Shown here: piece by piece, positions 1 to 64,000 of the stretch
How the letters are laid out: each line of letters starts with the position of its first letter
How positions within the stretch are numbered: position 1 is the stretch's first letter
DNA from: Thermoplasmatales archaeon BRNA1
GTDB lineage: Archaea; Thermoplasmatota; Thermoplasmata; Methanomassiliicoccales; Methanomethylophilaceae
Assembly: GCA_000350305.1 (NCBI GenBank)
Contig: CP002916.1
Span: 496,001 to 560,000, forward strand
DNA length: 64,000 bases
Reading direction: 5' to 3'
Translations under genes and position numbers: made by a program
Notes under the pieces: generated by a model
Databases searched by the model: none
The model's input: only the letters and a program-made list of their open reading frames with translations
Told to the model about the DNA's origin: nothing

Positions 1-545
1 GAGCCGATCTCCATTCCCTCTCCGTTCAGCATGGGCGATATCGCGGACAGGATGATGACCTGTGCCACGTCCTCGACGACCATGATGAGGATGATGGTCT
101 CGCAGTCCCCGTGGTCAAGACGGTTCTGGTCGGTCAAGATGACCGTGACGACGGCGGTCGAGGACGCGGAGATGATCGCACCGAGGGTGATTGCCTGGAT
201 GCTGGTGAGGCCCAGGAGCATCGTTCCTCCCAGAACTCCGCCTATCATGATGATAGGCACATTGATCATGACGACCATCGAGGCGAAGGAACCGGCCTTC
301 TTCATCTTGTTCAGGTTCAGTTCCGTTCCGATGGTGAACATCATCAGGACCAGTCCCATGCTGGACAGGAGTTCGATGATGGCATCGGTCTCCAGGCTTC
401 TTCCGTCCCAGTAATTTCCGATGACGATACCGCAAACGAGGTATCCGATGATGGCGGGCAGTTTGAGCTTCTTGAATATGACTGAGCAAAGCCCCCCCAG
501 AAGCAGTAGGAGCATCATGTTCAAAAGCAGCACTTGCTCATCCAC
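1..545 (-). CDS. CPA2-type cation:proton antiporter, N-terminal part
   Basis: Integral membrane monovalent cation/proton exchanger of the KefB/CPA2 type; the gene runs off the left edge of the window, leaving about 181 residues. Reading the minus strand gives successive hydrophobic helices: residues about 5-20, a segment with IIGYLVCGIVIG, a segment with SSMGLVLMMFTIGTELNL, and a later SASSTAVVTVIL stretch, which is the discontinuous-helix signature of this family. I chose GTG at 545 because a TATA box (TTTATAAG on the minus strand, about 580-588) puts the transcript start a few bases upstream; ATG at about 518 is the alternative. Substrate ion and any C-terminal TrkA domain cannot be seen. 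Confidence 0.85.
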   Translation of the reverse strand, partial: MDEQVLLLNMMLLLLLGGLCSVIFKKLKLPAIIGYLVCGIVIGNYWDGRSLETDAIIELLSSMGLVLMMFTIGTELNLNKMKKAGSFASMVVMINVPIIMIGGVLGGTMLLGLTSIQAITLGAIISASSTAVVTVILTDQNRLDHGDCETIILIMVVEDVAQVIILSAISPMLNGEGMEIG

Positions 546-623
546 TGTTGCGCATCCCCGCTGGGGGCTTACGCGTTTCTTATAAATAACCTCTCGCACG
601 CACATGCGCTGGCACGCGACGTT

Positions 624-1040
624 TCATGCGTGCGCGGCCGCGCGTCTTATCCCGTTCCTTGCCGCGCGAGAGAGCCAGAGATCCGCCTTGGACGGGGAGA
701 TCTCCACACCGATACCCTCACGGTACATCTGGCCGATGTAGTATTGGGCCAGGGGATCGTCCTTCTGCGCTGCCTTGCGGAAGAGGTATGCCGCCTTGGA
801 GGCGTCCTCCTCGGCACAGTCTCCGTTGAGGTACATCGCTCCGAGGATGCGGAGGATCTCGGGGTCGCCGGTGAGCTCGGCGGTGTAGTACAGAGAATGT
901 GCCAGACGTACGGACTTCTGCACATTGGTCCCTTCGAAGTACAGCCTTCCGAGGGTGATGCAGGCCATGCCGTCGCCGTTCTCCGCGGCATCGATCAGAG
1001 GTACGAGATCCAGTCCGTTGTTCGCCATAACATTGTTCAT
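624..1040 (-). CDS. Small Sel1-repeat protein
   Basis: A 138-residue cytoplasmic helical-repeat protein. It holds about three Sel1-like (TPR-related) repeats of roughly 36 residues, seen as ALGxLYxxG-type units: ACITLGRLYFEG, ILRILGAMYLNG and AQYYIGQMYREGIGV. Such proteins are scaffolds for protein-protein contacts; no catalytic residue is expected and the partner is unknown. It is transcribed alone, with a TATA-like sequence (TTTTATAAC, minus strand) near 1080-1090. A second, much larger Sel1 protein lies at 54844-56181. Family call is firm, role is not. Confidence 0.88.
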   Translation of the reverse strand: MNNVMANNGLDLVPLIDAAENGDGMACITLGRLYFEGTNVQKSVRLAHSLYYTAELTGDPEILRILGAMYLNGDCAEEDASKAAYLFRKAAQKDDPLAQYYIGQMYREGIGVEISPSKADLWLSRAARNGIRRAAAHA

Positions 1041-1255
1041 GTTATGTTAATCCCATTCCTAGTATTTAATCCGTACAATGTTATAAAAGTTATAAGTTTA
1101 GATGAATAATTATGTCTATTAATGTATGTTTCTGATGAAAGTCTTTATATAGTATGTGTATGTCTCATGTTAACAAGTAGCATGGTTTCCGTATAATTTC
1201 TTTATAGGAGGAGAAAATAGGGGACTGCAGAGACCGTGCATAACGGTAAGAAAAG
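1041..1255. promoter_or_regulatory. Divergent AT-rich promoter region
   Basis: 215 bases between the divergent Sel1 gene and the shikimate operon. On the plus strand two TATA-like boxes are seen, CTTTATATAG near 1142-1151 and CTTTATAGG near 1200-1208. The second would start transcription near 1230, giving a leader of about 30 nt before the operon's first gene. On the minus strand TTTTATAAC near 1080-1090 would serve the Sel1 gene. No open reading frame or RNA gene is evident. Confidence 0.6.
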
Positions 1256-2056
1256 GTGTCTAAAATGGACGGAAAGGGAATTCGTCTCGAGAGGATCATG
1301 GACAGGAAGACCGGGCGCGCGGTCATCATCCCCATGGATCACGGGATCTCCAACGGTCCTCTCGAGGGACTCATCGATATGAAAGCGACCGTGGACGCGG
1401 TCACCAACGGCGGCGCCACCGCAGTCATCATGCACAAGGGACTCATCAGGTACTCCTACCGCGGTGCCGGAAAGGATGTCGGACTCATCCTCCACCTGTC
1501 GGCCTCCACCGACGTCGGGGTGTCCGCCAACCACAAGGTCCTCGTCGCCAACGTTGAGGAAGCCATCAAGATCGGGGCCGATGCGGTCTCCATCCACATA
1601 AACTACGGTGACGAGTACGAGCCCGAGATGCTCGAGGCGGCCGGAGAGGTCTCCCGCATCTGCAACGAGTGGGGAATGCCCCTCCTCGTCATGGCCTACC
1701 CCCGCGGACACGATGTCAACTCCTACGACCCCAAGCTCATCGGCCACGTCGCAAGGGCATCCGCCGAGCTCGGTGCAGACCTCGTCAAGGTGAACTACAC
1801 CGGCGACATCGACTCTTTCAGGGAGGTCACCCGCGGTGCCCTCGCGCCCATCCTCATCGCCGGAGGGCCCAAGATGAACACCGACCTCGACGTGCTCAAC
1901 ATGGTTCACGATTCCCTCGAGGCGGGAGGATGCGGGGTATCCATCGGACGCAACGTCTTCCAGAACAAGAATGTCGAGGGGATCACCAAGGCCATCTCTA
2001 AGATCGTCCTGGAGGACTGGACCGTCGAAGAGGCGGCCAAGCTCCTGAAGGAGTGA
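1256..2056 (+). CDS. 2-amino-3,7-dideoxy-D-threo-hept-6-ulosonate synthase
   Basis: First step of the archaeal shikimate route that replaces DAHP synthase: a class I aldolase (FbaB/DhnA fold) condensing a 6-deoxy-5-ketofructose phosphate-derived unit with aspartate semialdehyde. Visible active-site elements are IIPMDHG (Asp28), LLVMAYPRG (Tyr148) and the Schiff-base lysine in DLVKVNYTGD (Lys178), followed by a phosphate-binding GGP and SIGRNVFQ. The length of 266 residues is standard. The start is GTG 1256; ATG at 1265 is nearly as good. It leads a five-gene operon with four-base or smaller gaps to the next genes, all in the aromatic pathway. Confidence 0.95.
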   Translation: MSKMDGKGIRLERIMDRKTGRAVIIPMDHGISNGPLEGLIDMKATVDAVTNGGATAVIMHKGLIRYSYRGAGKDVGLILHLSASTDVGVSANHKVLVANVEEAIKIGADAVSIHINYGDEYEPEMLEAAGEVSRICNEWGMPLLVMAYPRGHDVNSYDPKLIGHVARASAELGADLVKVNYTGDIDSFREVTRGALAPILIAGGPKMNTDLDVLNMVHDSLEAGGCGVSIGRNVFQNKNVEGITKAISKIVLEDWTVEEAAKLLKE

Positions 2057-2060
2057 TACG

Positions 2061-3083
2061 ATGGCATCCAAGAAGGTCTTCGTCAGGGCGGACGGCCCTA
2101 GCGACACGGACGACCGCAAGGACCTCGTGACCAACGGCCTCGAGGCAGGGGTGGTCTCCTTCGTGCTCCGCAAAGGCGACGAGGCCTTCGAGGGCCTCGG
2201 AAAGATGGAGGATGTGGTCTACACCGAGGACGGACAGGCCGCCGACCCCGACTGGGCATGCATCAGGATAGACACCCCCGATGACCAGGAGAAGGCGCTC
2301 TCCCTCGCGGGGAAGAAGAAGGCGGTCATCATAGACACCGGCGACTGGGCGGTGATCCCCCTCGAGAATCTCATCGCCAAGTTCCGCACCAGCGGCACCA
2401 AGATCTATGCCGTCGCTTCGAAGAAGGAGGACGCGGAGCTGTATCTCAAGACCATGGAGAAGGGGGTGGACGGCATCGTCATCCGGACGGACGACCCGCT
2501 CTCCATCGGGAAGTTCAAGGACCTCCTCACGGTCAGCGAGCCCGTCTCCCTCCAGGAGGTGGAGGTGGTCTCCGTCAGGCCCATCGAGATGGGCGACCGC
2601 GTATGCGTGGACACCTGCTCCATGATGAACCCCGGCGAGGGGATGCTCGTCGGTTCCTACTCCAACTGCCTCTTCCTCATCCAGAGCGAGAGCGAGGAGA
2701 ACGGTTACGTCGCCACCCGCCCCTTCCGCGTCAACGCGGGCGCGGTCCACGAGTACGCCATGATGCCCGGTGGAGGCACCCGCTACCTCAGCGAGGTCTC
2801 CGCGGGGGATTCCGTCCTCGTATGCGACAGGGAGGGCAACACCCGCATAGTCTCCGTGGGACGCTGCAAGGTCGAGGTCCGTCCCATGCTCATCGTCGAG
2901 GCGACCGACGGGAAGAAGACCTACAACGTCATCCTCCAGAACGCCGAGACGATCAAGGTCGTCACCCCCGCCGGGTCCGAGAGCGTGACACGCCTGAAGA
3001 AGGGTGACAAGATACTCGCTCACATCGCCACCGGCGGCCGCCACTTCGGCATGGCCGTCGAGGAGACGATCACGGAGAAGTGA
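2061..3083 (+). CDS. 3-dehydroquinate synthase II
   Basis: Second archaeal-type step: oxidative deamination and cyclisation of the ADH synthase product to 3-dehydroquinate, NAD-dependent. The 340-residue protein matches the MJ1249/AroB' family throughout, for example GVDGIVIRTDDP near residue 140, the region VCVDTCSMMNPGEGMLVGS near 182-200, and FRVNAGAVHEYAMMPGG near 226. It starts 4 bases after the ADH synthase stop and its own TGA overlaps the next ATG, so translation is probably coupled. Unrelated to bacterial AroB. Confidence 0.95.
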   Translation: MASKKVFVRADGPSDTDDRKDLVTNGLEAGVVSFVLRKGDEAFEGLGKMEDVVYTEDGQAADPDWACIRIDTPDDQEKALSLAGKKKAVIIDTGDWAVIPLENLIAKFRTSGTKIYAVASKKEDAELYLKTMEKGVDGIVIRTDDPLSIGKFKDLLTVSEPVSLQEVEVVSVRPIEMGDRVCVDTCSMMNPGEGMLVGSYSNCLFLIQSESEENGYVATRPFRVNAGAVHEYAMMPGGGTRYLSEVSAGDSVLVCDREGNTRIVSVGRCKVEVRPMLIVEATDGKKTYNVILQNAETIKVVTPAGSESVTRLKKGDKILAHIATGGRHFGMAVEETITEK

Positions 3084-4381
3084 AGATGAGGATCTGCGCT
3101 GCGTACGGCGAGGTTCCCAGGGAACCCGCGGAAGCGGACATGCAGGAGATACGCATGGATGTCTTCGACAGCGTCCCGGCATGGGCCAACGACGAGAACA
3201 CCATCGTCACCATGGCCGGACGCGTGGAGATCCCGATCCCCGAGGATTTCAAGGGGCTCGTGGACGTGGGCGACCACGACGTGCACATCAGGTTCAGGAA
3301 GATCCGCTCCGTCCACAACTTCGAGAGGACCCCCACCTACGTCGAGATGATGTTCTCCCTGGGCAGCGGGGACCAGTGGATTTCCAAGTACGCGGTCATG
3401 CCCAAGAGCTTCAGCGACCTCCACACCATCTACCGCGCGGCTAACTCCTGCGACAGGAGGCATATCGTGCTCGGCATGGGGGAGCTGGGGCAGATCACCC
3501 GCATCAGGCAGAACGCCCTTGGGAACTACCTGACATTCGCGTCCGCCGGGAAGGCCACCGCCAAGGGGCAGCTCACAATCGAGGAGATGAGGAAACTCGG
3601 AGACGACTGCAAGGTCGTCGGCATCATCGGCAACCCCCTGGGCCATACCAAGTCCCCCGCCATGCAGAACGCCGCCATGGAGAGGGCGGGAGTCAACGGC
3701 ATCTATCTCAAATTCGAGTCCCCCACCCTGGACAAGGCCGGGGACGTCATCCGCGAGTACGACATCGCGGGAGTGAACGTCACCATCCCCCACAAGCAGG
3801 GGATCATGGAGCACCTGGACTCGGTGGAGAAATGCGCCGGGGACATCGGTGCCGTCAACACAATCATAAACGACGGCGGCAAGCTTATCGGGACCAACAC
3901 CGACTACATCGGCATCCAGTATGCGTTCGGGAGGGCGGGCAGGAAGCTGTCCGACTGCTCCAAGGTGCTGGTCTTCGGGACCGGCGGTGCCGCAAGGGCG
4001 GCAGTCTACGCCGCCATGGATTCCGGCTGTGAGACATACGTCCTGGGAAGGACGCCCGAGCACGTCTCGGAGATATGCCGCGACTTCGGATGCGAGGCAG
4101 GCTCCAGGAGGATACAGGACTACGACGCGGTCATCAACTGCACCCCGGTCGGAATGGGCGGCGACCAGCCCTACATGTTCGATCCCAAGGACCTCCGCTC
4201 CAGGCAGGTGGTCATGGACATGGTGTACAACCGCAAGACGCAGCTCGTCAAGGCGGCGGAATCGAGAAAGTGCCAGATCGTCTCCGGAACGGAGATGCTC
4301 ATCGGGCAGGGGGCCGAATCATTTCGCAGGTGGTTCGGAACCGAGCCCGACACGGACGTCATGAGGAAGGCGGTACAGTGA
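3080..4381 (+). CDS. aroDE: AroD-AroE fusion: 3-dehydroquinate dehydratase / shikimate dehydrogenase
   Basis: Bifunctional enzyme making shikimate from 3-dehydroquinate. Residues 1-170 are a type I dehydroquinase: EIRMD near 23-27, the catalytic histidine in SVHNFERTP (His79), Schiff-base lysine in ISKYAVMP (Lys103), then VLGMGELGQITRI and FASAGKATAKGQ. The barrel is unusually short: about 20-30 residues seem missing between VDVGDHD and the His79 strand. Residues about 172-433 are shikimate dehydrogenase: GNPLGHTKS (canonical SxS site changed to TKS), NVTIPHK with the catalytic lysine, GTNTDYIG with the aspartate, and the NADP loop GTGGAARA. The start overlaps the previous stop by four bases. 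Confidence 0.93.
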   Translation: MKMRICAAYGEVPREPAEADMQEIRMDVFDSVPAWANDENTIVTMAGRVEIPIPEDFKGLVDVGDHDVHIRFRKIRSVHNFERTPTYVEMMFSLGSGDQWISKYAVMPKSFSDLHTIYRAANSCDRRHIVLGMGELGQITRIRQNALGNYLTFASAGKATAKGQLTIEEMRKLGDDCKVVGIIGNPLGHTKSPAMQNAAMERAGVNGIYLKFESPTLDKAGDVIREYDIAGVNVTIPHKQGIMEHLDSVEKCAGDIGAVNTIINDGGKLIGTNTDYIGIQYAFGRAGRKLSDCSKVLVFGTGGAARAAVYAAMDSGCETYVLGRTPEHVSEICRDFGCEAGSRRIQDYDAVINCTPVGMGGDQPYMFDPKDLRSRQVVMDMVYNRKTQLVKAAESRKCQIVSGTEMLIGQGAESFRRWFGTEPDTDVMRKAVQ

Positions 4382-5190
4382 CCGGATACGGGATCTCACA
4401 CGGATGCGTCTCGGTGATAAACGGCATCGTCACAGGCACCGGTGCGGTCATCGGGATCGCCCTGGAGACATTCGCCGAGTACTCCGAGATGGGCATCGAG
4501 CAGGCAGTGTATATCGTCGGGGAGGACACCGACGACAACCTCGCCAGGATATGCGTCCGCAGGACCCTGGAAGCCCTTCGCATCAATCCCAGCGTCCCCT
4601 ACATGCTTACGATAAAATCCGAGATCCCCCCGTCAAGGGGGCTTAAGAGCTCCTCATCCGTCTGCAACGCGATCATCAGGGCCGTCCTCGACGAGCACCA
4701 CGAGTCCATGGAGACCATGGACATCATCAAGCTGGGAGTGGAGTGCGCCAAGGAGGCCAAGGTCACCATCACCGGGAGCTTCGACGACGCCTGCGGATGC
4801 GAACTCGACGGATTCATCATGACCGAGAACTACCGCAACGAGATAGTCAGGCACGAACCCTTCCCGGTCAAGGACGTGGTGATCTGCGTCCCGGATTACG
4901 TCAAGAAGGGAGTCCCCCGCGAGGCCTACGAACTGAGGGCCCCCCAGATGGAGGAGATTAAGGAGGTCTGCAGGACCGACATCCTGAAGGCCATGACCAT
5001 GAACGGCAGGCTCATCGCCGACATAGTCGGGGAGCCGAGCGACCTCATCGACGCCGCAATGGAGAGCGGAGCACTCGCCGCAGGCATATCCGGAACGGGT
5101 CCGGCCATTGCAATAATCTGCGATCCTGGCACTGGTGAGTGGATGGCCGAGAAACTGGGCTGCAACTGCATCGTAACGAGGACGAGATGA
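4378..5190 (+). CDS. aroK: Archaeal shikimate kinase (GHMP family)
   Basis: ATP-dependent phosphorylation of shikimate by the archaeal enzyme, a member of the GHMP kinase family unrelated to bacterial AroK/AroL. The 270-residue reading from GTG 4378 starts MTGYGISHG and carries the GHMP ATP loop PPSRGLKSSSS at about residues 84-94 and a C-terminal GISGTGPAIA glycine motif. An in-frame extension upstream to 4075 exists but would overlap aroDE by 300 bases and is a shadow. GTG 4378 overlaps the aroDE TGA by four bases, and its own TGA overlaps aroA as ATGA. Confidence 0.93.
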   Translation: MTGYGISHGCVSVINGIVTGTGAVIGIALETFAEYSEMGIEQAVYIVGEDTDDNLARICVRRTLEALRINPSVPYMLTIKSEIPPSRGLKSSSSVCNAIIRAVLDEHHESMETMDIIKLGVECAKEAKVTITGSFDDACGCELDGFIMTENYRNEIVRHEPFPVKDVVICVPDYVKKGVPREAYELRAPQMEEIKEVCRTDILKAMTMNGRLIADIVGEPSDLIDAAMESGALAAGISGTGPAIAIICDPGTGEWMAEKLGCNCIVTRTR

Positions 5191-6452
5191 ACATGGCAGA
5201 CATCACCTTCAGCGGAGGAACCCTCGACGGGAAGGTCTCGCCGCCCCCGTCCAAAAGCCACACCCACAGGGCGATCATCCTCTCCGCATTATCCGAAGGG
5301 AAGTGCAGGATCGATTCCCCCCTGATATCCTTCGACACCCGCGCCACCATGGATGCCGTCAGGTCCATGGGGGCCGAGGTCTCCGTCGTCGGCGACCACA
5401 TCGAAGTGGACTGCGGCGGGATCCATGCACCCGACCGCGAGATCGACGTCCTGAACTCCGGCACCACCATGAGGCTGATGACCGGCATAGTATCCACATT
5501 CCCTTCCAAGACCTCCCTCACCGGGGACGATTCCATCAAGAAGCGCCCCATGGGCCCGCTGCTAGATGCCCTGTCCGCATGCGGGGTGAGGTGCTCTTCC
5601 AACGGAGGCAAACCCCCCGTCACGGTCGAGGGTCCGATCTCCGGGGACGAGATGGTCATCGACGGTTCCGTCTCGTCGCAGTTCATCTCCTCCCTGCTCA
5701 TGTCTGCCCCCCTCGTGGGAAGGCCCATGACAGTGAAGGTCACCGGCAGGGAGGTGTCCAAGCCCTACATAGACATCACCGTCTCCATCATGAGGAGGTT
5801 CGGGGCAAATGTAGAGGAGGAGGGTACCGCATACCGCATCTCCGGAAACTACTCCCCGGCAGACTACCGTGTCCCCGCCGACTTCTCGTCCTCCGCGTTC
5901 CCGCTGGTCGCCGGAGCTCTGGGAGGCAGGGTCACCGCACGCGGCATGGATCTCTCGGACGCACAGGGCGACAGCAGGATCATCGATATCCTGAGAGAGG
6001 TCGGATGCCAGATCGATGTGGACGGCGACGAGATAACCTGCACCAGGCCCGCGGAGATCAAGGCCGCCGAGATCGACGTCGGGGACATTCCCGACCTGTT
6101 TCCGATCCTGGCGGTGCTTCTTTCCACCGCCAAGGGGAGGTCTAGGCTTTACGGCGCACCCCACCTAAGGTTCAAGGAGAGCGACAGGATCGCGCTCACG
6201 GAGAAGATGCTGAGGACCCTCGGGGCGGACATCACAGCCACCGATGACGGATGCATCATCAACGGGGTTCCGAAGCTTCACGGCGGAAGGATCGAGCACA
6301 ACGGCGACCACCGCATGTTCATGGCAGCCGTGGTGGCATCCCTCGTGTCGGACGGTCCCGTCAGCATGGAGAACGATGCATGCTGGAACGTCTCGTACCC
6401 CGGTTTCCCAGAGCAGATGAGGTCCGTCGGGATGAGGATGGAAGGTCTCTGA
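5187..6452 (+). CDS. aroA: 3-phosphoshikimate 1-carboxyvinyltransferase (EPSP synthase)
   Basis: Transfers enolpyruvyl from PEP to shikimate-3-phosphate. The 421-residue enzyme shows the PPPSKSHTHRA substrate loop near residue 20, LNSGTTMRLMTG near 92 (family LxNaGTAxR), SSQFISSLLMSAPL and the second conserved stretch HLRFKESDRIA near residue 325. ATG 5187 is chosen because it overlaps the aroK stop (ATGA); the longer open frame from 5139 has no support. It ends the operon; chorismate synthase (aroC) is not in this window. The convergent thiazole operon begins one base after its stop. Confidence 0.95.
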   Translation: MNMADITFSGGTLDGKVSPPPSKSHTHRAIILSALSEGKCRIDSPLISFDTRATMDAVRSMGAEVSVVGDHIEVDCGGIHAPDREIDVLNSGTTMRLMTGIVSTFPSKTSLTGDDSIKKRPMGPLLDALSACGVRCSSNGGKPPVTVEGPISGDEMVIDGSVSSQFISSLLMSAPLVGRPMTVKVTGREVSKPYIDITVSIMRRFGANVEEEGTAYRISGNYSPADYRVPADFSSSAFPLVAGALGGRVTARGMDLSDAQGDSRIIDILREVGCQIDVDGDEITCTRPAEIKAAEIDVGDIPDLFPILAVLLSTAKGRSRLYGAPHLRFKESDRIALTEKMLRTLGADITATDDGCIINGVPKLHGGRIEHNGDHRMFMAAVVASLVSDGPVSMENDACWNVSYPGFPEQMRSVGMRMEGL

Positions 6453-7046
6453 TTACCCGAGGGCCTTTCTGAATTCCTCGACGAGTGCCTTGGGGTCCTC
6501 GCAGGTCATAAAGGAAGATCTGGCACATACTCCGGCAGCCCCCGCTTCCATGCAGGATCTCGCGTTCTCGGGGGTGATCCCCCCGACCGCGTACACGGGC
6601 ACCTTGGACTCCTCGCAGACCTTCTTCAGGAGATCCAGTCCGGCGGCGGGCTGTCCAGGCTTGCAGGAGGTTTCGAAGACGTTGCCGAAGAGCACCCAGT
6701 CCACGCCGTACTGCTCTGCCTCGCGGAGTTCGTCAAGAGAGTGGATCGATGCCCCGACCTTCAATCCTTTCAGTTCCTTGGAGTACTCCCTGAGGACATC
6801 CATGGGAAGCTGGCACTTTCCTACCTTGAGCTCCTTGGCAACGTTGAAGAATGTGTTCAGCACCAGGGTGACCCTGTTCTTGGCGCAGCTGTCCATGGCG
6901 CCGTGGGCGAGCATCTTGAACACTCCGACGTTCACATCCTTCTCGCGGAGTATGATGGCATCGGGTTTGGCCTCGGCCACCTTGTTGACGCACTCCATGA
7001 ACGGTCCGTCCACGAGCTTCCTGTCGGTAATGGCGATGATCTTCAT
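6453..7046 (-). CDS. tenI: Thiazole tautomerase TenI
   Basis: A ThiE-fold barrel of 197 residues that is more likely TenI, which aromatises the thiazole phosphate made by ThiG, than thiamine phosphate synthase. It keeps ILREKD near residue 33 but lacks the ThiE pyrophosphate motif (NDR replaced by NTFFN). It has the TenI hallmarks GASIHSLDEL, with the catalytic-type histidine near residue 102, and WVLFGNVFETSCKPG. It is the last gene of the thiS-thiF-thiG-thiH-tenI operon and follows thiH by one base. A genuine ThiE is encoded at 56654-57295, which supports the split of functions. Stop codon is TAA. Confidence 0.85.
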   Translation of the reverse strand: MKIIAITDRKLVDGPFMECVNKVAEAKPDAIILREKDVNVGVFKMLAHGAMDSCAKNRVTLVLNTFFNVAKELKVGKCQLPMDVLREYSKELKGLKVGASIHSLDELREAEQYGVDWVLFGNVFETSCKPGQPAAGLDLLKKVCEESKVPVYAVGGITPENARSCMEAGAAGVCARSSFMTCEDPKALVEEFRKALG

Positions 7047-7047
7047 C

Positions 7048-8199
7048 TCAAGTCCTCACGTAATCGTTGAACACGGGCTGCATCCCGTTCTTCTCCAGTG
7101 CCTTCTTCACCTCGAGCACGGTCCTGGCATCCGAGACCTCGAACTGCTCGTCGCCCTTCTCCTCCTCGGCGCGTCCGCCGATGCCCACATGGGAGTCGGC
7201 GGAGATCTTGGTGGCGCAGATCTGCACTATGTTGTCCCTGAACTTCCCCACCTCGCGTGTGGAGATCGTGATCCCGGCGAATGGGAGGAACAGGCGGTAG
7301 GCCATGGCGACCTGTAGCAGCTGTCTCTCATGCACGGGATTGGTGTCCGACGCATGGGTCAGGCAAGGCCTCAGACGGGGCAGGGACATGGAGATCTCCG
7401 CATGGGGGTACTTCCTCTGGAGATAGTAGGCATGGAGACCGCAGGCAAGGGCATCCTTCCTGAAATCGTCCCTGAGGCCGAGGAGGGCTCCGAAGGCGAC
7501 GCCCCTCATCCCTCCCATGAGCGCCCTCTCCTGGGCGTTGAAGCGGTAAGAGAACACCCTCTTGGGTCCTCCCAGGTGGAGCTCCCCGTACCTCTCCGGG
7601 TCGTAGGTCTCCTGGAATACGGTGACGTAGTCCGCTCCGCAGTCCCTGAGGTAACGGTACTCGTCGTGGTTGAGGGGGTACACCTCGATCCCTATGGAAC
7701 GGAAGTACTTCGTGGCGGTTTTCACGCACATGCCGATGTAATCCACGCCGGATTTCTCGCGGGATTCCCCCGTGAGGATGAGGATCTCGGTCAGTCCGGT
7801 GGCGGCGATGTTCCTCATCTCCGCGTCCACCTCCTCCTCAGAGAGCTTAGCGCGGGCGATCCTGTTCCCGGCGTTGAACGTGCAGTATGCGCAGCGGTTC
7901 CCGCACCAGTTGCTGGTGTAGATCGGGGTGAACATCATGACGGAGTTCCCGAAGTGCTTCCTCGTCTCGGACCTGGCCCTCTGGGCCATCTCCTCTAGGG
8001 CGGAATCGGCCGCGGGCGAGAGCAGAGCGGCGAAGTCCTCCGGGGAGAGGGCATCCTTAGACAGCGCCCTGCGTGCATCGGCGACGGTGAAGGAAGACGG
8101 GTCGAGTTCCTCCGTCAGGCGGAGGACGGTGTCCATGACCGAGGAGTCGATGCACTCCATGTGGGGATGGTAGTCTTCAACGTCCGTGGGAAGCCTCAT
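7048..8199 (-). CDS. thiH: 2-iminoacetate synthase (tyrosine lyase)
   Basis: Radical SAM enzyme that cleaves tyrosine to 2-iminoacetate (dehydroglycine) and p-cresol for thiazole formation, the anaerobic alternative to ThiO. The cluster motif NWCGNRCAYCTF (Cys99, Cys103, Cys106) lies in the expected place, and GESREKSGVDYI and a C-terminal STREVGKFRDN agree with ThiH. The 383 residues are the full family length. It starts immediately after thiG (stop at 8200) and is followed by tenI. ThiH is mainly bacterial, so its presence in an archaeal context suggests transfer of the operon. Confidence 0.93.
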   Translation of the reverse strand: MRLPTDVEDYHPHMECIDSSVMDTVLRLTEELDPSSFTVADARRALSKDALSPEDFAALLSPAADSALEEMAQRARSETRKHFGNSVMMFTPIYTSNWCGNRCAYCTFNAGNRIARAKLSEEEVDAEMRNIAATGLTEILILTGESREKSGVDYIGMCVKTATKYFRSIGIEVYPLNHDEYRYLRDCGADYVTVFQETYDPERYGELHLGGPKRVFSYRFNAQERALMGGMRGVAFGALLGLRDDFRKDALACGLHAYYLQRKYPHAEISMSLPRLRPCLTHASDTNPVHERQLLQVAMAYRLFLPFAGITISTREVGKFRDNIVQICATKISADSHVGIGGRAEEEKGDEQFEVSDARTVLEVKKALEKNGMQPVFNDYVRT

Positions 8200-9024
8200 T
8201 CAGAGGTCCCCCAGGAATCCGGTCAGCGGGGAGGACGCCTCCCCTCCCCGGTCGAGCACCCTTCCGAGCCCGGCGAGGTACGCGAGCCTTCCCGCCTCGA
8301 TGGCCATGCGGAAGGCGGTCGCCATCTTGGGGATGTCGCGGGCGGTGGCGACGGCGGTGTTTGCCATTACCGCGGCGCATCCGAGTTCCATGGCCTCGCA
8401 GGCCTGGGAGGGACGTCCGATCCCGGCATCTACGATGACGGGGACGTCGAGTTCGTCCACGATAATCTTGACGAAGTCCCTGGTGAGGAGACCCTTGTTG
8501 GAACCGATGGGGGCTCCGAGGGGCATGATGGCCGCGGCACCGGCGGCCTGCATGTCCCTGGCGGCGGAGAGGTCGGGCATCATGTAGGGCATGACGATGA
8601 ATCCCTCGTCGGAGAGCATCTTGACCGCTTTGATGGTCTCCACGTTGTCCGGCAGGAGGTACTTGGAGTCCCTGACGATCTCCACCTTCACCATGTCGCC
8701 GCAACCGAGCTCCCTTGCGAGAAGGGCGATGCGCACGGCCTCCTCGGCGTTCCTGGCGCCGGATGTGTTGGGAAGGAGGGTGATGCCCTCGGGCATGTAG
8801 TCTAGGATGTTCTCCTGTCCGCCGGCGTTCGCCCTCCGGATCGCGAGGGTGGCGATCTCCACGCCTCCGTTGCGGATGACCGCGTCGGTCATCTCGAGAG
8901 AGAATTTTCCCGAGCCCAGAATGAAACGTGACTTGAACTTCCTGCCGCCGATGATAAGGGGATCTTCCATCGTTCCTGCCTCTGTGATGGTGGGAATGCG
9001 GACGCCAATAATAGGCGTTTTCAT
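8200..9024 (-). CDS. thiG: Thiazole synthase
   Basis: Builds the thiazole phosphate ring from deoxyxylulose phosphate, iminoacetate and ThiS thiocarboxylate. Family motifs are [41 protein letters not shown], the catalytic-lysine region [21 protein letters not shown] and [11 protein letters not shown] chose ATG 9024, which overlaps the thiF stop by ATGA coupling and gives 274 residues; ATG 8970 (MEDPLIIGG) would give the more typical 256. The longer open frame reaching 9231 overlaps thiF and is not believed. It sits in the middle of the thiazole operon. Confidence 0.93.
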
Positions 9025-9821
9025 CCGATGGGGTCCAGACCAGCTATGATGCGTGCGACGGCATTGGCCTGATGCGAGGCCGCGACCATCACCCTGGAAG
9101 CGGACAGTCCCATTCCCGGGCCTATCTCGGACGTACCGTCGCCGCACATGACGAGGCGGTTCATGGGTCTCGAGGTCACTATGGTGTTGGAGGGTCCGAT
9201 GCCCGCCATCCCGTTTCCGGAGACCACCCATTTATCGGTGTTCCCGAGGATGGTGTTCACGAGCATGACCTTCTGGGACGCCTCGTCGAAGGCCTCCACG
9301 ACGATCCCGCAGTTCCTGAAGACCCCGCAGACGTTGCTTTCGTCCAGCTTCCCGTCGAAGCATTCCACGTCGACATAGGGGTTGATGAGTCTCATATGGC
9401 GGGCGGTGGCCTCGGTCTTCCTCTTCCCGATGTCATCGCGGTCGTAGTTCTGGCGGTTCAGGTTCGTTATGTCCACGGTGTCGAAGTCCGCTATGACGAA
9501 ATGCCCGATGCCGAGACGGGTGAGCATGATTGCGATGTTGGATCCCAGGCCCCCGAGTCCTGCGATCCCCACCTTCGCATCCCTGAATCTGGTATAGAGT
9601 CCGGGCATGTTCCTCGCGGACATCATGGCCTCGTACTCCTCCTTCCCCGGAACGGAATCCTTCTCGAAGACGAAGACCTGCATACCCTCCCTGAGGGGAA
9701 CGTCCTCGGAAGCCGAGAACCCGTCGATCACGACGTATCCGCCGGGAAGGATTCTGTCGCGGAGGGCGAATGCGGCGGTGTCGGAGACATCGGTCTCCTT
9801 CCCGTTGAGTACGATGCGCAT
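9021..9821 (-). CDS. thiF: ThiF family 2 adenylyltransferase with N-terminal ThiS-like domain
   Basis: Activates the C-terminus of ThiS by adenylation for sulfur transfer. Residues 1-60 form a ubiquitin-like domain ([12 protein letters not shown] start, [12 protein letters not shown] end) lacking a terminal Gly-Gly, as in the clostridial-type ThiF family 2. Residues about 80-266 are the E1-like nucleotide-binding fold with [27 protein letters not shown] and GNGMAGIG. It begins directly after the thiS stop and overlaps thiG by four bases. Having both a free ThiS and a degenerate fused ThiS is typical of this subfamily. Confidence 0.93.
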
Positions 9822-10016
9822 TCATCCGCCCCCTACCATGCTGACGACCTCGAGGGTGTCGGAGTCGCAGACCATCGTCTCGGCGTATTTGGCACGGGGG
9901 ACGATGCGCCCGTTGAGTTCGACGGCGATGCGGGAGTCGGAGAATCCCTGCTCGCTGAGGACTTCGGAAAGCGTAACGGAAGAGGACAGCCTCATTTCCT
10001 TACCGTTGACCCTCAA
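9822..10016 (-). CDS. thiS: Sulfur carrier protein ThiS
   Basis: A 64-residue ubiquitin-fold protein that carries the thiocarboxylate sulfur for thiazole synthesis. It begins LRVNGKEMRL, contains IAVELNGRIVPRAKY, and ends VVSMVGGG, giving the essential C-terminal Gly-Gly. The start must be TTG at 10016: a GGGGGA ribosome site lies about 7 bases before it, and no ATG or GTG fits. The frame stays open upstream to 10148, but that extension overlaps the small membrane peptide gene and looks non-coding. The stop abuts the thiF ATG. Confidence 0.87.
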   Translation of the reverse strand: MRVNGKEMRLSSSVTLSEVLSEQGFSDSRIAVELNGRIVPRAKYAETMVCDSDTLEVVSMVGGG

Positions 10017-10030
10017 GACTGTTCCCCCGT

Positions 10031-10138
10031 TCAGGCAAGGACGATGACGCCGACGACGAAGGCGGCGATGAGGACCACGGTGGTGATGATGTCGATCCTC
10101 TGCCAGAATTTGTAGTCCTTCTTCGGTTTGTCGGCCAT
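10031..10138 (-). CDS. 35-residue single-helix membrane peptide leading the thiazole operon
   Basis: Too short for the usual ORF cutoffs. ATG 10138 to TGA 10031 encodes a peptide starting MADKPKKDYKFWQRID, then one hydrophobic helix (residues about 17-35, IITTVVLIAAFVVGVIVLA) ending at the stop. Positive residues before the helix predict an inside N-terminus. An AAGGTGA ribosome site lies 7 bases upstream and a TATA box (TTTATA, minus strand, 10175-10180) 37-42 bases upstream. It is followed after 14 bases by thiS, so it is probably the first gene of the thi operon. Function unknown; a membrane tether or transporter subunit is a guess. Confidence 0.7.
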   Translation of the reverse strand: MADKPKKDYKFWQRIDIITTVVLIAAFVVGVIVLA

Positions 10139-10173
10139 TGCTTGTCACCTTCGGTATCCGGAATGTGTCCTGC

Positions 10174-10184
10174 GTATAAATTCA
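10174..10184 (-). promoter_or_regulatory. TATA box of the thiazole operon
   Basis: Minus-strand GAATTTATAC about 37-42 bases before ATG 10138. The expected transcript start near 10150 leaves a leader of only about 12 nt, so there is no room for a TPP riboswitch upstream of the operon. The box overlaps the stop codon of the preceding prephenate dehydratase gene. Confidence 0.6.
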
Positions 10185-10751
10185 ATTGGACTTGGGGATG
10201 CGGAGCATCACGAAGTCAGTGATGTTGTCCTTCCTGTCCTCGATATTGATATGTGCCAGATGCAGTCCCCAGTGTTCACCTGCGGCCTGCTTGCAGATCA
10301 CTGCGGTATCGTCGGGGAGCTTTCCCTCGGCGAGCATCTGGGCGGAGAGTGCGGTATCCGCGCTCTCCATCAGCCTGGCATCTGGATACAGGCGGGCGAG
10401 GTTCTTCTTGCACTGGCCCAGGGCCTGGATGTGGGAGGACACGGCCTTCACCCGGGTGTCGGCATTCTTGGTGAAGACGCAGTGATGGATCTGGAGATGT
10501 CCCTTGCGGAAGACCTCCAGAACATGTCCCTTGATGGCATCGCGGGTCTCGACAACCTGTCCGGCGGTGGCGTTGCGGAAAGCGAAGACCCCGAAATCGA
10601 CCTCCTTGGCCTCCATCGCCTCCATGGTCTTGGATGCGGACACGAGGGGTACGAGCTCGGCATCCAGTCCGGCCTCCTCCGCGAAGATCTTCGCCATCTC
10701 CCAGGTGTTGGAGTACGGGATCCCCATGTAACCCACCTTGACCTTCGCCAT
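10182..10751 (-). CDS. pheA: Prephenate dehydratase domain protein without ACT domain
   Basis: Converts prephenate to phenylpyruvate in phenylalanine synthesis. The two-lobe PDT fold is visible: VKVGYMGIPYSNTWEMAK at the N-terminus, then SSHIQALGQCKKNLARLYP, the SADTALSAQMLAEG stretch, and NIEDRKDNITDFVML at the end, equivalent to the family NxTRF motif (the Thr is kept, Arg becomes Asp). At 189 residues it lacks the C-terminal ACT domain that senses phenylalanine in most homologues. ATG 10751 has a GGGTGAG site 5 bases upstream; a GTG at 10758-10760 is less likely. It follows the ABC-F gene by one base. Confidence 0.82.
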   Translation of the reverse strand: MAKVKVGYMGIPYSNTWEMAKIFAEEAGLDAELVPLVSASKTMEAMEAKEVDFGVFAFRNATAGQVVETRDAIKGHVLEVFRKGHLQIHHCVFTKNADTRVKAVSSHIQALGQCKKNLARLYPDARLMESADTALSAQMLAEGKLPDDTAVICKQAAGEHWGLHLAHINIEDRKDNITDFVMLRIPKSN

Positions 10752-10752
10752 C

Positions 10753-12570
10753 TCACTCACCCTTCTCTGGGTCCTGGACGGCGACCTTCTTGCGCTGTCT
10801 CCCGCCGGTCTTCTTGATCTTCCCCTGGTCGATCGCCCACTGGTAGTTCTCCTGCTCGTTGGGCGCGACGAGGACCCTGTCGCCCTTCTTGTACTTCATC
10901 CCGGTTGCCCAGTTCGTGAAAGGTGCTAGTACCCTGTATTCGTCAGCATCCATGACGATCTCGGTGATGTTCGGCCTGCCCTTCATCTCGCTGTAGGTCC
11001 CGGCGTACGGGATGGCCTTCCCGTCCTTCACCTCGATGACGCTGGTGCACACCGAGTCGAGGAAGTAACGGTCGTGGGTGACCGTGATGATCGTGCCATC
11101 GTACTCGGTGAGGGCCTCCTCGATGGCGTGCCTTGCGGGGATATCGAGGTAGTTTGTGGGCTCGTCGAGCACCAGGACGTTGGTCTCCCTCATGAGGAGC
11201 ACCGCGAGGGCGACGCGGCACCTCTGTCCTCCCGAGAGGGTGGACATGGGACGCTCAACGGCGTCCCCGAAGAGCAGGAAGCGACCCAGCATCTGGCGGG
11301 CCTCCGCCCTGTGCTCCTTGCCCATGTAAACCAGGAGCTGCTCCTCGGCGCTCAGCCTGAGGTCCAGGTTCTCGTGGTGCTGCGAATAGTATCCGACCTT
11401 GTTGCCGGGGGCGGTCCACAGCTCTCCGGCGGTGACGGGGATCTCCTCGAGGAGCGCCTTGACGAGGGTGGTCTTGCCCTGTCCGTTGGCACCGAAGATT
11501 CCAATCTTGTCCCCCTTCCTTATGTCGAGGTTGACGTGCTCGAGGATGTTGGGCTTGCCCTTCTCGTAGGCCACGGCGCAGTCCTTCATCAGGAAGACGT
11601 TCTTCCCCGATTTGTGGGCGGCCTGGATCTGGACCCTGATTTCGCGGAACTCCTCGGGCTTCTGCTTGACCTCCATCTTCGCGATCATCTTCTCGCGGGT
11701 CTTGTAGGTCGCCGCGTACCACTGGTCGTGCCTGAGACGTTCGGCGATGGCCTCCTGGGTCCTCTTGGCCTGGTTGTACTTCTCCCATTCCCTCTCCTGC
11801 CTCTGGAGGTCGAGCATCTTCTTCATGACGAACTGGGAGTAGTTGCCCCTGTACTCGCGGGTCTTCCCGTTCTCGATCTCCACCATCTTCACGGCCATCT
11901 TGTCCAGGAAGTAACGGTCGTGGCTCACGACGAGGACCGCGCAGCGGGACTTAAGGAGGAAGTCCTCCAGCCACTCGATGGTGTCGATGTCCAGATGGGA
12001 GGTGGGCTCGTCCATGATCAGGATGTCGCACTCCTCGGCCTGGACCACGATCCTGGCGAGCATGACCTTGGTCCTCTCCCCTCCGGAGAGGGTGTCCATG
12101 GTCCTGTCCATGAGGTCCCTGGAGAGCCCGACCTCCTCCAGACAGAATATGAGCTTCTTCTCGTCGGCGATGTCGCAGTTTGCGAGCTTCTGCTCGAGAT
12201 CCGCGTACTCGGTCGCCAGTCCGTTCCAGTCTATGTTGTCCTTCCCGGAGGCCATGAGCTCGTCGATCTCGGCCATCCTCCTGCGGATGTTCTCGATGTG
12301 CCCGTACGGGCGCCCGAGGACGTCCCTCACTGTGAACTCGCGGGAGGATTCCGCGAACTGTTCCAGGTAACCGATCCTGCGGGTGCGCCTGGTGATCTCC
12401 CCGGTGTCGCAGGGCTCGATCCCCAGGAGGATCTTGATGAACGTGGATTTCCCCGCGCCGTTGATACCGATCAGGCCGATGGCGTCGTGCTCGTTGATCT
12501 GGATGCTAGCGTCCGTGAGGACGTGCACGGGCCCGAACGCCTTGGTAACGGAATCGGCTCTGAACAGCAT
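10753..12570 (-). CDS. ABC-F family ATPase
   Basis: Soluble tandem ABC ATPase of 605 residues, without membrane segments, of the family that acts on ribosomes (EttA/Uup/ABCF type). Domain 1 has Walker A GINGAGKST near residue 34, signature LSGGERTKVMLARI and Walker B LIMDEPTSHLD. A charged helical linker follows (about 240-310, EREWEKYNQAKRT). Domain 2 has GANGQGKTT, LSGGQRCRVALAVL and LVLDEPTNYLD. The last 60 residues are a basic extension (KKTGGRQRKKV). It may share a transcript with the downstream prephenate dehydratase. The exact role, translation factor or antibiotic protection, cannot be told. Confidence 0.93.
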   Translation of the reverse strand: MLFRADSVTKAFGPVHVLTDASIQINEHDAIGLIGINGAGKSTFIKILLGIEPCDTGEITRRTRRIGYLEQFAESSREFTVRDVLGRPYGHIENIRRRMAEIDELMASGKDNIDWNGLATEYADLEQKLANCDIADEKKLIFCLEEVGLSRDLMDRTMDTLSGGERTKVMLARIVVQAEECDILIMDEPTSHLDIDTIEWLEDFLLKSRCAVLVVSHDRYFLDKMAVKMVEIENGKTREYRGNYSQFVMKKMLDLQRQEREWEKYNQAKRTQEAIAERLRHDQWYAATYKTREKMIAKMEVKQKPEEFREIRVQIQAAHKSGKNVFLMKDCAVAYEKGKPNILEHVNLDIRKGDKIGIFGANGQGKTTLVKALLEEIPVTAGELWTAPGNKVGYYSQHHENLDLRLSAEEQLLVYMGKEHRAEARQMLGRFLLFGDAVERPMSTLSGGQRCRVALAVLLMRETNVLVLDEPTNYLDIPARHAIEEALTEYDGTIITVTHDRYFLDSVCTSVIEVKDGKAIPYAGTYSEMKGRPNITEIVMDADEYRVLAPFTNWATGMKYKKGDRVLVAPNEQENYQWAIDQGKIKKTGGRQRKKVAVQDPEKGE

Positions 12571-12665
12571 GATGCCACCGCCTATGTACGACCATAATAA
12601 AAATTGAACGTGCGCGCGGGGTGCGTGTGTTTTATACTTTCTTCTTGATAGGCGGGACGATTGAA

Positions 12666-13886
12666 ATGGTCGACGAACAAGCCATCAAGAAGGCCCAGGA
12701 GCAGTACGGAGAGCTCCTGAGGAAGCAGCTCGAGCGCGTTGAAAGACTCAAGAACGAGCCCGACTGGACCGACTACTCCAAGCTCGACAAGCTCATCGTC
12801 GGAGTCTGCGGAGGGGACGGAATCGGCCCCTACATCTGCAACGACGCCAGGAAGGTTCTGGAGTTCATGCTCGCCGACAAGATCGCCGCCGGCAAGGTCG
12901 AGGTCAGGAACATCGACGGCCTCACCATCGAGCGCCGCGCCGCGGTCATGAAGGCCATCCCCGACGACACCATGGAGGAGCTCAAGAAGTGCCACGTGAT
13001 CCTGAAGGGACCCACCACCACCCCCAAGAAGGGAGACCAGTGGCCCAACATCGAGAGCGCCAACGTCGCCATGAGGAAGGAGCTCGACCTGTTCGCCAAC
13101 GTCCGCCCCGTCTCAGTCCCGGCACTCGGCATCAACTGGAGGTTCTTCAGGGAGAACACCGAGGGGAGCTACGCCGTCGGATCCAACGGGATCAACGTCA
13201 CCGACGACCTGGCCATCGACTACTGCGTCGCCACCACCCAGGGTACCGAAAGGATCCTCAGGGCGGGATTCGAGTACGCAAAGAAGACCGGCGCCAACTA
13301 CGTGTCCGTCATCACCAAGGCCAACATCATCAAGACCACCGACGGAAAGTTCCTGAACATCGCCGAGAGGGTCGCCAAGGACTACCCCGAGGTCAGATGG
13401 GACGATTGGTTCATCGACATCACCACCGCCAAGCTCCTGGACCCCGCAAGGCGCTCCGCCTTCCGCGTGTTCGTCCTCCCCAACCTCTACGGGGACATCA
13501 TCACCGACGAGGCCGCCCAGATCCAGGGAGGCGTCGGAACCGCGGGTTCTGCCAACATCGGGAAGAAGTACGCCATGTTCGAGGCCATCCACGGTTCCGC
13601 CCCCAGGATGGTCGACGAGGGCCGCGCCAAGTTCGCCGACCCCTGCTCCATGATCAAGGCCGTCGCCATGATGCTCGACCACATCGGGGAGGCCGAGAAG
13701 GCCCGCAAGCTCGATATGGCCCTCGACGTCTGCGTGCAGTTCGAGAAGAAGCTCGTCATGACCGGCAGGGACACCGGAGCCACCGGCGAGGAGTTCGCGC
13801 AGTACATCATCGAGACCGTGCAGCGCCCCGACCTCGAGAAGGTGTGGCAGGCCTACGTCGACGAGGCCGCCAAGGCCCAGCAGTGA
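12666..13886 (+). CDS. icd: Isocitrate dehydrogenase
   Basis: Beta-decarboxylating dehydrogenase of 406 residues. The substrate loop SANVAMRKELDLFANVRPV follows the SxNxxxR pattern of isocitrate dehydrogenases rather than the Leu-rich pattern of isopropylmalate dehydrogenase. Other conserved parts are FRENTEGSYAVG, the Lys in VITKANIIK, LPNLYGDIITDEAAQIQGG and EAIHGSAPRM. The N-terminal 35 residues form a charged helix. Cofactor choice is unclear. ATG 12666 is preferred; the frame is open to 12621 but that part overlaps the promoter (TTTTATAC near 12631). Aconitase at 25428-28064 would supply isocitrate for 2-oxoglutarate. Confidence 0.88.
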   Translation: MVDEQAIKKAQEQYGELLRKQLERVERLKNEPDWTDYSKLDKLIVGVCGGDGIGPYICNDARKVLEFMLADKIAAGKVEVRNIDGLTIERRAAVMKAIPDDTMEELKKCHVILKGPTTTPKKGDQWPNIESANVAMRKELDLFANVRPVSVPALGINWRFFRENTEGSYAVGSNGINVTDDLAIDYCVATTQGTERILRAGFEYAKKTGANYVSVITKANIIKTTDGKFLNIAERVAKDYPEVRWDDWFIDITTAKLLDPARRSAFRVFVLPNLYGDIITDEAAQIQGGVGTAGSANIGKKYAMFEAIHGSAPRMVDEGRAKFADPCSMIKAVAMMLDHIGEAEKARKLDMALDVCVQFEKKLVMTGRDTGATGEEFAQYIIETVQRPDLEKVWQAYVDEAAKAQQ

Positions 13887-13893
13887 AACTCAC

Positions 13894-13928
13894 TTCCCCT
13901 CCTTCCGGAGGGGACAAATTTTTTTATT
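13894..13928 (+). terminator. Intrinsic terminator of icd
   Basis: Hairpin CCCCTCC-TTCC-GGAGGGG at 13894-13911, beginning 7 bases after the icd stop, followed closely by a run of seven T and a second T-rich stretch. Well-formed and oriented with the gene. Confidence 0.75.
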
Positions 13929-14074
13929 TTTCACCGCAAACGACACTTTTCACGCAGTTTTTTCATATGTTCCAGAGAGGATTAAACAATTTTTATTAAG
14001 GTCGAACTGTATCGCGGTACAAGCGCCGAGGGCCGTAACACCTCTAGGCCGGAAGCGCATGGGGAGATCCGAAC

Positions 14075-14743
14075 ATGTACTACTGCAGATTGGCCGTTGA
14101 CAGGACCATGCCTTACGAGGAGCATCCTTGCCGCAACATCCTCCCGCTGCCCGCCAACGCGGAGGGCGTCTCCCTGCAGGTCGTGAAGTGCTCCTCCATC
14201 GATTCCCTCACCGGGTACTCCCTGATCCGCATCATCACCGACGGGAAGACCGACATCCCCGAGGGAAAACACGAGACCGACGGGGGCGAGTGCGTGGTCG
14301 AGAAAATCTCCTCCTCCCACTACACCGCATCGGTCACCAACAGGAAGTGCTTCCTCAGCTCGCTTTTCTCCGAGTCCAAGTGCTTCCTCATGTCCTCCAC
14401 ACCGATGGAGGACGGCACCGTCGAGTGGACCGTCACCGGACAGGACTCCGCCGCCGTACACACCCTCACCCACAAGATGAAGGACCTCGGATACCGCGTC
14501 AAGTTCCTCGCCGGAGGGAAGTTCGGAGACGAGATGACCCTTACCCCCAAGGAGGAGAGGTACGTCAAGTCCGCCTACGACAAGGGCTACTACGACGTCC
14601 CGAGGAGGATTGACCTCGACGGGCTGTGCGAGGCGCTCGGATGCTCCAAGTCCACCCTCAACGTAGCCCTTAGGACCGCCGAGAGGAAGCTCATCGCCCA
14701 CTACCTCGACGGATCGGACAAGGCCTCCAAGGGCTCCCGCTGA
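14075..14743 (+). CDS. HTH_10 (Bat-type) transcriptional regulator
   Basis: A 222-residue archaeal transcription factor. The C-terminus from about residue 165 is the bacterioopsin-activator type helix-turn-helix: LTPKEERYVKSAYDKGYYD, then LCEALGCSKSTLNVALRTAERKL. The N-terminal 160 residues resemble no sensor I can name and carry six cysteines (YYCRLAV, EHPCRN, VVKCSS, GECVV, RKCFL, SKCFL), perhaps redox or metal responsive. A TATA-like TTTTTATTAA lies near 13989-13999, giving a leader of about 50 nt. It is a single-gene unit; targets unknown. Confidence 0.87.
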   Translation: MYYCRLAVDRTMPYEEHPCRNILPLPANAEGVSLQVVKCSSIDSLTGYSLIRIITDGKTDIPEGKHETDGGECVVEKISSSHYTASVTNRKCFLSSLFSESKCFLMSSTPMEDGTVEWTVTGQDSAAVHTLTHKMKDLGYRVKFLAGGKFGDEMTLTPKEERYVKSAYDKGYYDVPRRIDLDGLCEALGCSKSTLNVALRTAERKLIAHYLDGSDKASKGSR

Positions 14744-14815
14744 CACCGTCCCGCCGTTCCGGAAGACTAACTTTCCACCCATTCTATTTATGGCAGATAT
14801 GCGGATTTCAGTATA

Positions 14816-15490
14816 ATGACGGAAATGCGCGTTGAGAACGAGGTCAAACTCGTCTCCGATGGCGGGCCATTCGAGTACGATGAGGATCCGGAGAAGCCTC
14901 TGTCCCTTCTGCGCCACGCGCTCGATTCCGTAGGGATGACCCATGACGACTACCGCATGGTCCGCTACCATGACGAGTATTTCGACGATGCCGCCGGGAC
15001 CCTCACCTCCAGGGGTGTCATCCTCCGTTACCGCGACAAGGGCGATTCAGCGTTCGTCACCATTAAGCAGCCCTATGTGAAAGATGGGCTGGGTCTTTCG
15101 AGGAGGGAGACCGAGACCGAGCTTTTCAAGGCCCGTAACCTGAACATCATCGGTGCCGTCAGGGACCATGCCGAGAGATACCTCGCCGTCGACGGGATCA
15201 TGGAAGTCCCCGTGCTGATCGACGATATCCAGAGGTGTCAGTTCAGGATATCCTCGGACGTGAGGAGGTACAAGTTCTGCTTCGACAGGATCATCTACCG
15301 CGATCCGGTGACCGGCATCTGTTCCGATCCGTCCTACGAGCTGGAGATAGAATCCCTCGACCAGCCCATCAAGGACGACCGCAAGATGGTCGCCCTGATC
15401 TCCGAGCTGACCGACAAGTACATGTTCGACGAGATAAAGGTCAGCAAGTTCGCACGCGGGAAGGCGTGGCTGAACTCGCTGACCCAATGA
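14816..15490 (+). CDS. CYTH domain protein
   Basis: Triphosphate-binding beta-tunnel protein (CyaB/thiamine triphosphatase superfamily) of 224 residues. The defining ExExK motif is at the N-terminus (ENEVKL, residues 7-12). Further charged beta strands fit: ILRYRDKGDSAFVTIKQP, ELEIESLDQP and the closing KVSKFARGKAW. Such proteins hydrolyse inorganic or organic triphosphates or act as class IV adenylate cyclases; which one cannot be told. It stands between a regulator and a convergent flavoprotein gene. Confidence 0.85.
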   Translation: MTEMRVENEVKLVSDGGPFEYDEDPEKPLSLLRHALDSVGMTHDDYRMVRYHDEYFDDAAGTLTSRGVILRYRDKGDSAFVTIKQPYVKDGLGLSRRETETELFKARNLNIIGAVRDHAERYLAVDGIMEVPVLIDDIQRCQFRISSDVRRYKFCFDRIIYRDPVTGICSDPSYELEIESLDQPIKDDRKMVALISELTDKYMFDEIKVSKFARGKAWLNSLTQ

Positions 15491-15493
15491 GTC

Positions 15494-16114
15494 TCAGCGG
15501 ATGAAGCTGGTCCTAACGACCGCTTCGCGCTCGGGCATCTGGACGCCCGCCTTCTTCCCTGCCTCGATGCACCTCAGGAGCCAGGCCATGTTCTTGGCGA
15601 GGGTGCGGAGGGTCTGCATGCCCTCTTCGTCCCTGACGACTTCCTCGGGCTTGTTGCCGTGGGTGAAGTTCCAATACTGGGAACCCACGACGACGGCGTT
15701 GCTGATGAGTGCGTACTGGTTCAGACGCTCGAAGCTGGCACTGTTGCCTCCCCTCCTCGCGTTGACCACGGAGGCGGTGACCTTGCCGGCCATCTTGGAT
15801 GCGTTGACGTAGAAGAAGCGGTCCATGAACGCGCACATGGATGCGGCCGCACCGGAGTAGTAGACCGGGGCTCCGAAGACGAATCCGTCGAACTCGTCGA
15901 AGCGGGCGGCGAGGTCGTTGACCAGGTCCCCGTCGATGACGCATCTGTGCTTCTCCCTGCAGGACCCGCATGCCCTGCATCCGTATACCTCCTTCCCGAT
16001 CCAGAAGATCTCGGAGTCCACGTCCTGCTCCCTGAGGGCCTTGGCGATCTCCTGCATGTCGGTGTAGGTGCAGCCCTTCTCGTGGGGGCTTCCGTTGATG
16101 AGTGCTACTTTCAT
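15494..16114 (-). CDS. Flavodoxin-fold NAD(P)H-dependent FMN reductase
   Basis: Iron-sulfur-flavoprotein-like protein of 206 residues. The FMN phosphate loop is INGSPHEKGCTYT (residues 6-18). A cysteine cluster follows at GCRACGSCREKHRC, and GAPVYYSGAAASM contacts the flavin. The Cys pattern (CxxCxxC plus a fourth Cys) suggests an Fe-S cluster or disulfide. It is the second gene of a two-gene unit with the similar protein at 16124; the gap is 9 bases with a GAGGT site. Likely electron transfer or oxygen defence in an anaerobe; substrate unknown. Confidence 0.88.
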   Translation of the reverse strand: MKVALINGSPHEKGCTYTDMQEIAKALREQDVDSEIFWIGKEVYGCRACGSCREKHRCVIDGDLVNDLAARFDEFDGFVFGAPVYYSGAAASMCAFMDRFFYVNASKMAGKVTASVVNARRGGNSASFERLNQYALISNAVVVGSQYWNFTHGNKPEEVVRDEEGMQTLRTLAKNMAWLLRCIEAGKKAGVQMPEREAVVRTSFIR

Positions 16115-16123
16115 TGCGATACC

Positions 16124-16669
16124 TCAATAGAGATTGGCTAAGTCTTCCGCCTGTTTAATTCCGTCGCCCTCGTATAGCTGGCCGGAATCCTCCACGCCTC
16201 CGAGGAGGACGTCCCCGACATCCTCCCATCCGAGCATTGCGAGGGTGTGGTCGAAGGTCGCCTTCACGCCGTCGAATGCATCGTCGCTGTCGTCCGCCAC
16301 ACAGGAGATCAGCGAGGCCTTCTTCTCGCCGGTGTCGAATCCGAGCTTGTGGAAGCAGTACATCCTGTCGAGGGCGACCTTCATCTGCCCGGACATGCCG
16401 TAGAAGTAGATCGGGAAGGCGAAGACCACGCCGTCGGCGTTCCTGATGTCGTGTGCGATGGGGTTCCATCCGTCGGTCTGTACGCAGGGCCGGTCCTCGG
16501 AGCGGTAGCAACCGTTGCAAGCACGGCAGCCGCGCAGGGCGTTTGCGGCCACGTCGTAGACCTTCACGGTGTGTCCGAGGGATTCCGCGGAAGCTTTGAA
16601 TGCCGCGACCAGGGCGGAAGTGTTCCCCTTTACACGGGGGCTTCCAGAAAGAACGACGATATCTGACAT
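16124..16669 (-). CDS. Flavodoxin-fold FMN-binding reductase
   Basis: A 181-residue paralogue of the following gene. FMN loop LSGSPRVKGNTSAL (residues 6-19), cysteine cluster GCRACNGCYRSEDRPC and flavin contact FPIYFYGMSGQMK. ATG 16669 is preceded by a GGAGG ribosome site 3-5 bases upstream and an AT-rich TATA-like stretch (ATTATTATCC, minus strand) near 16690-16700. It is the first gene of a two-gene operon. These proteins usually accept electrons from ferredoxin or NAD(P)H; nothing here fixes the partner. Confidence 0.88.
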   Translation of the reverse strand: MSDIVVLSGSPRVKGNTSALVAAFKASAESLGHTVKVYDVAANALRGCRACNGCYRSEDRPCVQTDGWNPIAHDIRNADGVVFAFPIYFYGMSGQMKVALDRMYCFHKLGFDTGEKKASLISCVADDSDDAFDGVKATFDHTLAMLGWEDVGDVLLGGVEDSGQLYEGDGIKQAEDLANLY

Positions 16670-16750
16670 GTCCTCCGTATCTCATGTCAATCGGATAATA
16701 ATGTCGACACTTCCGCCCAAAGCAAATATGTGGAGGCCCATTCCTTGGCG

Positions 16751-17239
16751 ATGGAGAACCCGTTCAAGCCCCTTGAGAAGGATCCGCGCAAGCTGCTCAT
16801 AACGTTCTTCGCAGCGTTCGCCGCCATCGGCATCGTCGCTTTCGTCCAGACCGAGGTCAGGAACGTCTTCCTGGTGGCCTCCTTCGGAGCGACCGCGGTA
16901 CTCGCATATGCTGTACCGGAGGGTCCGCTTTCCCAACCTAAGAACATCTTCTTCGGCCATCTCTTCTCCGCGGTCATCGGAGTGACGATCTACATCCTTC
17001 TCGGCGATCCCTGGTTCGCCATAGCGCTCGCCGTAGCTTCTGCGATCGTCGTCATGGTTCTCACCGGCACCACCCACCCTCCGGGAGGAGCCACCGCCCT
17101 CTCCTGCGTCTACGGATGTTACGACACCTACGAGGCAGTCCTTTGGATCGTGCTGTTCGCTTCCGTCATGATCGTCATCATGCTCATCGCCAACAAGGGG
17201 AGGCAGTACTGCAACGAGCACCCGTGGGATTCGGACTAA
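16751..17239 (+). CDS. HPP family membrane protein
   Basis: Four-helix membrane protein of 162 residues: helices at about 18-36, 40-58, 72-100 (two close segments) and 132-150. The family signature THPPGGATAL lies near residue 108. Plant and bacterial HPP proteins have been linked to nitrite transport; that function is not established here. I prefer ATG 16751 to the in-frame GTG 16730 because an AAATATG TATA-like box near 16722 would place the transcript start at the ATG. It is divergent from the flavoprotein pair. Confidence 0.88.
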   Translation: MENPFKPLEKDPRKLLITFFAAFAAIGIVAFVQTEVRNVFLVASFGATAVLAYAVPEGPLSQPKNIFFGHLFSAVIGVTIYILLGDPWFAIALAVASAIVVMVLTGTTHPPGGATALSCVYGCYDTYEAVLWIVLFASVMIVIMLIANKGRQYCNEHPWDSD

Positions 17240-17271
17240 TCTTTAAGATTGGGTCCCGAGGTAAAGGGCGT

Positions 17272-17790
17272 ATGGCGAAATGTCTGCTTGTCATTGACCT
17301 CCAATACGGATTCATCACCGAGAAGACCAAGGACATCCTTCCCGGCATCAAGGAACTGACCGAGGTCTGGCCCGAGGAGGATTACATCGCCGCCACCAAG
17401 TTCGTGAACGCCGATGACAGCCCCTTCACCACCGATATGGGTTGGGAGGGGCTGAAAACCCCCGACGAGCAGGAGCTGGCGGGTTTCCTCCGCGCCAATG
17501 CAGACCTCGTCTACGAGAAGACGGGTTATTCCGCGGTGACCGACGAGTTCCTCTCGTTCATCGAGGAGAACGGCATCGATGAGGTGGACGTCTGCGGGGT
17601 GGATGCGGACTGCTGCATCCTGCGCACGGCATTCGATCTTTTCGAGATGGGGATGCCCTTCCTGGTGCTGAAGAAGTATGTCGCATCGAATGGCGGAAAG
17701 GGCAGCACCGACGCGGCGTTCAAAGTCATGGGAAGGGCGGTCGGAAAGGACCACATCTCTAAATGGTCATACAAGTGCCAGACCGAATGA
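17272..17790 (+). CDS. Isochorismatase-family cysteine hydrolase
   Basis: Nicotinamidase-like hydrolase of 172 residues. The triad candidates are Asp in VIDLQYG (residue 9), Lys in AATKFVN (about 43) and the nucleophile within DADCCILRTAFDLFE (Cys about 107-108). The amide-oxyanion cis peptide region GVDAD fits. The frame is open upstream to 17116, but that part overlaps the HPP gene; ATG 17272 follows a weak GGTAAAGGG site. Real substrate unknown: nicotinamide is possible given nadM/pncC elsewhere in the window. Confidence 0.88.
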   Translation: MAKCLLVIDLQYGFITEKTKDILPGIKELTEVWPEEDYIAATKFVNADDSPFTTDMGWEGLKTPDEQELAGFLRANADLVYEKTGYSAVTDEFLSFIEENGIDEVDVCGVDADCCILRTAFDLFEMGMPFLVLKKYVASNGGKGSTDAAFKVMGRAVGKDHISKWSYKCQTE

Positions 17791-17820
17791 AAAAAATAAC
17801 CCCCGCCTTCCGGCGGGGTA
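17791..17820 (-). terminator. Terminator of the coiled-coil gene
   Basis: Hairpin CCCCGCC/GGCGGGG at 17801-17818. On the minus strand it is followed by GTTATTTTTTT, so it works as an intrinsic terminator for the gene at 17847-19679. It lies right after the stop of the convergent hydrolase. Confidence 0.7.
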
Positions 17821-18180
17821 AGGGTGAGGGCCAGAGCCCTCGAGGATCAATCCTTCTTCTTGGCTTCTTCTTTGGCCTTTCTTGCGGCTTCCTTCTCGGC
17901 AGCCTTCTTCGCAGCGGCTTCCTCTTTCGCCTTCTGCTGAGCTTCCTTCTCTGCGGCCTTCTTCGCAGCAGCTTCTTCCTTGGCTTTCGCCTGGGCCTCC
18001 TTCTCGGCGGCCTTTCTTGCGGCCGCCTCCTCCTTGGACTTCTGCTGCTCCTTCATCTGAGCCTCTTTCTCAGCCTGCCTCTTTGCATCGGCCTCGGCCT
18101 TCGCCTTCTGCTGAGCTTCCTTCTCAGCCTGCCTCTCTGCATCGGCCTCGGCCTCGGCTTTCGCCTGAGCCTCTTTCTCC

Positions 18181-18340
18181 GCCTGTTTCCTGGCAGCGGC
18201 TTCCTCTTTCGCCTTCTGCTGTTCCTTGGCACGGGCCTCCTTCTCGGCCTGTTTCTTAGCGGCAGCATCGGCCTTCGCCTTCTGCTGGGCCTCCCTCTGG
18301 GCGGCCTTGTCGGAGTCTGCCTGGGCGTGAGCCTGTTTCT
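18181..18340. repeat. Direct repeat copy A within coiled-coil gene
   Basis: 160 bases nearly identical to 19153-19312, with only a few substitutions seen (for example GGCGGCCTT against GGCGGTCTT). The copies are 972 bases apart, that is 324 codons, so recombination between them would keep the frame and excise both single-base slips. Confidence 0.8.
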
Positions 18341-19152
18341 CGGCGGACTTCTGGGCGTTTTGCATCGGCCTTCGCCTTTGCCTGAGCCTCTTTCTCAGCC
18401 TGCCTCTTTGCATTGGCCTCTGCCCTCTCCTTGTCGCGGGCCTCCTTCTCGGCCTTCTTCTTTGCGGCAGCATCGGCCTTCGCCTTGTCTTTCTCGGAGG
18501 CCTTCGCGGGGTCTGCCTTTGCCTTCTGCTTCCTGGAGCGGGGGGTTTCGCCCTCGGTTCCGGGGACGTATTCGAGTCCCTCGGTCAGGAGGATCTTGGA
18601 CTCTCCCTTGCGGGCATCGTTGTCGCTCTTGATGGTGGCGAGCTCCTCTTTGCGGGAGGACTTGGCGAGGGCGGATCCCTCCTTGTTCTTCTCCTTGAGG
18701 GCTTTTGCCTTCTCCTTCTCGGCAGCCTTCTTCTCTTTGACGGCTGCCTTCCTCTGGGAGTCTGCCTCCTTGTCCTTGGCCTTCTGCTCAGAGGCGGCGG
18801 CCTTCTCGGCCTCCTTCTTCTCCTTCAGGGCAGCCTTGTTGGCAGCGTGCTCCTCTTTGGCCTTGGCGAACTCTTCCTTGTCTTTCTCGGCCTGCTCTTT
18901 GTTGTGGGCCTTGATCGCCTCGTGCTTGGCCTTGACAGCATCCTTCTGTTCCTTGTCGCGGGCCTTGTCAGCTTCCTTGGTGTGCTTGACGTGCTCCTTG
19001 TGGTGTTCTTTGGCTGCGGCCTTCTCGGGATCCTTGGCAGGCTTCTCTTTCTTCTCTTTGACAGTTTCTCCTTCTTGGGAGCGGGCTCGCTCTTGTCGGC
19101 AGCCTTCTTCGCAGCGGCTTCCTCTTTCGCCTTCTGCTTTGCCTCCTTCTCG

Positions 19153-19312
19153 GCCTGTTTCCTGGCAGCGGCTTCTTCTTTCGCCTTCTGCTGTTCCTTG
19201 GCACGGGCCTCCTTCTCGGCCTGTTTCTTAGCGGCAGCATCGGCCTTCGCCTTCTGCTGGGCCTCCCTCTGGGCGGTCTTGTCGGAGTCTGCCTGGGCGT
19301 GAGCCTGTTTCT
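19153..19312. repeat. Direct repeat copy B within coiled-coil gene
   Basis: Partner of 18181-18340. It encodes the same block, around EKQAHAQADSDK followed by TAQREAQQKAKADAAAKK, in the same reading frame as copy A. Confidence 0.8.
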
Positions 19313-19805
19313 CAGCCTGTTTCCTGGCAGCGGCTTCCTCTTTCGCCTTCATCTGAGCCTCTTTCTCAGCCTGCCTCTTTGCATCGGCCTCAGCCTTGGC
19401 TTTCGCCTGGGCCTCCTTCTCGGCGGCCTTTCTTGCGGCCGCCTCCTCCTTGGCCTTCTGCTGCTCCTTCATCTGAGCCTCTTTCTCAGCCTGCCTCTTT
19501 GCATCGGCCTCGGCCTTGGCTTTCGCCTGAGCCTCTTTCTCCGCCTGTTTCCTGGCAGCGGCCTCCTCCTTAGCCTTCATCTGGGCCTCCTTCTCGGCCT
19601 GTTTCTTAGCGGCTGCTTCCTGCTTAGCCTGTTCTTTTGCGGCTTTCTTCTCTCCGGGGGTCATGTTGTTGTCTGCCACAGTGGATTCCTCCTGATCTTG
19701 ATCCGTCCCTGTCGGTCCCTCGGCGGGACGGCGGGGCTCTAACTGAATGACGGAATGGCATCATTCATTATAATAATAATCGTCCGCGCGGGCGTGTGGC
19801 CACAC

Positions 19806-20444
19806 TCAGAATGTGCCCAGGGCGTGGCAGATCTTGCGGATGTCGTCCACGTAACGGATGTGTTCGGCTCTGCATCTCTCCACCGGGAGACCGTAGCCGT
19901 AGGACGCGGCGATGAAGTCCACCCCCGCCTCCGCCGAGGCTCTGAGGTCCTGGGGACAGTCGCCGACCATCACGGCCCTGCTCTTGTCGTCATCACCGAT
20001 ACACTCAAGGATCATGTCCGCCTTGGTGACTGAACCGTCGGCGGAAGCACCCCTGACCTTTTCGAAGAATTTGGAAAGACCCAGACTCTCGATGAACGGT
20101 ATAGCCACCTCCTCGATTTTCATGGTCGCGACGTACATGTCGACACCCATCTCCGAGAGGCTATCGAGGGCCTGTTCCACTCCGGGGAACAGGGGGACGT
20201 TCCCCATGCAGATCTCGGTGTACTTCTCCCTGTACAAGCCGATGCCCAGCCGCTCCGTCTCCCCGGAAACCCCGAAGAGGGTGCGGATATTGTTTGGAAG
20301 GTCCCCGCAGAGATGCCCCTCCAGCATCTCGTCGGACGGTACAGGCAGTCCCATCTTCTCCGCCGCATAGCGGTATGCTGCGAATATCGACGGCTTGGAC
20401 TGGGTGAGGGTGCCGTCAAGGTCGAAGATCACGATATCCTTCAT
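19806..20444 (-). CDS. HAD-superfamily phosphatase, phosphoglycolate phosphatase-like
   Basis: Cytoplasmic hydrolase of 212 residues. Motif I is IVIFDLDGTLTQ with the nucleophile Asp near residue 7, motif II is MYVATMK (Thr in place of the usual Ser/Thr), and motif IV is MVGDCPQDLRAS. A cap of about 70 residues lies between motifs I and II. ATG 20444 is chosen because it directly precedes motif I; the frame is open back to 20573 but runs into the tRNA. One copy of the decamer ATGTGCCAGA (minus strand) lies 18 bases upstream. Substrate unknown. Confidence 0.88.
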   Translation of the reverse strand: MKDIVIFDLDGTLTQSKPSIFAAYRYAAEKMGLPVPSDEMLEGHLCGDLPNNIRTLFGVSGETERLGIGLYREKYTEICMGNVPLFPGVEQALDSLSEMGVDMYVATMKIEEVAIPFIESLGLSKFFEKVRGASADGSVTKADMILECIGDDDKSRAVMVGDCPQDLRASAEAGVDFIAASYGYGLPVERCRAEHIRYVDDIRKICHALGTF

Positions 20445-20528
20445 GGGAGGCCTTCCGTTATTCTGGCACATGTATCGCAGAGGGGTTAAAAGAAACTGCG
20501 GATTCGAAGGATCGGAAAAAGTGGGAGT

Positions 20529-20600
20529 GGGCCTGCCCGGATTTGAACCGAGGTCAATGGCTCCCGAAGCCACAAGGATACCAAGCTACCCCACAGGCCC
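20529..20600 (-). tRNA. tRNA-Pro (anticodon CGG)
   Basis: 72-base cloverleaf on the minus strand. Acceptor GGGCCTG pairs with CAGGCCC; D arm holds GGGTAGCTTGGTATCC; anticodon arm GTGGC-TTCGGGA-GCCAT gives anticodon CGG with G37, as in proline tRNAs; T arm is CTCGG-TTCAAAT-CCGGG. No intron, and CCA is not encoded. It lies upstream of the HAD gene on the same strand. Confidence 0.92.
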
Positions 20601-20836
20601 GACTTGTTTCCTCATTCCACATCCCGAATATAAGGTTTAGCACTACAGTCAGTCTTCCGGACAGGGAACTGGTCAATCGTCAATCGCCTTACAAGAGGGG
20701 GCGGAGTTGACAATAGCCACAAATCGAATTTTGGGTTTCAAAGTGTCGAATCCTATTTCGGCAATCGACGAATATTTGCTTTTCTTTATAAATAAAAATG
20801 GTATCCTTAATATAGGGACTTCACAATCTAGTCCTA
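20601..20836. promoter_or_regulatory. Intergenic region upstream of rmlA
   Basis: 236 AT-richer bases without a gene. A clear TATA box, CTTTATAAATA, lies near 20783-20793 and would start transcription about 25 bases before the rmlA ATG at 20837. CAATCGTCAATCG (20674-20686) and CAATCGACGAAT (20762-20773) resemble the inverted repeat in front of the mevalonate regulator at 29899-29916. Confidence 0.6.
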
Positions 20837-21709
20837 ATGAAGGGAATCATCCTTGCTGCCGGCAAGGGCACTCGTTTATATCCGGCATCCTCGCATATCT
20901 CGAAGATCCTTCTTCCGATATACGACAAACCGATGATCTACTATCCGCTCTCCACGCTCATGAGCGCGGGGATCCGCGATATCCTGGTCATCGTTAACAA
21001 AGACGATAGGGCTTACTTCAAGAAGCTCTTGGGTGACGGAAAGCAGTTCGGTATCAGCATCAAATATGCAGTCCAGAAGGTCCAGAAGGGGATCGCTGAC
21101 GCACTCATAATCGGCGAGAAGTTCGCCGACGGGGACAATGTCGCTCTTGCACTCGGCGACAACGTGTTCTACGGCGAGGAGATGTATGAGCTCCTCGCGG
21201 AGGCCATGAGCATCACCGACGGGGCCTGCGTGTTCTGCCACGAGGTCGAGGACGCGAGGGCGTTCGGCGTCGCGGAGTTCGGTCCCGACGGAAACATCGT
21301 GGACATCGAGGAGAAGCCCAAGGACCCCAAGTCCAACGCGGTGGTCGTGGGTCTCTACTTCTACGACAAGGAATGCTCCAAGCTCGCCAAGACCCTCAAG
21401 CCCTCCGCCCGCGGAGAGATCGAGATCACCGATCTGAACAAGCTATACATCAAGCAGGGCAAGCTGAAGGCACTCGTCACCGGCCCCGACACGATCTGGG
21501 CGGACACCGGTACGTTCGAGTCCCTGCTGGACGCGAGCAACAGGGTCCATGAGGTCGAGAAGACCGGAAGGGCCATCGTCGGATGTCCCGAGGAGGTCGC
21601 CCTCCGCATGGGATTCATCACTAAGAAGCAGCTCCACGAGTGGGTTAAGAAATCCGGATCGGACAACGCGTACTACGGATATCTGAACGATCTCGCGTCG
21701 GAGGAGTGA
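20837..21709 (+). CDS. rmlA: Glucose-1-phosphate thymidylyltransferase (short RmlA type)
   Basis: Forms dTDP-glucose from glucose-1-phosphate and dTTP for cell-surface glycans. The 290-residue protein has the N-terminal nucleotide loop ILAAGKGTRLYP, the substrate segment LLPIYDKPMIYYPLSTLM, LALGDNVFYG, VAEFGPDGNIVDIEEKPKDP and WADTGTFESLLDAS. The end resembles bacterial RmlA closely. No rmlB, rmlC or rmlD is near, so it may serve another pathway. The next gene, PGI/PMI, gives a sugar-phosphate context. Confidence 0.93.
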   Translation: MKGIILAAGKGTRLYPASSHISKILLPIYDKPMIYYPLSTLMSAGIRDILVIVNKDDRAYFKKLLGDGKQFGISIKYAVQKVQKGIADALIIGEKFADGDNVALALGDNVFYGEEMYELLAEAMSITDGACVFCHEVEDARAFGVAEFGPDGNIVDIEEKPKDPKSNAVVVGLYFYDKECSKLAKTLKPSARGEIEITDLNKLYIKQGKLKALVTGPDTIWADTGTFESLLDASNRVHEVEKTGRAIVGCPEEVALRMGFITKKQLHEWVKKSGSDNAYYGYLNDLASEE

Positions 21710-21813
21710 AATTGACAGGAGTGAGATGGATGGTCGGATTGACCTTATGCAAATGGTTGAAATATGAATTCGAGCAATCCTCAACTCAAGCATTCATAGG
21801 CAGGGTGTGAAAT

Positions 21814-22836
21814 ATGCAGTTCGAGACCGAGTCGCTGAACAGAATGGGAAGGGAGGTATCCGGATTCGTCGATTACCTCACCGAAGCCCTCACAGTCAAG
21901 ACCGGCATTACCAAAACCTACAAGAACGTGCTCATCTGCGGAATGGGCGCCTCCGCCATCGGGGGAGCAGTCTTCGCCGATTCCACCTACTACACCTCAA
22001 AGGTGTACGTCGACGTCACCAAGGCCCTCTCGATACCCGTATGGGTAACCAAGGAGGACACCCTTTTCGTCGCGTGCAGCTATTCCGGCAACACTTTCGA
22101 GACCGTCAAGATGTACAAGCTCGCCGTCGAGAGCGGCCTGGACGTCATCGCGGTCACCCACGGCGGAGAGCTAGAGAGCCTTTCCGCGCAGAACGGCAAC
22201 CTCATTGTCAAGATCGGCGGCGAGCTCATGCAGCCCAGGAGTGCCATCGGATGGTTCGTCGGACTCCTCGGAGGCATCATCGAGGACGCTGGCGTCACCG
22301 GACTCAGGAAGCAGCTGGAGGACATGATCCCCCGTCTCCGCGCCTATCAGGACGAGATGGAGGCAGAGGACAGCTACGCCCGCTACGTCGCCAAGAGGAT
22401 CGTCGGCTACGTCCCCGTGGTCTACGGGTCCCCCGACCTTTCGGCAACCGCCGTCCGCATGAAGAACCAGCTCAACGAGAATTCCAAGATCGTCGCGTTC
22501 TCCGGCACCATGCCCGAGTTCAACCACAACGAGGTCGTCGGATGGTACGAGGATCCCCTGAGGAAGAATTTCCTGCCGATCATCATCAACGATGACGACC
22601 TTACCGACGTCCGCAAGATCGTGAAGGCCACCATATCCACCCTCAAGAGCAGGGGACTGGACCCGATCATCGTCGACGTCAAGGGAGAGAGCGTCTCCGA
22701 GCGTATCATCTACGCAATCATGTTCGGCGACTACGTCTCGCTGTTCCTCGCCGCCAACAGGAAGGTCGATCCCTGCAACGTCGACCCCATCGTCGACATC
22801 AAGACGAGGATGAAGGCCTCCCTCGACCAGGAATGA
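21814..22836 (+). CDS. Bifunctional phosphoglucose/phosphomannose isomerase
   Basis: Interconverts fructose-6-phosphate with glucose- and mannose-6-phosphate. The 340-residue SIS-fold protein shows ICGMGASAIGG near residue 41, VACSYSGNTFETV near 88 (the family SYSGNTEET motif), the catalytic Glu region MKNQLNENSK near 220 and FNHNEVVGW near 242 with the ring-opening His. This is the archaeal PGI/PMI family. It follows rmlA by 104 bases, which contain no other gene. Confidence 0.92.
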   Translation: MQFETESLNRMGREVSGFVDYLTEALTVKTGITKTYKNVLICGMGASAIGGAVFADSTYYTSKVYVDVTKALSIPVWVTKEDTLFVACSYSGNTFETVKMYKLAVESGLDVIAVTHGGELESLSAQNGNLIVKIGGELMQPRSAIGWFVGLLGGIIEDAGVTGLRKQLEDMIPRLRAYQDEMEAEDSYARYVAKRIVGYVPVVYGSPDLSATAVRMKNQLNENSKIVAFSGTMPEFNHNEVVGWYEDPLRKNFLPIIINDDDLTDVRKIVKATISTLKSRGLDPIIVDVKGESVSERIIYAIMFGDYVSLFLAANRKVDPCNVDPIVDIKTRMKASLDQE

Positions 22837-22838
22837 TC

Positions 22839-23867
22839 TCATTCCTGCTCGGATGAAAAAACGAACCTGGTCAGCCTGCGGTAGGTCTCCCCTTTTCTGA
22901 GCACCGCCGGGGGGAATTCGGGGCGGTTCGGAGCGTCCGGGCATTCCTGGGTCTCCAGGCAGAGGCCGCTCCATTTCCCGTACCTCGAACCGTACTTTCC
23001 GTCCACGTTTTTCAGCCCGTTCGCGGTGTAGAACTGCACCGCGGGGGAGTCGGTCTCGACCTCCATCGTGATCCCGCTCTTCGGGGCGTATACGGTAGCC
23101 GCCTTCCTCCCGTCGAGGAGGTAGTTGTTGTCGAACCCGCCGTACTTCCTGAGCCTGGTGCCGAGGGAACGGGCCTGCCTAAGGTCCAGAGGGGTGCCGT
23201 CCACGGGAGCGATCTCGCCCGTGGGGAGGGACCTGTCGCCGAGGACGGTGTGCCTGGAGGAGTTGATCGAGACGTAGTTGTCCTCGACCGTCCCGCGGTT
23301 GTGGCCGTTCAGGTTGAAGTAGGAGTGGTTGGTGAGGTTGCAGACGGTATCCTCGTCGGATCTAGCAGTGTAACCGATGGAAAGAGAATCGCCGTCCAGG
23401 GTGTAGGTGACCTCGACGTCTATGTTACCGGGGTACCCCTCGTCGCCGTCGGGGCTCGAGAGGGAGAGGGTTACGGAGCGGCCGGAGACGCTCTTCACGT
23501 CCCAGATCTTCCTGTCGAACCCCGAGAACCCGCCGTGGATGTGGTCGGGGCCGCGGTTTCTGGAGAGTTCGTAGGTCCTCCCGCCGAGCTCGAACCTGGC
23601 GTTGGCGATCCTGTTCGCATATCTTCCGATGACCGCGCCCATCCTCCCGGAGAGTTCCTCGTATGAATTCACGTTCTCATATCCGAGGACGACATCGGTG
23701 TCGAAGCCGTCGGAATCGGGCACCAGAAGGTTCTGCAGGACGGCACCGTATGTGAGGATGCCGCAGGACAGGTTCCCGCACTCGAGCGGGATAAGCTGCA
23801 CCTCTCTTCCATCCGCGGTCTTTCCGAACGGCGTAGTCATCGGATGGTGCATCCGAATGGTGAACAT
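22839..23867 (-). CDS. galM: Aldose 1-epimerase (mutarotase)
   Basis: Interconverts alpha and beta anomers of free aldoses. A 342-residue bacterial-type GalM: GAVIGRYANRIANARFEL near 80, DHIHGGFSGFDRKIW near 112 (catalytic His), LTNHSYFNLNGH near 176 (second His) and the C-terminal Glu in SGLCLETQECPDAPN. ATG 23867 is the first start; ATG 23852 and 23840 are also in frame. It is convergent with PGI/PMI. GalM is uncommon in methanogens, so gene transfer is likely. Confidence 0.92.
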   Translation of the reverse strand: MFTIRMHHPMTTPFGKTADGREVQLIPLECGNLSCGILTYGAVLQNLLVPDSDGFDTDVVLGYENVNSYEELSGRMGAVIGRYANRIANARFELGGRTYELSRNRGPDHIHGGFSGFDRKIWDVKSVSGRSVTLSLSSPDGDEGYPGNIDVEVTYTLDGDSLSIGYTARSDEDTVCNLTNHSYFNLNGHNRGTVEDNYVSINSSRHTVLGDRSLPTGEIAPVDGTPLDLRQARSLGTRLRKYGGFDNNYLLDGRKAATVYAPKSGITMEVETDSPAVQFYTANGLKNVDGKYGSRYGKWSGLCLETQECPDAPNRPEFPPAVLRKGETYRRLTRFVFSSEQE

Positions 23868-23900
23868 AAAGATTGACTATGAGGAGGGAGTTGGAGAACC

Positions 23901-24356
23901 ATGGTCGTACGCATCCTCTTCGTCTGTCACGGCAACATCTGCCGCAGCCCCATGGCGGAGTTCGTCATGAAGGACATCGTCAGGAAGGCGGGGGCGGAGG
24001 ACGACTTCGTTATCGCATCCTGCGCGACCTCAAACGAGGAGATCGGCAACGGCGTACACTACGGTACGAGGAACATCCTGTCCCAGAACGGAGTGCCCTT
24101 CGAACAGAGAAGTGCTAGACGTCTGAAATCCGACGAGTATGACAAATGGGACTACATCATCGGCATGGACGAGGAGAACATCCGCGGGATCATGGGGATC
24201 ATCGGGAAGGACCCAGAGAACAAGGTGTCCCTGCTGATGTCTCACGCGGGTGAGGACCGCGCCGTGGAGGACCCCTGGTACACAGGAGGGTTCGGGAAGG
24301 TCTATCTGGATATCACCAAGGGGTGCAACGCACTCTTCGGGGAAATCCGGAAGTGA
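23901..24356 (+). CDS. Low-molecular-weight protein tyrosine phosphatase
   Basis: A 151-residue phosphatase. The P-loop CHGNICRS sits at residues 9-16 (nucleophile Cys9, Arg15) and the general acid is Asp124 in EDPWYTGG. The arrangement and length fit the LMW-PTP family, which acts on phosphotyrosine or phosphoarginine proteins and in glycan regulation. It is divergent from galM, with only 33 bases between starts. It abuts the convergent zinc-ribbon gene at its 3-prime end. Confidence 0.93.
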   Translation: MVVRILFVCHGNICRSPMAEFVMKDIVRKAGAEDDFVIASCATSNEEIGNGVHYGTRNILSQNGVPFEQRSARRLKSDEYDKWDYIIGMDEENIRGIMGIIGKDPENKVSLLMSHAGEDRAVEDPWYTGGFGKVYLDITKGCNALFGEIRK

Positions 24357-25364
24357 TCACTTCTTTTTCTTCTGGGCCTTCTCGTAGTCCCGGACGTAGA
24401 CCTTGTCCACGTCGGCGATGCACATGCATGCCTTGGAGAGTTTGAATCCCTCTCCGAACGGACCTGCTTTCTTGGCCTTCTCGAAGAGTTCCACACCCTC
24501 GTCGAACTTGGCGATGTAATTCCTCGGTGCGCCGCTGTTGTAGTACGAGATGGCGCCGTTCCACCACTCCGGCGGGTAGTTCATGCAGATTTTGGTGGTG
24601 AGGTTGAGGTTCCTGAGCTTCTCGCTCGTGTAGTACTCCTCGGGACGGTTGGGGGACATGACCTTGAAGAGGTCTTCCTTGACGCTCGAGTCGACGAGCT
24701 TGGAGGTAATCATGTACGTGAGCCTCAGGTCGGGGCTGGCACGGAACTGGATGACGGCGAGGTCGTAGAGGAGGTTGAAGAGCACCTTGTCGCCCCTGAT
24801 GTTGTTTTCCTTGATGTAATCGAAGAGATAGTCTGCCAGGGCTATGATGAAGGGCTTGTATGGCTTCTCCGGGAAGTCGAAGGCGTACCTGACTAGTTCC
24901 TCGATCCGCGGCAGGCTCTCCATTTCCCTGAGCCTGTTCTTGATCGCGGCCTCGGCGGTGAAGCGGATCATGCCGCTGAAGATGCGCTCGGCCACGATGA
25001 AATCGTAGCGTTCGATCTCCCTGATGCGGGGGAGGGCCTCGAGCCACTTCTCGACGGCGGGGGGAAGGTAGCCGTCGTAGGCGAGCAGGTTGCCCTGCCA
25101 GAGGATGACCAGGGGATTCTCGGGATCGGTGAACGCGAGCTTGTCTATATCCATGCGCAGCTCGTCGACGTTCTTGACGGAATCGACCTTGTTGAGCCGG
25201 GCGAAGACGTCCTCCCTATCCTTCACTGCGTTCCAGATGGCGGCGATCTTCTCGTCCGCCAGGTCGGCGTGGAACTGGCAGTAGAAACACATCCCTCCGC
25301 CGACCGAGTCGTCTATGAACAGCTTGTTCCCGCATTTGGGGCACTTGATGTAAGCCCTTGTCAT
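24357..25364 (-). CDS. Uncharacterised zinc-ribbon protein
   Basis: I do not recognise the family. The 335-residue protein begins with a rubredoxin-like zinc ribbon, KCPKCGNKLFIDDS then GGMCFYCQF (Cys pairs at about 8/11 and 27/30). The remainder is helical, rich in aromatic and charged residues, with no membrane segment. It ends with a lysine run AQKKKK. The alpha-helical body could be a repeat fold. It follows aconitase on the same strand but a terminator separates them. Similar proteins are likely lineage-specific. Confidence 0.85.
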   Translation of the reverse strand: MTRAYIKCPKCGNKLFIDDSVGGGMCFYCQFHADLADEKIAAIWNAVKDREDVFARLNKVDSVKNVDELRMDIDKLAFTDPENPLVILWQGNLLAYDGYLPPAVEKWLEALPRIREIERYDFIVAERIFSGMIRFTAEAAIKNRLREMESLPRIEELVRYAFDFPEKPYKPFIIALADYLFDYIKENNIRGDKVLFNLLYDLAVIQFRASPDLRLTYMITSKLVDSSVKEDLFKVMSPNRPEEYYTSEKLRNLNLTTKICMNYPPEWWNGAISYYNSGAPRNYIAKFDEGVELFEKAKKAGPFGEGFKLSKACMCIADVDKVYVRDYEKAQKKKK

Positions 25365-25398
25365 CGGGGGCTAATCGTCTAATCAGTATTCAAAAGTG

Positions 25399-25425
25399 GT
25401 GCCCCCTCCGGGGAGGGGGCGGGGG
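25399..25425 (-). terminator. Terminator of aconitase gene
   Basis: GC-rich hairpin GCCCCCTCC/GGAGGGGGC at 25401-25420. In minus-strand sense it is followed by ACCACTTTTG. It sits directly between the aconitase stop and the zinc-ribbon gene start. Confidence 0.6.
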
Positions 25426-25427
25426 TT

Positions 25428-28064
<2,637 letters not shown>

Positions 28065-28243
28065 TTTGTTCACTGCGCGCGCCTATAAAACAAGGATATT
28101 TAAGGTTGGACTCTGGGGACCGTTCGGGCACCGAGGCGCATTTGGATGGATTTTCGATATGTGCCAGACTCGGAACGACGGTGTTGTTTTATATGTTAAA
28201 CACAATCGCTTCCCGTTCGTTTCCCCGAGCGTCTGAAACGGGA

Positions 28244-28411
28244 ATGCACTCGGCGCGCCGAAGGGAACCGGAAAAGGATGGGATGGGATTGGTATCGAAC
28301 GATGGTTCCGGTGGGGTTTCCGCCAAGGAGCGTCTGATCATCAGCGTCATGCTCATAGCATCCGCGGCAGTGCTGTTCATCTCCTGCATCGCGGTTTCGC
28401 TGATGCTCTGA
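28244..28411 (+). CDS. Small single-helix membrane protein
   Basis: A 55-residue reading from ATG 28244, or 42 from ATG 28283. It starts basic (MHSARRREPEKDG), then has AKERLIISVMLIASAAVLFI and CIAVSLML, one hydrophobic helix running to the stop. A TATA-like GTTTTATATG near 28186-28195 is 50 bases upstream. The start-proximal sequence shows no codon bias that decides between the two ATGs. No family recognised; could be spurious. Confidence 0.4.
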   Translation: MHSARRREPEKDGMGLVSNDGSGGVSAKERLIISVMLIASAAVLFISCIAVSLML

Positions 28412-28500
28412 GACGGCCGCGACGGTTTCCGGACGGCGGATGCTGCCGCGTTTCCGTTCAACGGCGTTTATTTCTATTTTCAACGTGTTAACCTCCCATT

Positions 28501-29895
28501 ATGAAATCCCTCATCGAAGGTGAGACGGAGAAAAGGCTCAACAGGGCACAGATGGAACTTGCGCAGAGGGATGTCCCGGTCCTCATCGTCTTCGAGGGAG
28601 GGTCCGGACGCGTCATCAGCCGCGTGGTCAACGAGATCGCACGTTCCCTGGAGCCCCGCTGCGTCACCTACCACCACTTCGATGTCATGAAAAGCGGTCC
28701 GAGGGCGCTCGCCAACATGGTCGAGGCCACACCCGGAAAAGGCGAGATCGCCCTCTTCGACCGTTCGTGGTACTCCATGTTCCTTGAGAAGTTCAACGGC
28801 GTGAAGGGCGGTCTGGCGGAAGGCCTGAAGGTAATCAGGGCCTTCGAGGAGTACCTCCAGGACAACGGCACCTACCTCATCAAGATCGACCTCAGCGTCA
28901 CCCCCGAGGCGATGAAGGACTATGCCGAGCAGTACCGCCCGTTCACCCCCCTTTCCGGCACCTTCCTCTCCGTGGACCGCATTGACCGTGTCAAGTACTG
29001 GGCGATGGCCGACGAGATGATCTCCGGCACCGACACAGACCGCGCCCCGTGGGACAGGATCCAGGTTGGGGAGATAGCGGAGACGTTGAACAAGGTCGCG
29101 GAGGCCATCGCCGGACGCTTCGAGAGGTGCCTGAAGAACGCCAAATGGAAGGCCCCGTCCAAGCACGCGGTGTCCTAGCAGTACCCCAATCCCCGCAAGG
29201 GACTGGAACAGTGCCCGGATGTAGAGAAGTTCAAGAAGAGGATGGACAGGCTCAGTACCGATCTCGAGGGACTGCAGATCCTCCTCTCCCTATCGGGCAT
29301 GTCCGTGGTCCTCGTGTTCGAGGGATGGGACGCCGCCGGCAAGGGAGGATGCATCAAGCACATAGCCCACGCCCTCAACCCCCGCGGATATCTCATCGAC
29401 CGTGTGAAGAAACCCACCGCCACCGACCTAGCCCACACCTACCTGTGGAGGTTCGCATCGTATATGCCCAGGCCCGGCCACATATCCATCTTCGACCGCA
29501 GCTGGTACGGCAGGATGATGGTGGAGCCCATCGAGGGATTCTGCACCCCCGAGGAGTACTCCCGCTCCGCCGACGAGATCAACACCATGGAACACATGCT
29601 GGCGGATTCCGGGGCGATCGTCATCAAGTTCTGGCTGGACATCACGAAGGACGAGCAGGAGGTCAGGTTCAACGCCAGGAAGGAGGACCCCCTCAAATCC
29701 TGGAAACTCACCGACGAGGACTGGAGGAACAGGGAGAAGTGGGACGTGTACGAGGAGTACGTCGACAGGATGATCGCCTCCACCAACACCCCGTACGCCC
29801 CCTGGGTGGTGGTCCCCGCCAACAACAAGAAAGCCGCACAGATGCAGGTGATGTCCGCCGTCGTCTCCGAGCTGAAGAAGCGCCTGGACATCTGA
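28501..29895 (+). CDS. Tandem-domain polyphosphate kinase 2 with in-frame amber (pyrrolysine) codon
   Basis: Transfers phosphate between polyphosphate and nucleotides. Read through TAG at 29176-29178 (codon 226) this is one 464-residue protein with two PPK2 domains. The N-terminal domain (about 1-215) has a degenerate P-loop, IVFEGGSGRVIS, yet keeps LFDRSWYSM. The C-terminal domain (about 245-464) has the intact VFEGWDAAGKGG, the second motif IFDRSWYGRMMVEP and HTYLWRF. This active/inactive pairing is normal for tandem PPK2. The 21 codons between TAG and the next ATG (29242) are open and protein-like (QYPNPRKGLEQCPDVEKF). No other gene here stops with TAG. If TAG is a stop, the second domain lacks a good start. 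Confidence 0.85.
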
Positions 29896-29898
29896 TGC

Positions 29899-29940
29899 AA
29901 TCGTCAATCGACGATTAGTGACTTCGACACTATTATATAA
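29899..29940 (+). promoter_or_regulatory. Inverted repeat and TATA box before mevalonate operon
   Basis: AATCGTC-AATC-GACGATT (29899-29916) is a perfect 7-base inverted repeat. It is followed by the TATA box TTATATAA at 29933-29940, 23 bases before ATG 29963. The dyad lies where a regulator, perhaps the helix-turn-helix protein encoded next, would touch the TFB/TBP site. Confidence 0.55.
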
Positions 29941-29962
29941 CAATCAGCCGATAGCGGGAGCG

Positions 29963-30655
29963 ATGACGGATGCACTTAGGGAAAAGATCGCCGGAGAGAT
30001 CACTCTCTCCTCCGAGCCCGGCAAGGCGATCCGCAAATGGCGCGAGGAGTTCGGCATTTCGCAGTACGAACTAGCCGACGCCATGGGCGTTTCGCACTCC
30101 GTGATCTCGGACTACGAATCCGGCAGAAGGAAATCGCCCGGCGTCGCCGTAGTGAAGAAGATGGTCGACACTTTCCTGACCCTCGATGCGGCGAACGGTT
30201 CACCCGTGGCTTCCAGGTACACCCCGGACGCCAAGACGGAGTGCGTCATCGCAATGGACGAGTTCCCCGAGGGGATAGAGGAGGCGGACTTCATCCGCGC
30301 CATCGGCGGCAGGAACATCAACCCCGCCAAGACCCCTGCCAAGAAGATCTACGGATACACCATCGTGGATTCCCTGAAGGCGATCCTGACCCTCAGTTCT
30401 CAGGATTATCTTAAGATCTACGGATGGAGCATCGAGCGCGCCCTGATTTTCACCGACGTCCACTATGGACGTTCCCCCATGGTGGCCATCAGGGCGCACC
30501 CCCTGACACCAGCGATGGTGGTCTATCACAAACCCGACCAGACGGACATTCTGGCGATCAAGCTCGCCGAGCGCGAGGGAGTGCCCCTCGTGGTCACGGA
30601 CATGTCCGTGGACGGCCTCATCAAGAGGCTCAAAGAACTAAAGGAAGGTAGTTGA
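29963..30655 (+). CDS. XRE-family HTH regulator of the mevalonate operon
   Basis: A 230-residue archaeal transcription regulator. Residues about 18-75 form a Cro/C1-type helix-turn-helix: AIRKWREEFGISQYELADAM, then GVSHSVISDYESGRR. The C-terminal 150 residues are a separate domain (YGYTIVDSLKAILTLSSQDY, VVYHKPDQTDILAIKLAERE) with no obvious ligand motif. ATG 29963 is preferred over the open frame from 29918 because the TATA box is 23 bases upstream. Its TGA overlaps the HMG-CoA synthase ATG, so autoregulation of the operon is a reasonable inference. Confidence 0.88.
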   Translation: MTDALREKIAGEITLSSEPGKAIRKWREEFGISQYELADAMGVSHSVISDYESGRRKSPGVAVVKKMVDTFLTLDAANGSPVASRYTPDAKTECVIAMDEFPEGIEEADFIRAIGGRNINPAKTPAKKIYGYTIVDSLKAILTLSSQDYLKIYGWSIERALIFTDVHYGRSPMVAIRAHPLTPAMVVYHKPDQTDILAIKLAEREGVPLVVTDMSVDGLIKRLKELKEGS

Positions 30656-31708
30656 ATGGAAGGAATCGTAAGTTACGGAGCCTACGTACCCAGGTACAGG
30701 ATCCAGCCCGAGGAGATCGGAAGGGTCTGGGGTGCCGACGGAAAGGCAATGTCCAAAGGACTCATGATCAACCAGAAGTCCGTGCCCTCGCCCGACGAGG
30801 ACACCGTGACCATCGCCACCGCGGCCGCCAGGTTCATGATGGCCCGTGTGCCCGAGGTCAACCCCGCCGACATCGGAGCGGTCTACATCGGATCCGAGAG
30901 CCACCCCTATGCGGTCAAGCCCTCGTCCGCCATCGTCGCCACCGCCATCGGGGCGACCCCCAACATGACCGCCGCGGACCTGGAGTTCGCGTGCAAGGCC
31001 GGAACCGCAGGAATCCAGGCAGGTCTAGGTCTCGTCAAATCGGACATGGTGAAGTATGCCGTCGCGATCGGAGCGGACACCTCCCAGGGAGCACCCGGGG
31101 ACGCCCTCGAGTACTCCGCCGCAGCCGGAGGAGCGGCATACCTCCTCGGAAAGGAGAAGGTCATCGCCCAGATCAACAAGACCCTGTCATTCACCACCGA
31201 CACCTCCGACTTCTGGAGGAGGGAGGGGATGATGTACCCGGTCCACGGAGGAAGGTTCTCCGGAGCGCCCGCGTACTTCAGGCACGTCTCCACCGCCGCC
31301 AAGATGATGATGGAGGCCATGGGGACCACCCCCGCGGACTACAACTACTGTGTCTTCCACCAGCCCAACGGAAAGTTCCCCACCAGGGTCGCGGCCCAGC
31401 TGGGATTCACCCCCGAGCAGGTGGAGTGCGGACTGGTCACCCCCAACATCGGAAACTGCTACAGCGGTGCCGTCCCCATCGGTCTGGCACATGTCCTCGA
31501 CCACGCCAAGGCGGGAGACCGCATCCTGGTCACCTCCTACGGATCCGGAGCGGGTTCCGACGCGTTCGACATCACCGTCACCGACGAGATGACCAACTAC
31601 AGGAAGGAGAACGCACCGGTCCTAGACACCATCCTGAAGGACCCCGTCGTGATCGATTACGCGACCTATGCGAAGTTCAAGAACATCATCAAGATGCCGG
31701 AGGAGTGA
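30656..31708 (+). CDS. Hydroxymethylglutaryl-CoA synthase
   Basis: Condenses acetyl-CoA with acetoacetyl-CoA to HMG-CoA, the committed entry to archaeal lipids. The 350-residue archaeal HMGS has Glu81 in GSESHPYAVKP, the nucleophilic Cys113 in EFACKAGTAGIQ and the histidine in CVFHQPNGKFP; NIGNCYSGA and GSGAGSDAF follow. It is the second gene of the regulator-HMGS-thiolase-DUF35 operon and starts on the regulator's stop. In methanogens these three proteins form one channelling complex. Confidence 0.95.
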   Translation: MEGIVSYGAYVPRYRIQPEEIGRVWGADGKAMSKGLMINQKSVPSPDEDTVTIATAAARFMMARVPEVNPADIGAVYIGSESHPYAVKPSSAIVATAIGATPNMTAADLEFACKAGTAGIQAGLGLVKSDMVKYAVAIGADTSQGAPGDALEYSAAAGGAAYLLGKEKVIAQINKTLSFTTDTSDFWRREGMMYPVHGGRFSGAPAYFRHVSTAAKMMMEAMGTTPADYNYCVFHQPNGKFPTRVAAQLGFTPEQVECGLVTPNIGNCYSGAVPIGLAHVLDHAKAGDRILVTSYGSGAGSDAFDITVTDEMTNYRKENAPVLDTILKDPVVIDYATYAKFKNIIKMPEE

Positions 31709-31710
31709 AA

Positions 31711-32880
31711 ATGAGGGAAGTTGCAATCATCGGAGCAGGAAGCACCAAGTTCGGAGAACTCTGGGGAGCATCCTTCAGGGCCCTCGGTATCGAGGCAGGA
31801 GCGAAGGCGATCGCGGACGCCGGGCTCTCGGGAGACGAGATCGACGCCGTCTACATCGGGAACCTCGCATCCGGGAACTTCATCAAACAGCAGAACATCG
31901 ACGCCCTCGTCGCGGACTATACCGGAATGGCCACCCGCCACGTCCCCGCGATCAGGACTGAGGCAGGAGGGGCGTCCGGAGGAGTCGCCTTCCGCCAGGG
32001 AGTGCAGGCCGTCGCATCCGGCATGAGCGACATCGTCATCGTCGGAGGGGCGGAGAAGATGACCGACATGGACGACGACCGCGTCGGACAGGTCCTCAAC
32101 GCCACCCTCGACGCGGAGTGGGAGGCAGGAGTCGGTATCACCGAGACCTCCATCTACGCCATGATCGCCCGCCGTCTCATCAAAGAGGGCATCGCCACCC
32201 GCGAGGAGATCGCATCCTGTGCGGTCAACTCCCACTTCCACGGCGCCAGGAACCCCGAGGCCGAGTTCAGGAAGGAGATCAAGTTAGACACCGTCCTCAG
32301 GGCGGGACCCACTTGCGACCCCCTCACCATGTTCGACGGGGCGCCCTTCAGCGACGGAGCGTCCGCGGTCATCCTGTGCCCCCTCGAGGACGCCAAGAAG
32401 TACACCGACAAGTACGTCAAGGTCGCAGCATGCGCCCAGGCATCCGACACCCTCGCATTCTTCCAGAGGGAGACCTTCACCAGCTTCAAGGCGACCTCCG
32501 TCGCCGCACAGCAGGCGTACAGGGACGCCCACATCACCGCCGCCGACATCCAGGTCGCGGAGGTCCACGACGCACAGACCGTCGGAGGGGTCCTAGCACT
32601 GCAGGACCTCGGACTCTACGGGAACGGGGAGGCCGGAAAGGCGTTCCTGGAGGGACAGACCCACTTCGATGCCGGGAAGGTCGCCGTCAACACCAGCGGA
32701 GGACTGAAGTCCAAGGGATACCCCGTCGGAGCCGCCGGAGTCTCGCAGATCGTCGAGCTCTACCAGCAGCTCACCGGCACCGCCGGAGACAGGCAGGTCA
32801 AAGATGCGAAGCACGGTCTCGCCCAGAGCGTGGGCGGAACCGGTTCCGCCGTCACCGTTTCTATCCTGGAGGCGATCTGA
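31711..32880 (+). CDS. Thiolase-family protein of the HMG-CoA synthase complex, catalytic residues altered
   Basis: Same size (389 residues) and place as archaeal acetoacetyl-CoA thiolase, which makes acetoacetyl-CoA and hands it to HMGS. Overall fold motifs are present (VAIIGAGSTKFGEL, GGAEKMTDM, FDGAPFSDGASAVIL). The nucleophile motif, normally EAACASGG, reads EAGGASGG around residues 84-91, so the Cys is Gly87. The C-terminal GHPVGATG reads GYPVGAAG, and HDAFT reads HDAQT. I infer an inactive or mechanistically changed subunit, perhaps structural. ATG 31711 follows the HMGS stop by two bases. Confidence 0.88.
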   Translation: MREVAIIGAGSTKFGELWGASFRALGIEAGAKAIADAGLSGDEIDAVYIGNLASGNFIKQQNIDALVADYTGMATRHVPAIRTEAGGASGGVAFRQGVQAVASGMSDIVIVGGAEKMTDMDDDRVGQVLNATLDAEWEAGVGITETSIYAMIARRLIKEGIATREEIASCAVNSHFHGARNPEAEFRKEIKLDTVLRAGPTCDPLTMFDGAPFSDGASAVILCPLEDAKKYTDKYVKVAACAQASDTLAFFQRETFTSFKATSVAAQQAYRDAHITAADIQVAEVHDAQTVGGVLALQDLGLYGNGEAGKAFLEGQTHFDAGKVAVNTSGGLKSKGYPVGAAGVSQIVELYQQLTGTAGDRQVKDAKHGLAQSVGGTGSAVTVSILEAI

Positions 32881-33288
32881 ATGGCAATGGTAGTTGCAAG
32901 GGAGTGGCGTGAGATCCCCGGAAGGTACAACCTTGAGGGATCCAAGTGCACCGAGTGCGGAAGGATCTTCTTCCCCGAGCGCTCGTTCTGCCCCTACTGC
33001 AGGAGGCACAGCATGGGAAAGATGGAGAAGCACCGCCTCTCCGGGAAGGGGGAGGTCTACTCCTACTCCATCATCCACGACAATTCCGGGTTCAACGGAT
33101 GCATGATGCCCTACGCCGTCGCCATGGTCAAGGACGACGACGGTGTCATGGTGGAGGGACAGCTGGTGGACGTCGACCTCGAGAAGATCGAGATCGGAAT
33201 GCGCGTCCGCGCCGTCATGAGGAAACTCGACGAGGACGGCGACGCCGGAGTCATCCACTACGGCTACAAGTTCGTGCCCGAGTTCTGA
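32881..33288 (+). CDS. DUF35 zinc-ribbon OB-fold protein
   Basis: Third member of the HMGS-thiolase complex, bridging the two enzymes and shaping the shared CoA pocket. The 135 residues have the rubredoxin-like knuckles SKCTECGRIFFP and SFCPYCRRH (Cys 23/26/37/40), then an OB fold with GKGEVYSYSIIH and MPYAVAMVKDDDGVMVEG. It begins directly after the thiolase TGA and ends the operon; a GC-rich hairpin follows. Confidence 0.93.
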   Translation: MAMVVAREWREIPGRYNLEGSKCTECGRIFFPERSFCPYCRRHSMGKMEKHRLSGKGEVYSYSIIHDNSGFNGCMMPYAVAMVKDDDGVMVEGQLVDVDLEKIEIGMRVRAVMRKLDEDGDAGVIHYGYKFVPEF

Positions 33289-33296
33289 AACTAATT

Positions 33297-33315
33297 CCCC
33301 GGGGGAGACCCCGGG
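33297..33315 (+). terminator. Hairpin after mevalonate operon
   Basis: CCCCGGGG-GAGA-CCCCGGG starts 8 bases after the DUF35 stop. It lacks a long T run (CATTTTC follows at 33321), so it is a hairpin-type 3-prime end rather than a textbook intrinsic terminator. Confidence 0.5.
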
Positions 33316-33317
33316 AC

Positions 33318-33824
33318 TCACATTTTCATCAGGTCGACCATAGCGACCTGCTCGAGCACTGCATCCCCGGGGGAGACCCCGTCGAACAGTTCGGCCCCGA
33401 GATTCCTCGCCTTCTCCTCGGAAGGAGCATACAGGGAATCGTCGGATTCGGCCCCTAACTCAGAAAGTACCAGATCCCCGGGATAATTCAGGACTGCGGC
33501 CACCATGCCTGCGGTCCCGTCCGTCGGTTTCATCTTCTTCAGGGCCTTGCCGATCTGCCTCTCGCATGCGGCATAGAGGACAATCTCGGTAAGAAGGGTC
33601 TTGGCGCGGTTCCGCCCCTCGGCGAATGCGCGTTCGGCGTGCATAACGGCGGAGACGACATGATCCTTCCCGCAGACCACCGAGGGCTCCAGAAGGACGA
33701 CCTCCGCCCCGATGGAGGCGAAGTGGTCCACGGCCTGCTCGAAAGTGAAGCCGCCCCTGATGCCTACGACCCTGACCTCTGACACGGATGCTCCAACGGC
33801 TGGGGCCGTATTAATGGTTATCAT
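33318..33824 (-). CDS. cgi121: KEOPS complex subunit Cgi121
   Basis: Subunit of the complex that makes t6A37 in tRNAs reading ANN codons; Cgi121 binds the tRNA 3-prime CCA end. The 168-residue protein matches the family core: HVVSAVMHAERAFAEGRNRA, TEIVLYAACERQIGKAL and GTAGMVAAVLN. ATG 33824 lies about 25-30 bases from the shared TATA element at 33848-33858. It is divergent from thrB. Pcc1, another KEOPS subunit, is encoded at 52096; Kae1/Bud32 are not in this window. Confidence 0.85.
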   Translation of the reverse strand: MITINTAPAVGASVSEVRVVGIRGGFTFEQAVDHFASIGAEVVLLEPSVVCGKDHVVSAVMHAERAFAEGRNRAKTLLTEIVLYAACERQIGKALKKMKPTDGTAGMVAAVLNYPGDLVLSELGAESDDSLYAPSEEKARNLGAELFDGVSPGDAVLEQVAMVDLMKM

Positions 33825-33846
33825 CCGCGCACGCGCGCCTATCGAA

Positions 33847-33860
33847 GTGTTTTATATGAT
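33847..33860. promoter_or_regulatory. Bidirectional TATA element between cgi121 and thrB
   Basis: GTGTTTTATATGATT reads as TTTATATG towards thrB and as CATATAAAA towards cgi121. It lies about 30 bases from each start codon, so one element could serve both genes. Confidence 0.5.
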
Positions 33861-33888
33861 TTCCCCAATAGAGCGGTAGAGGAAGACC

Positions 33889-34821
33889 ATGAGCGACGAA
33901 TGGATCAAGGTTGCCGCACCCGCCACCACCTCCAACATAGGTGCTGGGTTCGACACTTTCGGACTTGCCATCCACGAGCCTTACGACATCATCGAGGGGA
34001 GGAAGATCCCCGAGGGCATCATCATCAGCGAGATCGACGGTCCCGGCGCGGAATCCATCACCAGGGATCCCGCCAAGAACTCCGTGACCATCGCCGCGGC
34101 CGAGGTGCTCAAGCGCAGCGGGGCAGATTTCGGCCTCGAGGTCAAGATCCACAAGGGCATCCGTCCCTGCTCCGGCATCGGTTCCTCCGGCGCCAGCGCG
34201 GCCGGGGGAGCATACCTCGCCCATCTCATCAGCGGCGAGAAGCTCAGCATCAACGAGGTCATCCTCTGCGCGGCATACGCCGAGGGATACACCTCCGGCT
34301 CCATCCACGCGGACAACGTCGCACCCTGCATCCTCGGAGGATTCACCATCATCCGTTCCTACGAGCCCTTCGAGGTCGTAAGGATCGAGCCCCCCAAGGA
34401 CCTGGGACTGGTCGTCGCCCTCCCGGACATCCTCGTCGCCACTTCCGAGGCGAGGAAGGTCCTGCCCGCCGAGGTCCCCGTCAAGGACCTGATCTTCCAC
34501 GTCGGACACGCGTCCACCCTCGTGTACGCCATGATGACCGACGACCTCCCCCTCATCGGAAGGTCCGTCGCGGACATGGTCTTCGAGCCCGCGCGCGCCC
34601 ACCTCATACCCAATCTCAAGGAGGCCGAGAAGGCCGCCATGGAACACGGCGCGATCGTGTCGTTCCTGGGCGGTTCCGGCCCCTGCGTCATGGCCTTCTA
34701 CGACAAATCCACCCACCAGGGCGGGGTTATCGCGGAGAGCGTCAAGAAAGTCTTTACCGATAACGGAATAAACTGCGACATCTGGGTGACCGAGTGCGGT
34801 ACCGGATGCAGAAGGATCTGA
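33889..34821 (+). CDS. thrB: Homoserine kinase
   Basis: ATP-dependent phosphorylation of homoserine in threonine synthesis. A 310-residue GHMP kinase: APATTSNIGAGFDTFG at the N-terminus (ThrB signature PATSANLGxGFD), ATP loop RPCSGIGSSGASAAGG near residue 91, and FLGGSGPCVMAF near the C-terminus. It is the first gene of a thrB-thrC pair, the next start lying 6 bases after its stop. Homoserine dehydrogenase and aspartokinase are not seen here. Confidence 0.94.
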   Translation: MSDEWIKVAAPATTSNIGAGFDTFGLAIHEPYDIIEGRKIPEGIIISEIDGPGAESITRDPAKNSVTIAAAEVLKRSGADFGLEVKIHKGIRPCSGIGSSGASAAGGAYLAHLISGEKLSINEVILCAAYAEGYTSGSIHADNVAPCILGGFTIIRSYEPFEVVRIEPPKDLGLVVALPDILVATSEARKVLPAEVPVKDLIFHVGHASTLVYAMMTDDLPLIGRSVADMVFEPARAHLIPNLKEAEKAAMEHGAIVSFLGGSGPCVMAFYDKSTHQGGVIAESVKKVFTDNGINCDIWVTECGTGCRRI

Positions 34822-34826
34822 TTATC

Positions 34827-36050
34827 ATGGCCAACCACAAGGTAGTTTGCTGGAAATGCGGAGCCGAGGTCAGCGACCCCTACGTCAACCTCTGCCCCAA
34901 GTGCGGCGGTCTCCTGACCGTCAAGATGGACCTCTCCGCTGTCAAGGAGATGAAGCCCGAGGACCTCCACAAGGAGCCCATCGGTGTCTGGAGGTACGCC
35001 CCCTTCATGCCCGTCGACCCCGCCAACAAGGTCTCCATCCAGGAAGGAGGGACCCCCCTTTACAAGACCGAGGCCCTGGGAGCCGAGGTCGGCGTCCCTG
35101 ACGCATACGTCAAGTTCGAGGGACTCAACCCCACCGGATCCTTCAAGGACCGCGGGATGACCATCGGGGTCTCCCACGCCAAGGAGCTGGGGGCCAAGGT
35201 CGTCGGATGCGCTTCCACCGGAAACACCTCCGCATCCCTGTCTGCATACGCCTCCAAGGCCGGAATGAAATGCGCCGTGTTCCTCCCCTCCGGCAAGGTC
35301 GCCATGGGGAAGCTCGCACAGGCCCTGTTCTTCGGCGCGAAGGTCCTGTCCATCGACGGGAACTTCGACGACGCCCTCGCACTCGCCAGGAAGATGGCCG
35401 AGGAGAGGAAGCTCTACCTCCTCAACAGCATCAACCCCTACCGTCCCGAGGGTCAGAAGTCCGTTCTCTTCGAGATCATGGACCAGCTGAAGTACGACGT
35501 CCCCGACAGGATCATCCTGCCCGTCGGTAACGCTGCCAACATCTGGGCGGTCTACAAGGCATGCAAGGAGCTCGAGGAGGTCGGATGGATCGACCGCATC
35601 CCGATGCTCACCGGAATCCAGGCCGCGGGATCCGCGCCCGTTGCACGCGCGTTCGAGGCGGGATCCAACGATTTCATGGCCGAGCCCAACCCCGAGACCA
35701 TCGCGACCGCGATCAGGATCGGAAACCCCGTGTCCGGCGTCAAGGCCCTCAAGGCGATCTACGACACCAAGGGATTCTGCACCACCGTCACCGACGACGA
35801 GATCGTCGCAGCCCAGCAGCTCCTCGGACGCCGCGAGGGTGTCTGCGTCGAGCCTGCCTCCGCCGCATCCGTCGCAGGACTCAAGAAGCTCCGCGAGGAG
35901 GGTGTCATCGACAAGAGCGAGAAGGTTGTCTGCATCTGCACCGGAAACGGTCTGAAGGACCCCGATACCATCATCAAGACCTCTCCCGCACCGATCCCCT
36001 GCGCCAACAGCGTCGAGGCGGTCGAAGAGATCCTGAACGCAAAGCAGTGA
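34827..36050 (+). CDS. thrC: Threonine synthase
   Basis: PLP enzyme turning O-phosphohomoserine into threonine. The 407-residue archaeal form opens with a zinc ribbon, VCWKCGAEVSDPYVNLCPKC, then EGGTPLYKTE and the PLP lysine in PTGSFKDRGM near residue 110. Other motifs: CASTGNTSASLSAYA near 130 and the phosphate-binding LPVGNAANIW near 233. ATG 34827 has GGATCTGA upstream; earlier in-frame ATGs at 34794 and 34806 overlap thrB. A terminator follows. Confidence 0.94.
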   Translation: MANHKVVCWKCGAEVSDPYVNLCPKCGGLLTVKMDLSAVKEMKPEDLHKEPIGVWRYAPFMPVDPANKVSIQEGGTPLYKTEALGAEVGVPDAYVKFEGLNPTGSFKDRGMTIGVSHAKELGAKVVGCASTGNTSASLSAYASKAGMKCAVFLPSGKVAMGKLAQALFFGAKVLSIDGNFDDALALARKMAEERKLYLLNSINPYRPEGQKSVLFEIMDQLKYDVPDRIILPVGNAANIWAVYKACKELEEVGWIDRIPMLTGIQAAGSAPVARAFEAGSNDFMAEPNPETIATAIRIGNPVSGVKALKAIYDTKGFCTTVTDDEIVAAQQLLGRREGVCVEPASAASVAGLKKLREEGVIDKSEKVVCICTGNGLKDPDTIIKTSPAPIPCANSVEAVEEILNAKQ

Positions 36051-36058
36051 AATTCCTT

Positions 36059-36091
36059 TCCCGGGAGCAATCCCGGGATCCCTCTTTTTTT
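36059..36091 (+). terminator. Terminator of thrC
   Basis: TCCCGGGA-GCAA-TCCCGGGA hairpin at 36059-36078, followed by TCCCTCTTTTTTT. It begins 9 bases after the thrC stop. Confidence 0.75.
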
Positions 36092-36260
36092 CGATTCGTT
36101 TTCCTGACAGGGCGAAGCTCTGTTTCTGTTTTTGATTATCTAATTCGGAGAATATTGCTAATATTGTATTTACAAATACAAAAATAAAAACAAAATAAAA
36201 TATGTATTTACAAATGTAATAATAACAAGTATTAATAAGCAAGAATGCATATTATCTGCT
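36092..36260. promoter_or_regulatory. AT-rich island with twin palindromic operators
   Basis: About 170 bases far richer in A and T than the rest of the window, without a gene. It holds two near-identical 16-base sites: TGTATTT-AC-AAATACA (36165-36180, perfect 7-base dyad) and TGTATTT-AC-AAATGTA (36203-36218), 38 bases apart. They precede the ATPase gene at 36261, whose TATA may be AGTATTAATAAG near 36229-36240. A dimeric repressor binding both sites is the simplest reading. Confidence 0.6.
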
Positions 36261-37475
36261 ATGAAGCTGAAGGAGCGTCAAAAGTACGCTTTGACCCTGC
36301 CGCCGTCCGACGGAAACGGTTGCGTGACGGTCGTCAGAGGCGTTCACCGCTCCGGAAAAACCTCGCTCCTGAAGTTTCATGTCTGCAGGGACGTGGATAT
36401 CTCCACCGAAGCCGATGGGAGACTCGTTTACGGGTGCGGCTCCGACGGGGACACTAACGTTCTTGCCCTGGATGTCGGCCTCGCGGGAAACTACCATCTC
36501 CGCGATGTCGGGATACTCTCAGGATTCGTCAAGGGCAGAATTGAGGATGGCAAGCACAACGTCGTGCTCATCGATGGGATTGAGCACGTCAAAGGATGGG
36601 AACCCTTTGCCACCGACCTTGCCCGCGGCGGTGCGGACATCTACGTCACCGGTCCGATACCTCCTACCGGCGGCGACCGTTCGCTCGAGGTCTTCACGCT
36701 CACATTCCGCGAGTGTCTTGACTTCGCCCGCGAGTATCACGGACGTTTCGACATGGCCTATGTGTTCGACCGCTTCATCAGGATTGGGGGTTTCCCCGAC
36801 ATGTGGAGAGGGGACACCGACCAGTCCGAGGTCGTCTCCAGGGCGAAGGGGATACTCTCCTCGTGCATCGTATCCGATGTCGAGGGCGTGAACGTGGTGA
36901 AGGACACCGACTTCCTGTTGCGTCTCCTCTACTACATCTCTGCAAGGATCGGGAACTACACCTCTCTGCTGGATCTAGTCAGTGCCGCCAGCAGCGACGA
37001 CGGAGCGGTGAAGCGGTCATCGGTTAATGCCTACGTCTCGTATCTGGAGGATGCAAGCATCATCCACAGGTGCGAGACCATGGATATCCGTGGCGGCAGG
37101 GTCCTTCCCTCCAAATGCAGGTTCTATCTTGCCGACGTGGCCTTCATCGATGCGGTGAGGGGATACATCTCCGAGGAGGACACCTACGAGAGGCTCCTGA
37201 ACATCATCTACCTGGAGCTCAGGAGCCGGGGTTATTCGGTGTACACCGGTGACTACGGCGGGCACACGATCGACTTCGTGGGGGAGAAGGACGGAAGGAG
37301 GATCTACGTCCAGCTGTCAGACGGGGACTCGGACAGGAAGGCAACCGCCATGAAGAGGGTCCGTGACGGATTCCCCAGATTCATGGTCATGATGGGGACC
37401 AAAGGGACGACCGTCTCCGCGGACGGTTCCAACGTAATGAGCCCGATGGACTTCCTCTCATCTGATGTATATTGA
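36261..37475 (+). CDS. AAA/DUF4143-type ATPase, degenerate
   Basis: A 404-residue relative of the archaeal ATPases with an N-terminal AAA_14 domain and C-terminal DUF4143 nuclease-like domain (COG1373). Walker A is GVHRSGKT (residues 27-34). Walker B reads VVLIDGIEHV, where the usual Asp-Glu is Asp105-Gly106; the sensor TGS is TGP. The middle LTFRECLDFAREY and FIRIGGFPDMWRG match the family PLSFxEF and GGxPE motifs. The C-terminus has SRGYSVYTGDYGGHTIDFVGE, a restriction-endonuclease-like core. Such genes are often mobile; function is unknown. Confidence 0.85.
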   Translation: MKLKERQKYALTLPPSDGNGCVTVVRGVHRSGKTSLLKFHVCRDVDISTEADGRLVYGCGSDGDTNVLALDVGLAGNYHLRDVGILSGFVKGRIEDGKHNVVLIDGIEHVKGWEPFATDLARGGADIYVTGPIPPTGGDRSLEVFTLTFRECLDFAREYHGRFDMAYVFDRFIRIGGFPDMWRGDTDQSEVVSRAKGILSSCIVSDVEGVNVVKDTDFLLRLLYYISARIGNYTSLLDLVSAASSDDGAVKRSSVNAYVSYLEDASIIHRCETMDIRGGRVLPSKCRFYLADVAFIDAVRGYISEEDTYERLLNIIYLELRSRGYSVYTGDYGGHTIDFVGEKDGRRIYVQLSDGDSDRKATAMKRVRDGFPRFMVMMGTKGTTVSADGSNVMSPMDFLSSDVY

Positions 37476-37489
37476 AAAGACCTAGACGG

Positions 37490-39772
37490 TCAGAACATAT
37501 CGAGGCCGGTCTGATTGTTGTTGCCGGTCTTGGACTCCATCTCGGCAGCCATCCTCTCCAGCATGTACTCCGCTTCGTCATCGTCCATGCGGGGCGGTTC
37601 GGCGGTATCGTTCCTGGTGTATCCCACCTGCTCCTTGATGCTGCGTGCGAGTGCCTTTCCGATCTTCGGAAGACCGGCAATGACGTTCACGTCGGCTGCG
37701 GCCAGGTCCTGGCGGGTCTTGAATCCCGCGGTGAACAGCGTTCTCGCCCTGTTCCTTCCCACGCCCCTGAACGTCACCAGCGGGATGAGCTCCTCCCTGA
37801 CTCCGTACCTGAGCCTGGTGAGCAGGGGTTTGATGAGCTTGGAGGCATCGGGATTGAAGATGTAGGCGATCTCGTTCATCGCGTAGAGGATCCAGTCGGC
37901 GGTGTCCACGCGGGAGCGGATGTCCCCCGGACCGATCTTCATGTGGTCGGTGATCGTGTCCTCGGACTTCTCGTCTATCCAGCTCTTCAGCACCAGGGCG
38001 GTCTTCAGGTTGGAGAGGTGTATCTCATAGGAATTGTCCCAGTCGGGAGAATCCATCGATTCGTCCTTCTCATCCACCAGCCAGAAGTCGGAATATTCCG
38101 CGTCCACGGATTCCAGTTCGTTCTGGTCGGTCTTCTTGGGATACATCCCCATCACATCGGGTGTGCAGGAGACGGCGTGGAGGATCTGGAGGTCGTCGAC
38201 GGCCTCGGTGATCCTGAGCACGGCCTTCTTGAGTATGACCGCGGACCAGGGGTCGATGTAGAGGTCGGAGACCCTTTTGCCGAAGGGGAGGATCCTGACG
38301 TTGCCGCCCGCCTCCTCTATCATCCCCTGCTCGCTGAGGAACTCCACGACTTTCGATATCAGGGAATCGAGTCCGTAAAGGTCTGAGGTGGCCCCGAGGA
38401 AGGTCCCCTCGAGGAAAGATTTAATCTCGTACTCCGACTTGGCATCACCTGTGGCGACAAGACCCAGTATGTGGGATCTGAGTATGGTCTCCCTGCCGAG
38501 CTTGGAGGTGAGCCTTTCGGTCTCGTGGGTGATGTAATCGTAGATGAGATGGTCGTAGTCGTCGTCGCTCTTGGCGATGAGGACCGCCTCCCCGTAGGGG
38601 TCGTATCCGGGACGTCCCGCCCTTCCGCACATCTGCTGGACCTCCATGACGGAGATGGGCACGTTGCCGGCGTTGGATTCGAACCTGTAGGTGTCGCGGA
38701 CGATGACCCTCCTGGCGGGGAGGTTGATCCCGGCCGCGAGGGTGGGGGTGGCGACGATGCACTTGATGGTACGGTTGCGGAAACCGTCCTCGACGAACCT
38801 CCTCTGCTTGTAATCCAGACCCGCGTGGTGGAATGCTATGCCGCATGCCACGCACCCGGCGAGGATCTTCCCGACGGCCGTGGATTCGTCGCCGCCTTCC
38901 AGGAGTGCCTGTTCCGCCTCGGTGATCGAGGAGCCGGTGAGCTCCTTCATGGGCTTGGAGAACTTCTTCGCGAGTGCCTCGGTGGAACGGCGGGTGTTGA
39001 CGAAGATCATCGCCTGGCCGCCCTCCTCGATGGTCTGCTTCACGGCGCCCCATATGGGCTCCTTCTCCGGAGGAACCTCGCGGACCTCCCTCTTCATGGT
39101 CTTGGGGTCGACGAAGGTGATGTCGTTGCCGTAATAGACCCCCTCCTTGAGCTTGGTGGGCCTCCAATCGGACTTCACCAGATCGGCTCTCAACCACAGT
39201 GCCAGATCCTCCGCGTTGGAGATGGTTGCGGACAGGGCGATCACCTGCAGGAACCTGTTCCTGTGCATGAACTTGGTCATGGCGATCTCGAGGGTCGGAC
39301 CCCTTCCCGGGTCCGCGATCATGTGAACCTCGTCGGCGATGACCATGCCGAGGTCCTCGGTCCACCTGTTGCCGTGGCGTATCATGGAATCCGCCTTCTC
39401 GGAGGTGGCGATGACGATGTCGGCGTCAGAGACGTCGTCGTCCCTGTCCGGGTCCCCGGTGGTCATGACCACCTTGATCCCCAGGTGTGCGAACTTGTTC
39501 AGGTCGTCCCTCTTCTCGGAGGCAAGCGCCTTCAGGGGGACGATGTAGAGGACCTTCTTCCCGGAGCTAAGGACCATGCTTAGGGCGGGGACGAATCCTA
39601 TCATCGACTTCCCGCTGGCGGTGGGGACCGCCGCGACCAGGGACCTTCCGGTGAGGGCCTTGGGGATGGCCTCGGCCTGGGGAGGGTACATCTCCCTGAA
39701 GCCCTGCTCCTCCAAGGCTTCGCGGAGCTTCTCCGGAATGTCGAGGTCCCTGAACTGCATGGCGGAACCCAT
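37490..39772 (-). CDS. hel308: Hel308-type 3'-5' DNA helicase
   Basis: Superfamily 2 helicase acting at stalled replication forks. The 760-residue protein has AAVPTASGKSMIGF (Walker A near 48), ADEVHMIADPGRGP (motif II), LSATISN (motif III), MIFVNTRRST (motif IV) and MCGRAGRPGYDPYG (motif VI). A ratchet and HhH region near 690 reads FRGVGRNRARTLF and LPKIGKALARS. The last seven residues QTGLDMF look like a PCNA-interacting PIP box. ATG 39772 or 39760; the TATA (ATTATAATAC, minus strand, near 39782-39791) favours a leaderless start at either. It is convergent with the DUF4143 ATPase gene. Confidence 0.95.
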   Translation of the reverse strand: MGSAMQFRDLDIPEKLREALEEQGFREMYPPQAEAIPKALTGRSLVAAVPTASGKSMIGFVPALSMVLSSGKKVLYIVPLKALASEKRDDLNKFAHLGIKVVMTTGDPDRDDDVSDADIVIATSEKADSMIRHGNRWTEDLGMVIADEVHMIADPGRGPTLEIAMTKFMHRNRFLQVIALSATISNAEDLALWLRADLVKSDWRPTKLKEGVYYGNDITFVDPKTMKREVREVPPEKEPIWGAVKQTIEEGGQAMIFVNTRRSTEALAKKFSKPMKELTGSSITEAEQALLEGGDESTAVGKILAGCVACGIAFHHAGLDYKQRRFVEDGFRNRTIKCIVATPTLAAGINLPARRVIVRDTYRFESNAGNVPISVMEVQQMCGRAGRPGYDPYGEAVLIAKSDDDYDHLIYDYITHETERLTSKLGRETILRSHILGLVATGDAKSEYEIKSFLEGTFLGATSDLYGLDSLISKVVEFLSEQGMIEEAGGNVRILPFGKRVSDLYIDPWSAVILKKAVLRITEAVDDLQILHAVSCTPDVMGMYPKKTDQNELESVDAEYSDFWLVDEKDESMDSPDWDNSYEIHLSNLKTALVLKSWIDEKSEDTITDHMKIGPGDIRSRVDTADWILYAMNEIAYIFNPDASKLIKPLLTRLRYGVREELIPLVTFRGVGRNRARTLFTAGFKTRQDLAAADVNVIAGLPKIGKALARSIKEQVGYTRNDTAEPPRMDDDEAEYMLERMAAEMESKTGNNNQTGLDMF

Positions 39773-39847
39773 GCCGTCCGCGTATTATAATCTTGAGCGG
39801 GCACGCGTGCAAACCCTATTATAAGGAAAGGCAGTAACCGCAGGACG

Positions 39848-41008
39848 ATGAATTCTCGCAGCACGGCATTGGCCGTTACATTGGCGGCGATCTTCCTCGC
39901 ATCGGCGTTCGCCGTGGTCATCACCGACGAGTCCTCGGAGGCCGTCGCCGCCGGTGACCTCGACAACTACTACTACAACCAGCTGAGTGCGGATGAGAAG
40001 AGCATCTTCGACACCATGATGGACCCAACCACCGGTATCAAAACGGATTCCATCCTGTCGGAGACTGTCGGCACCGTGACCACATACTACGTCCCAGTGG
40101 CGACCGCCGTCAACTTCGGAGACGCGGAACAGGCCCTGTCGGCTGCGTGCAGGGTCTACGAGGCCGTCAAGCTGCAGGACCCATTCGCATGGTTCACCTG
40201 GGGTAACGACGCGGCGATCCAATCCGTCACCGTGACCGCATCCGCGCCTGCCGAGTTCAAGATCAAGATTTCGGGCGAGTACTGCAAGGGGAACAGCCTC
40301 CCGGAGGTCAAGACCGGCTTGCAGACCATGGTGGACCAGTCCAAGGCCAAGCTCACCGAGCTCATCGCTTCCTTCGACCTCGGTTCCAAGTCCGACGCGG
40401 AGAAGCTCGACAAGCTCAACGACTACATCTGCGGAAAGAGCATCGAGTACGACGCAGAGGCGGAATACTCCTCGAGCATCTACGGCGCTTTGGTGGCGGC
40501 CGACGACAAGGGGGTCCACAGGATCCTCTGCGAGGGATACTCCTCTCTGGTGCAGGCGTTCTGCATTCAGGAGCACATCCCGTGCATCAGCGTCTTCGGG
40601 ATGTCCGCCCAGTCGGAGAACGACTACCACGCGTGGAACGTGGTGGTCATCGGGAGCGGCACCGTCTACAGCGCATACGGCATCGACGCTACATGGAACG
40701 ACACCGGCAGCGATAAGAGGGCATTCCTGCTCGCCGGTGCCCTATCCGAGGATGCCGGCATAACATTCACCATGTCCCACCAGGCATTCAGATTCGACAG
40801 CGACTGGTACGGCTCGGATTACTCCGCCTATAAGACAGTCGCACCCTACACGTTCATGGGCTACGCCCTCTCCGACGAGGGATACGAGTGGCCCGCCGAC
40901 AACAGCATCGTGACGACCATCGTGGAGTACGCCCCGTGGATCGTCGTCGCGGTCATCTGCGCACTGCTCGCGTTCGTCCTCTTCAACATGGGAAAGAGAG
41001 GTGACTGA
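39848..41008 (+). CDS. Membrane-anchored extracellular transglutaminase-like protease
   Basis: A 386-residue surface protein. Signal peptide or anchor at residues 6-27 ([20 protein letters not shown]). The papain-like transglutaminase core is complete: nucleophile Cys in [15 protein letters not shown] near 237, His in [12 protein letters not shown] near 264, Asp in YGIDATWND near 285. A C-terminal helix [18 protein letters not shown] near 360-380 plus basic tail GKRGD anchors it. Its stop overlaps or nearly touches the lonB start, so the two may act together at the membrane. Substrate unknown. Confidence 0.88.
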
Positions 41009-41009
41009 C

Positions 41010-43160
41010 GTGGCAGACGATTACATCTACAAAACAGACGAGAAAGAGGAGGGAAAGACCACGGTTCAGGAGAACACAGACGAGAACGACGCGGTTCTCA
41101 CCGATGTCCCCGTTGAGGAGTGGGTGAAGAACCAGCAGTTCAAGTCCACCAAGGATGTGGATGTCCCCGAGAAGATGTCCGACCGTGTCATCGGTCAGGA
41201 CAGGGCGGTCGAGGTCATGAAGAAGGCCGCGGCCCAGAAGAGGCACATGATGCTCATCGGGGAGCCGGGTACCGGTAAATCCATGCTCGCCAACTCGATG
41301 GTGGAGCACCTTCCCAAGGGGGAGATGCAGGACATCGTCGCCTATTCCAACCCCGAGGACGAGAACGAGCCCCGCGTGAGGGTGTTCCCCGCAGGGAAGG
41401 GGAAGGCCGTCGTGCAGCAGCAGAAGATGATCGCGGCCCAGTCCAGGAGCAATAAGAGCTCCACCTACATGTACGCCTGCGCGGCGATCGTCATCCTGGG
41501 TCTCATCGGAGCCCTCTTCACGGGAAGCTACTATGTGCTGTTCATCGCAATGTTCGCGGTCATGATCATCCTGATCTTCGCCCGCAACCCCATGATGACC
41601 AGGAACGACACCTCCTACGTGCCCAAGCTCCTGGTGGGTCACGATGTCGGCGATATGCCGCCGTTCGTGGATGCCACCGGGACCCACTCCGGAGCCCTCC
41701 TCGGGGACGTCAGGCACGACCCCTACCAGTCCGGAGGTCTGGAGACCCCCGCCCACCAGAGGCTGGAGGCCGGTGACATCCACCGCGCAAACAAGGGGGT
41801 CCTCTACATCGACGAGATCAACACCCTCAGGATCGAGTCCCAGCAGTCCCTCCTCACCGCCATGCAGGAGCACAAGATGGCCATCACCGGCCAGTCCGAG
41901 CGCTCCTCCGGAGCCCTCGTCAAGTCCGAGCCCGTCCCCTGCGATTTCGTCCTCGTCTGCGCAGGGAACCTGGATGCGATGAAGGGGATGCACCCCGCAC
42001 TCAGGTCCCGTATCCGCGGATACGGATACGAGATCTACATGCGTTCCACCATGCCGGACACCGACCAGCACAGGAACGACGTCGTCAGGTTCGTGGCCCA
42101 GGAGGTCAAGAAGGACAAGAAGATCCCCCACTTCGACAGGTTCGCCGTCGGGGAGATCATCAAGGAGGCCCAGAGGCGTGCCGGAAGGAAAGGGAAGCTC
42201 ACCCTGAGGTTCAGGGAGCTCGGAGGTCTGATCCGTGTGGCGGGGGACCTTGCCGTGGCCCGTTCCGCGCCCTACGTCACCCGCGACGACGTCCTCGCCG
42301 CCATGATCAACGCCAGGTCCCTGGAGCAGCAGATCGCCGACAGGCAGATCGAGTCTACCAAGTCCTACCAGCTGTTCAGCACCGAGGGGGCCCTCGTCGG
42401 ACAGGTGAACGGACTCGCCGCCCTCGATCCCGGGACCGGGATGGCGGAGTACTCCGGAATCATGCTCCCCATCGTGGCCGAGGTCACCTCGCCCCACGCC
42501 GAGAAGGGAGGCAAGATTATCGCCACCGGTAAGCTCGGCGAGATCGCCAAGGAGGCCGTCGAGAACATCTCCGCCGTCCTCAAGAAGTACTCCGCAGTGG
42601 ACCTCTCCACCGTGGACGTGCACCTGGAGTACATCGGTACCTACGACGGTGTCGAGGGAGACTCCGCGTCCATCACCATGACCGCGGTCATCCTGTCCGC
42701 GCTCGAGGGGATCCCGATCCGCCAGGACGTGGCCATGACAGGGTCCCTGAACGTCCGCGGAAAGGTCCTTCCCGTCGGCGCCGTCACCGCGAAGCTCGAG
42801 GCCGCGGCATCCGCCGGAATCAAGCTCGCCCTGGTCCCCGCCGACAACGGCAAGGACGTCATGGTCCGCAACAAGTACTACGATACCATGGACATCTACA
42901 CCGTGTCCACCATCAGGGACGTCATCGAGTACGCCTTCGTGGACTGCCCCAAGAAGCAGGAGTATCTCGACAGGTTCCTCCCGCTCAACCCCGACGGCAA
43001 GTCCACCGCCGTGAAGCTCCAGCGTCCCCCGGAGTACGAGTACACCGAGGAGGACCTGAAGGTGGAGCAGGAGCTCGAGGAGCCCGAGCCGGAGATCGTG
43101 GTCGAGGTCATGGAGGAGCCCGAGCCCGTCGGACCCGTTCCGGCCCCCATGGCAGAATGA
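41010..43160 (+). CDS. lonB: Archaeal membrane-bound Lon protease
   Basis: ATP-dependent protease for membrane and soluble quality control. The 716-residue LonB has Walker [10 protein letters not shown] near residue 87, two membrane helices inserted in the AAA domain (about 149-190, [16 protein letters not shown] and [16 protein letters not shown]), Walker [15 protein letters not shown], and the Ser-Lys dyad in [10 protein letters not shown] and [16 protein letters not shown]. It ends with an acidic proline-rich tail ([11 protein letters not shown]). GTG 41010 has GGTGA five bases upstream; GTG 41001 is the alternative and would overlap the transglutaminase gene. Confidence 0.95.
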
Positions 43161-43168
43161 AACTCATT

Positions 43169-43185
43169 CCCGGGCACCGCCCGGG
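43169..43185 (+). terminator. Hairpin after lonB
   Basis: CCCGGGC-ACC-GCCCGGG, 9 bases after the lonB stop and without a T run. It is probably a 3-prime stabilising or weak termination hairpin; nadM follows 22 bases later. Confidence 0.45.
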
Positions 43186-43206
43186 ACCTACAAGGGATGA
43201 TGAAAG

Positions 43207-43740
43207 ATGACGACCGACTTCTCGAGGTACTCACTGGTCATCGGGCGTTTCCAGCCCCTTCACAACGGACACATGGAGGTCATCCGCAAGTGCGCGGCGG
43301 AATCCGACCATCTCACCATAGGTATCGGGTCCGCCCAGTACTCCCACCAGGTCGACAATCCGTTCACCGCCGGCGAGAGGTACCTCATGATCGAGCAGGC
43401 GCTGAAGGGGGAGGGAATCGACAACTACTCCATCGTCCCCATCGAGGACCTGAACAGGTACTCCACCTGGGTGTCCCACGTGGCATCCATGTGCCCCCCG
43501 TTCACCAGGGTCTACACCAACAACCCGTTCACCAAGAGGCTGTTCTCCGAGGCGGGATACATCGTCAAGGACAGTCCCCTCTACAACCGCGACCTGTACT
43601 CCGGTACCGAGGTCAGGAGGAGGATGGTGGAGGGCGAGGACTGGAGGTCCCTGGTCCCCGAGGCCGCGGCGCTCGTCATCGATGCCATCGACGGCGTCGG
43701 CAGGATGAAGGACATCAGCACTTCGGACAGCGGTATCTGA
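43207..43740 (+). CDS. nadM: Nicotinamide-nucleotide adenylyltransferase (archaeal NadM)
   Basis: Makes NAD from NMN and ATP. The 177-residue enzyme has the nucleotidyltransferase motif GRFQPLHNGHMEVI (residues 13-26), and the second motif SGTEVRRRM near 131-139, equivalent to ISxTxxR. The extra N-terminal MTTDFSRY is typical. Its stop overlaps the following pncC gene as TGATG, giving a translationally coupled NAD salvage pair. Confidence 0.93.
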   Translation: MTTDFSRYSLVIGRFQPLHNGHMEVIRKCAAESDHLTIGIGSAQYSHQVDNPFTAGERYLMIEQALKGEGIDNYSIVPIEDLNRYSTWVSHVASMCPPFTRVYTNNPFTKRLFSEAGYIVKDSPLYNRDLYSGTEVRRRMVEGEDWRSLVPEAAALVIDAIDGVGRMKDISTSDSGI

Positions 43741-44222
43741 TGTCGTCCGAGGACATGTGCCGGAAGCTCGCGGACGCGCTTGTCTCGAAGCATCTCACGA
43801 TCTCCTGCGCCGAGTCCCTCACGGGAGGGCTCATAGGTTCTGCGATCACGGCCCTTCCGGGTTCCTCCGCCTACTTCATGGGTTCCGCGGTCACCTACTC
43901 CAACGAATCCAAGGAGGAGATCCTGGGGATCCCCCTCGGCCTCGTGTGGGAGTACGGGGCCGTCTCGGAGGCGGTCGCGATACAGATGGCGAGAAGTGCC
44001 AGACGTATCTATTCTTCAGATATCGCCGTATCATGCACGGGCATCGCCGGCCCCGGAGGGGCTACTGAGACGAAGCCCGTGGGGCTGGTCTACATAGGCG
44101 TATCCTCATCCAAAGGCGAGAGAGCATTCCGTTACGTCTTCGAGGGTTCACGCGACGATGTGAGGGAGCGGACCGTGGAGGAAGCTCTCCGCATCGCCCT
44201 CGAGGAAGTCTCCTCCCTGTGA
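43740..44222 (+). CDS. pncC: CinA C-terminal domain protein, NMN amidohydrolase
   Basis: Deamidates NMN to nicotinate mononucleotide in the pyridine nucleotide cycle. The 160-residue single-domain CinA-C has SCAESLTGGLIGSAIT near residue 22-37 (catalytic Ser and Lys-type site), YFMGSAVTYSNESK and SCTGIAGPGGATETKPVG. The N-terminal FAD-pyrophosphatase half of CinA is absent. ATG 43740 overlaps the nadM stop; neighbourhood with nadM supports the enzymatic call. Confidence 0.9.
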   Translation: MSSEDMCRKLADALVSKHLTISCAESLTGGLIGSAITALPGSSAYFMGSAVTYSNESKEEILGIPLGLVWEYGAVSEAVAIQMARSARRIYSSDIAVSCTGIAGPGGATETKPVGLVYIGVSSSKGERAFRYVFEGSRDDVRERTVEEALRIALEEVSSL

Positions 44223-44265
44223 TACGCCCGTAGGGCGTATATATGCAACCGCCAATGACCGAACC

Positions 44266-45168
44266 ATGCAGAAGATCATGACTGGTAAGGTCAAGGAAGT
44301 GTACGCCATCGACGACGACACCCTCGAGTTCGCGTACACCGACCACATCTCCGTTTTCGACAAGATCATCCCCTCCATGGTCCCCCACAAGGGAGAGACC
44401 CTCTGCAGGACCGCCAAGTTCTGGTTCGGTATCCTTACCAAGGAAGGCATCAACAACCACTACATCTCCGAGCCCTCCAAGGACAGGATGGACGTCAAGC
44501 GCGTCCAGGTCATCAGGGACTACTCCAAGATCGACGGCAAGACCACCAACTACCTCATCCCCCTGGAGATCATCTGCAGGCATTACGCCGCCGGTTCCCT
44601 CCTCGACAGGGTCAAGGCGGGGAAGATCACCGCCGAGCAGCTCGGATTCCCCAAGGGCCACGAGGTCAAGTACGGCGAGAAGCTCCCCCGGCCCTTCGTC
44701 GAGGCGACCACCAAGCTCGAGGAGACCGACAGGAACCTTACCACCGCCGAGGCCAAGGAGATGGCAGGTCTGACCGATGCGGAGTACGACGAGATCGTCA
44801 AGACCACCCTGAAGATCGACGAAATAATCGCCAGGGAGGCGGCCAAGAGGAACCTCATCCACTGCGACGGGAAGAAGGAGTACGCCTACGACAAGCAGAG
44901 GAAACTCATGGTCGTCGACACCTTCGGAACCCTCGACGAGGACCGCTGGTGGGACGCCGAGGAGTACGCCAAGGGCAACATCGTCGAGCTGTCCAAGGAG
45001 TTCGTCAGACAGTACTACCGCGAGACCGGTTACCACAAGGCCCTCTACGACGCCCGCGACAAGGGAGAGGCCGAGCCCGACATCCCCGCGCTCCCGCAGG
45101 AGATCGTTGACCGCGTGAGCAAGCTCTACGTCGACATGTACGAGCGCATCACCGGCGAGAAGTTCTGA
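44266..45168 (+). CDS. purC: Phosphoribosylaminoimidazole-succinocarboxamide synthase
   Basis: SAICAR synthase of purine synthesis, joining aspartate to CAIR. A 300-residue PurC: TGKVKEVYAIDDDTLEF near the N-terminus, TDHISVFDKIIPSMVPHKG, IPLEIICRHYAAGSLLDR, and VVDTFGTLDEDRWW near 220 carrying the metal-binding acid. It stands alone among purine genes. A TATA-like GTATATATG lies near 44235-44244 and a terminator follows. Confidence 0.95.
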   Translation: MQKIMTGKVKEVYAIDDDTLEFAYTDHISVFDKIIPSMVPHKGETLCRTAKFWFGILTKEGINNHYISEPSKDRMDVKRVQVIRDYSKIDGKTTNYLIPLEIICRHYAAGSLLDRVKAGKITAEQLGFPKGHEVKYGEKLPRPFVEATTKLEETDRNLTTAEAKEMAGLTDAEYDEIVKTTLKIDEIIAREAAKRNLIHCDGKKEYAYDKQRKLMVVDTFGTLDEDRWWDAEEYAKGNIVELSKEFVRQYYRETGYHKALYDARDKGEAEPDIPALPQEIVDRVSKLYVDMYERITGEKF

Positions 45169-45178
45169 AAAACAATTC

Positions 45179-45203
45179 AGGGGGCTTTACGCCCCCATTT
45201 TTG
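45179..45203 (+). terminator. Terminator of purC
   Basis: GGGGGC-TTTAC-GCCCCC at 45180-45196 followed by ATTTTTG. It begins 11 bases after the purC stop. Confidence 0.75.
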
Positions 45204-45215
45204 ATAGGGTTTGAA

Positions 45216-45767
45216 TCAGCACTTGCCCTTTAGGGCAACGATGGCGTCGATGAGTCCGGCAACGAGGACGAGTACGCCCCCGATGACGGTGACGTAGAAT
45301 CCAATCCCGATGTCGTCGCCGACGTGCTCGTCGATGCCGAGGTCGATGATTCCCATTCCGAAAGCAGTGGCATCGAAGGTGACGTCAAAGGTCCAGGTGT
45401 AGAACAGGACGCAGCAGACGATTCCGATGACGCCGAAAGCAATTATGGCGAAGGATCCGTACTTGATGCATCCGGGCTTGACGATGGCGAGGACGGCAAT
45501 GATTGCGCCGAGGGCCGCAAAGACTCCTCCAAGGACGGGGCAATAGATGTGCCAGTCGTCGTGGATGTTGGAGCTTCCCTCGATGACGTTGATTGCGGTT
45601 GCTTTCATGGTGTAAGGCTCCATGGACATGGTCAGCGGGTTAAAGAAGCTGAATCCGATGTCGACCCATACAAGGAAGAGTCCGATGATCCCGAGGGCCC
45701 CTCCGATGATTGCGATGAGCTGGAGATAGGACACGGGTCCGATCTTGTTCTCTGTGATGTAAGTCAT
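45216..45767 (-). CDS. Four-helix membrane protein, family A copy 1
   Basis: Uncharacterised membrane protein of 183 residues from ATG 45767 (MTYITENKIG); the frame opens at 45788. Hydrophobic helices: LIAIIGGALGIIGLFLVW, CPVLGGVFAALGAIIAVLAI, FAIIAFGVIGIVCCVLFY and YVTVIGGVLVLVAGLIDAIV. An outer loop between helices 1 and 2 ends DDWHIYCPVLG. A paralogue at 48754-49248 has the same layout, including DDWQKYIPMLG and the GLGFY-type start of helix 4. A TATA-like ATTATACG box lies near 45789-45798. No function known. Confidence 0.85.
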   Translation of the reverse strand: MTYITENKIGPVSYLQLIAIIGGALGIIGLFLVWVDIGFSFFNPLTMSMEPYTMKATAINVIEGSSNIHDDWHIYCPVLGGVFAALGAIIAVLAIVKPGCIKYGSFAIIAFGVIGIVCCVLFYTWTFDVTFDATAFGMGIIDLGIDEHVGDDIGIGFYVTVIGGVLVLVAGLIDAIVALKGKC

Positions 45768-45931
45768 GCGATAATCTCCAAATGTCACCCGTATAATAAT
45801 GTACGTTCAAGAACGAATGAATAAAACGACGATAGACGTATAATTGGCTCTATTTTTGGTAAATATTCGACAGTATCCTAAAACAACAAAACGCCGTGTT
45901 TAGACACTATTCGATGTCGATACAAATAAAG

Positions 45932-45960
45932 TATCGGCATCCGTCGAACGGATGCCGTGT
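45932..45960 (-). terminator. Hairpin at the 3-prime end of the UPF0179 gene
   Basis: CGGCATCCGT-CGA-ACGGATGCCG (45935-45957), a perfect 10-base stem just past the UPF0179 stop in minus-strand sense, followed by ATACTTTATTTG. The intergenic stretch 45789-45931 otherwise holds only AT-rich promoter sequence. Confidence 0.6.
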
Positions 45961-45965
45961 TGTGA

Positions 45966-46394
45966 TCAGAGTATGGTTACCCTGTTCCTGCTCTCGCCGA
46001 TGGGGCAGTCGATCTTCTCGCCGACCTTGAGGAGCTCCACACGGATCTCTTCGTCCTCCATCCCCTCGGGGTTGCAGAGTTTGAAGCTGGGGCATCCGAT
46101 GTTCCCACATCCGGAGCATGCGAAGGTGACGGTGGAGCCCTCGATGGCATACTTCTTCTCCACGGCGGCCTCGCGACTGACCTTCTCCACCTCGACCACA
46201 TGGACGGTGCCCTCGGTGGCCTCGCACTGGTGGGTGGTCTTCCTGAGGGATTTCACCCTGTACATGCTGCCCTTCTCGAGGTTGAAGCATATCCCCTTGA
46301 GCTGGCAGAACTTGCATTCGCGGTCGGGTCCGAGATAGACGAAGGACTTGCCGACCACGGCCTGCTCTTCTCCTAGAAGCGTGATTAGGACCAA
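45966..46394 (-). CDS. UPF0179 family protein
   Basis: Conserved archaeal protein of 142 residues with unknown function. It has the family layout: ECKFCQLKGICFNLEKGSMY (Cys at about 27, 30 and 36), HQCEATEGTVHVVEVEKV, then FACSGCGNIGCPSFKLC with four further cysteines. The cysteine spacing suggests an Fe-S cluster or zinc site. It lies downstream of G1PDH on the same strand with only 9 bases between, so co-transcription is likely. Confidence 0.88.
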   Translation of the reverse strand: MVLITLLGEEQAVVGKSFVYLGPDRECKFCQLKGICFNLEKGSMYRVKSLRKTTHQCEATEGTVHVVEVEKVSREAAVEKKYAIEGSTVTFACSGCGNIGCPSFKLCNPEGMEDEEIRVELLKVGEKIDCPIGESRNRVTIL

Positions 46395-46403
46395 TGTATC
46401 ATC

Positions 46404-47468
46404 TCATATGACGCCCGTGGTGCGGGCGAGGTTGTAGGCGGCGTTCCTGGTGAGCCCGTTGTCTCCGAGGATGGTGAAACGGTCCTTCCTGACCTTGTTC
46501 GCCGCAACGAGGGCATCCACGATGTCCTCTTCGGACAGGCCGAGCTCGGACGCGGTGGTGGGTGCGCCGATCTTCTTCAGGGCATCGCGGATGACCTTCC
46601 AGTTGCCGCTCTGAAGCTGTGTCATCATGATGCATCCGACGCCGCACTGCTCGCCGTGCATGGCGCTGCTGGGGTGCAGGATGTCCAGGGCATGGGAGAA
46701 CATGTGCTCCGAACCGCTGGTGGGACGGGAACTTCCCGCGATGCACATGGACGTCCCCGACGCGATGATGGGCTTGAGGGCGAGCCATATGCTCTCCTCC
46801 ATGCCCGGTTTGATGAAGTCTGCATAGTCCACGAGGCTCTGTGCGGAGTAGTGTGCGAGTGTGTATGCGGAGGTGCTGAACTCCTCGTCCTTCATCCTCC
46901 TTGCGAAATCCCAGTCCCACAGGGCGGTGAGGTTGGAGATGACGTCAGCACACCCGGATGCCAGGAACCTGTAGGGTGCCTTGAGGAGCACTTCGGTGTC
47001 GGCTATGACCGCCATGGGAGGCATGGCCTGGATGGTCATGGGCGCCCCCTTCTCGTCCTTCACGGAAGCCCTGTCCGAGCAGATGCCGTCGTGGGCTACG
47101 GACGTGGGGATGCTTACGAAGGGGATCCTGAGATTGTTGGAGACGATCTTGGAAATGTCGATCTTGCTCCCTCCGCCGACGGCGAGGACGAACTTCGCGT
47201 CGCAATCCTTGGCTGCGGCGGTGGCCTTCTCGATGTCATCATGGTCGGAATTGCCGACGAAGACCTTGGTCATCTCGTATTTCTCGGACATGAGGTCATA
47301 GACCGTCTTGCCCGCGGCATCGAAGGTCTTCTCTCCGGTCACGATGATCCCGTTCTTCCCGAAAAGCAGGGAATCGCAGATCTCGCGGGTCTGATCGATG
47401 ACGCCGTGCCCCATGACGACGGAACGCGGGAAGCTCATGAACTTGACCTTCGTGAAGTCTCCGGACAC
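46404..47468 (-). CDS. egsA: sn-Glycerol-1-phosphate dehydrogenase
   Basis: Reduces dihydroxyacetone phosphate to sn-glycerol-1-phosphate, the archaeal lipid backbone, with NAD(P)H and a zinc ion. The 354-residue protein has LAVGGGSKIDISKIV near residue 97, SIPTSVAHDGICSDRASV near 120, and zinc-ligand histidines in SEHMFSHALD and MHGEQCGVG. This enzyme is a firm archaeal marker. It leads a short unit with the UPF0179 gene. Confidence 0.95.
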   Translation of the reverse strand: MSGDFTKVKFMSFPRSVVMGHGVIDQTREICDSLLFGKNGIIVTGEKTFDAAGKTVYDLMSEKYEMTKVFVGNSDHDDIEKATAAAKDCDAKFVLAVGGGSKIDISKIVSNNLRIPFVSIPTSVAHDGICSDRASVKDEKGAPMTIQAMPPMAVIADTEVLLKAPYRFLASGCADVISNLTALWDWDFARRMKDEEFSTSAYTLAHYSAQSLVDYADFIKPGMEESIWLALKPIIASGTSMCIAGSSRPTSGSEHMFSHALDILHPSSAMHGEQCGVGCIMMTQLQSGNWKVIRDALKKIGAPTTASELGLSEEDIVDALVAANKVRKDRFTILGDNGLTRNAAYNLARTTGVI

Positions 47469-47531
47469 TCAGAACACCTTTCAGCGTTATCGCGTGTAAA
47501 ATATAAAAACAATCACGCGGTTGATTTGAGC

Positions 47532-48080
47532 ATGAAGGCCCTGGTCCTGGACGGCAGCGGTAACCCTAACGGGTTCACCTCGGAAATGTGCCAGGCAGCC
47601 AGTTCCGTTCTCGAGGGAGCGGGTATCGAGTGTTCCGTGGTCCAGCTGGGCAAGGTGTGGATCGAGCACTGCAACGGCTGTCTTTCCTGCAGGAAGGGCG
47701 GGAAATGCACCATAGACGACGGGATGACCGCTTACTACGATGCTTTGGGGGAGATCGACCTCCTGGTGTTCGCCACCCCTATACGCTTCAGCGGCCCGTC
47801 CTCCATCCTCAAGACCTTCATGGACCGTCTCAACCCGTTCTTCTACTCCAATCTGAAGCATCCCAGGTTCGCCGCGGCGATGATGTGCGGCGGTGCGGAT
47901 GCTCCCAGGTTCTCCAACGCCCTGTCGGAGATGAAGGCCCTTTCCATAACCGTGGGTGCGGAATGGGCGGGTGAACTCGAGGTGTCCGGGACGGATTCCA
48001 AGAGCAGGGAGGAGGTTGCCGCCGAGGCCGCTCATTTTGCCGAAACCCTCATCCGGAGAATTCAAAACCGAACAGGCTGA
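47532..48080 (+). CDS. Flavodoxin-fold FMN reductase
   Basis: Third protein of the NAD(P)H-dependent FMN reductase / iron-sulfur flavoprotein group in the window, 182 residues. FMN loop LDGSGNPNGFTSEM (residues 6-19), cysteines in HCNGCLSCRKGGKC, flavin contact FATPIRFSGPSSILK. ATG 47532 follows a TATA-like AAAATATAAAA near 47500-47510, 22-30 bases upstream, so the message is nearly leaderless. The upstream open frame to 46656 overlaps egsA and is a shadow. Its last 32 bases overlap the convergent gene. Confidence 0.88.
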   Translation: MKALVLDGSGNPNGFTSEMCQAASSVLEGAGIECSVVQLGKVWIEHCNGCLSCRKGGKCTIDDGMTAYYDALGEIDLLVFATPIRFSGPSSILKTFMDRLNPFFYSNLKHPRFAAAMMCGGADAPRFSNALSEMKALSITVGAEWAGELEVSGTDSKSREEVAAEAAHFAETLIRRIQNRTG

Positions 48081-48678
48081 TTGCCGCGCCGTTGGGGTTT
48101 TCGGGGTCCGACGGGATGTAGGGTATCAGTCCCGGGCAGATGCTCCTAAGGTCATGCCACAGGTCATCATCCATGTAACCGTCGAGATCCATTACGACGA
48201 CGTTGCGGAAACCGGTCTTTACGAGCCTGTCGAGGATTCTGGTTGTATCCCTTTCCTCCCCTTGGGCGGTGCCAGATTCAGTGACGATGAGGGGGACGCA
48301 GTCCTCGGACAGGGCCATGGCATCCTCCAGGACGTCGTAGGAGTCGACGGTGTGGACGGGGATGACAAGGCGGGATATGTTGGCTAGGAAGGCATCCGCG
48401 ACATCTGCGAGATCCCTCACGGTCTCGACCAGCCAAATCTCGGAGCCGGTGATCCTGACCTTCTCGACGAACTTGGCATTGAACGAGCGTGTGGAGAGGC
48501 TTACGGCATCGAAGAGAAGCAGTTTCTTCCTCTCCTTCCCGGAGCGAATCTCCTTCACGGAGGTCAGGGGGATCTCGTCTTCCAAGGATATGTCGCCGTT
48601 TTTCCAGACAGCCGGTCCGGCTACCAACTGGCCGCCGGAAGCCTCGGAGAACACTGCCTGAAAGAGATGTTCTGACAC
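48049..48678 (-). CDS. Uncharacterised protein
   Basis: I cannot place this 209-residue protein with confidence. Alternating hydrophobic strands and helices (IWLVETVRDLADVADAF, RLVIPVHTVDSYDVLEDAM, CVPLIVTESGTAQ, FRNVVVMDLDGYMDDDLW) suggest an alpha/beta barrel or Rossmann-like fold. It opens with a beta-rich segment resembling a sensor or PH-like domain (VKEIRSGKERKKLLLFDA). The 3-prime end overlaps the convergent FMN reductase by 32 bases. A TATA box (TTATAAAT region, 48699-48707) is 20-25 bases upstream. Confidence 0.8.
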   Translation of the reverse strand: MSEHLFQAVFSEASGGQLVAGPAVWKNGDISLEDEIPLTSVKEIRSGKERKKLLLFDAVSLSTRSFNAKFVEKVRITGSEIWLVETVRDLADVADAFLANISRLVIPVHTVDSYDVLEDAMALSEDCVPLIVTESGTAQGEERDTTRILDRLVKTGFRNVVVMDLDGYMDDDLWHDLRSICPGLIPYIPSDPENPNGAAISLFGFEFSG

Positions 48679-48753
48679 GTGCCAGACATCCGATTCCTGT
48701 TATAAATAAGTGGAAGGGTGGATCCCGGTTCCCCGGGACCCTGTGAAGTTTAA

Positions 48754-49248
48754 TCAGTTCTTGCCCAGAGCTTTGATGGCGGGGATTGCCTGTCCGATGC
48801 TGAAGATCAGAGTGACGATACCGCCAGCAAGGAGGAGGTAGAATCCGAGGCCCATGGAGCTCTTTGTTCCGTTTCCGGCGACCATGTGGGAGTCCCAGAC
48901 GTCCCAGGTCATGAACATGATCGCGAACACGACTGCGAGGATTCCGAAGACGAAGACGATGATCGGGATGATTGTGGCGAGTTTGTCGAGCGCTCCGGGA
49001 ACGAAGAAGTTCAGAAGCTCGATAACGACAATGATGATTCCGAAAACCAGTCCGAGCATGGGGATGTATTTCTGCCAGTCGTCAGCGTCTGCGATGTCTC
49101 CGGCGTCGATGTTGACAGTTCCCACGGAGTGGTTAGCAACATAGCTGGTAATAGATGCCCAGTCCACGAAGTATGCAACGATCATCAGGATGGCACCGAT
49201 GAACGTGAACAGCCCAATGGTTTTGGGGTCTTTGATATCGAATTCCAT
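48754..49248 (-). CDS. Four-helix membrane protein, family A copy 2
   Basis: 164 residues from ATG 49248 (MEFDIKDPKTIG); the frame opens at 49293 but the extra residues look non-coding. Helices: LFTFIGAILMIVAYFVDW, PMLGLVFGIIIVVIELLNFF, IIPIIVFVFGILAVVFAIMF and FYLLLAGGIVTLIFSIGQAI. The loop between helices 1 and 2 ends ADDWQKYIPMLG, as in the paralogue at 45216. Unknown function; lipid- or stress-related roles are only guesses. Confidence 0.85.
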   Translation of the reverse strand: MEFDIKDPKTIGLFTFIGAILMIVAYFVDWASITSYVANHSVGTVNIDAGDIADADDWQKYIPMLGLVFGIIIVVIELLNFFVPGALDKLATIIPIIVFVFGILAVVFAIMFMTWDVWDSHMVAGNGTKSSMGLGFYLLLAGGIVTLIFSIGQAIPAIKALGKN

Positions 49249-49466
49249 AATATTCACCCATCCTAGAATACTAGGATGAGTTGAAAATGGCAATTATCGT
49301 TTATATATCTATTGAAGGGATGTCGCAGTCTGGGTCATATGGCTTTGCCATTTTGCGTAACAATTGTGCCCGATATAGTATATGAATCGACCTTTGTCCC
49401 GTGCCCATGAAGGTGCCGTATCAAACGCTTTATACTCACTTTCCGATTCCAGTGCGAGGTTTCGAA

Positions 49467-49850
49467 ATGGCATCAAAACCGGCAGTATTCCAGTGCGAGA
49501 AATGCGGAAACGTCTACGAGAAGACCTACGCAAAGGGCGGATGCACCCCCGTCTGCTGCGCACAGCCCGCCAAGCAGCTCGAGGCTCAGACCGGAAACCC
49601 CGACGAGAACAAGCATGTCCCCTTCATCGAGAAGCAGGCGGACGGCATCCTCGTGAAGGTCGGAAAGGCCTCCGCGCACCCCATGGAGAGCGACCACTAC
49701 ATCATCTACATCGAGATCTGCGCCGACGGCATCCTCATGAGGAAATACCTGAAGCCCGGAGACAAGCCCGAGGCGTTCTTCCCCGTCAAGGCCGACAAGG
49801 TCGTCGCGTGGGAGCTCTGCAACAAGCACGGACTCTGGAAGTCCGAGTGA
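49467..49850 (+). CDS. dfx: Desulfoferrodoxin (2Fe superoxide reductase)
   Basis: Reduces superoxide to peroxide in anaerobes. The 127-residue protein has an N-terminal desulforedoxin domain with Cys10, Cys13, Cys30 and Cys31 (CEKC, then PVCC) and a neelaredoxin domain with iron ligands His50, His71, His77, Cys118 and His121 (KHVPFIE, AHPMESDHYI, ELCNKHG). All ligands are present, so both iron centres should form. ATG 49467 follows a TATA-like TTTATACTC near 49429-49437. A terminator follows the stop. Confidence 0.95.
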   Translation: MASKPAVFQCEKCGNVYEKTYAKGGCTPVCCAQPAKQLEAQTGNPDENKHVPFIEKQADGILVKVGKASAHPMESDHYIIYIEICADGILMRKYLKPGDKPEAFFPVKADKVVAWELCNKHGLWKSE

Positions 49851-49860
49851 AACCATCAAC

Positions 49861-49879
49861 GGGAGGGTTCTCCCTCCCG
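49861..49879 (+). terminator. Terminator hairpin of superoxide reductase gene
   Basis: GGGAGGG-TTCTC-CCTCCC at 49861-49879, 10 bases after the stop, followed by GACACATTTCC; the T run is weak. Confidence 0.55.
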
Positions 49880-49950
49880 ACACATTTCCAATCCCTCCTT
49901 GTGGCATGTTTTTATCGGGGATTCACCATTCCGAGCAGAGAGATGGTGAA

Positions 49951-50448
49951 ATGGTTTCCGACAATTCGCCCAAGGCCACCAAGAGGCACGAGAAGCTCGC
50001 ACGCTCCAAGAAACAGGAAGTGGAGAACCTCGAGGTGAAGATCAGTATGGAGCAGTCCGCGCTCCGTCACTTCAAGGACGACCGCGCCCAGCAGTGCAAG
50101 AAGCTCCCCAGGGAGGAGCGTGCCGCCTTCAAGGCCGACACCAGGCGTGAGGTCGCGAAGAGGAAGGAGACCATCGCCAAGCTCAAGTCTGAGTACCGCA
50201 CCAAGAAGGCCGCGCTGAAGAAGAAGCCCGAGGAGCCCAGGAAGGAGGCCAAGTCCGCACCTGCCAAGGAAGCGCCGAAGGCCGAACCCGTCCCCGAGCC
50301 CAAGGCGGAGCCTGCCGGGGAAGCTCCGGCGGAAGAGGTCCCCGCAGAGGAAACCCTCTCCGAGGAATCTGCAGCCGAGGAGGCTCCTTCCGAGGAATCT
50401 TCGGAGGAAACACCGTCCGAGGAACCACCCAAGGGACCGTCCGAGTGA
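49951..50448 (+). CDS. Charged coiled-coil protein with acidic repetitive tail
   Basis: A 165-residue protein from ATG 49951 (MVSDNSPKATKRHEK). Residues about 10-100 are a Lys/Glu/Arg-rich helix (KKQEVENLEVKISMEQSALR, ETIAKLKSEYRTKKAALKKK), likely coiled coil. From about residue 100 the tail becomes Pro/Ala/Glu-rich and then Glu/Ser-rich (EESAAEEAPSEESSEETPSE). No catalytic motif and no membrane segment. Its composition recalls the giant coiled-coil gene at 17847 but not its repeat unit. Function unknown. Confidence 0.75.
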   Translation: MVSDNSPKATKRHEKLARSKKQEVENLEVKISMEQSALRHFKDDRAQQCKKLPREERAAFKADTRREVAKRKETIAKLKSEYRTKKAALKKKPEEPRKEAKSAPAKEAPKAEPVPEPKAEPAGEAPAEEVPAEETLSEESAAEEAPSEESSEETPSEEPPKGPSE

Positions 50449-50512
50449 CGCATCCACGGGAAAACTAAATAGAACCCTCCGCAATCGAGTGGCTGTACCA
50501 GGAGGAGACGGT

Positions 50513-52093
50513 ATGGCTGATGACGGTAACGACATGGGTATGTTCGCGGTGAGTCCATACAACAAGCCCGCGCTCTCCCGCGTCGCACCCATCGGGAACG
50601 TAAGGATTTTCGATACCACCCTCCGCGACGGCGAGCAGGCGCCAGGCATCGCCCTAAGTCCCGACGACAAGGTACGCATCGCCAAGGCACTGGACAATCT
50701 CGGAACCGACATCATCGAGGCGGGTTTCGCCGTCTCCAGCGACATCGAGAGGGACACCATCCGCCAGATCAGGGATCTGAACCTGGACTGCAAAGTATGT
50801 TCCCTTGCCAGGTCCGTGAAGAAGGACATCGACGCCGTGATCGATACGGGTCTGGATTTCGTCCACACGTTCATCGCCACGTCAGACCTCCACATGAAGT
50901 ACAAGCTGAAGATGTCCCCCGAGGACGTCAGGAACAGCGCCGTGGAGGCCGTGGAGTACGCCAGGGACCACGGGCTGGAGGTAATGTTCTCCTGCGAGGA
51001 CGCCACCCGTTCCCGGTACGAGTTCATGAGGGATATCCTTCTTGACGTACAGGACGCGGGAGCATCCTGCGTCAACATCCCCGATACCGTGGGGGTGATC
51101 CTCCCCGCAGCCTTCGGGAAGATGATCGCCGACCTGAGGTCGGAACTGAAGGTACCAATCTCCGTACACTGCCACAACGACATGGGTCTGGCACTTGCCA
51201 ATACGCTTGCAGCCGTGGAGAACGGGGCGACCATCGTGCAGGGCTGCCTAAACGGTATCGGCGAGAGGGCTGGCAACGTCGCCCTCGAGGAGGTCGCAGT
51301 GAACCTCCTCGCCAATTACGGTGTCAGGACCCTCGACCTCCCGAAGATCGCATCCACCTCCGCGCTAGTCGAGAGGATCACCGGTTTCTCCATAGCCGGG
51401 AACAAGCCCGTCGTGGGAAGGAACGCCTTTGCCCACGAGTCCGGGGTTCACGTCCACGGCATCCAGAACAACGCGGCCACCTACGAGCCCTTCCCGCCCG
51501 AGGCCATCGGTGCGAAGAGGCATCTCGTCATCGGCAAGCTCTCGGGATCCCACATGGTCGAGGAGAAGCTAAGGGAGCTCGGCATCGACTTCCCCCAGGA
51601 GCATATGGACGATCTGATGGAAGCCATCAAGAAGGCATCCATCGGAGGAAAGGAGGTCGCGGATGTCGAGGTCGGCGCCATAGCCGAGGACATCATGTGG
51701 AACAAGGCCACGCTCAGGAGGGAGTGCATCCTCGAGGAGCTGACCGTCACCACCGGCAAGTCCACCACCCCAACTGCCACAGTCAAGATCAGGAGGTCCG
51801 ATGGCTCCGCCGTCACCGTTGCGGATGTCGGTGTCGGACCCGTCAACGCCGCCGTCAACGCCATCAGGAAGGCGGTCAACGTCAACATGTCCATGGTGGA
51901 GTTCAAGTCATCCGCCGTCACCGGACAGTCCGATTCCATCTGTACCGTCGCGGTCACCGTCAAGAACGTGCAGAACGACGGCAACCTGTCCTTCGGGAGG
52001 GCGGTCAGCGTCGACATCGTAGAGGCCTCGGTGGAGGCCACTATGGCGGCCATCAACAGGGACTTCGCCCGCAACGCCAGGAAGAGGGTGTGA
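50513..52093 (+). CDS. 2-Isopropylmalate/citramalate/homocitrate synthase family enzyme
   Basis: Claisen-type acyltransferase joining acetyl-CoA to a 2-oxoacid. The catalytic barrel has FDTTLRDGEQAPGIALSP near residue 31, ISVHCHNDMGLALANT near 215 (metal His-x-His) and NAFAHESGVHVHGI near 305. The C-terminal 130 residues are a LeuA regulatory (dimer) domain (VTVADVGVGPVNAAVNAI), so feedback control is expected. Motifs do not settle whether pyruvate, 2-oxoisovalerate or 2-oxoglutarate is the substrate. ATG 50513 has GGAGG upstream; the frame opens at 50489. pcc1 follows after two bases. Confidence 0.92.
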   Translation: MADDGNDMGMFAVSPYNKPALSRVAPIGNVRIFDTTLRDGEQAPGIALSPDDKVRIAKALDNLGTDIIEAGFAVSSDIERDTIRQIRDLNLDCKVCSLARSVKKDIDAVIDTGLDFVHTFIATSDLHMKYKLKMSPEDVRNSAVEAVEYARDHGLEVMFSCEDATRSRYEFMRDILLDVQDAGASCVNIPDTVGVILPAAFGKMIADLRSELKVPISVHCHNDMGLALANTLAAVENGATIVQGCLNGIGERAGNVALEEVAVNLLANYGVRTLDLPKIASTSALVERITGFSIAGNKPVVGRNAFAHESGVHVHGIQNNAATYEPFPPEAIGAKRHLVIGKLSGSHMVEEKLRELGIDFPQEHMDDLMEAIKKASIGGKEVADVEVGAIAEDIMWNKATLRRECILEELTVTTGKSTTPTATVKIRRSDGSAVTVADVGVGPVNAAVNAIRKAVNVNMSMVEFKSSAVTGQSDSICTVAVTVKNVQNDGNLSFGRAVSVDIVEASVEATMAAINRDFARNARKRV

Positions 52094-52095
52094 GG

Positions 52096-52353
52096 ATGAT
52101 CACTCTGGAGATGCGCTTCCCATATGCCGACGAGAAGACCGCAAACGCAGTATTCTCGGCGGTGGCCCCCGAGAACTCCGGTTTCGTGGAGAGCAGACTC
52201 GAGGGACCTGTCATCATATACAATCTCAAAGCGGAGACCGCCGGTTCCCTCAGGAACACGGCCGATGACCTCTTGGCCTGCATAAAGGCGGCCGAGGAGG
52301 CGGCGGGCCTGGTATCCGAGCCATACAGGGAGCCCGAAGAGAGGCCCGAATGA
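52096..52353 (+). CDS. pcc1: KEOPS complex subunit Pcc1
   Basis: Dimerisation subunit of the t6A-forming KEOPS complex. The 85-residue protein fits the Pcc1 fold: MITLEMRFPYADEKTANAVF, SRLEGPVIIYNLKAETAGS and the hallmark SLRNTADDLLACIKAAEEA. ATG 52096 follows the synthase TGA by two bases with GTGAGG as ribosome site. It is too short to appear as its own long ORF and is easily missed. It converges with the ArcTGT gene. Confidence 0.88.
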   Translation: MITLEMRFPYADEKTANAVFSAVAPENSGFVESRLEGPVIIYNLKAETAGSLRNTADDLLACIKAAEEAAGLVSEPYREPEERPE

Positions 52354-52356
52354 GTT

Positions 52357-54309
52357 TCACTCGTCCTCGTCCTTCTCCTTCCCGGAGCGGACCTTGACGG
52401 CGATGCCCTTCTTCATGCAGCGGATCTCGTCCGCGACGAGCAGCATCTGGCCGGTGGCGATGGGGCGGTCGTTCCTGTCGACCACGATGACCTCGTCCTT
52501 GGGCACGAGTTCCCCGTCCGCCATATCCACGAACTGGGCGAAGACGTTCCTTCCCTTCTCGCAGAACGGGACGGCATCGTCCTGCACCATGCACCTCATG
52601 TGGGGCGAGGGGCAGGCCTCTATGATCCTCTTGGCGCCCTCCATCCTAAGGGTGTAGAATCCGTCTCCCGCCCTCATGGAGAGGACGTGCTCGCCGTCGG
52701 AGATGACGTTCCTGATCTTGCCGGTCTTGCGGCTGATCTTGAGCTCGATCTTCCCCCTGAAGAGGGCATCGGTGGCCTCGATTCCGAACTGATACCTCGA
52801 GACGGCCTTGGCGCGGAGGAGGTCGAGGTCGGGCATGTCTCCTTTGTCGACGTGCTCCAGCTCGGTGCCGTCGACGGCATCCTCGAACTTCTCGAGGATG
52901 AACTCGGAGGTGAGGTCCTCCCCTTCCTGGATGGTGTAGATGTCCTCTATGTTGGGGAACAGGGACTGTGCCAGAGGATACATCTCGTCAAGCTCCGCGG
53001 GCACCGGCCCGAAGGGGGAGATCACGACGGGGGTGTATCCGAGCCTCCATGCGGACCAGAACTGGTCCTGCATGGCGCGGGAGTAGGGCTTGCCCTCGGT
53101 GGCGTCGAAGATGGCGGCCTTCTTTGTGGGGGCTACGTATCTCTCCATCATCCTGTCGAAGTATCTCTTGAACACCGGCCTTCCGCGGGTCTCCGCTCCG
53201 GTGTAGAAGATGGCTCCCTCCCTGGAGATGGGGTCGTACTTCTCCATGAAGCCCTGGTACTCCCTCAGCCTGCGGAGTCCGTCGAGCATGGCGGGATGCG
53301 CCCTGCACCTCTGCTCAGCCAGCTCCCAGAGGCGGCCCTCAAGGAGGTACCTCCTCACGAGGCCCAGCTCGGACTTGATCTGGTAGAGGTTGTGCCTGGC
53401 GATGAGCTTGCTCCTGGCCCCCTTCTCCATGGCGCGGAGCCCCTCGAGGGTGATCCCGCGGCAGGCGGGGCAGTCGCAGTCGAGGGACTGCATGTCCTGG
53501 AGACGGGAGGTCCCGTCGATGAACATCATGCGGTCGTCCTTGGCGAACTTCGCGTAGGATGCGGAGTCGAAGAGGTCGCATCCCATGAGGGTGGCGAAGG
53601 CGAGGATCATGGGGTGTCCGGCACCGAAGAGGTGGACGGGGCGGTTGGGGTTCATCCCCATCTTGGAGGACATGATCACGTCCACGAGCTCCACGTAGCG
53701 GTACTGCTCCATGAGGGGGACGACGCCTCCGATGGGGTGGACGTCGATGTCCATGACTGCCTCCTTCCGGGCGCAGTAGGTCCTGAGGTCGTTGTAGACC
53801 GATCCCTGGATGACCCCGTTGATCATCATCTCGCCCTTCATGGCGACGGCCTCCTCGGTCCTCTCGAGGGTGATGTCGACGGCCTTCCTCGTCTTCTCCT
53901 CGTCCCAGTCGGGCTCTGTGAAGATATCCAGGACGGTGCCGATGTCGGTGCCGATGGATTTCTGGAACTCGACGATCTCGGGGTTTGTGAGGGGCACCGT
54001 ACCGTACATGTGGCTTTGGAACGTGCCGGAGTCGGTCATGATGACGCCGGGGAAATCCAGCATCTCGTGGAGTCCCTTGGACTGGGCCTCCTCCTTGAGA
54101 TCCGGATTGTTCTTGATGATGTATGAGTTGGTGATGATCGCACGGAAGCCGAAGTCGTCGTAGAGCTCCCTCGGCGAGACCGTCTTGATCTTGGGATTGA
54201 TGACAGGGAGAAGGGCGGGGGTCTCCAGGACACGGCCGGAGGTTGTGGTGAACTTCCCCATGCGGGCCATTCCGTCCCTTCTGGTGATCTCGAACATACC
54301 TCGGCCCAT
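52357..54309 (-). CDS. tgtA: Archaeosine tRNA-guanine transglycosylase
   Basis: Exchanges guanine-15 of archaeal tRNAs for preQ0. The 650-residue ArcTGT has the catalytic barrel (NPKIKTVSPRELYDD, MTDSGTFQSHMYG with Asp93), the zinc site DCDCPACRG with a later His, HLFGAGHPMIL, and the C-terminal C1-C2-C3 domains ending in a PUA domain (FVDMADGELVPKDEVIVVDR, GQMLLVADEIR). Full-length architecture, so no split homologue is needed. ATG 54309, or 54297 as an alternative. The enzyme is archaeal-specific. Confidence 0.95.
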   Translation of the reverse strand: MGRGMFEITRRDGMARMGKFTTTSGRVLETPALLPVINPKIKTVSPRELYDDFGFRAIITNSYIIKNNPDLKEEAQSKGLHEMLDFPGVIMTDSGTFQSHMYGTVPLTNPEIVEFQKSIGTDIGTVLDIFTEPDWDEEKTRKAVDITLERTEEAVAMKGEMMINGVIQGSVYNDLRTYCARKEAVMDIDVHPIGGVVPLMEQYRYVELVDVIMSSKMGMNPNRPVHLFGAGHPMILAFATLMGCDLFDSASYAKFAKDDRMMFIDGTSRLQDMQSLDCDCPACRGITLEGLRAMEKGARSKLIARHNLYQIKSELGLVRRYLLEGRLWELAEQRCRAHPAMLDGLRRLREYQGFMEKYDPISREGAIFYTGAETRGRPVFKRYFDRMMERYVAPTKKAAIFDATEGKPYSRAMQDQFWSAWRLGYTPVVISPFGPVPAELDEMYPLAQSLFPNIEDIYTIQEGEDLTSEFILEKFEDAVDGTELEHVDKGDMPDLDLLRAKAVSRYQFGIEATDALFRGKIELKISRKTGKIRNVISDGEHVLSMRAGDGFYTLRMEGAKRIIEACPSPHMRCMVQDDAVPFCEKGRNVFAQFVDMADGELVPKDEVIVVDRNDRPIATGQMLLVADEIRCMKKGIAVKVRSGKEKDEDE

Positions 54310-54335
54310 GGGGTCGTCTTTAATAAAAGGTGTGT

Positions 54336-54362
54336 AAGAGAGGGCTTTGCCCTCTCTTAGTT
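54336..54362 (-). terminator. Perfect 10-base hairpin between tgtA and the upstream gene
   Basis: AAGAGAGGGC-TTT-GCCCTCTCTT at 54336-54358. In minus-strand sense it follows the stop at 54364 and is trailed by ACACACCTTTTATT, where the T-rich stretch also forms the tgtA TATA-like sequence. Probably terminates the DUF2703-like gene. Confidence 0.65.
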
Positions 54363-54363
54363 T

Positions 54364-54777
54364 TCAGAGCAGCTGCTGGATGCGGAGCTTCTCGGAATCT
54401 GCGTACGCCTTGGATATGGCGTTCTTCATCAGGAGGTCCGAGATGTCCTCGATGCACTCGCCGTCCCAGTTCTTGGGGTCCCTCTCGAAGCGGATGACCT
54501 TGCTGTTGGGCTCGTCGTCCACCTCGGGGGTCTTGATCTCCAGTCCGTCGAGGATCTGGGCGACGGTCTTGCCGTTGATGATGACGTCGTTCTTTCCGTC
54601 GGTCTCCTTGCTCTCGTACTTCACGGAGATTCCGGCGAACTTCATCTCGAAGACCAGGTGCTCGATGTAGTCGTTCATCTCCTGTACGGACTTGTGCCTG
54701 AGCTCCTTTCCGGGGAGGCATTCGGGTTCCTTGGAGTGGACGTAAGTGATGTCTACCTGTGCCATGGTTAACGCCAC
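54364..54777 (-). CDS. Hypothetical protein, possibly DUF2703-like
   Basis: A 137-residue soluble protein (133 from the second ATG at 54765, MAQVDITYV). The order beta strand (QVDITYVHSK), helix (VQEMNDYIEHLVFEMKFAG), strand (ISVKYES), then NDVIINGKTVAQILDGLEI is thioredoxin-like and resembles DUF2703, but the CxxC of that family is missing. The C-terminus is helical and charged. Tentative family call; the gene itself is clear from its TATA-like TTATAAAC near 54791-54798. Confidence 0.75.
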   Translation of the reverse strand: MALTMAQVDITYVHSKEPECLPGKELRHKSVQEMNDYIEHLVFEMKFAGISVKYESKETDGKNDVIINGKTVAQILDGLEIKTPEVDDEPNSKVIRFERDPKNWDGECIEDISDLLMKNAISKAYADSEKLRIQQLL

Positions 54778-54843
54778 CGTATAGTCGCGCGGGTTTATAA
54801 TGGTGGGTCTCTCCGGAAACGGGTGAAAAAGGAATGTGCCAGA

Positions 54844-56181
54844 TCAGAGCGCATCGAGGAGTTCGGAGGCACGGTCGTCCCCCTGCTCCGCGGCCATCTC
54901 GAGATACTTCCTCGCGGAGGCACGGTCCCCTCTGTCGGCGAACATCTTCCCCGCGGCGTACTGGGCGCCGGCGTGTCCGAGGTCGGAGGACCTCACGAAC
55001 AGTTCGAGGGCCCTGTCCTCGTCCTTCTCGCAACCGAGACCGGATCTTAGGAGGGAGGCGAGGGCGTAGAGCGCATCGGATTCGGCATCCTCGTCCTGGT
55101 CGCACTCGCAGGACCTCTTGTACATCTCGAAGGCCTTCTCGGGGTCGTGCTGGACTCCCACCCCGTCCTCGTACATGCATCCGAGGTTGTATGCGCAGGG
55201 TCCGTTGCCCTTGTCCGCACCCCACTTGTACCATTTCATGGCCAGGAACTTGGACCTCTCGGTGAAGAGCCCGGTCTCGTAGATCTGGCCCAGGACGTAC
55301 ATGGCGGTGGTGTTCCCACCGCGGGCGGATGCCTCCAGAAGGAACATCGCGGTGGGGACGGACTGGAGGGTGAATCCCCCGTCCAGGAAGCTGAGCCCGA
55401 GGGACAGCTGGGCCTTGGGGTTCTCGGACATGGCGGGAGAGGAGTTGAAGACCTCGTCCTCGTAATCCTCGCCGGTGATCTCGGCGACGGACATCTGGTC
55501 GCCCCATCTGGCGGTCTCCAGATAGATGTGCCTGGCGTAGACCTCGGAGGCGGGGATCCCGATACCGAACTTGTACATCTCCGCGAGGCATTTCTTCGCG
55601 GTGATGCTCCCGCCCTTGGCGGCGGTCTTGAAAAGATTGGCGGCGGTGTCGCACTTGCGCTCCATCCCGATGCCCTTCTCGTACATACGTGCCAGATTGG
55701 CGGTGGCGGGAGGGTACTTGGACATGTTCCCCTTTTGGAACATGGTCACGGCACCGTGCTCGGAGTGCTGCGGGCCGCTGCGGTCGAGATAGATCAGGCC
55801 GAGGTTGTTCTGGGCGCGGGGGTTGCCCGCGTTGGCGGCGTTCTCGAGGTGCTCGATAGCGAGTTCGCGGCTGCGTTTGGTGCCGAGTCCGGCCTCGTAA
55901 AGGAAACCGAGGGAGGCCTGGCAGTCGTGATCGTTGCGCTGTGCGCCGCGGTCGTACCACTGGTAGGCGACCTTGTAGGACTGGGATGTCCCCTGTCCGG
56001 CCTCGCACATGCAGCCCAGGAGGAAGTAGGCGCGCTCGACGCCCTTGGATGCGGCCTTCTTGTAGAGGCGGAACGCCTCCTCGAAGGACTGCTCGCCAGC
56101 GGTACCGAGGCGGAGCTCGTCCGCCCTGCGCATCAGCGCGTCCGGCGTGGCGGGTACCCTCTCGGTCTTCCTCCCGATCAT
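54844..56181 (-). CDS. Large Sel1-repeat protein
   Basis: A 445-residue solenoid of about eleven Sel1-like repeats covering nearly the whole chain, for example AYFLLGCMCEAGQGT, ASLGFLYEAGLGT, AQNNLGLIYLD, ATANLARMYEKGIGM, AMYVLGQIYETGLF, YNLGCMYEDGVGV and AQYAAGKMFADRGD. No signal peptide or enzyme domain. A lineage with many Sel1 proteins probably uses them as interaction scaffolds. One decamer ATGTGCCAGA (54834-54843) abuts its stop codon, and a GTGCCAGA core lies inside at 55689. Confidence 0.92.
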   Translation of the reverse strand: MIGRKTERVPATPDALMRRADELRLGTAGEQSFEEAFRLYKKAASKGVERAYFLLGCMCEAGQGTSQSYKVAYQWYDRGAQRNDHDCQASLGFLYEAGLGTKRSRELAIEHLENAANAGNPRAQNNLGLIYLDRSGPQHSEHGAVTMFQKGNMSKYPPATANLARMYEKGIGMERKCDTAANLFKTAAKGGSITAKKCLAEMYKFGIGIPASEVYARHIYLETARWGDQMSVAEITGEDYEDEVFNSSPAMSENPKAQLSLGLSFLDGGFTLQSVPTAMFLLEASARGGNTTAMYVLGQIYETGLFTERSKFLAMKWYKWGADKGNGPCAYNLGCMYEDGVGVQHDPEKAFEMYKRSCECDQDEDAESDALYALASLLRSGLGCEKDEDRALELFVRSSDLGHAGAQYAAGKMFADRGDRASARKYLEMAAEQGDDRASELLDAL

Positions 56182-56275
56182 GGGCGGCAGTAGGTCGGCA
56201 TTCTATAAAGCCAATCGCCCGCGGATACGATTCCTTACCGCACATTTTTATAGGGCTCTGGGCGATTGGCAACGT

Positions 56276-56653
56276 ATGTCCCTGTTCGCACGCGACGACG
56301 AGTACAAGGTGGTCATCCTGGTCAGGCAGGACGTGAAGATGTCCAAGGGGAAGACCGCCGCCCAGGCCAGCCATGCCGCTGTGGCCTGTGCCCTCGCCGC
56401 GAAGAAGAACCATCCTAGGGAGTTCTCGGGATGGGAGACCTCCGGCGGACAGAAGATCGTGGCCCTGAAGGTGGCGTCCCTCAAGGAGCTCTTCGAGTTC
56501 AAGGCCATCGCCGACCAGCAGGGAATCACCAATGCGGTGGTCTGCGACGCCGGGAGGACGGAGATCGATCCCGGGACCATCACCTGTCTAGGCATCGGGC
56601 CCGAGAAGCAGTCGGTCATCGACAAGATAACCGGCGACCTCTCGATGCTGTGA
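56276..56653 (+). CDS. pth2: Peptidyl-tRNA hydrolase, archaeal type
   Basis: Releases tRNA from stalled peptidyl-tRNA. The 125-residue Pth2 has KVVILVRQDVKMSKGKTAAQ (active-site Lys-Gly-Lys and the VRxDlxMxkGK motif), ASHAAVACALAA near 32, and CDAGRTEIDPGTITCLGIGP near 90. ATG 56276 follows the TATA TTTTTATAGG (56245-56254) by 22-30 bases. The longer open frame from 56147 overlaps the divergent Sel1 gene. It converges with thiE directly (stop 56653, 56654). Confidence 0.95.
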   Translation: MSLFARDDEYKVVILVRQDVKMSKGKTAAQASHAAVACALAAKKNHPREFSGWETSGGQKIVALKVASLKELFEFKAIADQQGITNAVVCDAGRTEIDPGTITCLGIGPEKQSVIDKITGDLSML

Positions 56654-57295
56654 TCAGTTCTTGCGGGTGCGGTTGTAGTTCAGCACCATGGCCTTCAGCT
56701 CATGCGCGGCGGCCCTGATGTCGGGCTGGGCCATGATGGCGGATACCACTGCGGGGCAGTCTGCACCCGCCGCGAGCACATCGAGGATGTTGCCGCGGTT
56801 GATGCCGCCGATGGCCACGATGGGGACGGCGTCCTCGATGGCGTTCCTCACATCCATGATGGCGTCGAGGCCCACTCCCTGTTTGGCATCCTTCTTGGTG
56901 CCCGTGGTGAAAATGGAACCGATGGCGACGTAATCCGCGCCGTCCTCGACGGCCTGCCTCGCCTGCTCGGCGTTGTCGCAGGAGATCCCGATGATCATCT
57001 CCTCGCCGCACAGCCTGCGTGCCTCCTTGAGGGGGATGTCGGACTGACCTAGATGCACTCCGTCGGCGCTCGAGAGGATGGCGATGTCCACCCTGTCGTT
57101 TACGATGAAGAACTTGCTGTACTCGTCCGCCACGGCCTGCATCTCCTTGGCGACGCGGAGCATCTCTCCGCCGTCGGCATCCTTCATGCGGAGCTGGACG
57201 ATGTCGGCGCCTCCCTCGTAGCAGAGCCTGGCGGCCTCGGCCTCGGTGGTCTTCCCCAGCATCTCTCTGTCGGTGATCGCGTAGAGTTCGAACAT
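56654..57295 (-). CDS. thiE: Thiamine-phosphate synthase
   Basis: Couples HMP-PP with thiazole phosphate. The 213-residue barrel has the complete ThiE set: ELYAITDREML, VQLRMKDAD, VNDRVDIAILSSADGVHLGQ, IGISCDNAEQARQAVEDGAD and IGSIFTTGTKKDAKQGVGL. ATG 57295 overlaps the thiM stop (TGATG). It coexists with a TenI-like protein at 6453 and a ThiN domain at 59508, so the same step may be covered twice. Confidence 0.93.
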   Translation of the reverse strand: MFELYAITDREMLGKTTEAEAARLCYEGGADIVQLRMKDADGGEMLRVAKEMQAVADEYSKFFIVNDRVDIAILSSADGVHLGQSDIPLKEARRLCGEEMIIGISCDNAEQARQAVEDGADYVAIGSIFTTGTKKDAKQGVGLDAIMDVRNAIEDAVPIVAIGGINRGNILDVLAAGADCPAVVSAIMAQPDIRAAAHELKAMVLNYNRTRKN

Positions 57296-58077
57296 CAGAG
57301 TTCCTCCTCCTTCAGGTTGTACACTGCGTCCATGAGGTTCATGTGGAAGGTCCCGGGGCCCTTGGACACCTTGGCCGCGTTCTCGGCGGCGATGTTGAAC
57401 GCATCGATAGCCGCGGCCACGGACTCCAGGGAGACGCCGTTGGCGCCCACGAAGCATCCGACTACGGAGGACAGCATGCATCCCGTTCCGGATACGAGGT
57501 TCTGCATGGGCGTACCGTGCCTGAGCTCCAGGGTGGTCTCCCCGTCGGAGACGTAGTCGACAGGTCCGGTGGCGGCCACGATGCAGTGGTTGTCTTTCGC
57601 CAGTTTCTCGGCGGCAGCCTTGGGATCGTCCGCACCCGCGGAGTCTACTCCCTGCACCTTCCCTCCCAGTCCCGAAAGGTATCCGATCTCTCCGTAGTTG
57701 CCCTTGATCACGACCGATTCGGGTGCCTTCGGGATGAGGTATTGGATAAAAGAGCCAGACCACATGTTTCTGAACTTGGAAGCACCCGCTCCCGTGGGGT
57801 CGAAGACCACAGGCTTATGCAGGTTTGTGGCCTTCACGGCGGCGGACCACAGGGCATCCCCCACGGCCTGTCCGTCGAGGGTACCCATGTTGACCACGAC
57901 GGCGTCGCAGGCGGCCGCGAGATCGAGGACATCGTCGTTGTACATGCTCATGCACGGCGATCCGCCCATGGCGATGCACACGTTGGCGCAGTCGTTCACC
58001 GTGACTATGTTGGTGACGTGGACCACGAACGGATGTTTCTCCCTGACCTGGCGGAACAGCTCTGCATTGCTTGCCAT
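57295..58077 (-). CDS. thiM: Hydroxyethylthiazole kinase
   Basis: Phosphorylates salvaged thiazole alcohol. The 260-residue ribokinase-like enzyme has PFVVHVTNIVTVNDCANV at the N-terminus, GGSPCMSMY, VFDPTGAGASKFRN (ATP/Mg contact) and SGTGCMLSSVVGCF with the catalytic Cys. ATG 58077 (MASNAELF) gives the usual length; the open frame to 58146 adds residues without similarity. Together with thiE it forms a salvage operon. The divergent gene is the FKBP-like protein; a shared TATA at 58166-58178 leaves a leader of about 65 nt for thiM. Confidence 0.92.
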   Translation of the reverse strand: MASNAELFRQVREKHPFVVHVTNIVTVNDCANVCIAMGGSPCMSMYNDDVLDLAAACDAVVVNMGTLDGQAVGDALWSAAVKATNLHKPVVFDPTGAGASKFRNMWSGSFIQYLIPKAPESVVIKGNYGEIGYLSGLGGKVQGVDSAGADDPKAAAEKLAKDNHCIVAATGPVDYVSDGETTLELRHGTPMQNLVSGTGCMLSSVVGCFVGANGVSLESVAAAIDAFNIAAENAAKVSKGPGTFHMNLMDAVYNLKEEEL

Positions 58078-58165
58078 GAGGACTCTATCGGCCACTGGAT
58101 AGATAAGACCGACTGAACGGATGGACGGATAAACCCTTCCGTGCACCCGTCCGCGTCCGCAAACG

Positions 58166-58180
58166 TATTATAATAACGTA
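58166..58180. promoter_or_regulatory. Bidirectional TATA element between thiM and the FKBP-like gene
   Basis: CGTATTATAATAACG, nearly symmetrical, with ATTATAATA on one strand and TTATTATAAT on the other. It lies 23-30 bases before ATG 58201, making that message leaderless, and about 90 bases before thiM. Confidence 0.5.
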
Positions 58181-58200
58181 TGAATCGCGGACGCGATAAT

Positions 58201-59424
58201 ATGTCCGACGAGAAGGACGCCGCACAGAAGGCCAAGGAAGAGGCCGCTGCGAAAAAGGCCGCAGAGAAGGAAGCCCAGGCTCAGGCGAAGGCAGAGGCCA
58301 ACGCCAAGAGGCAGGCCGAGAAGGAAGCCCAGGCTCAGGCGAAGGCAGAGGCCAACGCCAAGAGGCAGGCCGAGAAGGAGGCCCGTATGAAGGAGCAGCA
58401 GAAGGCCAAGGAAGAGGCCGCCGCACAGAAGGCCGCCCAGAAAGAGGCTAGGGCGAAAGCCAAGGAAGAGGCCGCCGCGAAAAAGGCCGCCGAAGCCCCC
58501 GAGAGGAAGGTCAGGAAGGAGAGGGAGCCTATCGCCTTCTTCTGCTCCATCATCCTCCTCGTCGCCTGTGTCGCCGTTGCCGGGAGCTGGATTTACGATG
58601 AGGCCATCGCTGACGACAGCGGCGACAAGGTCATCTCCAACTCCAGCGTCGAGGTCTACTATACCCTGTCCTTCTACGACTTCTACGAGAACGGCGGACC
58701 GATCTACCAGACCAACTATGAGAAGGTAGACAAGAGCGACAAGTGGGTTCACGCGGACGGATACACGTACTCCGAGGACGTCTACAAGGTCAGCATGGCC
58801 AACAGCAACGCCCTTCAGGGATTCAGGGACGCCCTTCTCGGCCACAGTGCAGGAGACACCGTGAAGATCCGCATCGCCGCCAAGGACGGATACAACGTGG
58901 AATGCGATATGGATAAAATCGCCGACATCACCAACATCAGCATGGATTCCACCTCTGTGATGACTTCCGCCGAGTTCGAGGCCGAGTACGGTTTCGTACC
59001 TGCCGGTAACGTCACCGTCACCACGTCCTACGGATGGCCTGCCAACGTCACCCTCAACGCAGGCGGATTCATTGTCACCCACAGCCCTGTCGCAGGTACC
59101 GACTACAGCATGACATACAGCGGACTCACCTACGCCCTGCACATCAACTCTGTGGCTGCCGGAGTAATCAACTACTCCGTCACCGTCCCCGAGGCCGCCG
59201 CCACCCAGATCGTCGGAGACGACGGACAGATGACCAGCGTCTACCGTTACGAAGGTGCCGATTACACCGCCATGAAGATGATGAAGATCACCACCAACGA
59301 GAGCGGTATGAACAAGGATGTGCTCGGCATCGCTTACAGCGGAAACGTCATCGTGTACAAGACCTGCGATCCCCAGGACAACCAGGACTTGTACTTCACG
59401 ATCAAGATCGTCACCGTCAGCTGA
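58201..59424 (+). CDS. Membrane-anchored FKBP-like protein with Lys/Ala/Glu-rich N-terminal repeats
   Basis: A 407-residue type II membrane protein. Residues 1-108 are a charged helical repeat region (KAEANAKRQAEKEAQAQ twice, AKEQQ-type units), residues about 111-131 the single membrane helix IAFFCSIILLVACVAVAG. The outer part from about 150 resembles the long archaeal FKBP/SlyD peptidyl-prolyl isomerases: VEVYYTLSFYDFYENGGPIY, then ALQGFRDALLGHSAGDTVKI and PAGNVTVTTSYGW. Key aromatic pocket residues cannot be confirmed by eye, so isomerase activity is inferred. ATG 58201 is preferred to 58180 from the TATA spacing. Confidence 0.85.
   Translation: MSDEKDAAQKAKEEAAAKKAAEKEAQAQAKAEANAKRQAEKEAQAQAKAEANAKRQAEKEARMKEQQKAKEEAAAQKAAQKEARAKAKEEAAAKKAAEAPERKVRKEREPIAFFCSIILLVACVAVAGSWIYDEAIADDSGDKVISNSSVEVYYTLSFYDFYENGGPIYQTNYEKVDKSDKWVHADGYTYSEDVYKVSMANSNALQGFRDALLGHSAGDTVKIRIAAKDGYNVECDMDKIADITNISMDSTSVMTSAEFEAEYGFVPAGNVTVTTSYGWPANVTLNAGGFIVTHSPVAGTDYSMTYSGLTYALHINSVAAGVINYSVTVPEAAATQIVGDDGQMTSVYRYEGADYTAMKMMKITTNESGMNKDVLGIAYSGNVIVYKTCDPQDNQDLYFTIKIVTVS
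58267..58374. repeat. Perfect 54-base tandem duplication
   Basis: 58267-58320 and 58321-58374 are identical, encoding 18 residues twice (KEAQAQAKAEANAKRQAE). The absence of any synonymous change implies recent duplication or continuing slippage. Confidence 0.9.
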
Positions 59425-59436
59425 AGCAAATCACTT

Positions 59437-59460
59437 TCCCGGGAGTGATCCCGGGATTTC
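59437..59460 (+). terminator. Terminator of FKBP-like gene
   Basis: TCCCGGGA-GTGA-TCCCGGGA hairpin at 59437-59456, 12 bases after the stop, followed by TTTCATCATCTTTT. Confidence 0.6.
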
Positions 59461-59475
59461 ATCATCTTTTGAAAA

Positions 59476-59500
59476 GTGTCCGGGAGCCGTGGCTCCCGTA
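59476..59500 (-). terminator. Terminator of thiDN
   Basis: CGGGAGCC-GT-GGCTCCCG at 59481-59498; in minus-strand sense it is followed by GACACTTTTC. It lies 7 bases beyond the thiDN stop. Confidence 0.55.
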
Positions 59501-59507
59501 ACGGGTT

Positions 59508-60806
59508 TCAGATGCTCTTCTCGAGCTTGGACATGATGTCGCGAGGACCCTTGCCGAATAGGTCGACTGTGTTCCTCTTGCCCTTGATAATGACTGCATC
59601 GGGGAACTTCTTAGACAGGGAGAGGGCGTTCCTGGTAGTCTCCGCGATGGATTCCCCATTCACATCCTTCTCCTTGACGATGACCACGTCCAGCCCAGCA
59701 TCCTTCATGTCGGACTCCAGGGCGGAGTCGGCCTCGAAGGTCATGACGCAGCGCATCTCGGGGTTGGTCTTCATGCATTCCATGAGGACGTAGGACAGGT
59801 GCTCCCCCGCACCGAACTTGACGTTGCCCCCCTTCTTCAGGGAGCCGTTGTGGACGTAGATCCTCTTCTCGATGCCGGCTATCTCCTCCGGCCCCTTGGC
59901 GTTCTTCACCGCGTATGCGATGTTCATACCGTCCTTGGGGACGAGGTCCAGGGGCATGATCCTCATGATCTTGGCCACTGCGGTGTCCATGTCCCTGAGG
60001 ACGTTGACCATGTCGGAGTCCTGCTTCTTGGTGAGGGCGACGTTGGTGTTGACCACGTCCACGCCTTTGCCGACGGAGTACTGGGTCTCGATGGACTTCT
60101 GTATCATCTTTCTGGACTCCAGGACCGACGTCACCAGGTCGAGCCCGTTTGCCATGTTGGCGGTGATGAACGCCGAGAAGGCGCATCCCGAGCCGTGGCC
60201 GGACTCCCCGCGGGTGCGGGGGTTCCTGATCCTGGTGATGCCGGAGCTGAGGTAAAGGTAGTCTGTGACGACCTTCGAGTCGAAGTGCCCTCCCTTCAGA
60301 AGAACGGAGCTCCCCTCCTTCCCGATGACCTCGCAGGCATAGGTCACGTCGTCCTCGTTGCGGATCTTGATCCCTGAGAGCACCTCGGCCTCCTGCCTGT
60401 TGGGGGTGACGAGCTCGCATATGGGAAGCAGTTTTCTCTTCAGCGCCTTGATGTAGGATTCGTCGTACAGCCTGTCGCCCACGGTGGCGACCATGACGGG
60501 ATCGACGATGAGGGGGATGTTGTGATCCTCCAGTGCGTCGACCACGACGCCGACGATCTCGGCGTTGTAGAGCATGCCGGTCTTGATGGCCTTGATCTCG
60601 CAGTCCTTGAGCACAGCATCCAGCTGTGCCTGTACCACGTCGGCCGGCATGGGAAAGATAGAGCTGACGCTGCAGGTGTTCTGAGCGGTGACAGCGGTGA
60701 TGACGCTGGTTGCGTGGACGCCCACGGATGCCATGGCCTTGATATCGGCCTGTATCCCGGCACCTCCGACGGAGTCCGAACCGGCGATTGTCAGTGCAGT
60801 TCTCAT
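59508..60806 (-). CDS. thiDN: ThiD-ThiN fusion: HMP(-P) kinase / thiamine-phosphate synthase
   Basis: Bifunctional thiamine enzyme of 432 residues. Residues 1-265 are ThiD: TIAGSDSVGGAGIQADIKAM, PLIVDPVMVATVG and GHGSGCAFSAFITANMANG with the catalytic Cys. Residues about 268-432 are ThiN, which in archaea replaces ThiE: IMPLDLVPKDGMNIAYAVKN, GGNVKFGAGEHLSYVLMECM, FEADSALESDM. In fused form ThiN usually makes thiamine phosphate, whereas DNA-binding ThiR proteins carry a helix-turn-helix, absent here. A true ThiE is 2 kb away, so the step appears redundant. Confidence 0.93.
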   Translation of the reverse strand: MRTALTIAGSDSVGGAGIQADIKAMASVGVHATSVITAVTAQNTCSVSSIFPMPADVVQAQLDAVLKDCEIKAIKTGMLYNAEIVGVVVDALEDHNIPLIVDPVMVATVGDRLYDESYIKALKRKLLPICELVTPNRQEAEVLSGIKIRNEDDVTYACEVIGKEGSSVLLKGGHFDSKVVTDYLYLSSGITRIRNPRTRGESGHGSGCAFSAFITANMANGLDLVTSVLESRKMIQKSIETQYSVGKGVDVVNTNVALTKKQDSDMVNVLRDMDTAVAKIMRIMPLDLVPKDGMNIAYAVKNAKGPEEIAGIEKRIYVHNGSLKKGGNVKFGAGEHLSYVLMECMKTNPEMRCVMTFEADSALESDMKDAGLDVVIVKEKDVNGESIAETTRNALSLSKKFPDAVIIKGKRNTVDLFGKGPRDIMSKLEKSI

Positions 60807-60896
60807 GCGTTCTGACCGTAGTCATTCCGATTATTTAATCTAACTAAATGCGCGCGCGGAAAACCATTTTTTATAATAAGATGGAGATGGCCCGGT

Positions 60897-61280
60897 ATGG
60901 CAAAATCGACCGTGCACTTCGTCCTCGCGGGCAAGAGCGACTACAGGGACCTCGCTCCCATTTTCGGGGAGATGCTCAAATCGGCACTCATCATCGCCGA
61001 TCAGATGCTGGAAGAGGAGGAGTTCACCATGATCGAGCAGCTCAACCTCGACGACCTGGAGCAGAACCGCAAGCCCGAGGGATACATCCGCAAGGCGAGG
61101 ATCCGCATGGTCTTCCCCATGGACAGGAAGGAGTTCTACTTCCAGAGCTACAACAACAAGATCGTGGACCTCAACAAGATCCGCGAGTCCACCGCCGCCA
61201 TCCTCGACGGGGCCAAGATCAACTACTCCGTCTCCGAGGACGACGACATCTCCTTCGATATCAACCCGAAGAAGAAGTGA
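60897..61280 (+). CDS. Uncharacterised small acidic protein
   Basis: I do not recognise this 127-residue soluble protein. It shows alpha/beta character: AKSTVHFVLAGKSDY, MLKSALIIADQMLEEEEFTM, KARIRMVFPMDRKEFYFQSY and the acidic end SEDDDISFDINPKKK. A TATA-like TTTTTTATAATAAG lies at 60869-60882, giving a short leader, and GGTATGG places the start. Codon use matches the neighbours, so it is a real gene. It precedes metY by 91 bases. Confidence 0.8.
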   Translation: MAKSTVHFVLAGKSDYRDLAPIFGEMLKSALIIADQMLEEEEFTMIEQLNLDDLEQNRKPEGYIRKARIRMVFPMDRKEFYFQSYNNKIVDLNKIRESTAAILDGAKINYSVSEDDDISFDINPKKK

Positions 61281-61371
61281 TCGCAACCGCGGTTTCGGCA
61301 CAACAGTGCCAGATGACATCAAACGTTTCAGCGGAAGGTCTAAACCGCCCGTAATCATAGGAGACACGAAC

Positions 61372-62694
61372 ATGGCAGACAACAGGAACATCCCGTCCGG
61401 GCCCCTGAACAGGTCCGGCTACTCATTCGACACCATCCAGATCCACAAGGGACAGGAGCAGGCGGACCCCGCCACCGATGCCAGGAACGTCCCCATCTAC
61501 CTCACCTCATCCTACGTCTTCAAGGACTCCAAACAGGCGGCGGACAGGTTCGCCCTGAAAGAGGGAGGCAACATCTACGGCAGGCTGACCAACACCACCC
61601 AGGCGATCTTCGAGGACAGGATCGCCGCCCTCGAGGGAGGTGTCTCCGCCCTCGCGGTCTCCTCCGGGGCAGCCGCGGTAACCTACGCCATCAACGCGCT
61701 CTGCCGCTCCGGAGACAACATCGTCTCCGCCAACAATATCTACGGAGGGACCTACAACCTCTTCGAGCACACCTTCCCCTCCTTCAACGGGATCACCACC
61801 ACCTGGGTGGACCCCTCCGACCCCGCTAACTTCGAGAAAGCCATCACCGACAGGACCCGCGTCATCTTCGCCGAGACCTTCGGCAACCCCAACGCCGACA
61901 TCACCGACGTGGAGGCCATCGCGGAGATCGCCCACAGGCACAACATCGTGCTGGTGATCGACAACACCTTCGCAACCCCCTACCTGTTTAGGCCGCTGGA
62001 GCACGGTGCCGACATCGTCGTGGAGTCCGCCACCAAGTTCATCTCCGGACACGGGAACGTCATCGCCGGAGTGATCGTCGAGGGAGGCAAGTTCGACTGG
62101 TTCGCCAAGCCCGAGCTTTACCCCCAGTTCACCGAGGAGGACCCCTCCTACCACGGGACCGTCTTCGCCAAGTTCGGACCGGGAGCGTTCACCACCTGGA
62201 TCAGATGCATCCTGCTCAGGGACACCGGGGCATGCATCTCCCCCTTCACCGCATGGGTGCTCCTCCAGTCCGTCGAGACCCTCTCCCTCCGCGTGGAGAA
62301 GCAGGTCTCCAACGCGCTTAAGATCGTCGACTACCTAAAGAACAACCCCAAGGTCGCCTCCGTCAGCCACCCCTCGCTCTCCTCCGGGAAGCAGAAGGAG
62401 CTGTACGACAGGTACTTCCCCAACGGCGGTGCATCGATCTTCACATTCGACGTCAAGGGGACCAAGGAGCAGGCCCAGAAGCTCACCGAGAACCTGAAGC
62501 TGTTCAGCCTCCTGGCCAACATCGCCGACGTGAAGTCGCTGATCATCCACCCGGCATCCACCACCCACTCCCAGCTCACCGAGGAGGAGCTTGAGGGAGT
62601 GCACATCCGCCCCACCACCATCAGGATCTCCATCGGAGCGGAGAACCCGGACGACCTGATCGCCGACCTCGAGGAAGGTTTCAAGCTGATCTGA
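61372..62694 (+). CDS. metY: O-acetylhomoserine (homocysteine) sulfhydrylase
   Basis: PLP enzyme forming homocysteine from O-acetylhomoserine and sulfide. The 440-residue Cys/Met metabolism enzyme has YGRLTNTTQAIFEDRIAALE near 66, SSGAAAVTYAI (phosphate-binding region), VIDNTFATPYLFRPLEHGAD and the PLP lysine in ESATKFISGHGNVIAG near 215. MetY-type length and the insert ELYPQFTEEDPSYHG distinguish it from cystathionine synthases. ATG 61372 has TAGGAGA 8 bases upstream; the open frame starts at 61306. Confidence 0.94.
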   Translation: MADNRNIPSGPLNRSGYSFDTIQIHKGQEQADPATDARNVPIYLTSSYVFKDSKQAADRFALKEGGNIYGRLTNTTQAIFEDRIAALEGGVSALAVSSGAAAVTYAINALCRSGDNIVSANNIYGGTYNLFEHTFPSFNGITTTWVDPSDPANFEKAITDRTRVIFAETFGNPNADITDVEAIAEIAHRHNIVLVIDNTFATPYLFRPLEHGADIVVESATKFISGHGNVIAGVIVEGGKFDWFAKPELYPQFTEEDPSYHGTVFAKFGPGAFTTWIRCILLRDTGACISPFTAWVLLQSVETLSLRVEKQVSNALKIVDYLKNNPKVASVSHPSLSSGKQKELYDRYFPNGGASIFTFDVKGTKEQAQKLTENLKLFSLLANIADVKSLIIHPASTTHSQLTEEELEGVHIRPTTIRISIGAENPDDLIADLEEGFKLI

Positions 62695-62760
62695 AACCCC
62701 AATCCAGCTCGGGCCCGATTGCAGGGTCCGGGCTGCTACTTTTAATATCTGGTACTTATG

Positions 62761-62794
62761 AAAAAAACCGAGTGAAGGGGAATCCCCTTCACTC
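62761..62794 (-). terminator. Terminator overlapping the argH stop
   Basis: AGTGAAGGGGA-A-TCCCCTTCACT (62771-62793), an 11-base perfect stem that includes the argH stop codon, followed in minus-strand sense by CGGTTTTTTT. The plus-strand region 62695-62760 after metY holds only an imperfect GC hairpin (GGGCCCG region). Confidence 0.75.
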
Positions 62795-64000
62795 ATTCAG
62801 AAGTTTATTCCAGCACTTCTCGATGAGCTGCTGCTTGAGGCGGACCGCATCCTGCCTGCGCATCAGATCCCCGAGGGTCAGGGTCATCTCCACGTCGGTG
62901 GATGCGGGGGAGGTGCCTCCGTAGGAGTCCCTCTTATCGACGCAGTTCTTCACCGAGATGGCCTGGAAGACGTCCTCCTCGATGAGCGGGGAGAACTTGC
63001 GGAACTGGTCCAGGGTCAGGTTGTCCAGGGTGACCTTGTTGTCGATGCAGAAGCGGACGGTCTCCCCGACGATGCCGTGTGCCTCCCGGAAGGGGACGCC
63101 CTTGGTAACAAGGTAATCCGCCAGGTCGGTCGCGTTGATGAAACCGGCATTGGTGGACTCGAACATGCGGGCCTCGTTGACCTTCATAGTGGCGACGACC
63201 TTGGACATCATCTCGGCGATGTCGGTGACGCTCCTGAGGGACTGCATGAGGGCGTGCTTGTCCTCCTGCAGGTCGCGGTTGTAGGACAGCGGGAGGCCCT
63301 TCATGGTGACCATGATGTTCACCAGGGATCCCACGATGCCTCCGGTCTTCCCCCTGGAGAGCTCGGCGATGTCCGGGTTCTTCTTCTGGGGCATGATGCT
63401 GGAGCCGGTGGAGTACTTGTCGTCCATCTCGACGAACCTGAACTCCTGGGACGACCAGTAGATCAGCTCCTCGCAGAGGGAGGAGACGTCGATGGCGGTC
63501 ATGGCGGCATCGAAGGACAGTTCGGCGACGAAGTCCCGGCTGCCGACGGAGTCCATGGAGTTCTCGGTGGGGTCCTTGAATCCCAGGAGCTCCGCGGTCA
63601 TCTTGCGGTCGATGGGGTATGTGGTCCCGGCGAGGGCGGCGGAGCCCAGGGGGCACTTGTCCATCCTCTCGATGGCATCCATGAACCTGTCCGCGTCGCG
63701 TCCGAAGCGGAAGGCGTGTGCCAGCAGGTGCTGGGCGAGGGTGATGGGCTGCGCGTGCTGCATGTGGGTGAATCCCGGGAGGATGGTGTCCCTGTGTTCC
63801 TGGGCCACGTTCTGCAGTGACGAGATGAGGCGGTCGACGGCCTCGACGGCACCGAGGGCGCCGTCCCTGAGGTACATCTTGAAGTCGGTGGCGACCTGGT
63901 CGTTCCTGCTCCTTCCGGTGTGGAGCTTGCCCCCCGCCGGACCGATCATCGCGGTGAGGGTGTTCTCCACGTTGGTGTGGACGTCCTCGAGCTTGGAGTC
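62789..64000 (-). CDS. argH: Argininosuccinate lyase, N-terminus outside window
   Basis: Splits argininosuccinate to arginine and fumarate. The visible 403 residues begin mid-gene (DSKLEDVHTNVENT at the right edge) and include GGKLHTGRSRNDQVATDFK, GFTHMQHAQPITLAQHLLAH (catalytic His), the mobile signature loop GSSIMPQKKNPD and the end RLKQQLIEKCWNKLLNE. All fumarase-superfamily motifs expected in this part are intact. Roughly the first 80-90 residues lie beyond 64000. Neighbouring metY is convergent, so no operon partner is seen. Confidence 0.95.
   Translation of the reverse strand, partial: DSKLEDVHTNVENTLTAMIGPAGGKLHTGRSRNDQVATDFKMYLRDGALGAVEAVDRLISSLQNVAQEHRDTILPGFTHMQHAQPITLAQHLLAHAFRFGRDADRFMDAIERMDKCPLGSAALAGTTYPIDRKMTAELLGFKDPTENSMDSVGSRDFVAELSFDAAMTAIDVSSLCEELIYWSSQEFRFVEMDDKYSTGSSIMPQKKNPDIAELSRGKTGGIVGSLVNIMVTMKGLPLSYNRDLQEDKHALMQSLRSVTDIAEMMSKVVATMKVNEARMFESTNAGFINATDLADYLVTKGVPFREAHGIVGETVRFCIDNKVTLDNLTLDQFRKFSPLIEEDVFQAISVKNCVDKRDSYGGTSPASTDVEMTLTLGDLMRRQDAVRLKQQLIEKCWNKLLNE

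Follow-up and report, generated by a model that had tools for sequence, protein, structure and literature searches.

An in-frame TAG between the two domains of a tandem polyphosphate kinase 2 in Thermoplasmatales archaeon BRNA1 is probably read as pyrrolysine

Within the 64,000-nucleotide stretch that was analysed here (the window), from the genome of Thermoplasmatales archaeon BRNA1, a methanogen of gut type, a forward-strand frame for two fused polyphosphate kinase 2 (PPK2) domains contains a single TAG at codon 226, is otherwise open and ends with TGA. The question is whether this TAG ends a protein, is a defect, or is read as pyrrolysine (Pyl), and whether it has any special role if it is read. 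An earlier note, made from the sequence letters, had proposed that the amber is decoded as Pyl in the linker between the domains, and that this ties polyphosphate metabolism to Pyl supply. In our analysis, it is very probable that the gene gives one 464-residue two-domain PPK2 by Pyl read-through and that the TAG is a nearly neutral point mutation. The features of the locus, in window coordinates, are:

28467..28474, + strand: TATA-like TTTATTTC, 34 bases 5' of the start ATG
28501..29895, + strand: tandem PPK2 gene read through the TAG, 464 residues and TGA; TIGR03708 match at residues 10-462; 29 full-length relatives
28501..29175, + strand: degenerate N-terminal PPK2 domain, 60 bits, no P-loop lysine, last helix ending at residue 212 in the model
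29176..29178, + strand: in-frame TAG at codon 226, within the unstructured linker (residues 213-243); predicted to encode pyrrolysine
29179..29892, + strand: end of the linker and intact C-terminal PPK2 domain, 273 bits, with GWDAAGKGG and DRSWYG

The earlier note's description of one frame, degenerate before the TAG and intact after it, was borne out by the profile matches, which were weak for residues 1-225 (60 bits) and strong for residues 227-464 (273 bits), and by TIGR03708, the model of two-domain polyP:AMP phosphotransferases, which runs unbroken over the read-through product (profile positions 23-493, 384 bits). The N-terminal P-loop is FEGGSGRVISR, without GK, and because the P-loop lysine is missing this domain is predicted to be inactive. 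The C-terminal domain has an intact P-loop (FEGWDAAGKGG) and DRSWYG, and its key residues are invariant in 30 sequences. The 21 codons after the TAG, which the earlier note had called open and protein-like, hold a conserved YPNPR motif (N230 and P231 near-invariant, R232 invariant). It had also found no good early start for the downstream half, and indeed the first ATG 3' of the TAG is at 29242, where the PPK2 domain begins. The spacing of the TATA-like sequence suggests that the mRNA could be leaderless. Upstream and divergent lies a large aconitase-like gene (window 25428-28073, - strand); an aconitase-like reading likewise adjoins the PPK2 gene at locus L006.

In Pseudomonas aeruginosa, a two-domain class II PPK2 consists of an inactive N-terminal and an active C-terminal domain, and the class II signature is a glycine after Walker B (PMC8776046). 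Here, the two PPK2 domains are likewise fused with the P-loop lysine absent from the N-terminal one, as in two-domain class II enzymes, and the glycine is present in the active domain (FDRSWYGRMM, with G337 invariant in the 30 sequences). The AlphaFold2 model of the read-through product has a mean pLDDT of 89.7 and places residue 226 in a loop between helices 192-212 and 244-265. Its best PDB match, by both sequence and fold, is 3CZP (P. aeruginosa PPK2C/PA3455), which it matches in fold over the full length and resembles in its predicted inactive-active domain order; however, the identity in the fold alignment is 31%, and 3CZP contains no Pyl. The TIGR03708 score is below the equivalog cut-off (384 against 547.65 bits); the product exceeds the Pfam PPK2 cut-off and was filed as PPK2. 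The gene would encode a single 464-residue PPK2 of class II, probably a polyP:AMP phosphotransferase, with the substrate class assigned by resemblance and the activity predicted.

The earlier note had made its reading depend on pyl genes being present in the same genome, and they were found. The genome (G000 in our set; one contig, 1,461,105 bases, 1.46 Mb) encodes pylS, pylC, pylD and tRNA-Pyl in one cluster, with pylB elsewhere:

442315-443328: PylB, above the curated cut-off
990729-991415: PylS, above the cut-off of the C-terminal domain model, which is the part matched, as expected of the short form
Adjoining PylS: PylC and PylD, both above their curated cut-offs
991573-991643: tRNA-Pyl, 71 nt, CUA anticodon, just upstream of pylS, with the CTCTAAAACCTA anticodon loop

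The tRNA was identified by this anticodon loop and its position; it was not called by ARAGORN, and a plain fold of the candidate was not significantly stable. The cluster also contains a RamA-type activase, and two mtmB genes, each with one TAG, lie beside it. Both pylS and TAG-containing mtmB are also present in the related genomes G002, G007, G011, G012, G013 and G017. In G011, the first mtmB is complete and the second (contig C1, 1703269-1703573) was seen as short fragments only. A single aRF1 above the cut-off is encoded in BRNA1, and part of the PPK2 chains could still be terminated at the TAG. The locus combines an in-frame TAG crossed by continuous homology with a genome that carries pylS, pylT and pylBCD, so that decoding of codon 226 as Pyl in the interdomain linker is well supported; we infer the incorporation, and its efficiency, from sequence.

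Stop codon usage was surveyed with a simple codon-bias gene caller in the window and 20 further stretches (459 kb, about one third of the genome). The 424 called genes end with TGA (381), TAA (34) or TAG (9). The nine TAG-ended calls include the tandem PPK2, two calls that stop within conserved domains, those of CobN and of a carbon-nitrogen hydrolase, and one that stops before an apparent C-terminal tail of an ABC ATPase. In this sampled third of the genome, at least three of the nine are crossed by homology, and several others resemble calls on the wrong strand. TAG likewise crosses a radical SAM domain and a GNAT domain. Kivenson and colleagues reportedly described in Science in 2025 an archaeal 'Pyl code' in which all TAG codons are read as pyrrolysine, with support from proteomics; TAG is a general sense codon in that code, and BRNA1 may resemble it in this respect. 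The other likely Pyl proteins of BRNA1, in genome coordinates, are:

363026-364273, - strand: radical SAM protein
438646-439110, + strand: GNAT acetyltransferase
807118-807915, - strand: ABC ATPase
1098649-1099965, - strand: CobN-type chelatase
1155078-1155815, + strand: carbon-nitrogen hydrolase

When the relatives' ORFs were used in tblastn and only the best frames were kept, about 28,000 codons were covered and the PPK2 TAG was the sole stop crossed strongly in mid-gene, in a scan of otherwise low power. The same search without filtering was swamped by antisense frames, and a codon-bias scan for stops with coding sequence on both sides was useless, since antisense frames dominate in this GC-rich genome. 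Stop usage in G002 (64% GC) was excluded, as the gene caller gave antisense calls. In G011, codon 157 of a UDP-glucose epimerase-like frame is a TAG across which the frame continues, and TAG-crossed genes are therefore also found in genus members that have no TAG in PPK2.

Among 100 related genomes, the tandem gene was matched over nearly its whole length in 32 genomes of the same family besides BRNA1, and it stays one frame in every relative that has it. As the alignment suggested by the earlier note revealed, the relatives carry sense codons at the site of codon 226, for Lys, Arg, Glu, Leu, Pro, Ser, Thr, Ala or Cys; the codons include AAG, GAG, CTG and CCC, of which AAG and GAG are one step from TAG. 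Of the 32 genes, 29 were taken in full. An internal stop is absent from 27 of these, and the other two each have a single TAG (G002 at codon 111, G007 at codon 85), within the N-terminal PPK2 domain and in alignment columns different from that of codon 226. With this record in the relatives, the tandem frame across the BRNA1 TAG is not a product of chance. Six further archaeal PPK2 loci have no TAG. In the protein tree, the ambers of BRNA1, G002 and G007 are on three separate terminal branches, and because their alignment columns also differ, the simplest reading would be three separate gains. In all three genes, the domains that flank the TAG on both sides differ from relatives most often at the third position of codons; for the 18 linker codons 3' of the BRNA1 TAG, no clear signal of this kind was seen. 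The G007 amber lies on the N-terminal Walker B strand, at a place occupied in relatives by small residues only, and a bulky Pyl there would not be obviously harmless. The G002 PPK2 frame (loci L013 and L064) lacks its usual end stop; apart from the TAG at codon 111 it runs open over 1074 codons, counted from its start, passing through the following gene in a different frame and then entering an HMG-CoA synthase in frame. Either a lost stop codon or an assembly error could explain this.

If the TAG simply terminated translation, two proteins would be made, a 225-residue PPK2-like protein and a C-terminal kinase initiated at ATG 29242 or at a weak start close by. Single-domain PPK2 enzymes are known and this ATG coincides with the start of the catalytic domain, but it is separated from the TAG by 21 codons in which YPNPR is conserved, it has no properly spaced ribosome-binding site (judged by eye), the domains are fused in the relatives, and the same reading applied to the ambers of G002 and G007 would yield useless fragments; we consider two proteins very unlikely. 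A nonsense mutation in a recent pseudogene, or a sequencing error, could be suspected since the site is known from one genome of the species and an in-frame stop seen in just one genome can be an error. Yet both halves are intact and other lesions are absent, the full pyl system and several TAG-crossed domains in this genome make a sense reading expected, and the best-frame homology scan gave no convincing mid-gene crossing of TAA or TGA, which together make a defect the least probable account, with hardly any weight left to it.

A different reading accepts Pyl and gives the TAG a function, as a regulatory checkpoint that allows the active enzyme only when Pyl-tRNA is plentiful and otherwise leaves an N-terminal fragment, which would couple polyphosphate use to methylamine and Pyl supply, the link drawn in the earlier note. 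The TAG falls precisely into the gap that separates the inactive domain from the active one, where termination would abolish all catalysis, and three of the 10 genus members with the gene have a TAG before the active domain. However, it is missing in the other seven, the other two ambers are at different sites, two of the three would truncate within a domain, and it is unsurprising that all three lie in the first half of the gene (a chance of about 0.14 by length). Elsewhere, the BRNA1 genome also has PPK1 and PPX genes, near each other and with no internal stops in their matched domains, and several unrelated genes there are TAG-crossed. We regard a checkpoint as very improbable, and this part of the earlier note did not hold up: coupling to Pyl supply is possible but no positive evidence for it was found. 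A related idea, to which we give equally little credence, is that ambers are gained repeatedly 5' of the catalytic domain of the tandem PPK2, at three sites in three species, because translation that depends on Pyl is favoured; if true, polyphosphate use would respond to the methylamine and pyrrolysine state of the cell. The chance of at least two TAG-containing genes among the nine other genus homologues is 0.003-0.07 if 1-5% of genes carry TAG, uncorrected for the picking of this gene.

The preferred reading, Pyl read-through of a nearly neutral TAG, would most likely have its origin in a point mutation, for example from AAG, GAG or CAG, within a lineage that already used TAG as a sense codon and seldom as a stop, where a new TAG would therefore be nearly neutral. 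As the site is variable and unstructured and the amber is not retained in relatives, the TAG is best seen in this way, and it looks like an ordinary codon in neutral use, with no special switch.

In 'Candidatus Methanomethylophilus alvus', 16 Pyl proteins were predicted beyond the methylamine methyltransferases, and TAG makes up 1.6% of stops, from which it was concluded that Pyl is inserted efficiently and constitutively (Borrel et al. 2014, PMC4153887, Table 7). BRNA1 belongs to the same order and shares the pyl genes, rare terminal TAG, a TAG crossed by homology and homologues without it; in contrast, PPK2 is not in the M. alvus list, the species and gene are different, and the tandem PPK2 has TAG at three codons in three species. 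As cited in PMC4153887 and PMC8211752, the Pyl of tRNA-His guanylyltransferase, also not a methyltransferase, was attributed to neutral evolution (Heinemann et al. 2009); that protein is from another lineage, the Methanosarcinales, whereas the PPK2 case is known from sequence alone. Our literature search found no work joining pyrrolysine with polyphosphate kinase. Pyl outside methyltransferases is already known in the Methanomassiliicoccales, and the tandem PPK2 is a new case.

To summarise, the likely Pyl proteins now include a polyphosphate enzyme. Genes crossed by TAG in this way would be split by standard annotation, and the tandem PPK2 would be miscalled as two fragments. The apparently separate gain of ambers by one gene in three related species supports, directly and by comparison, the view that this lineage uses TAG like any ordinary sense codon.
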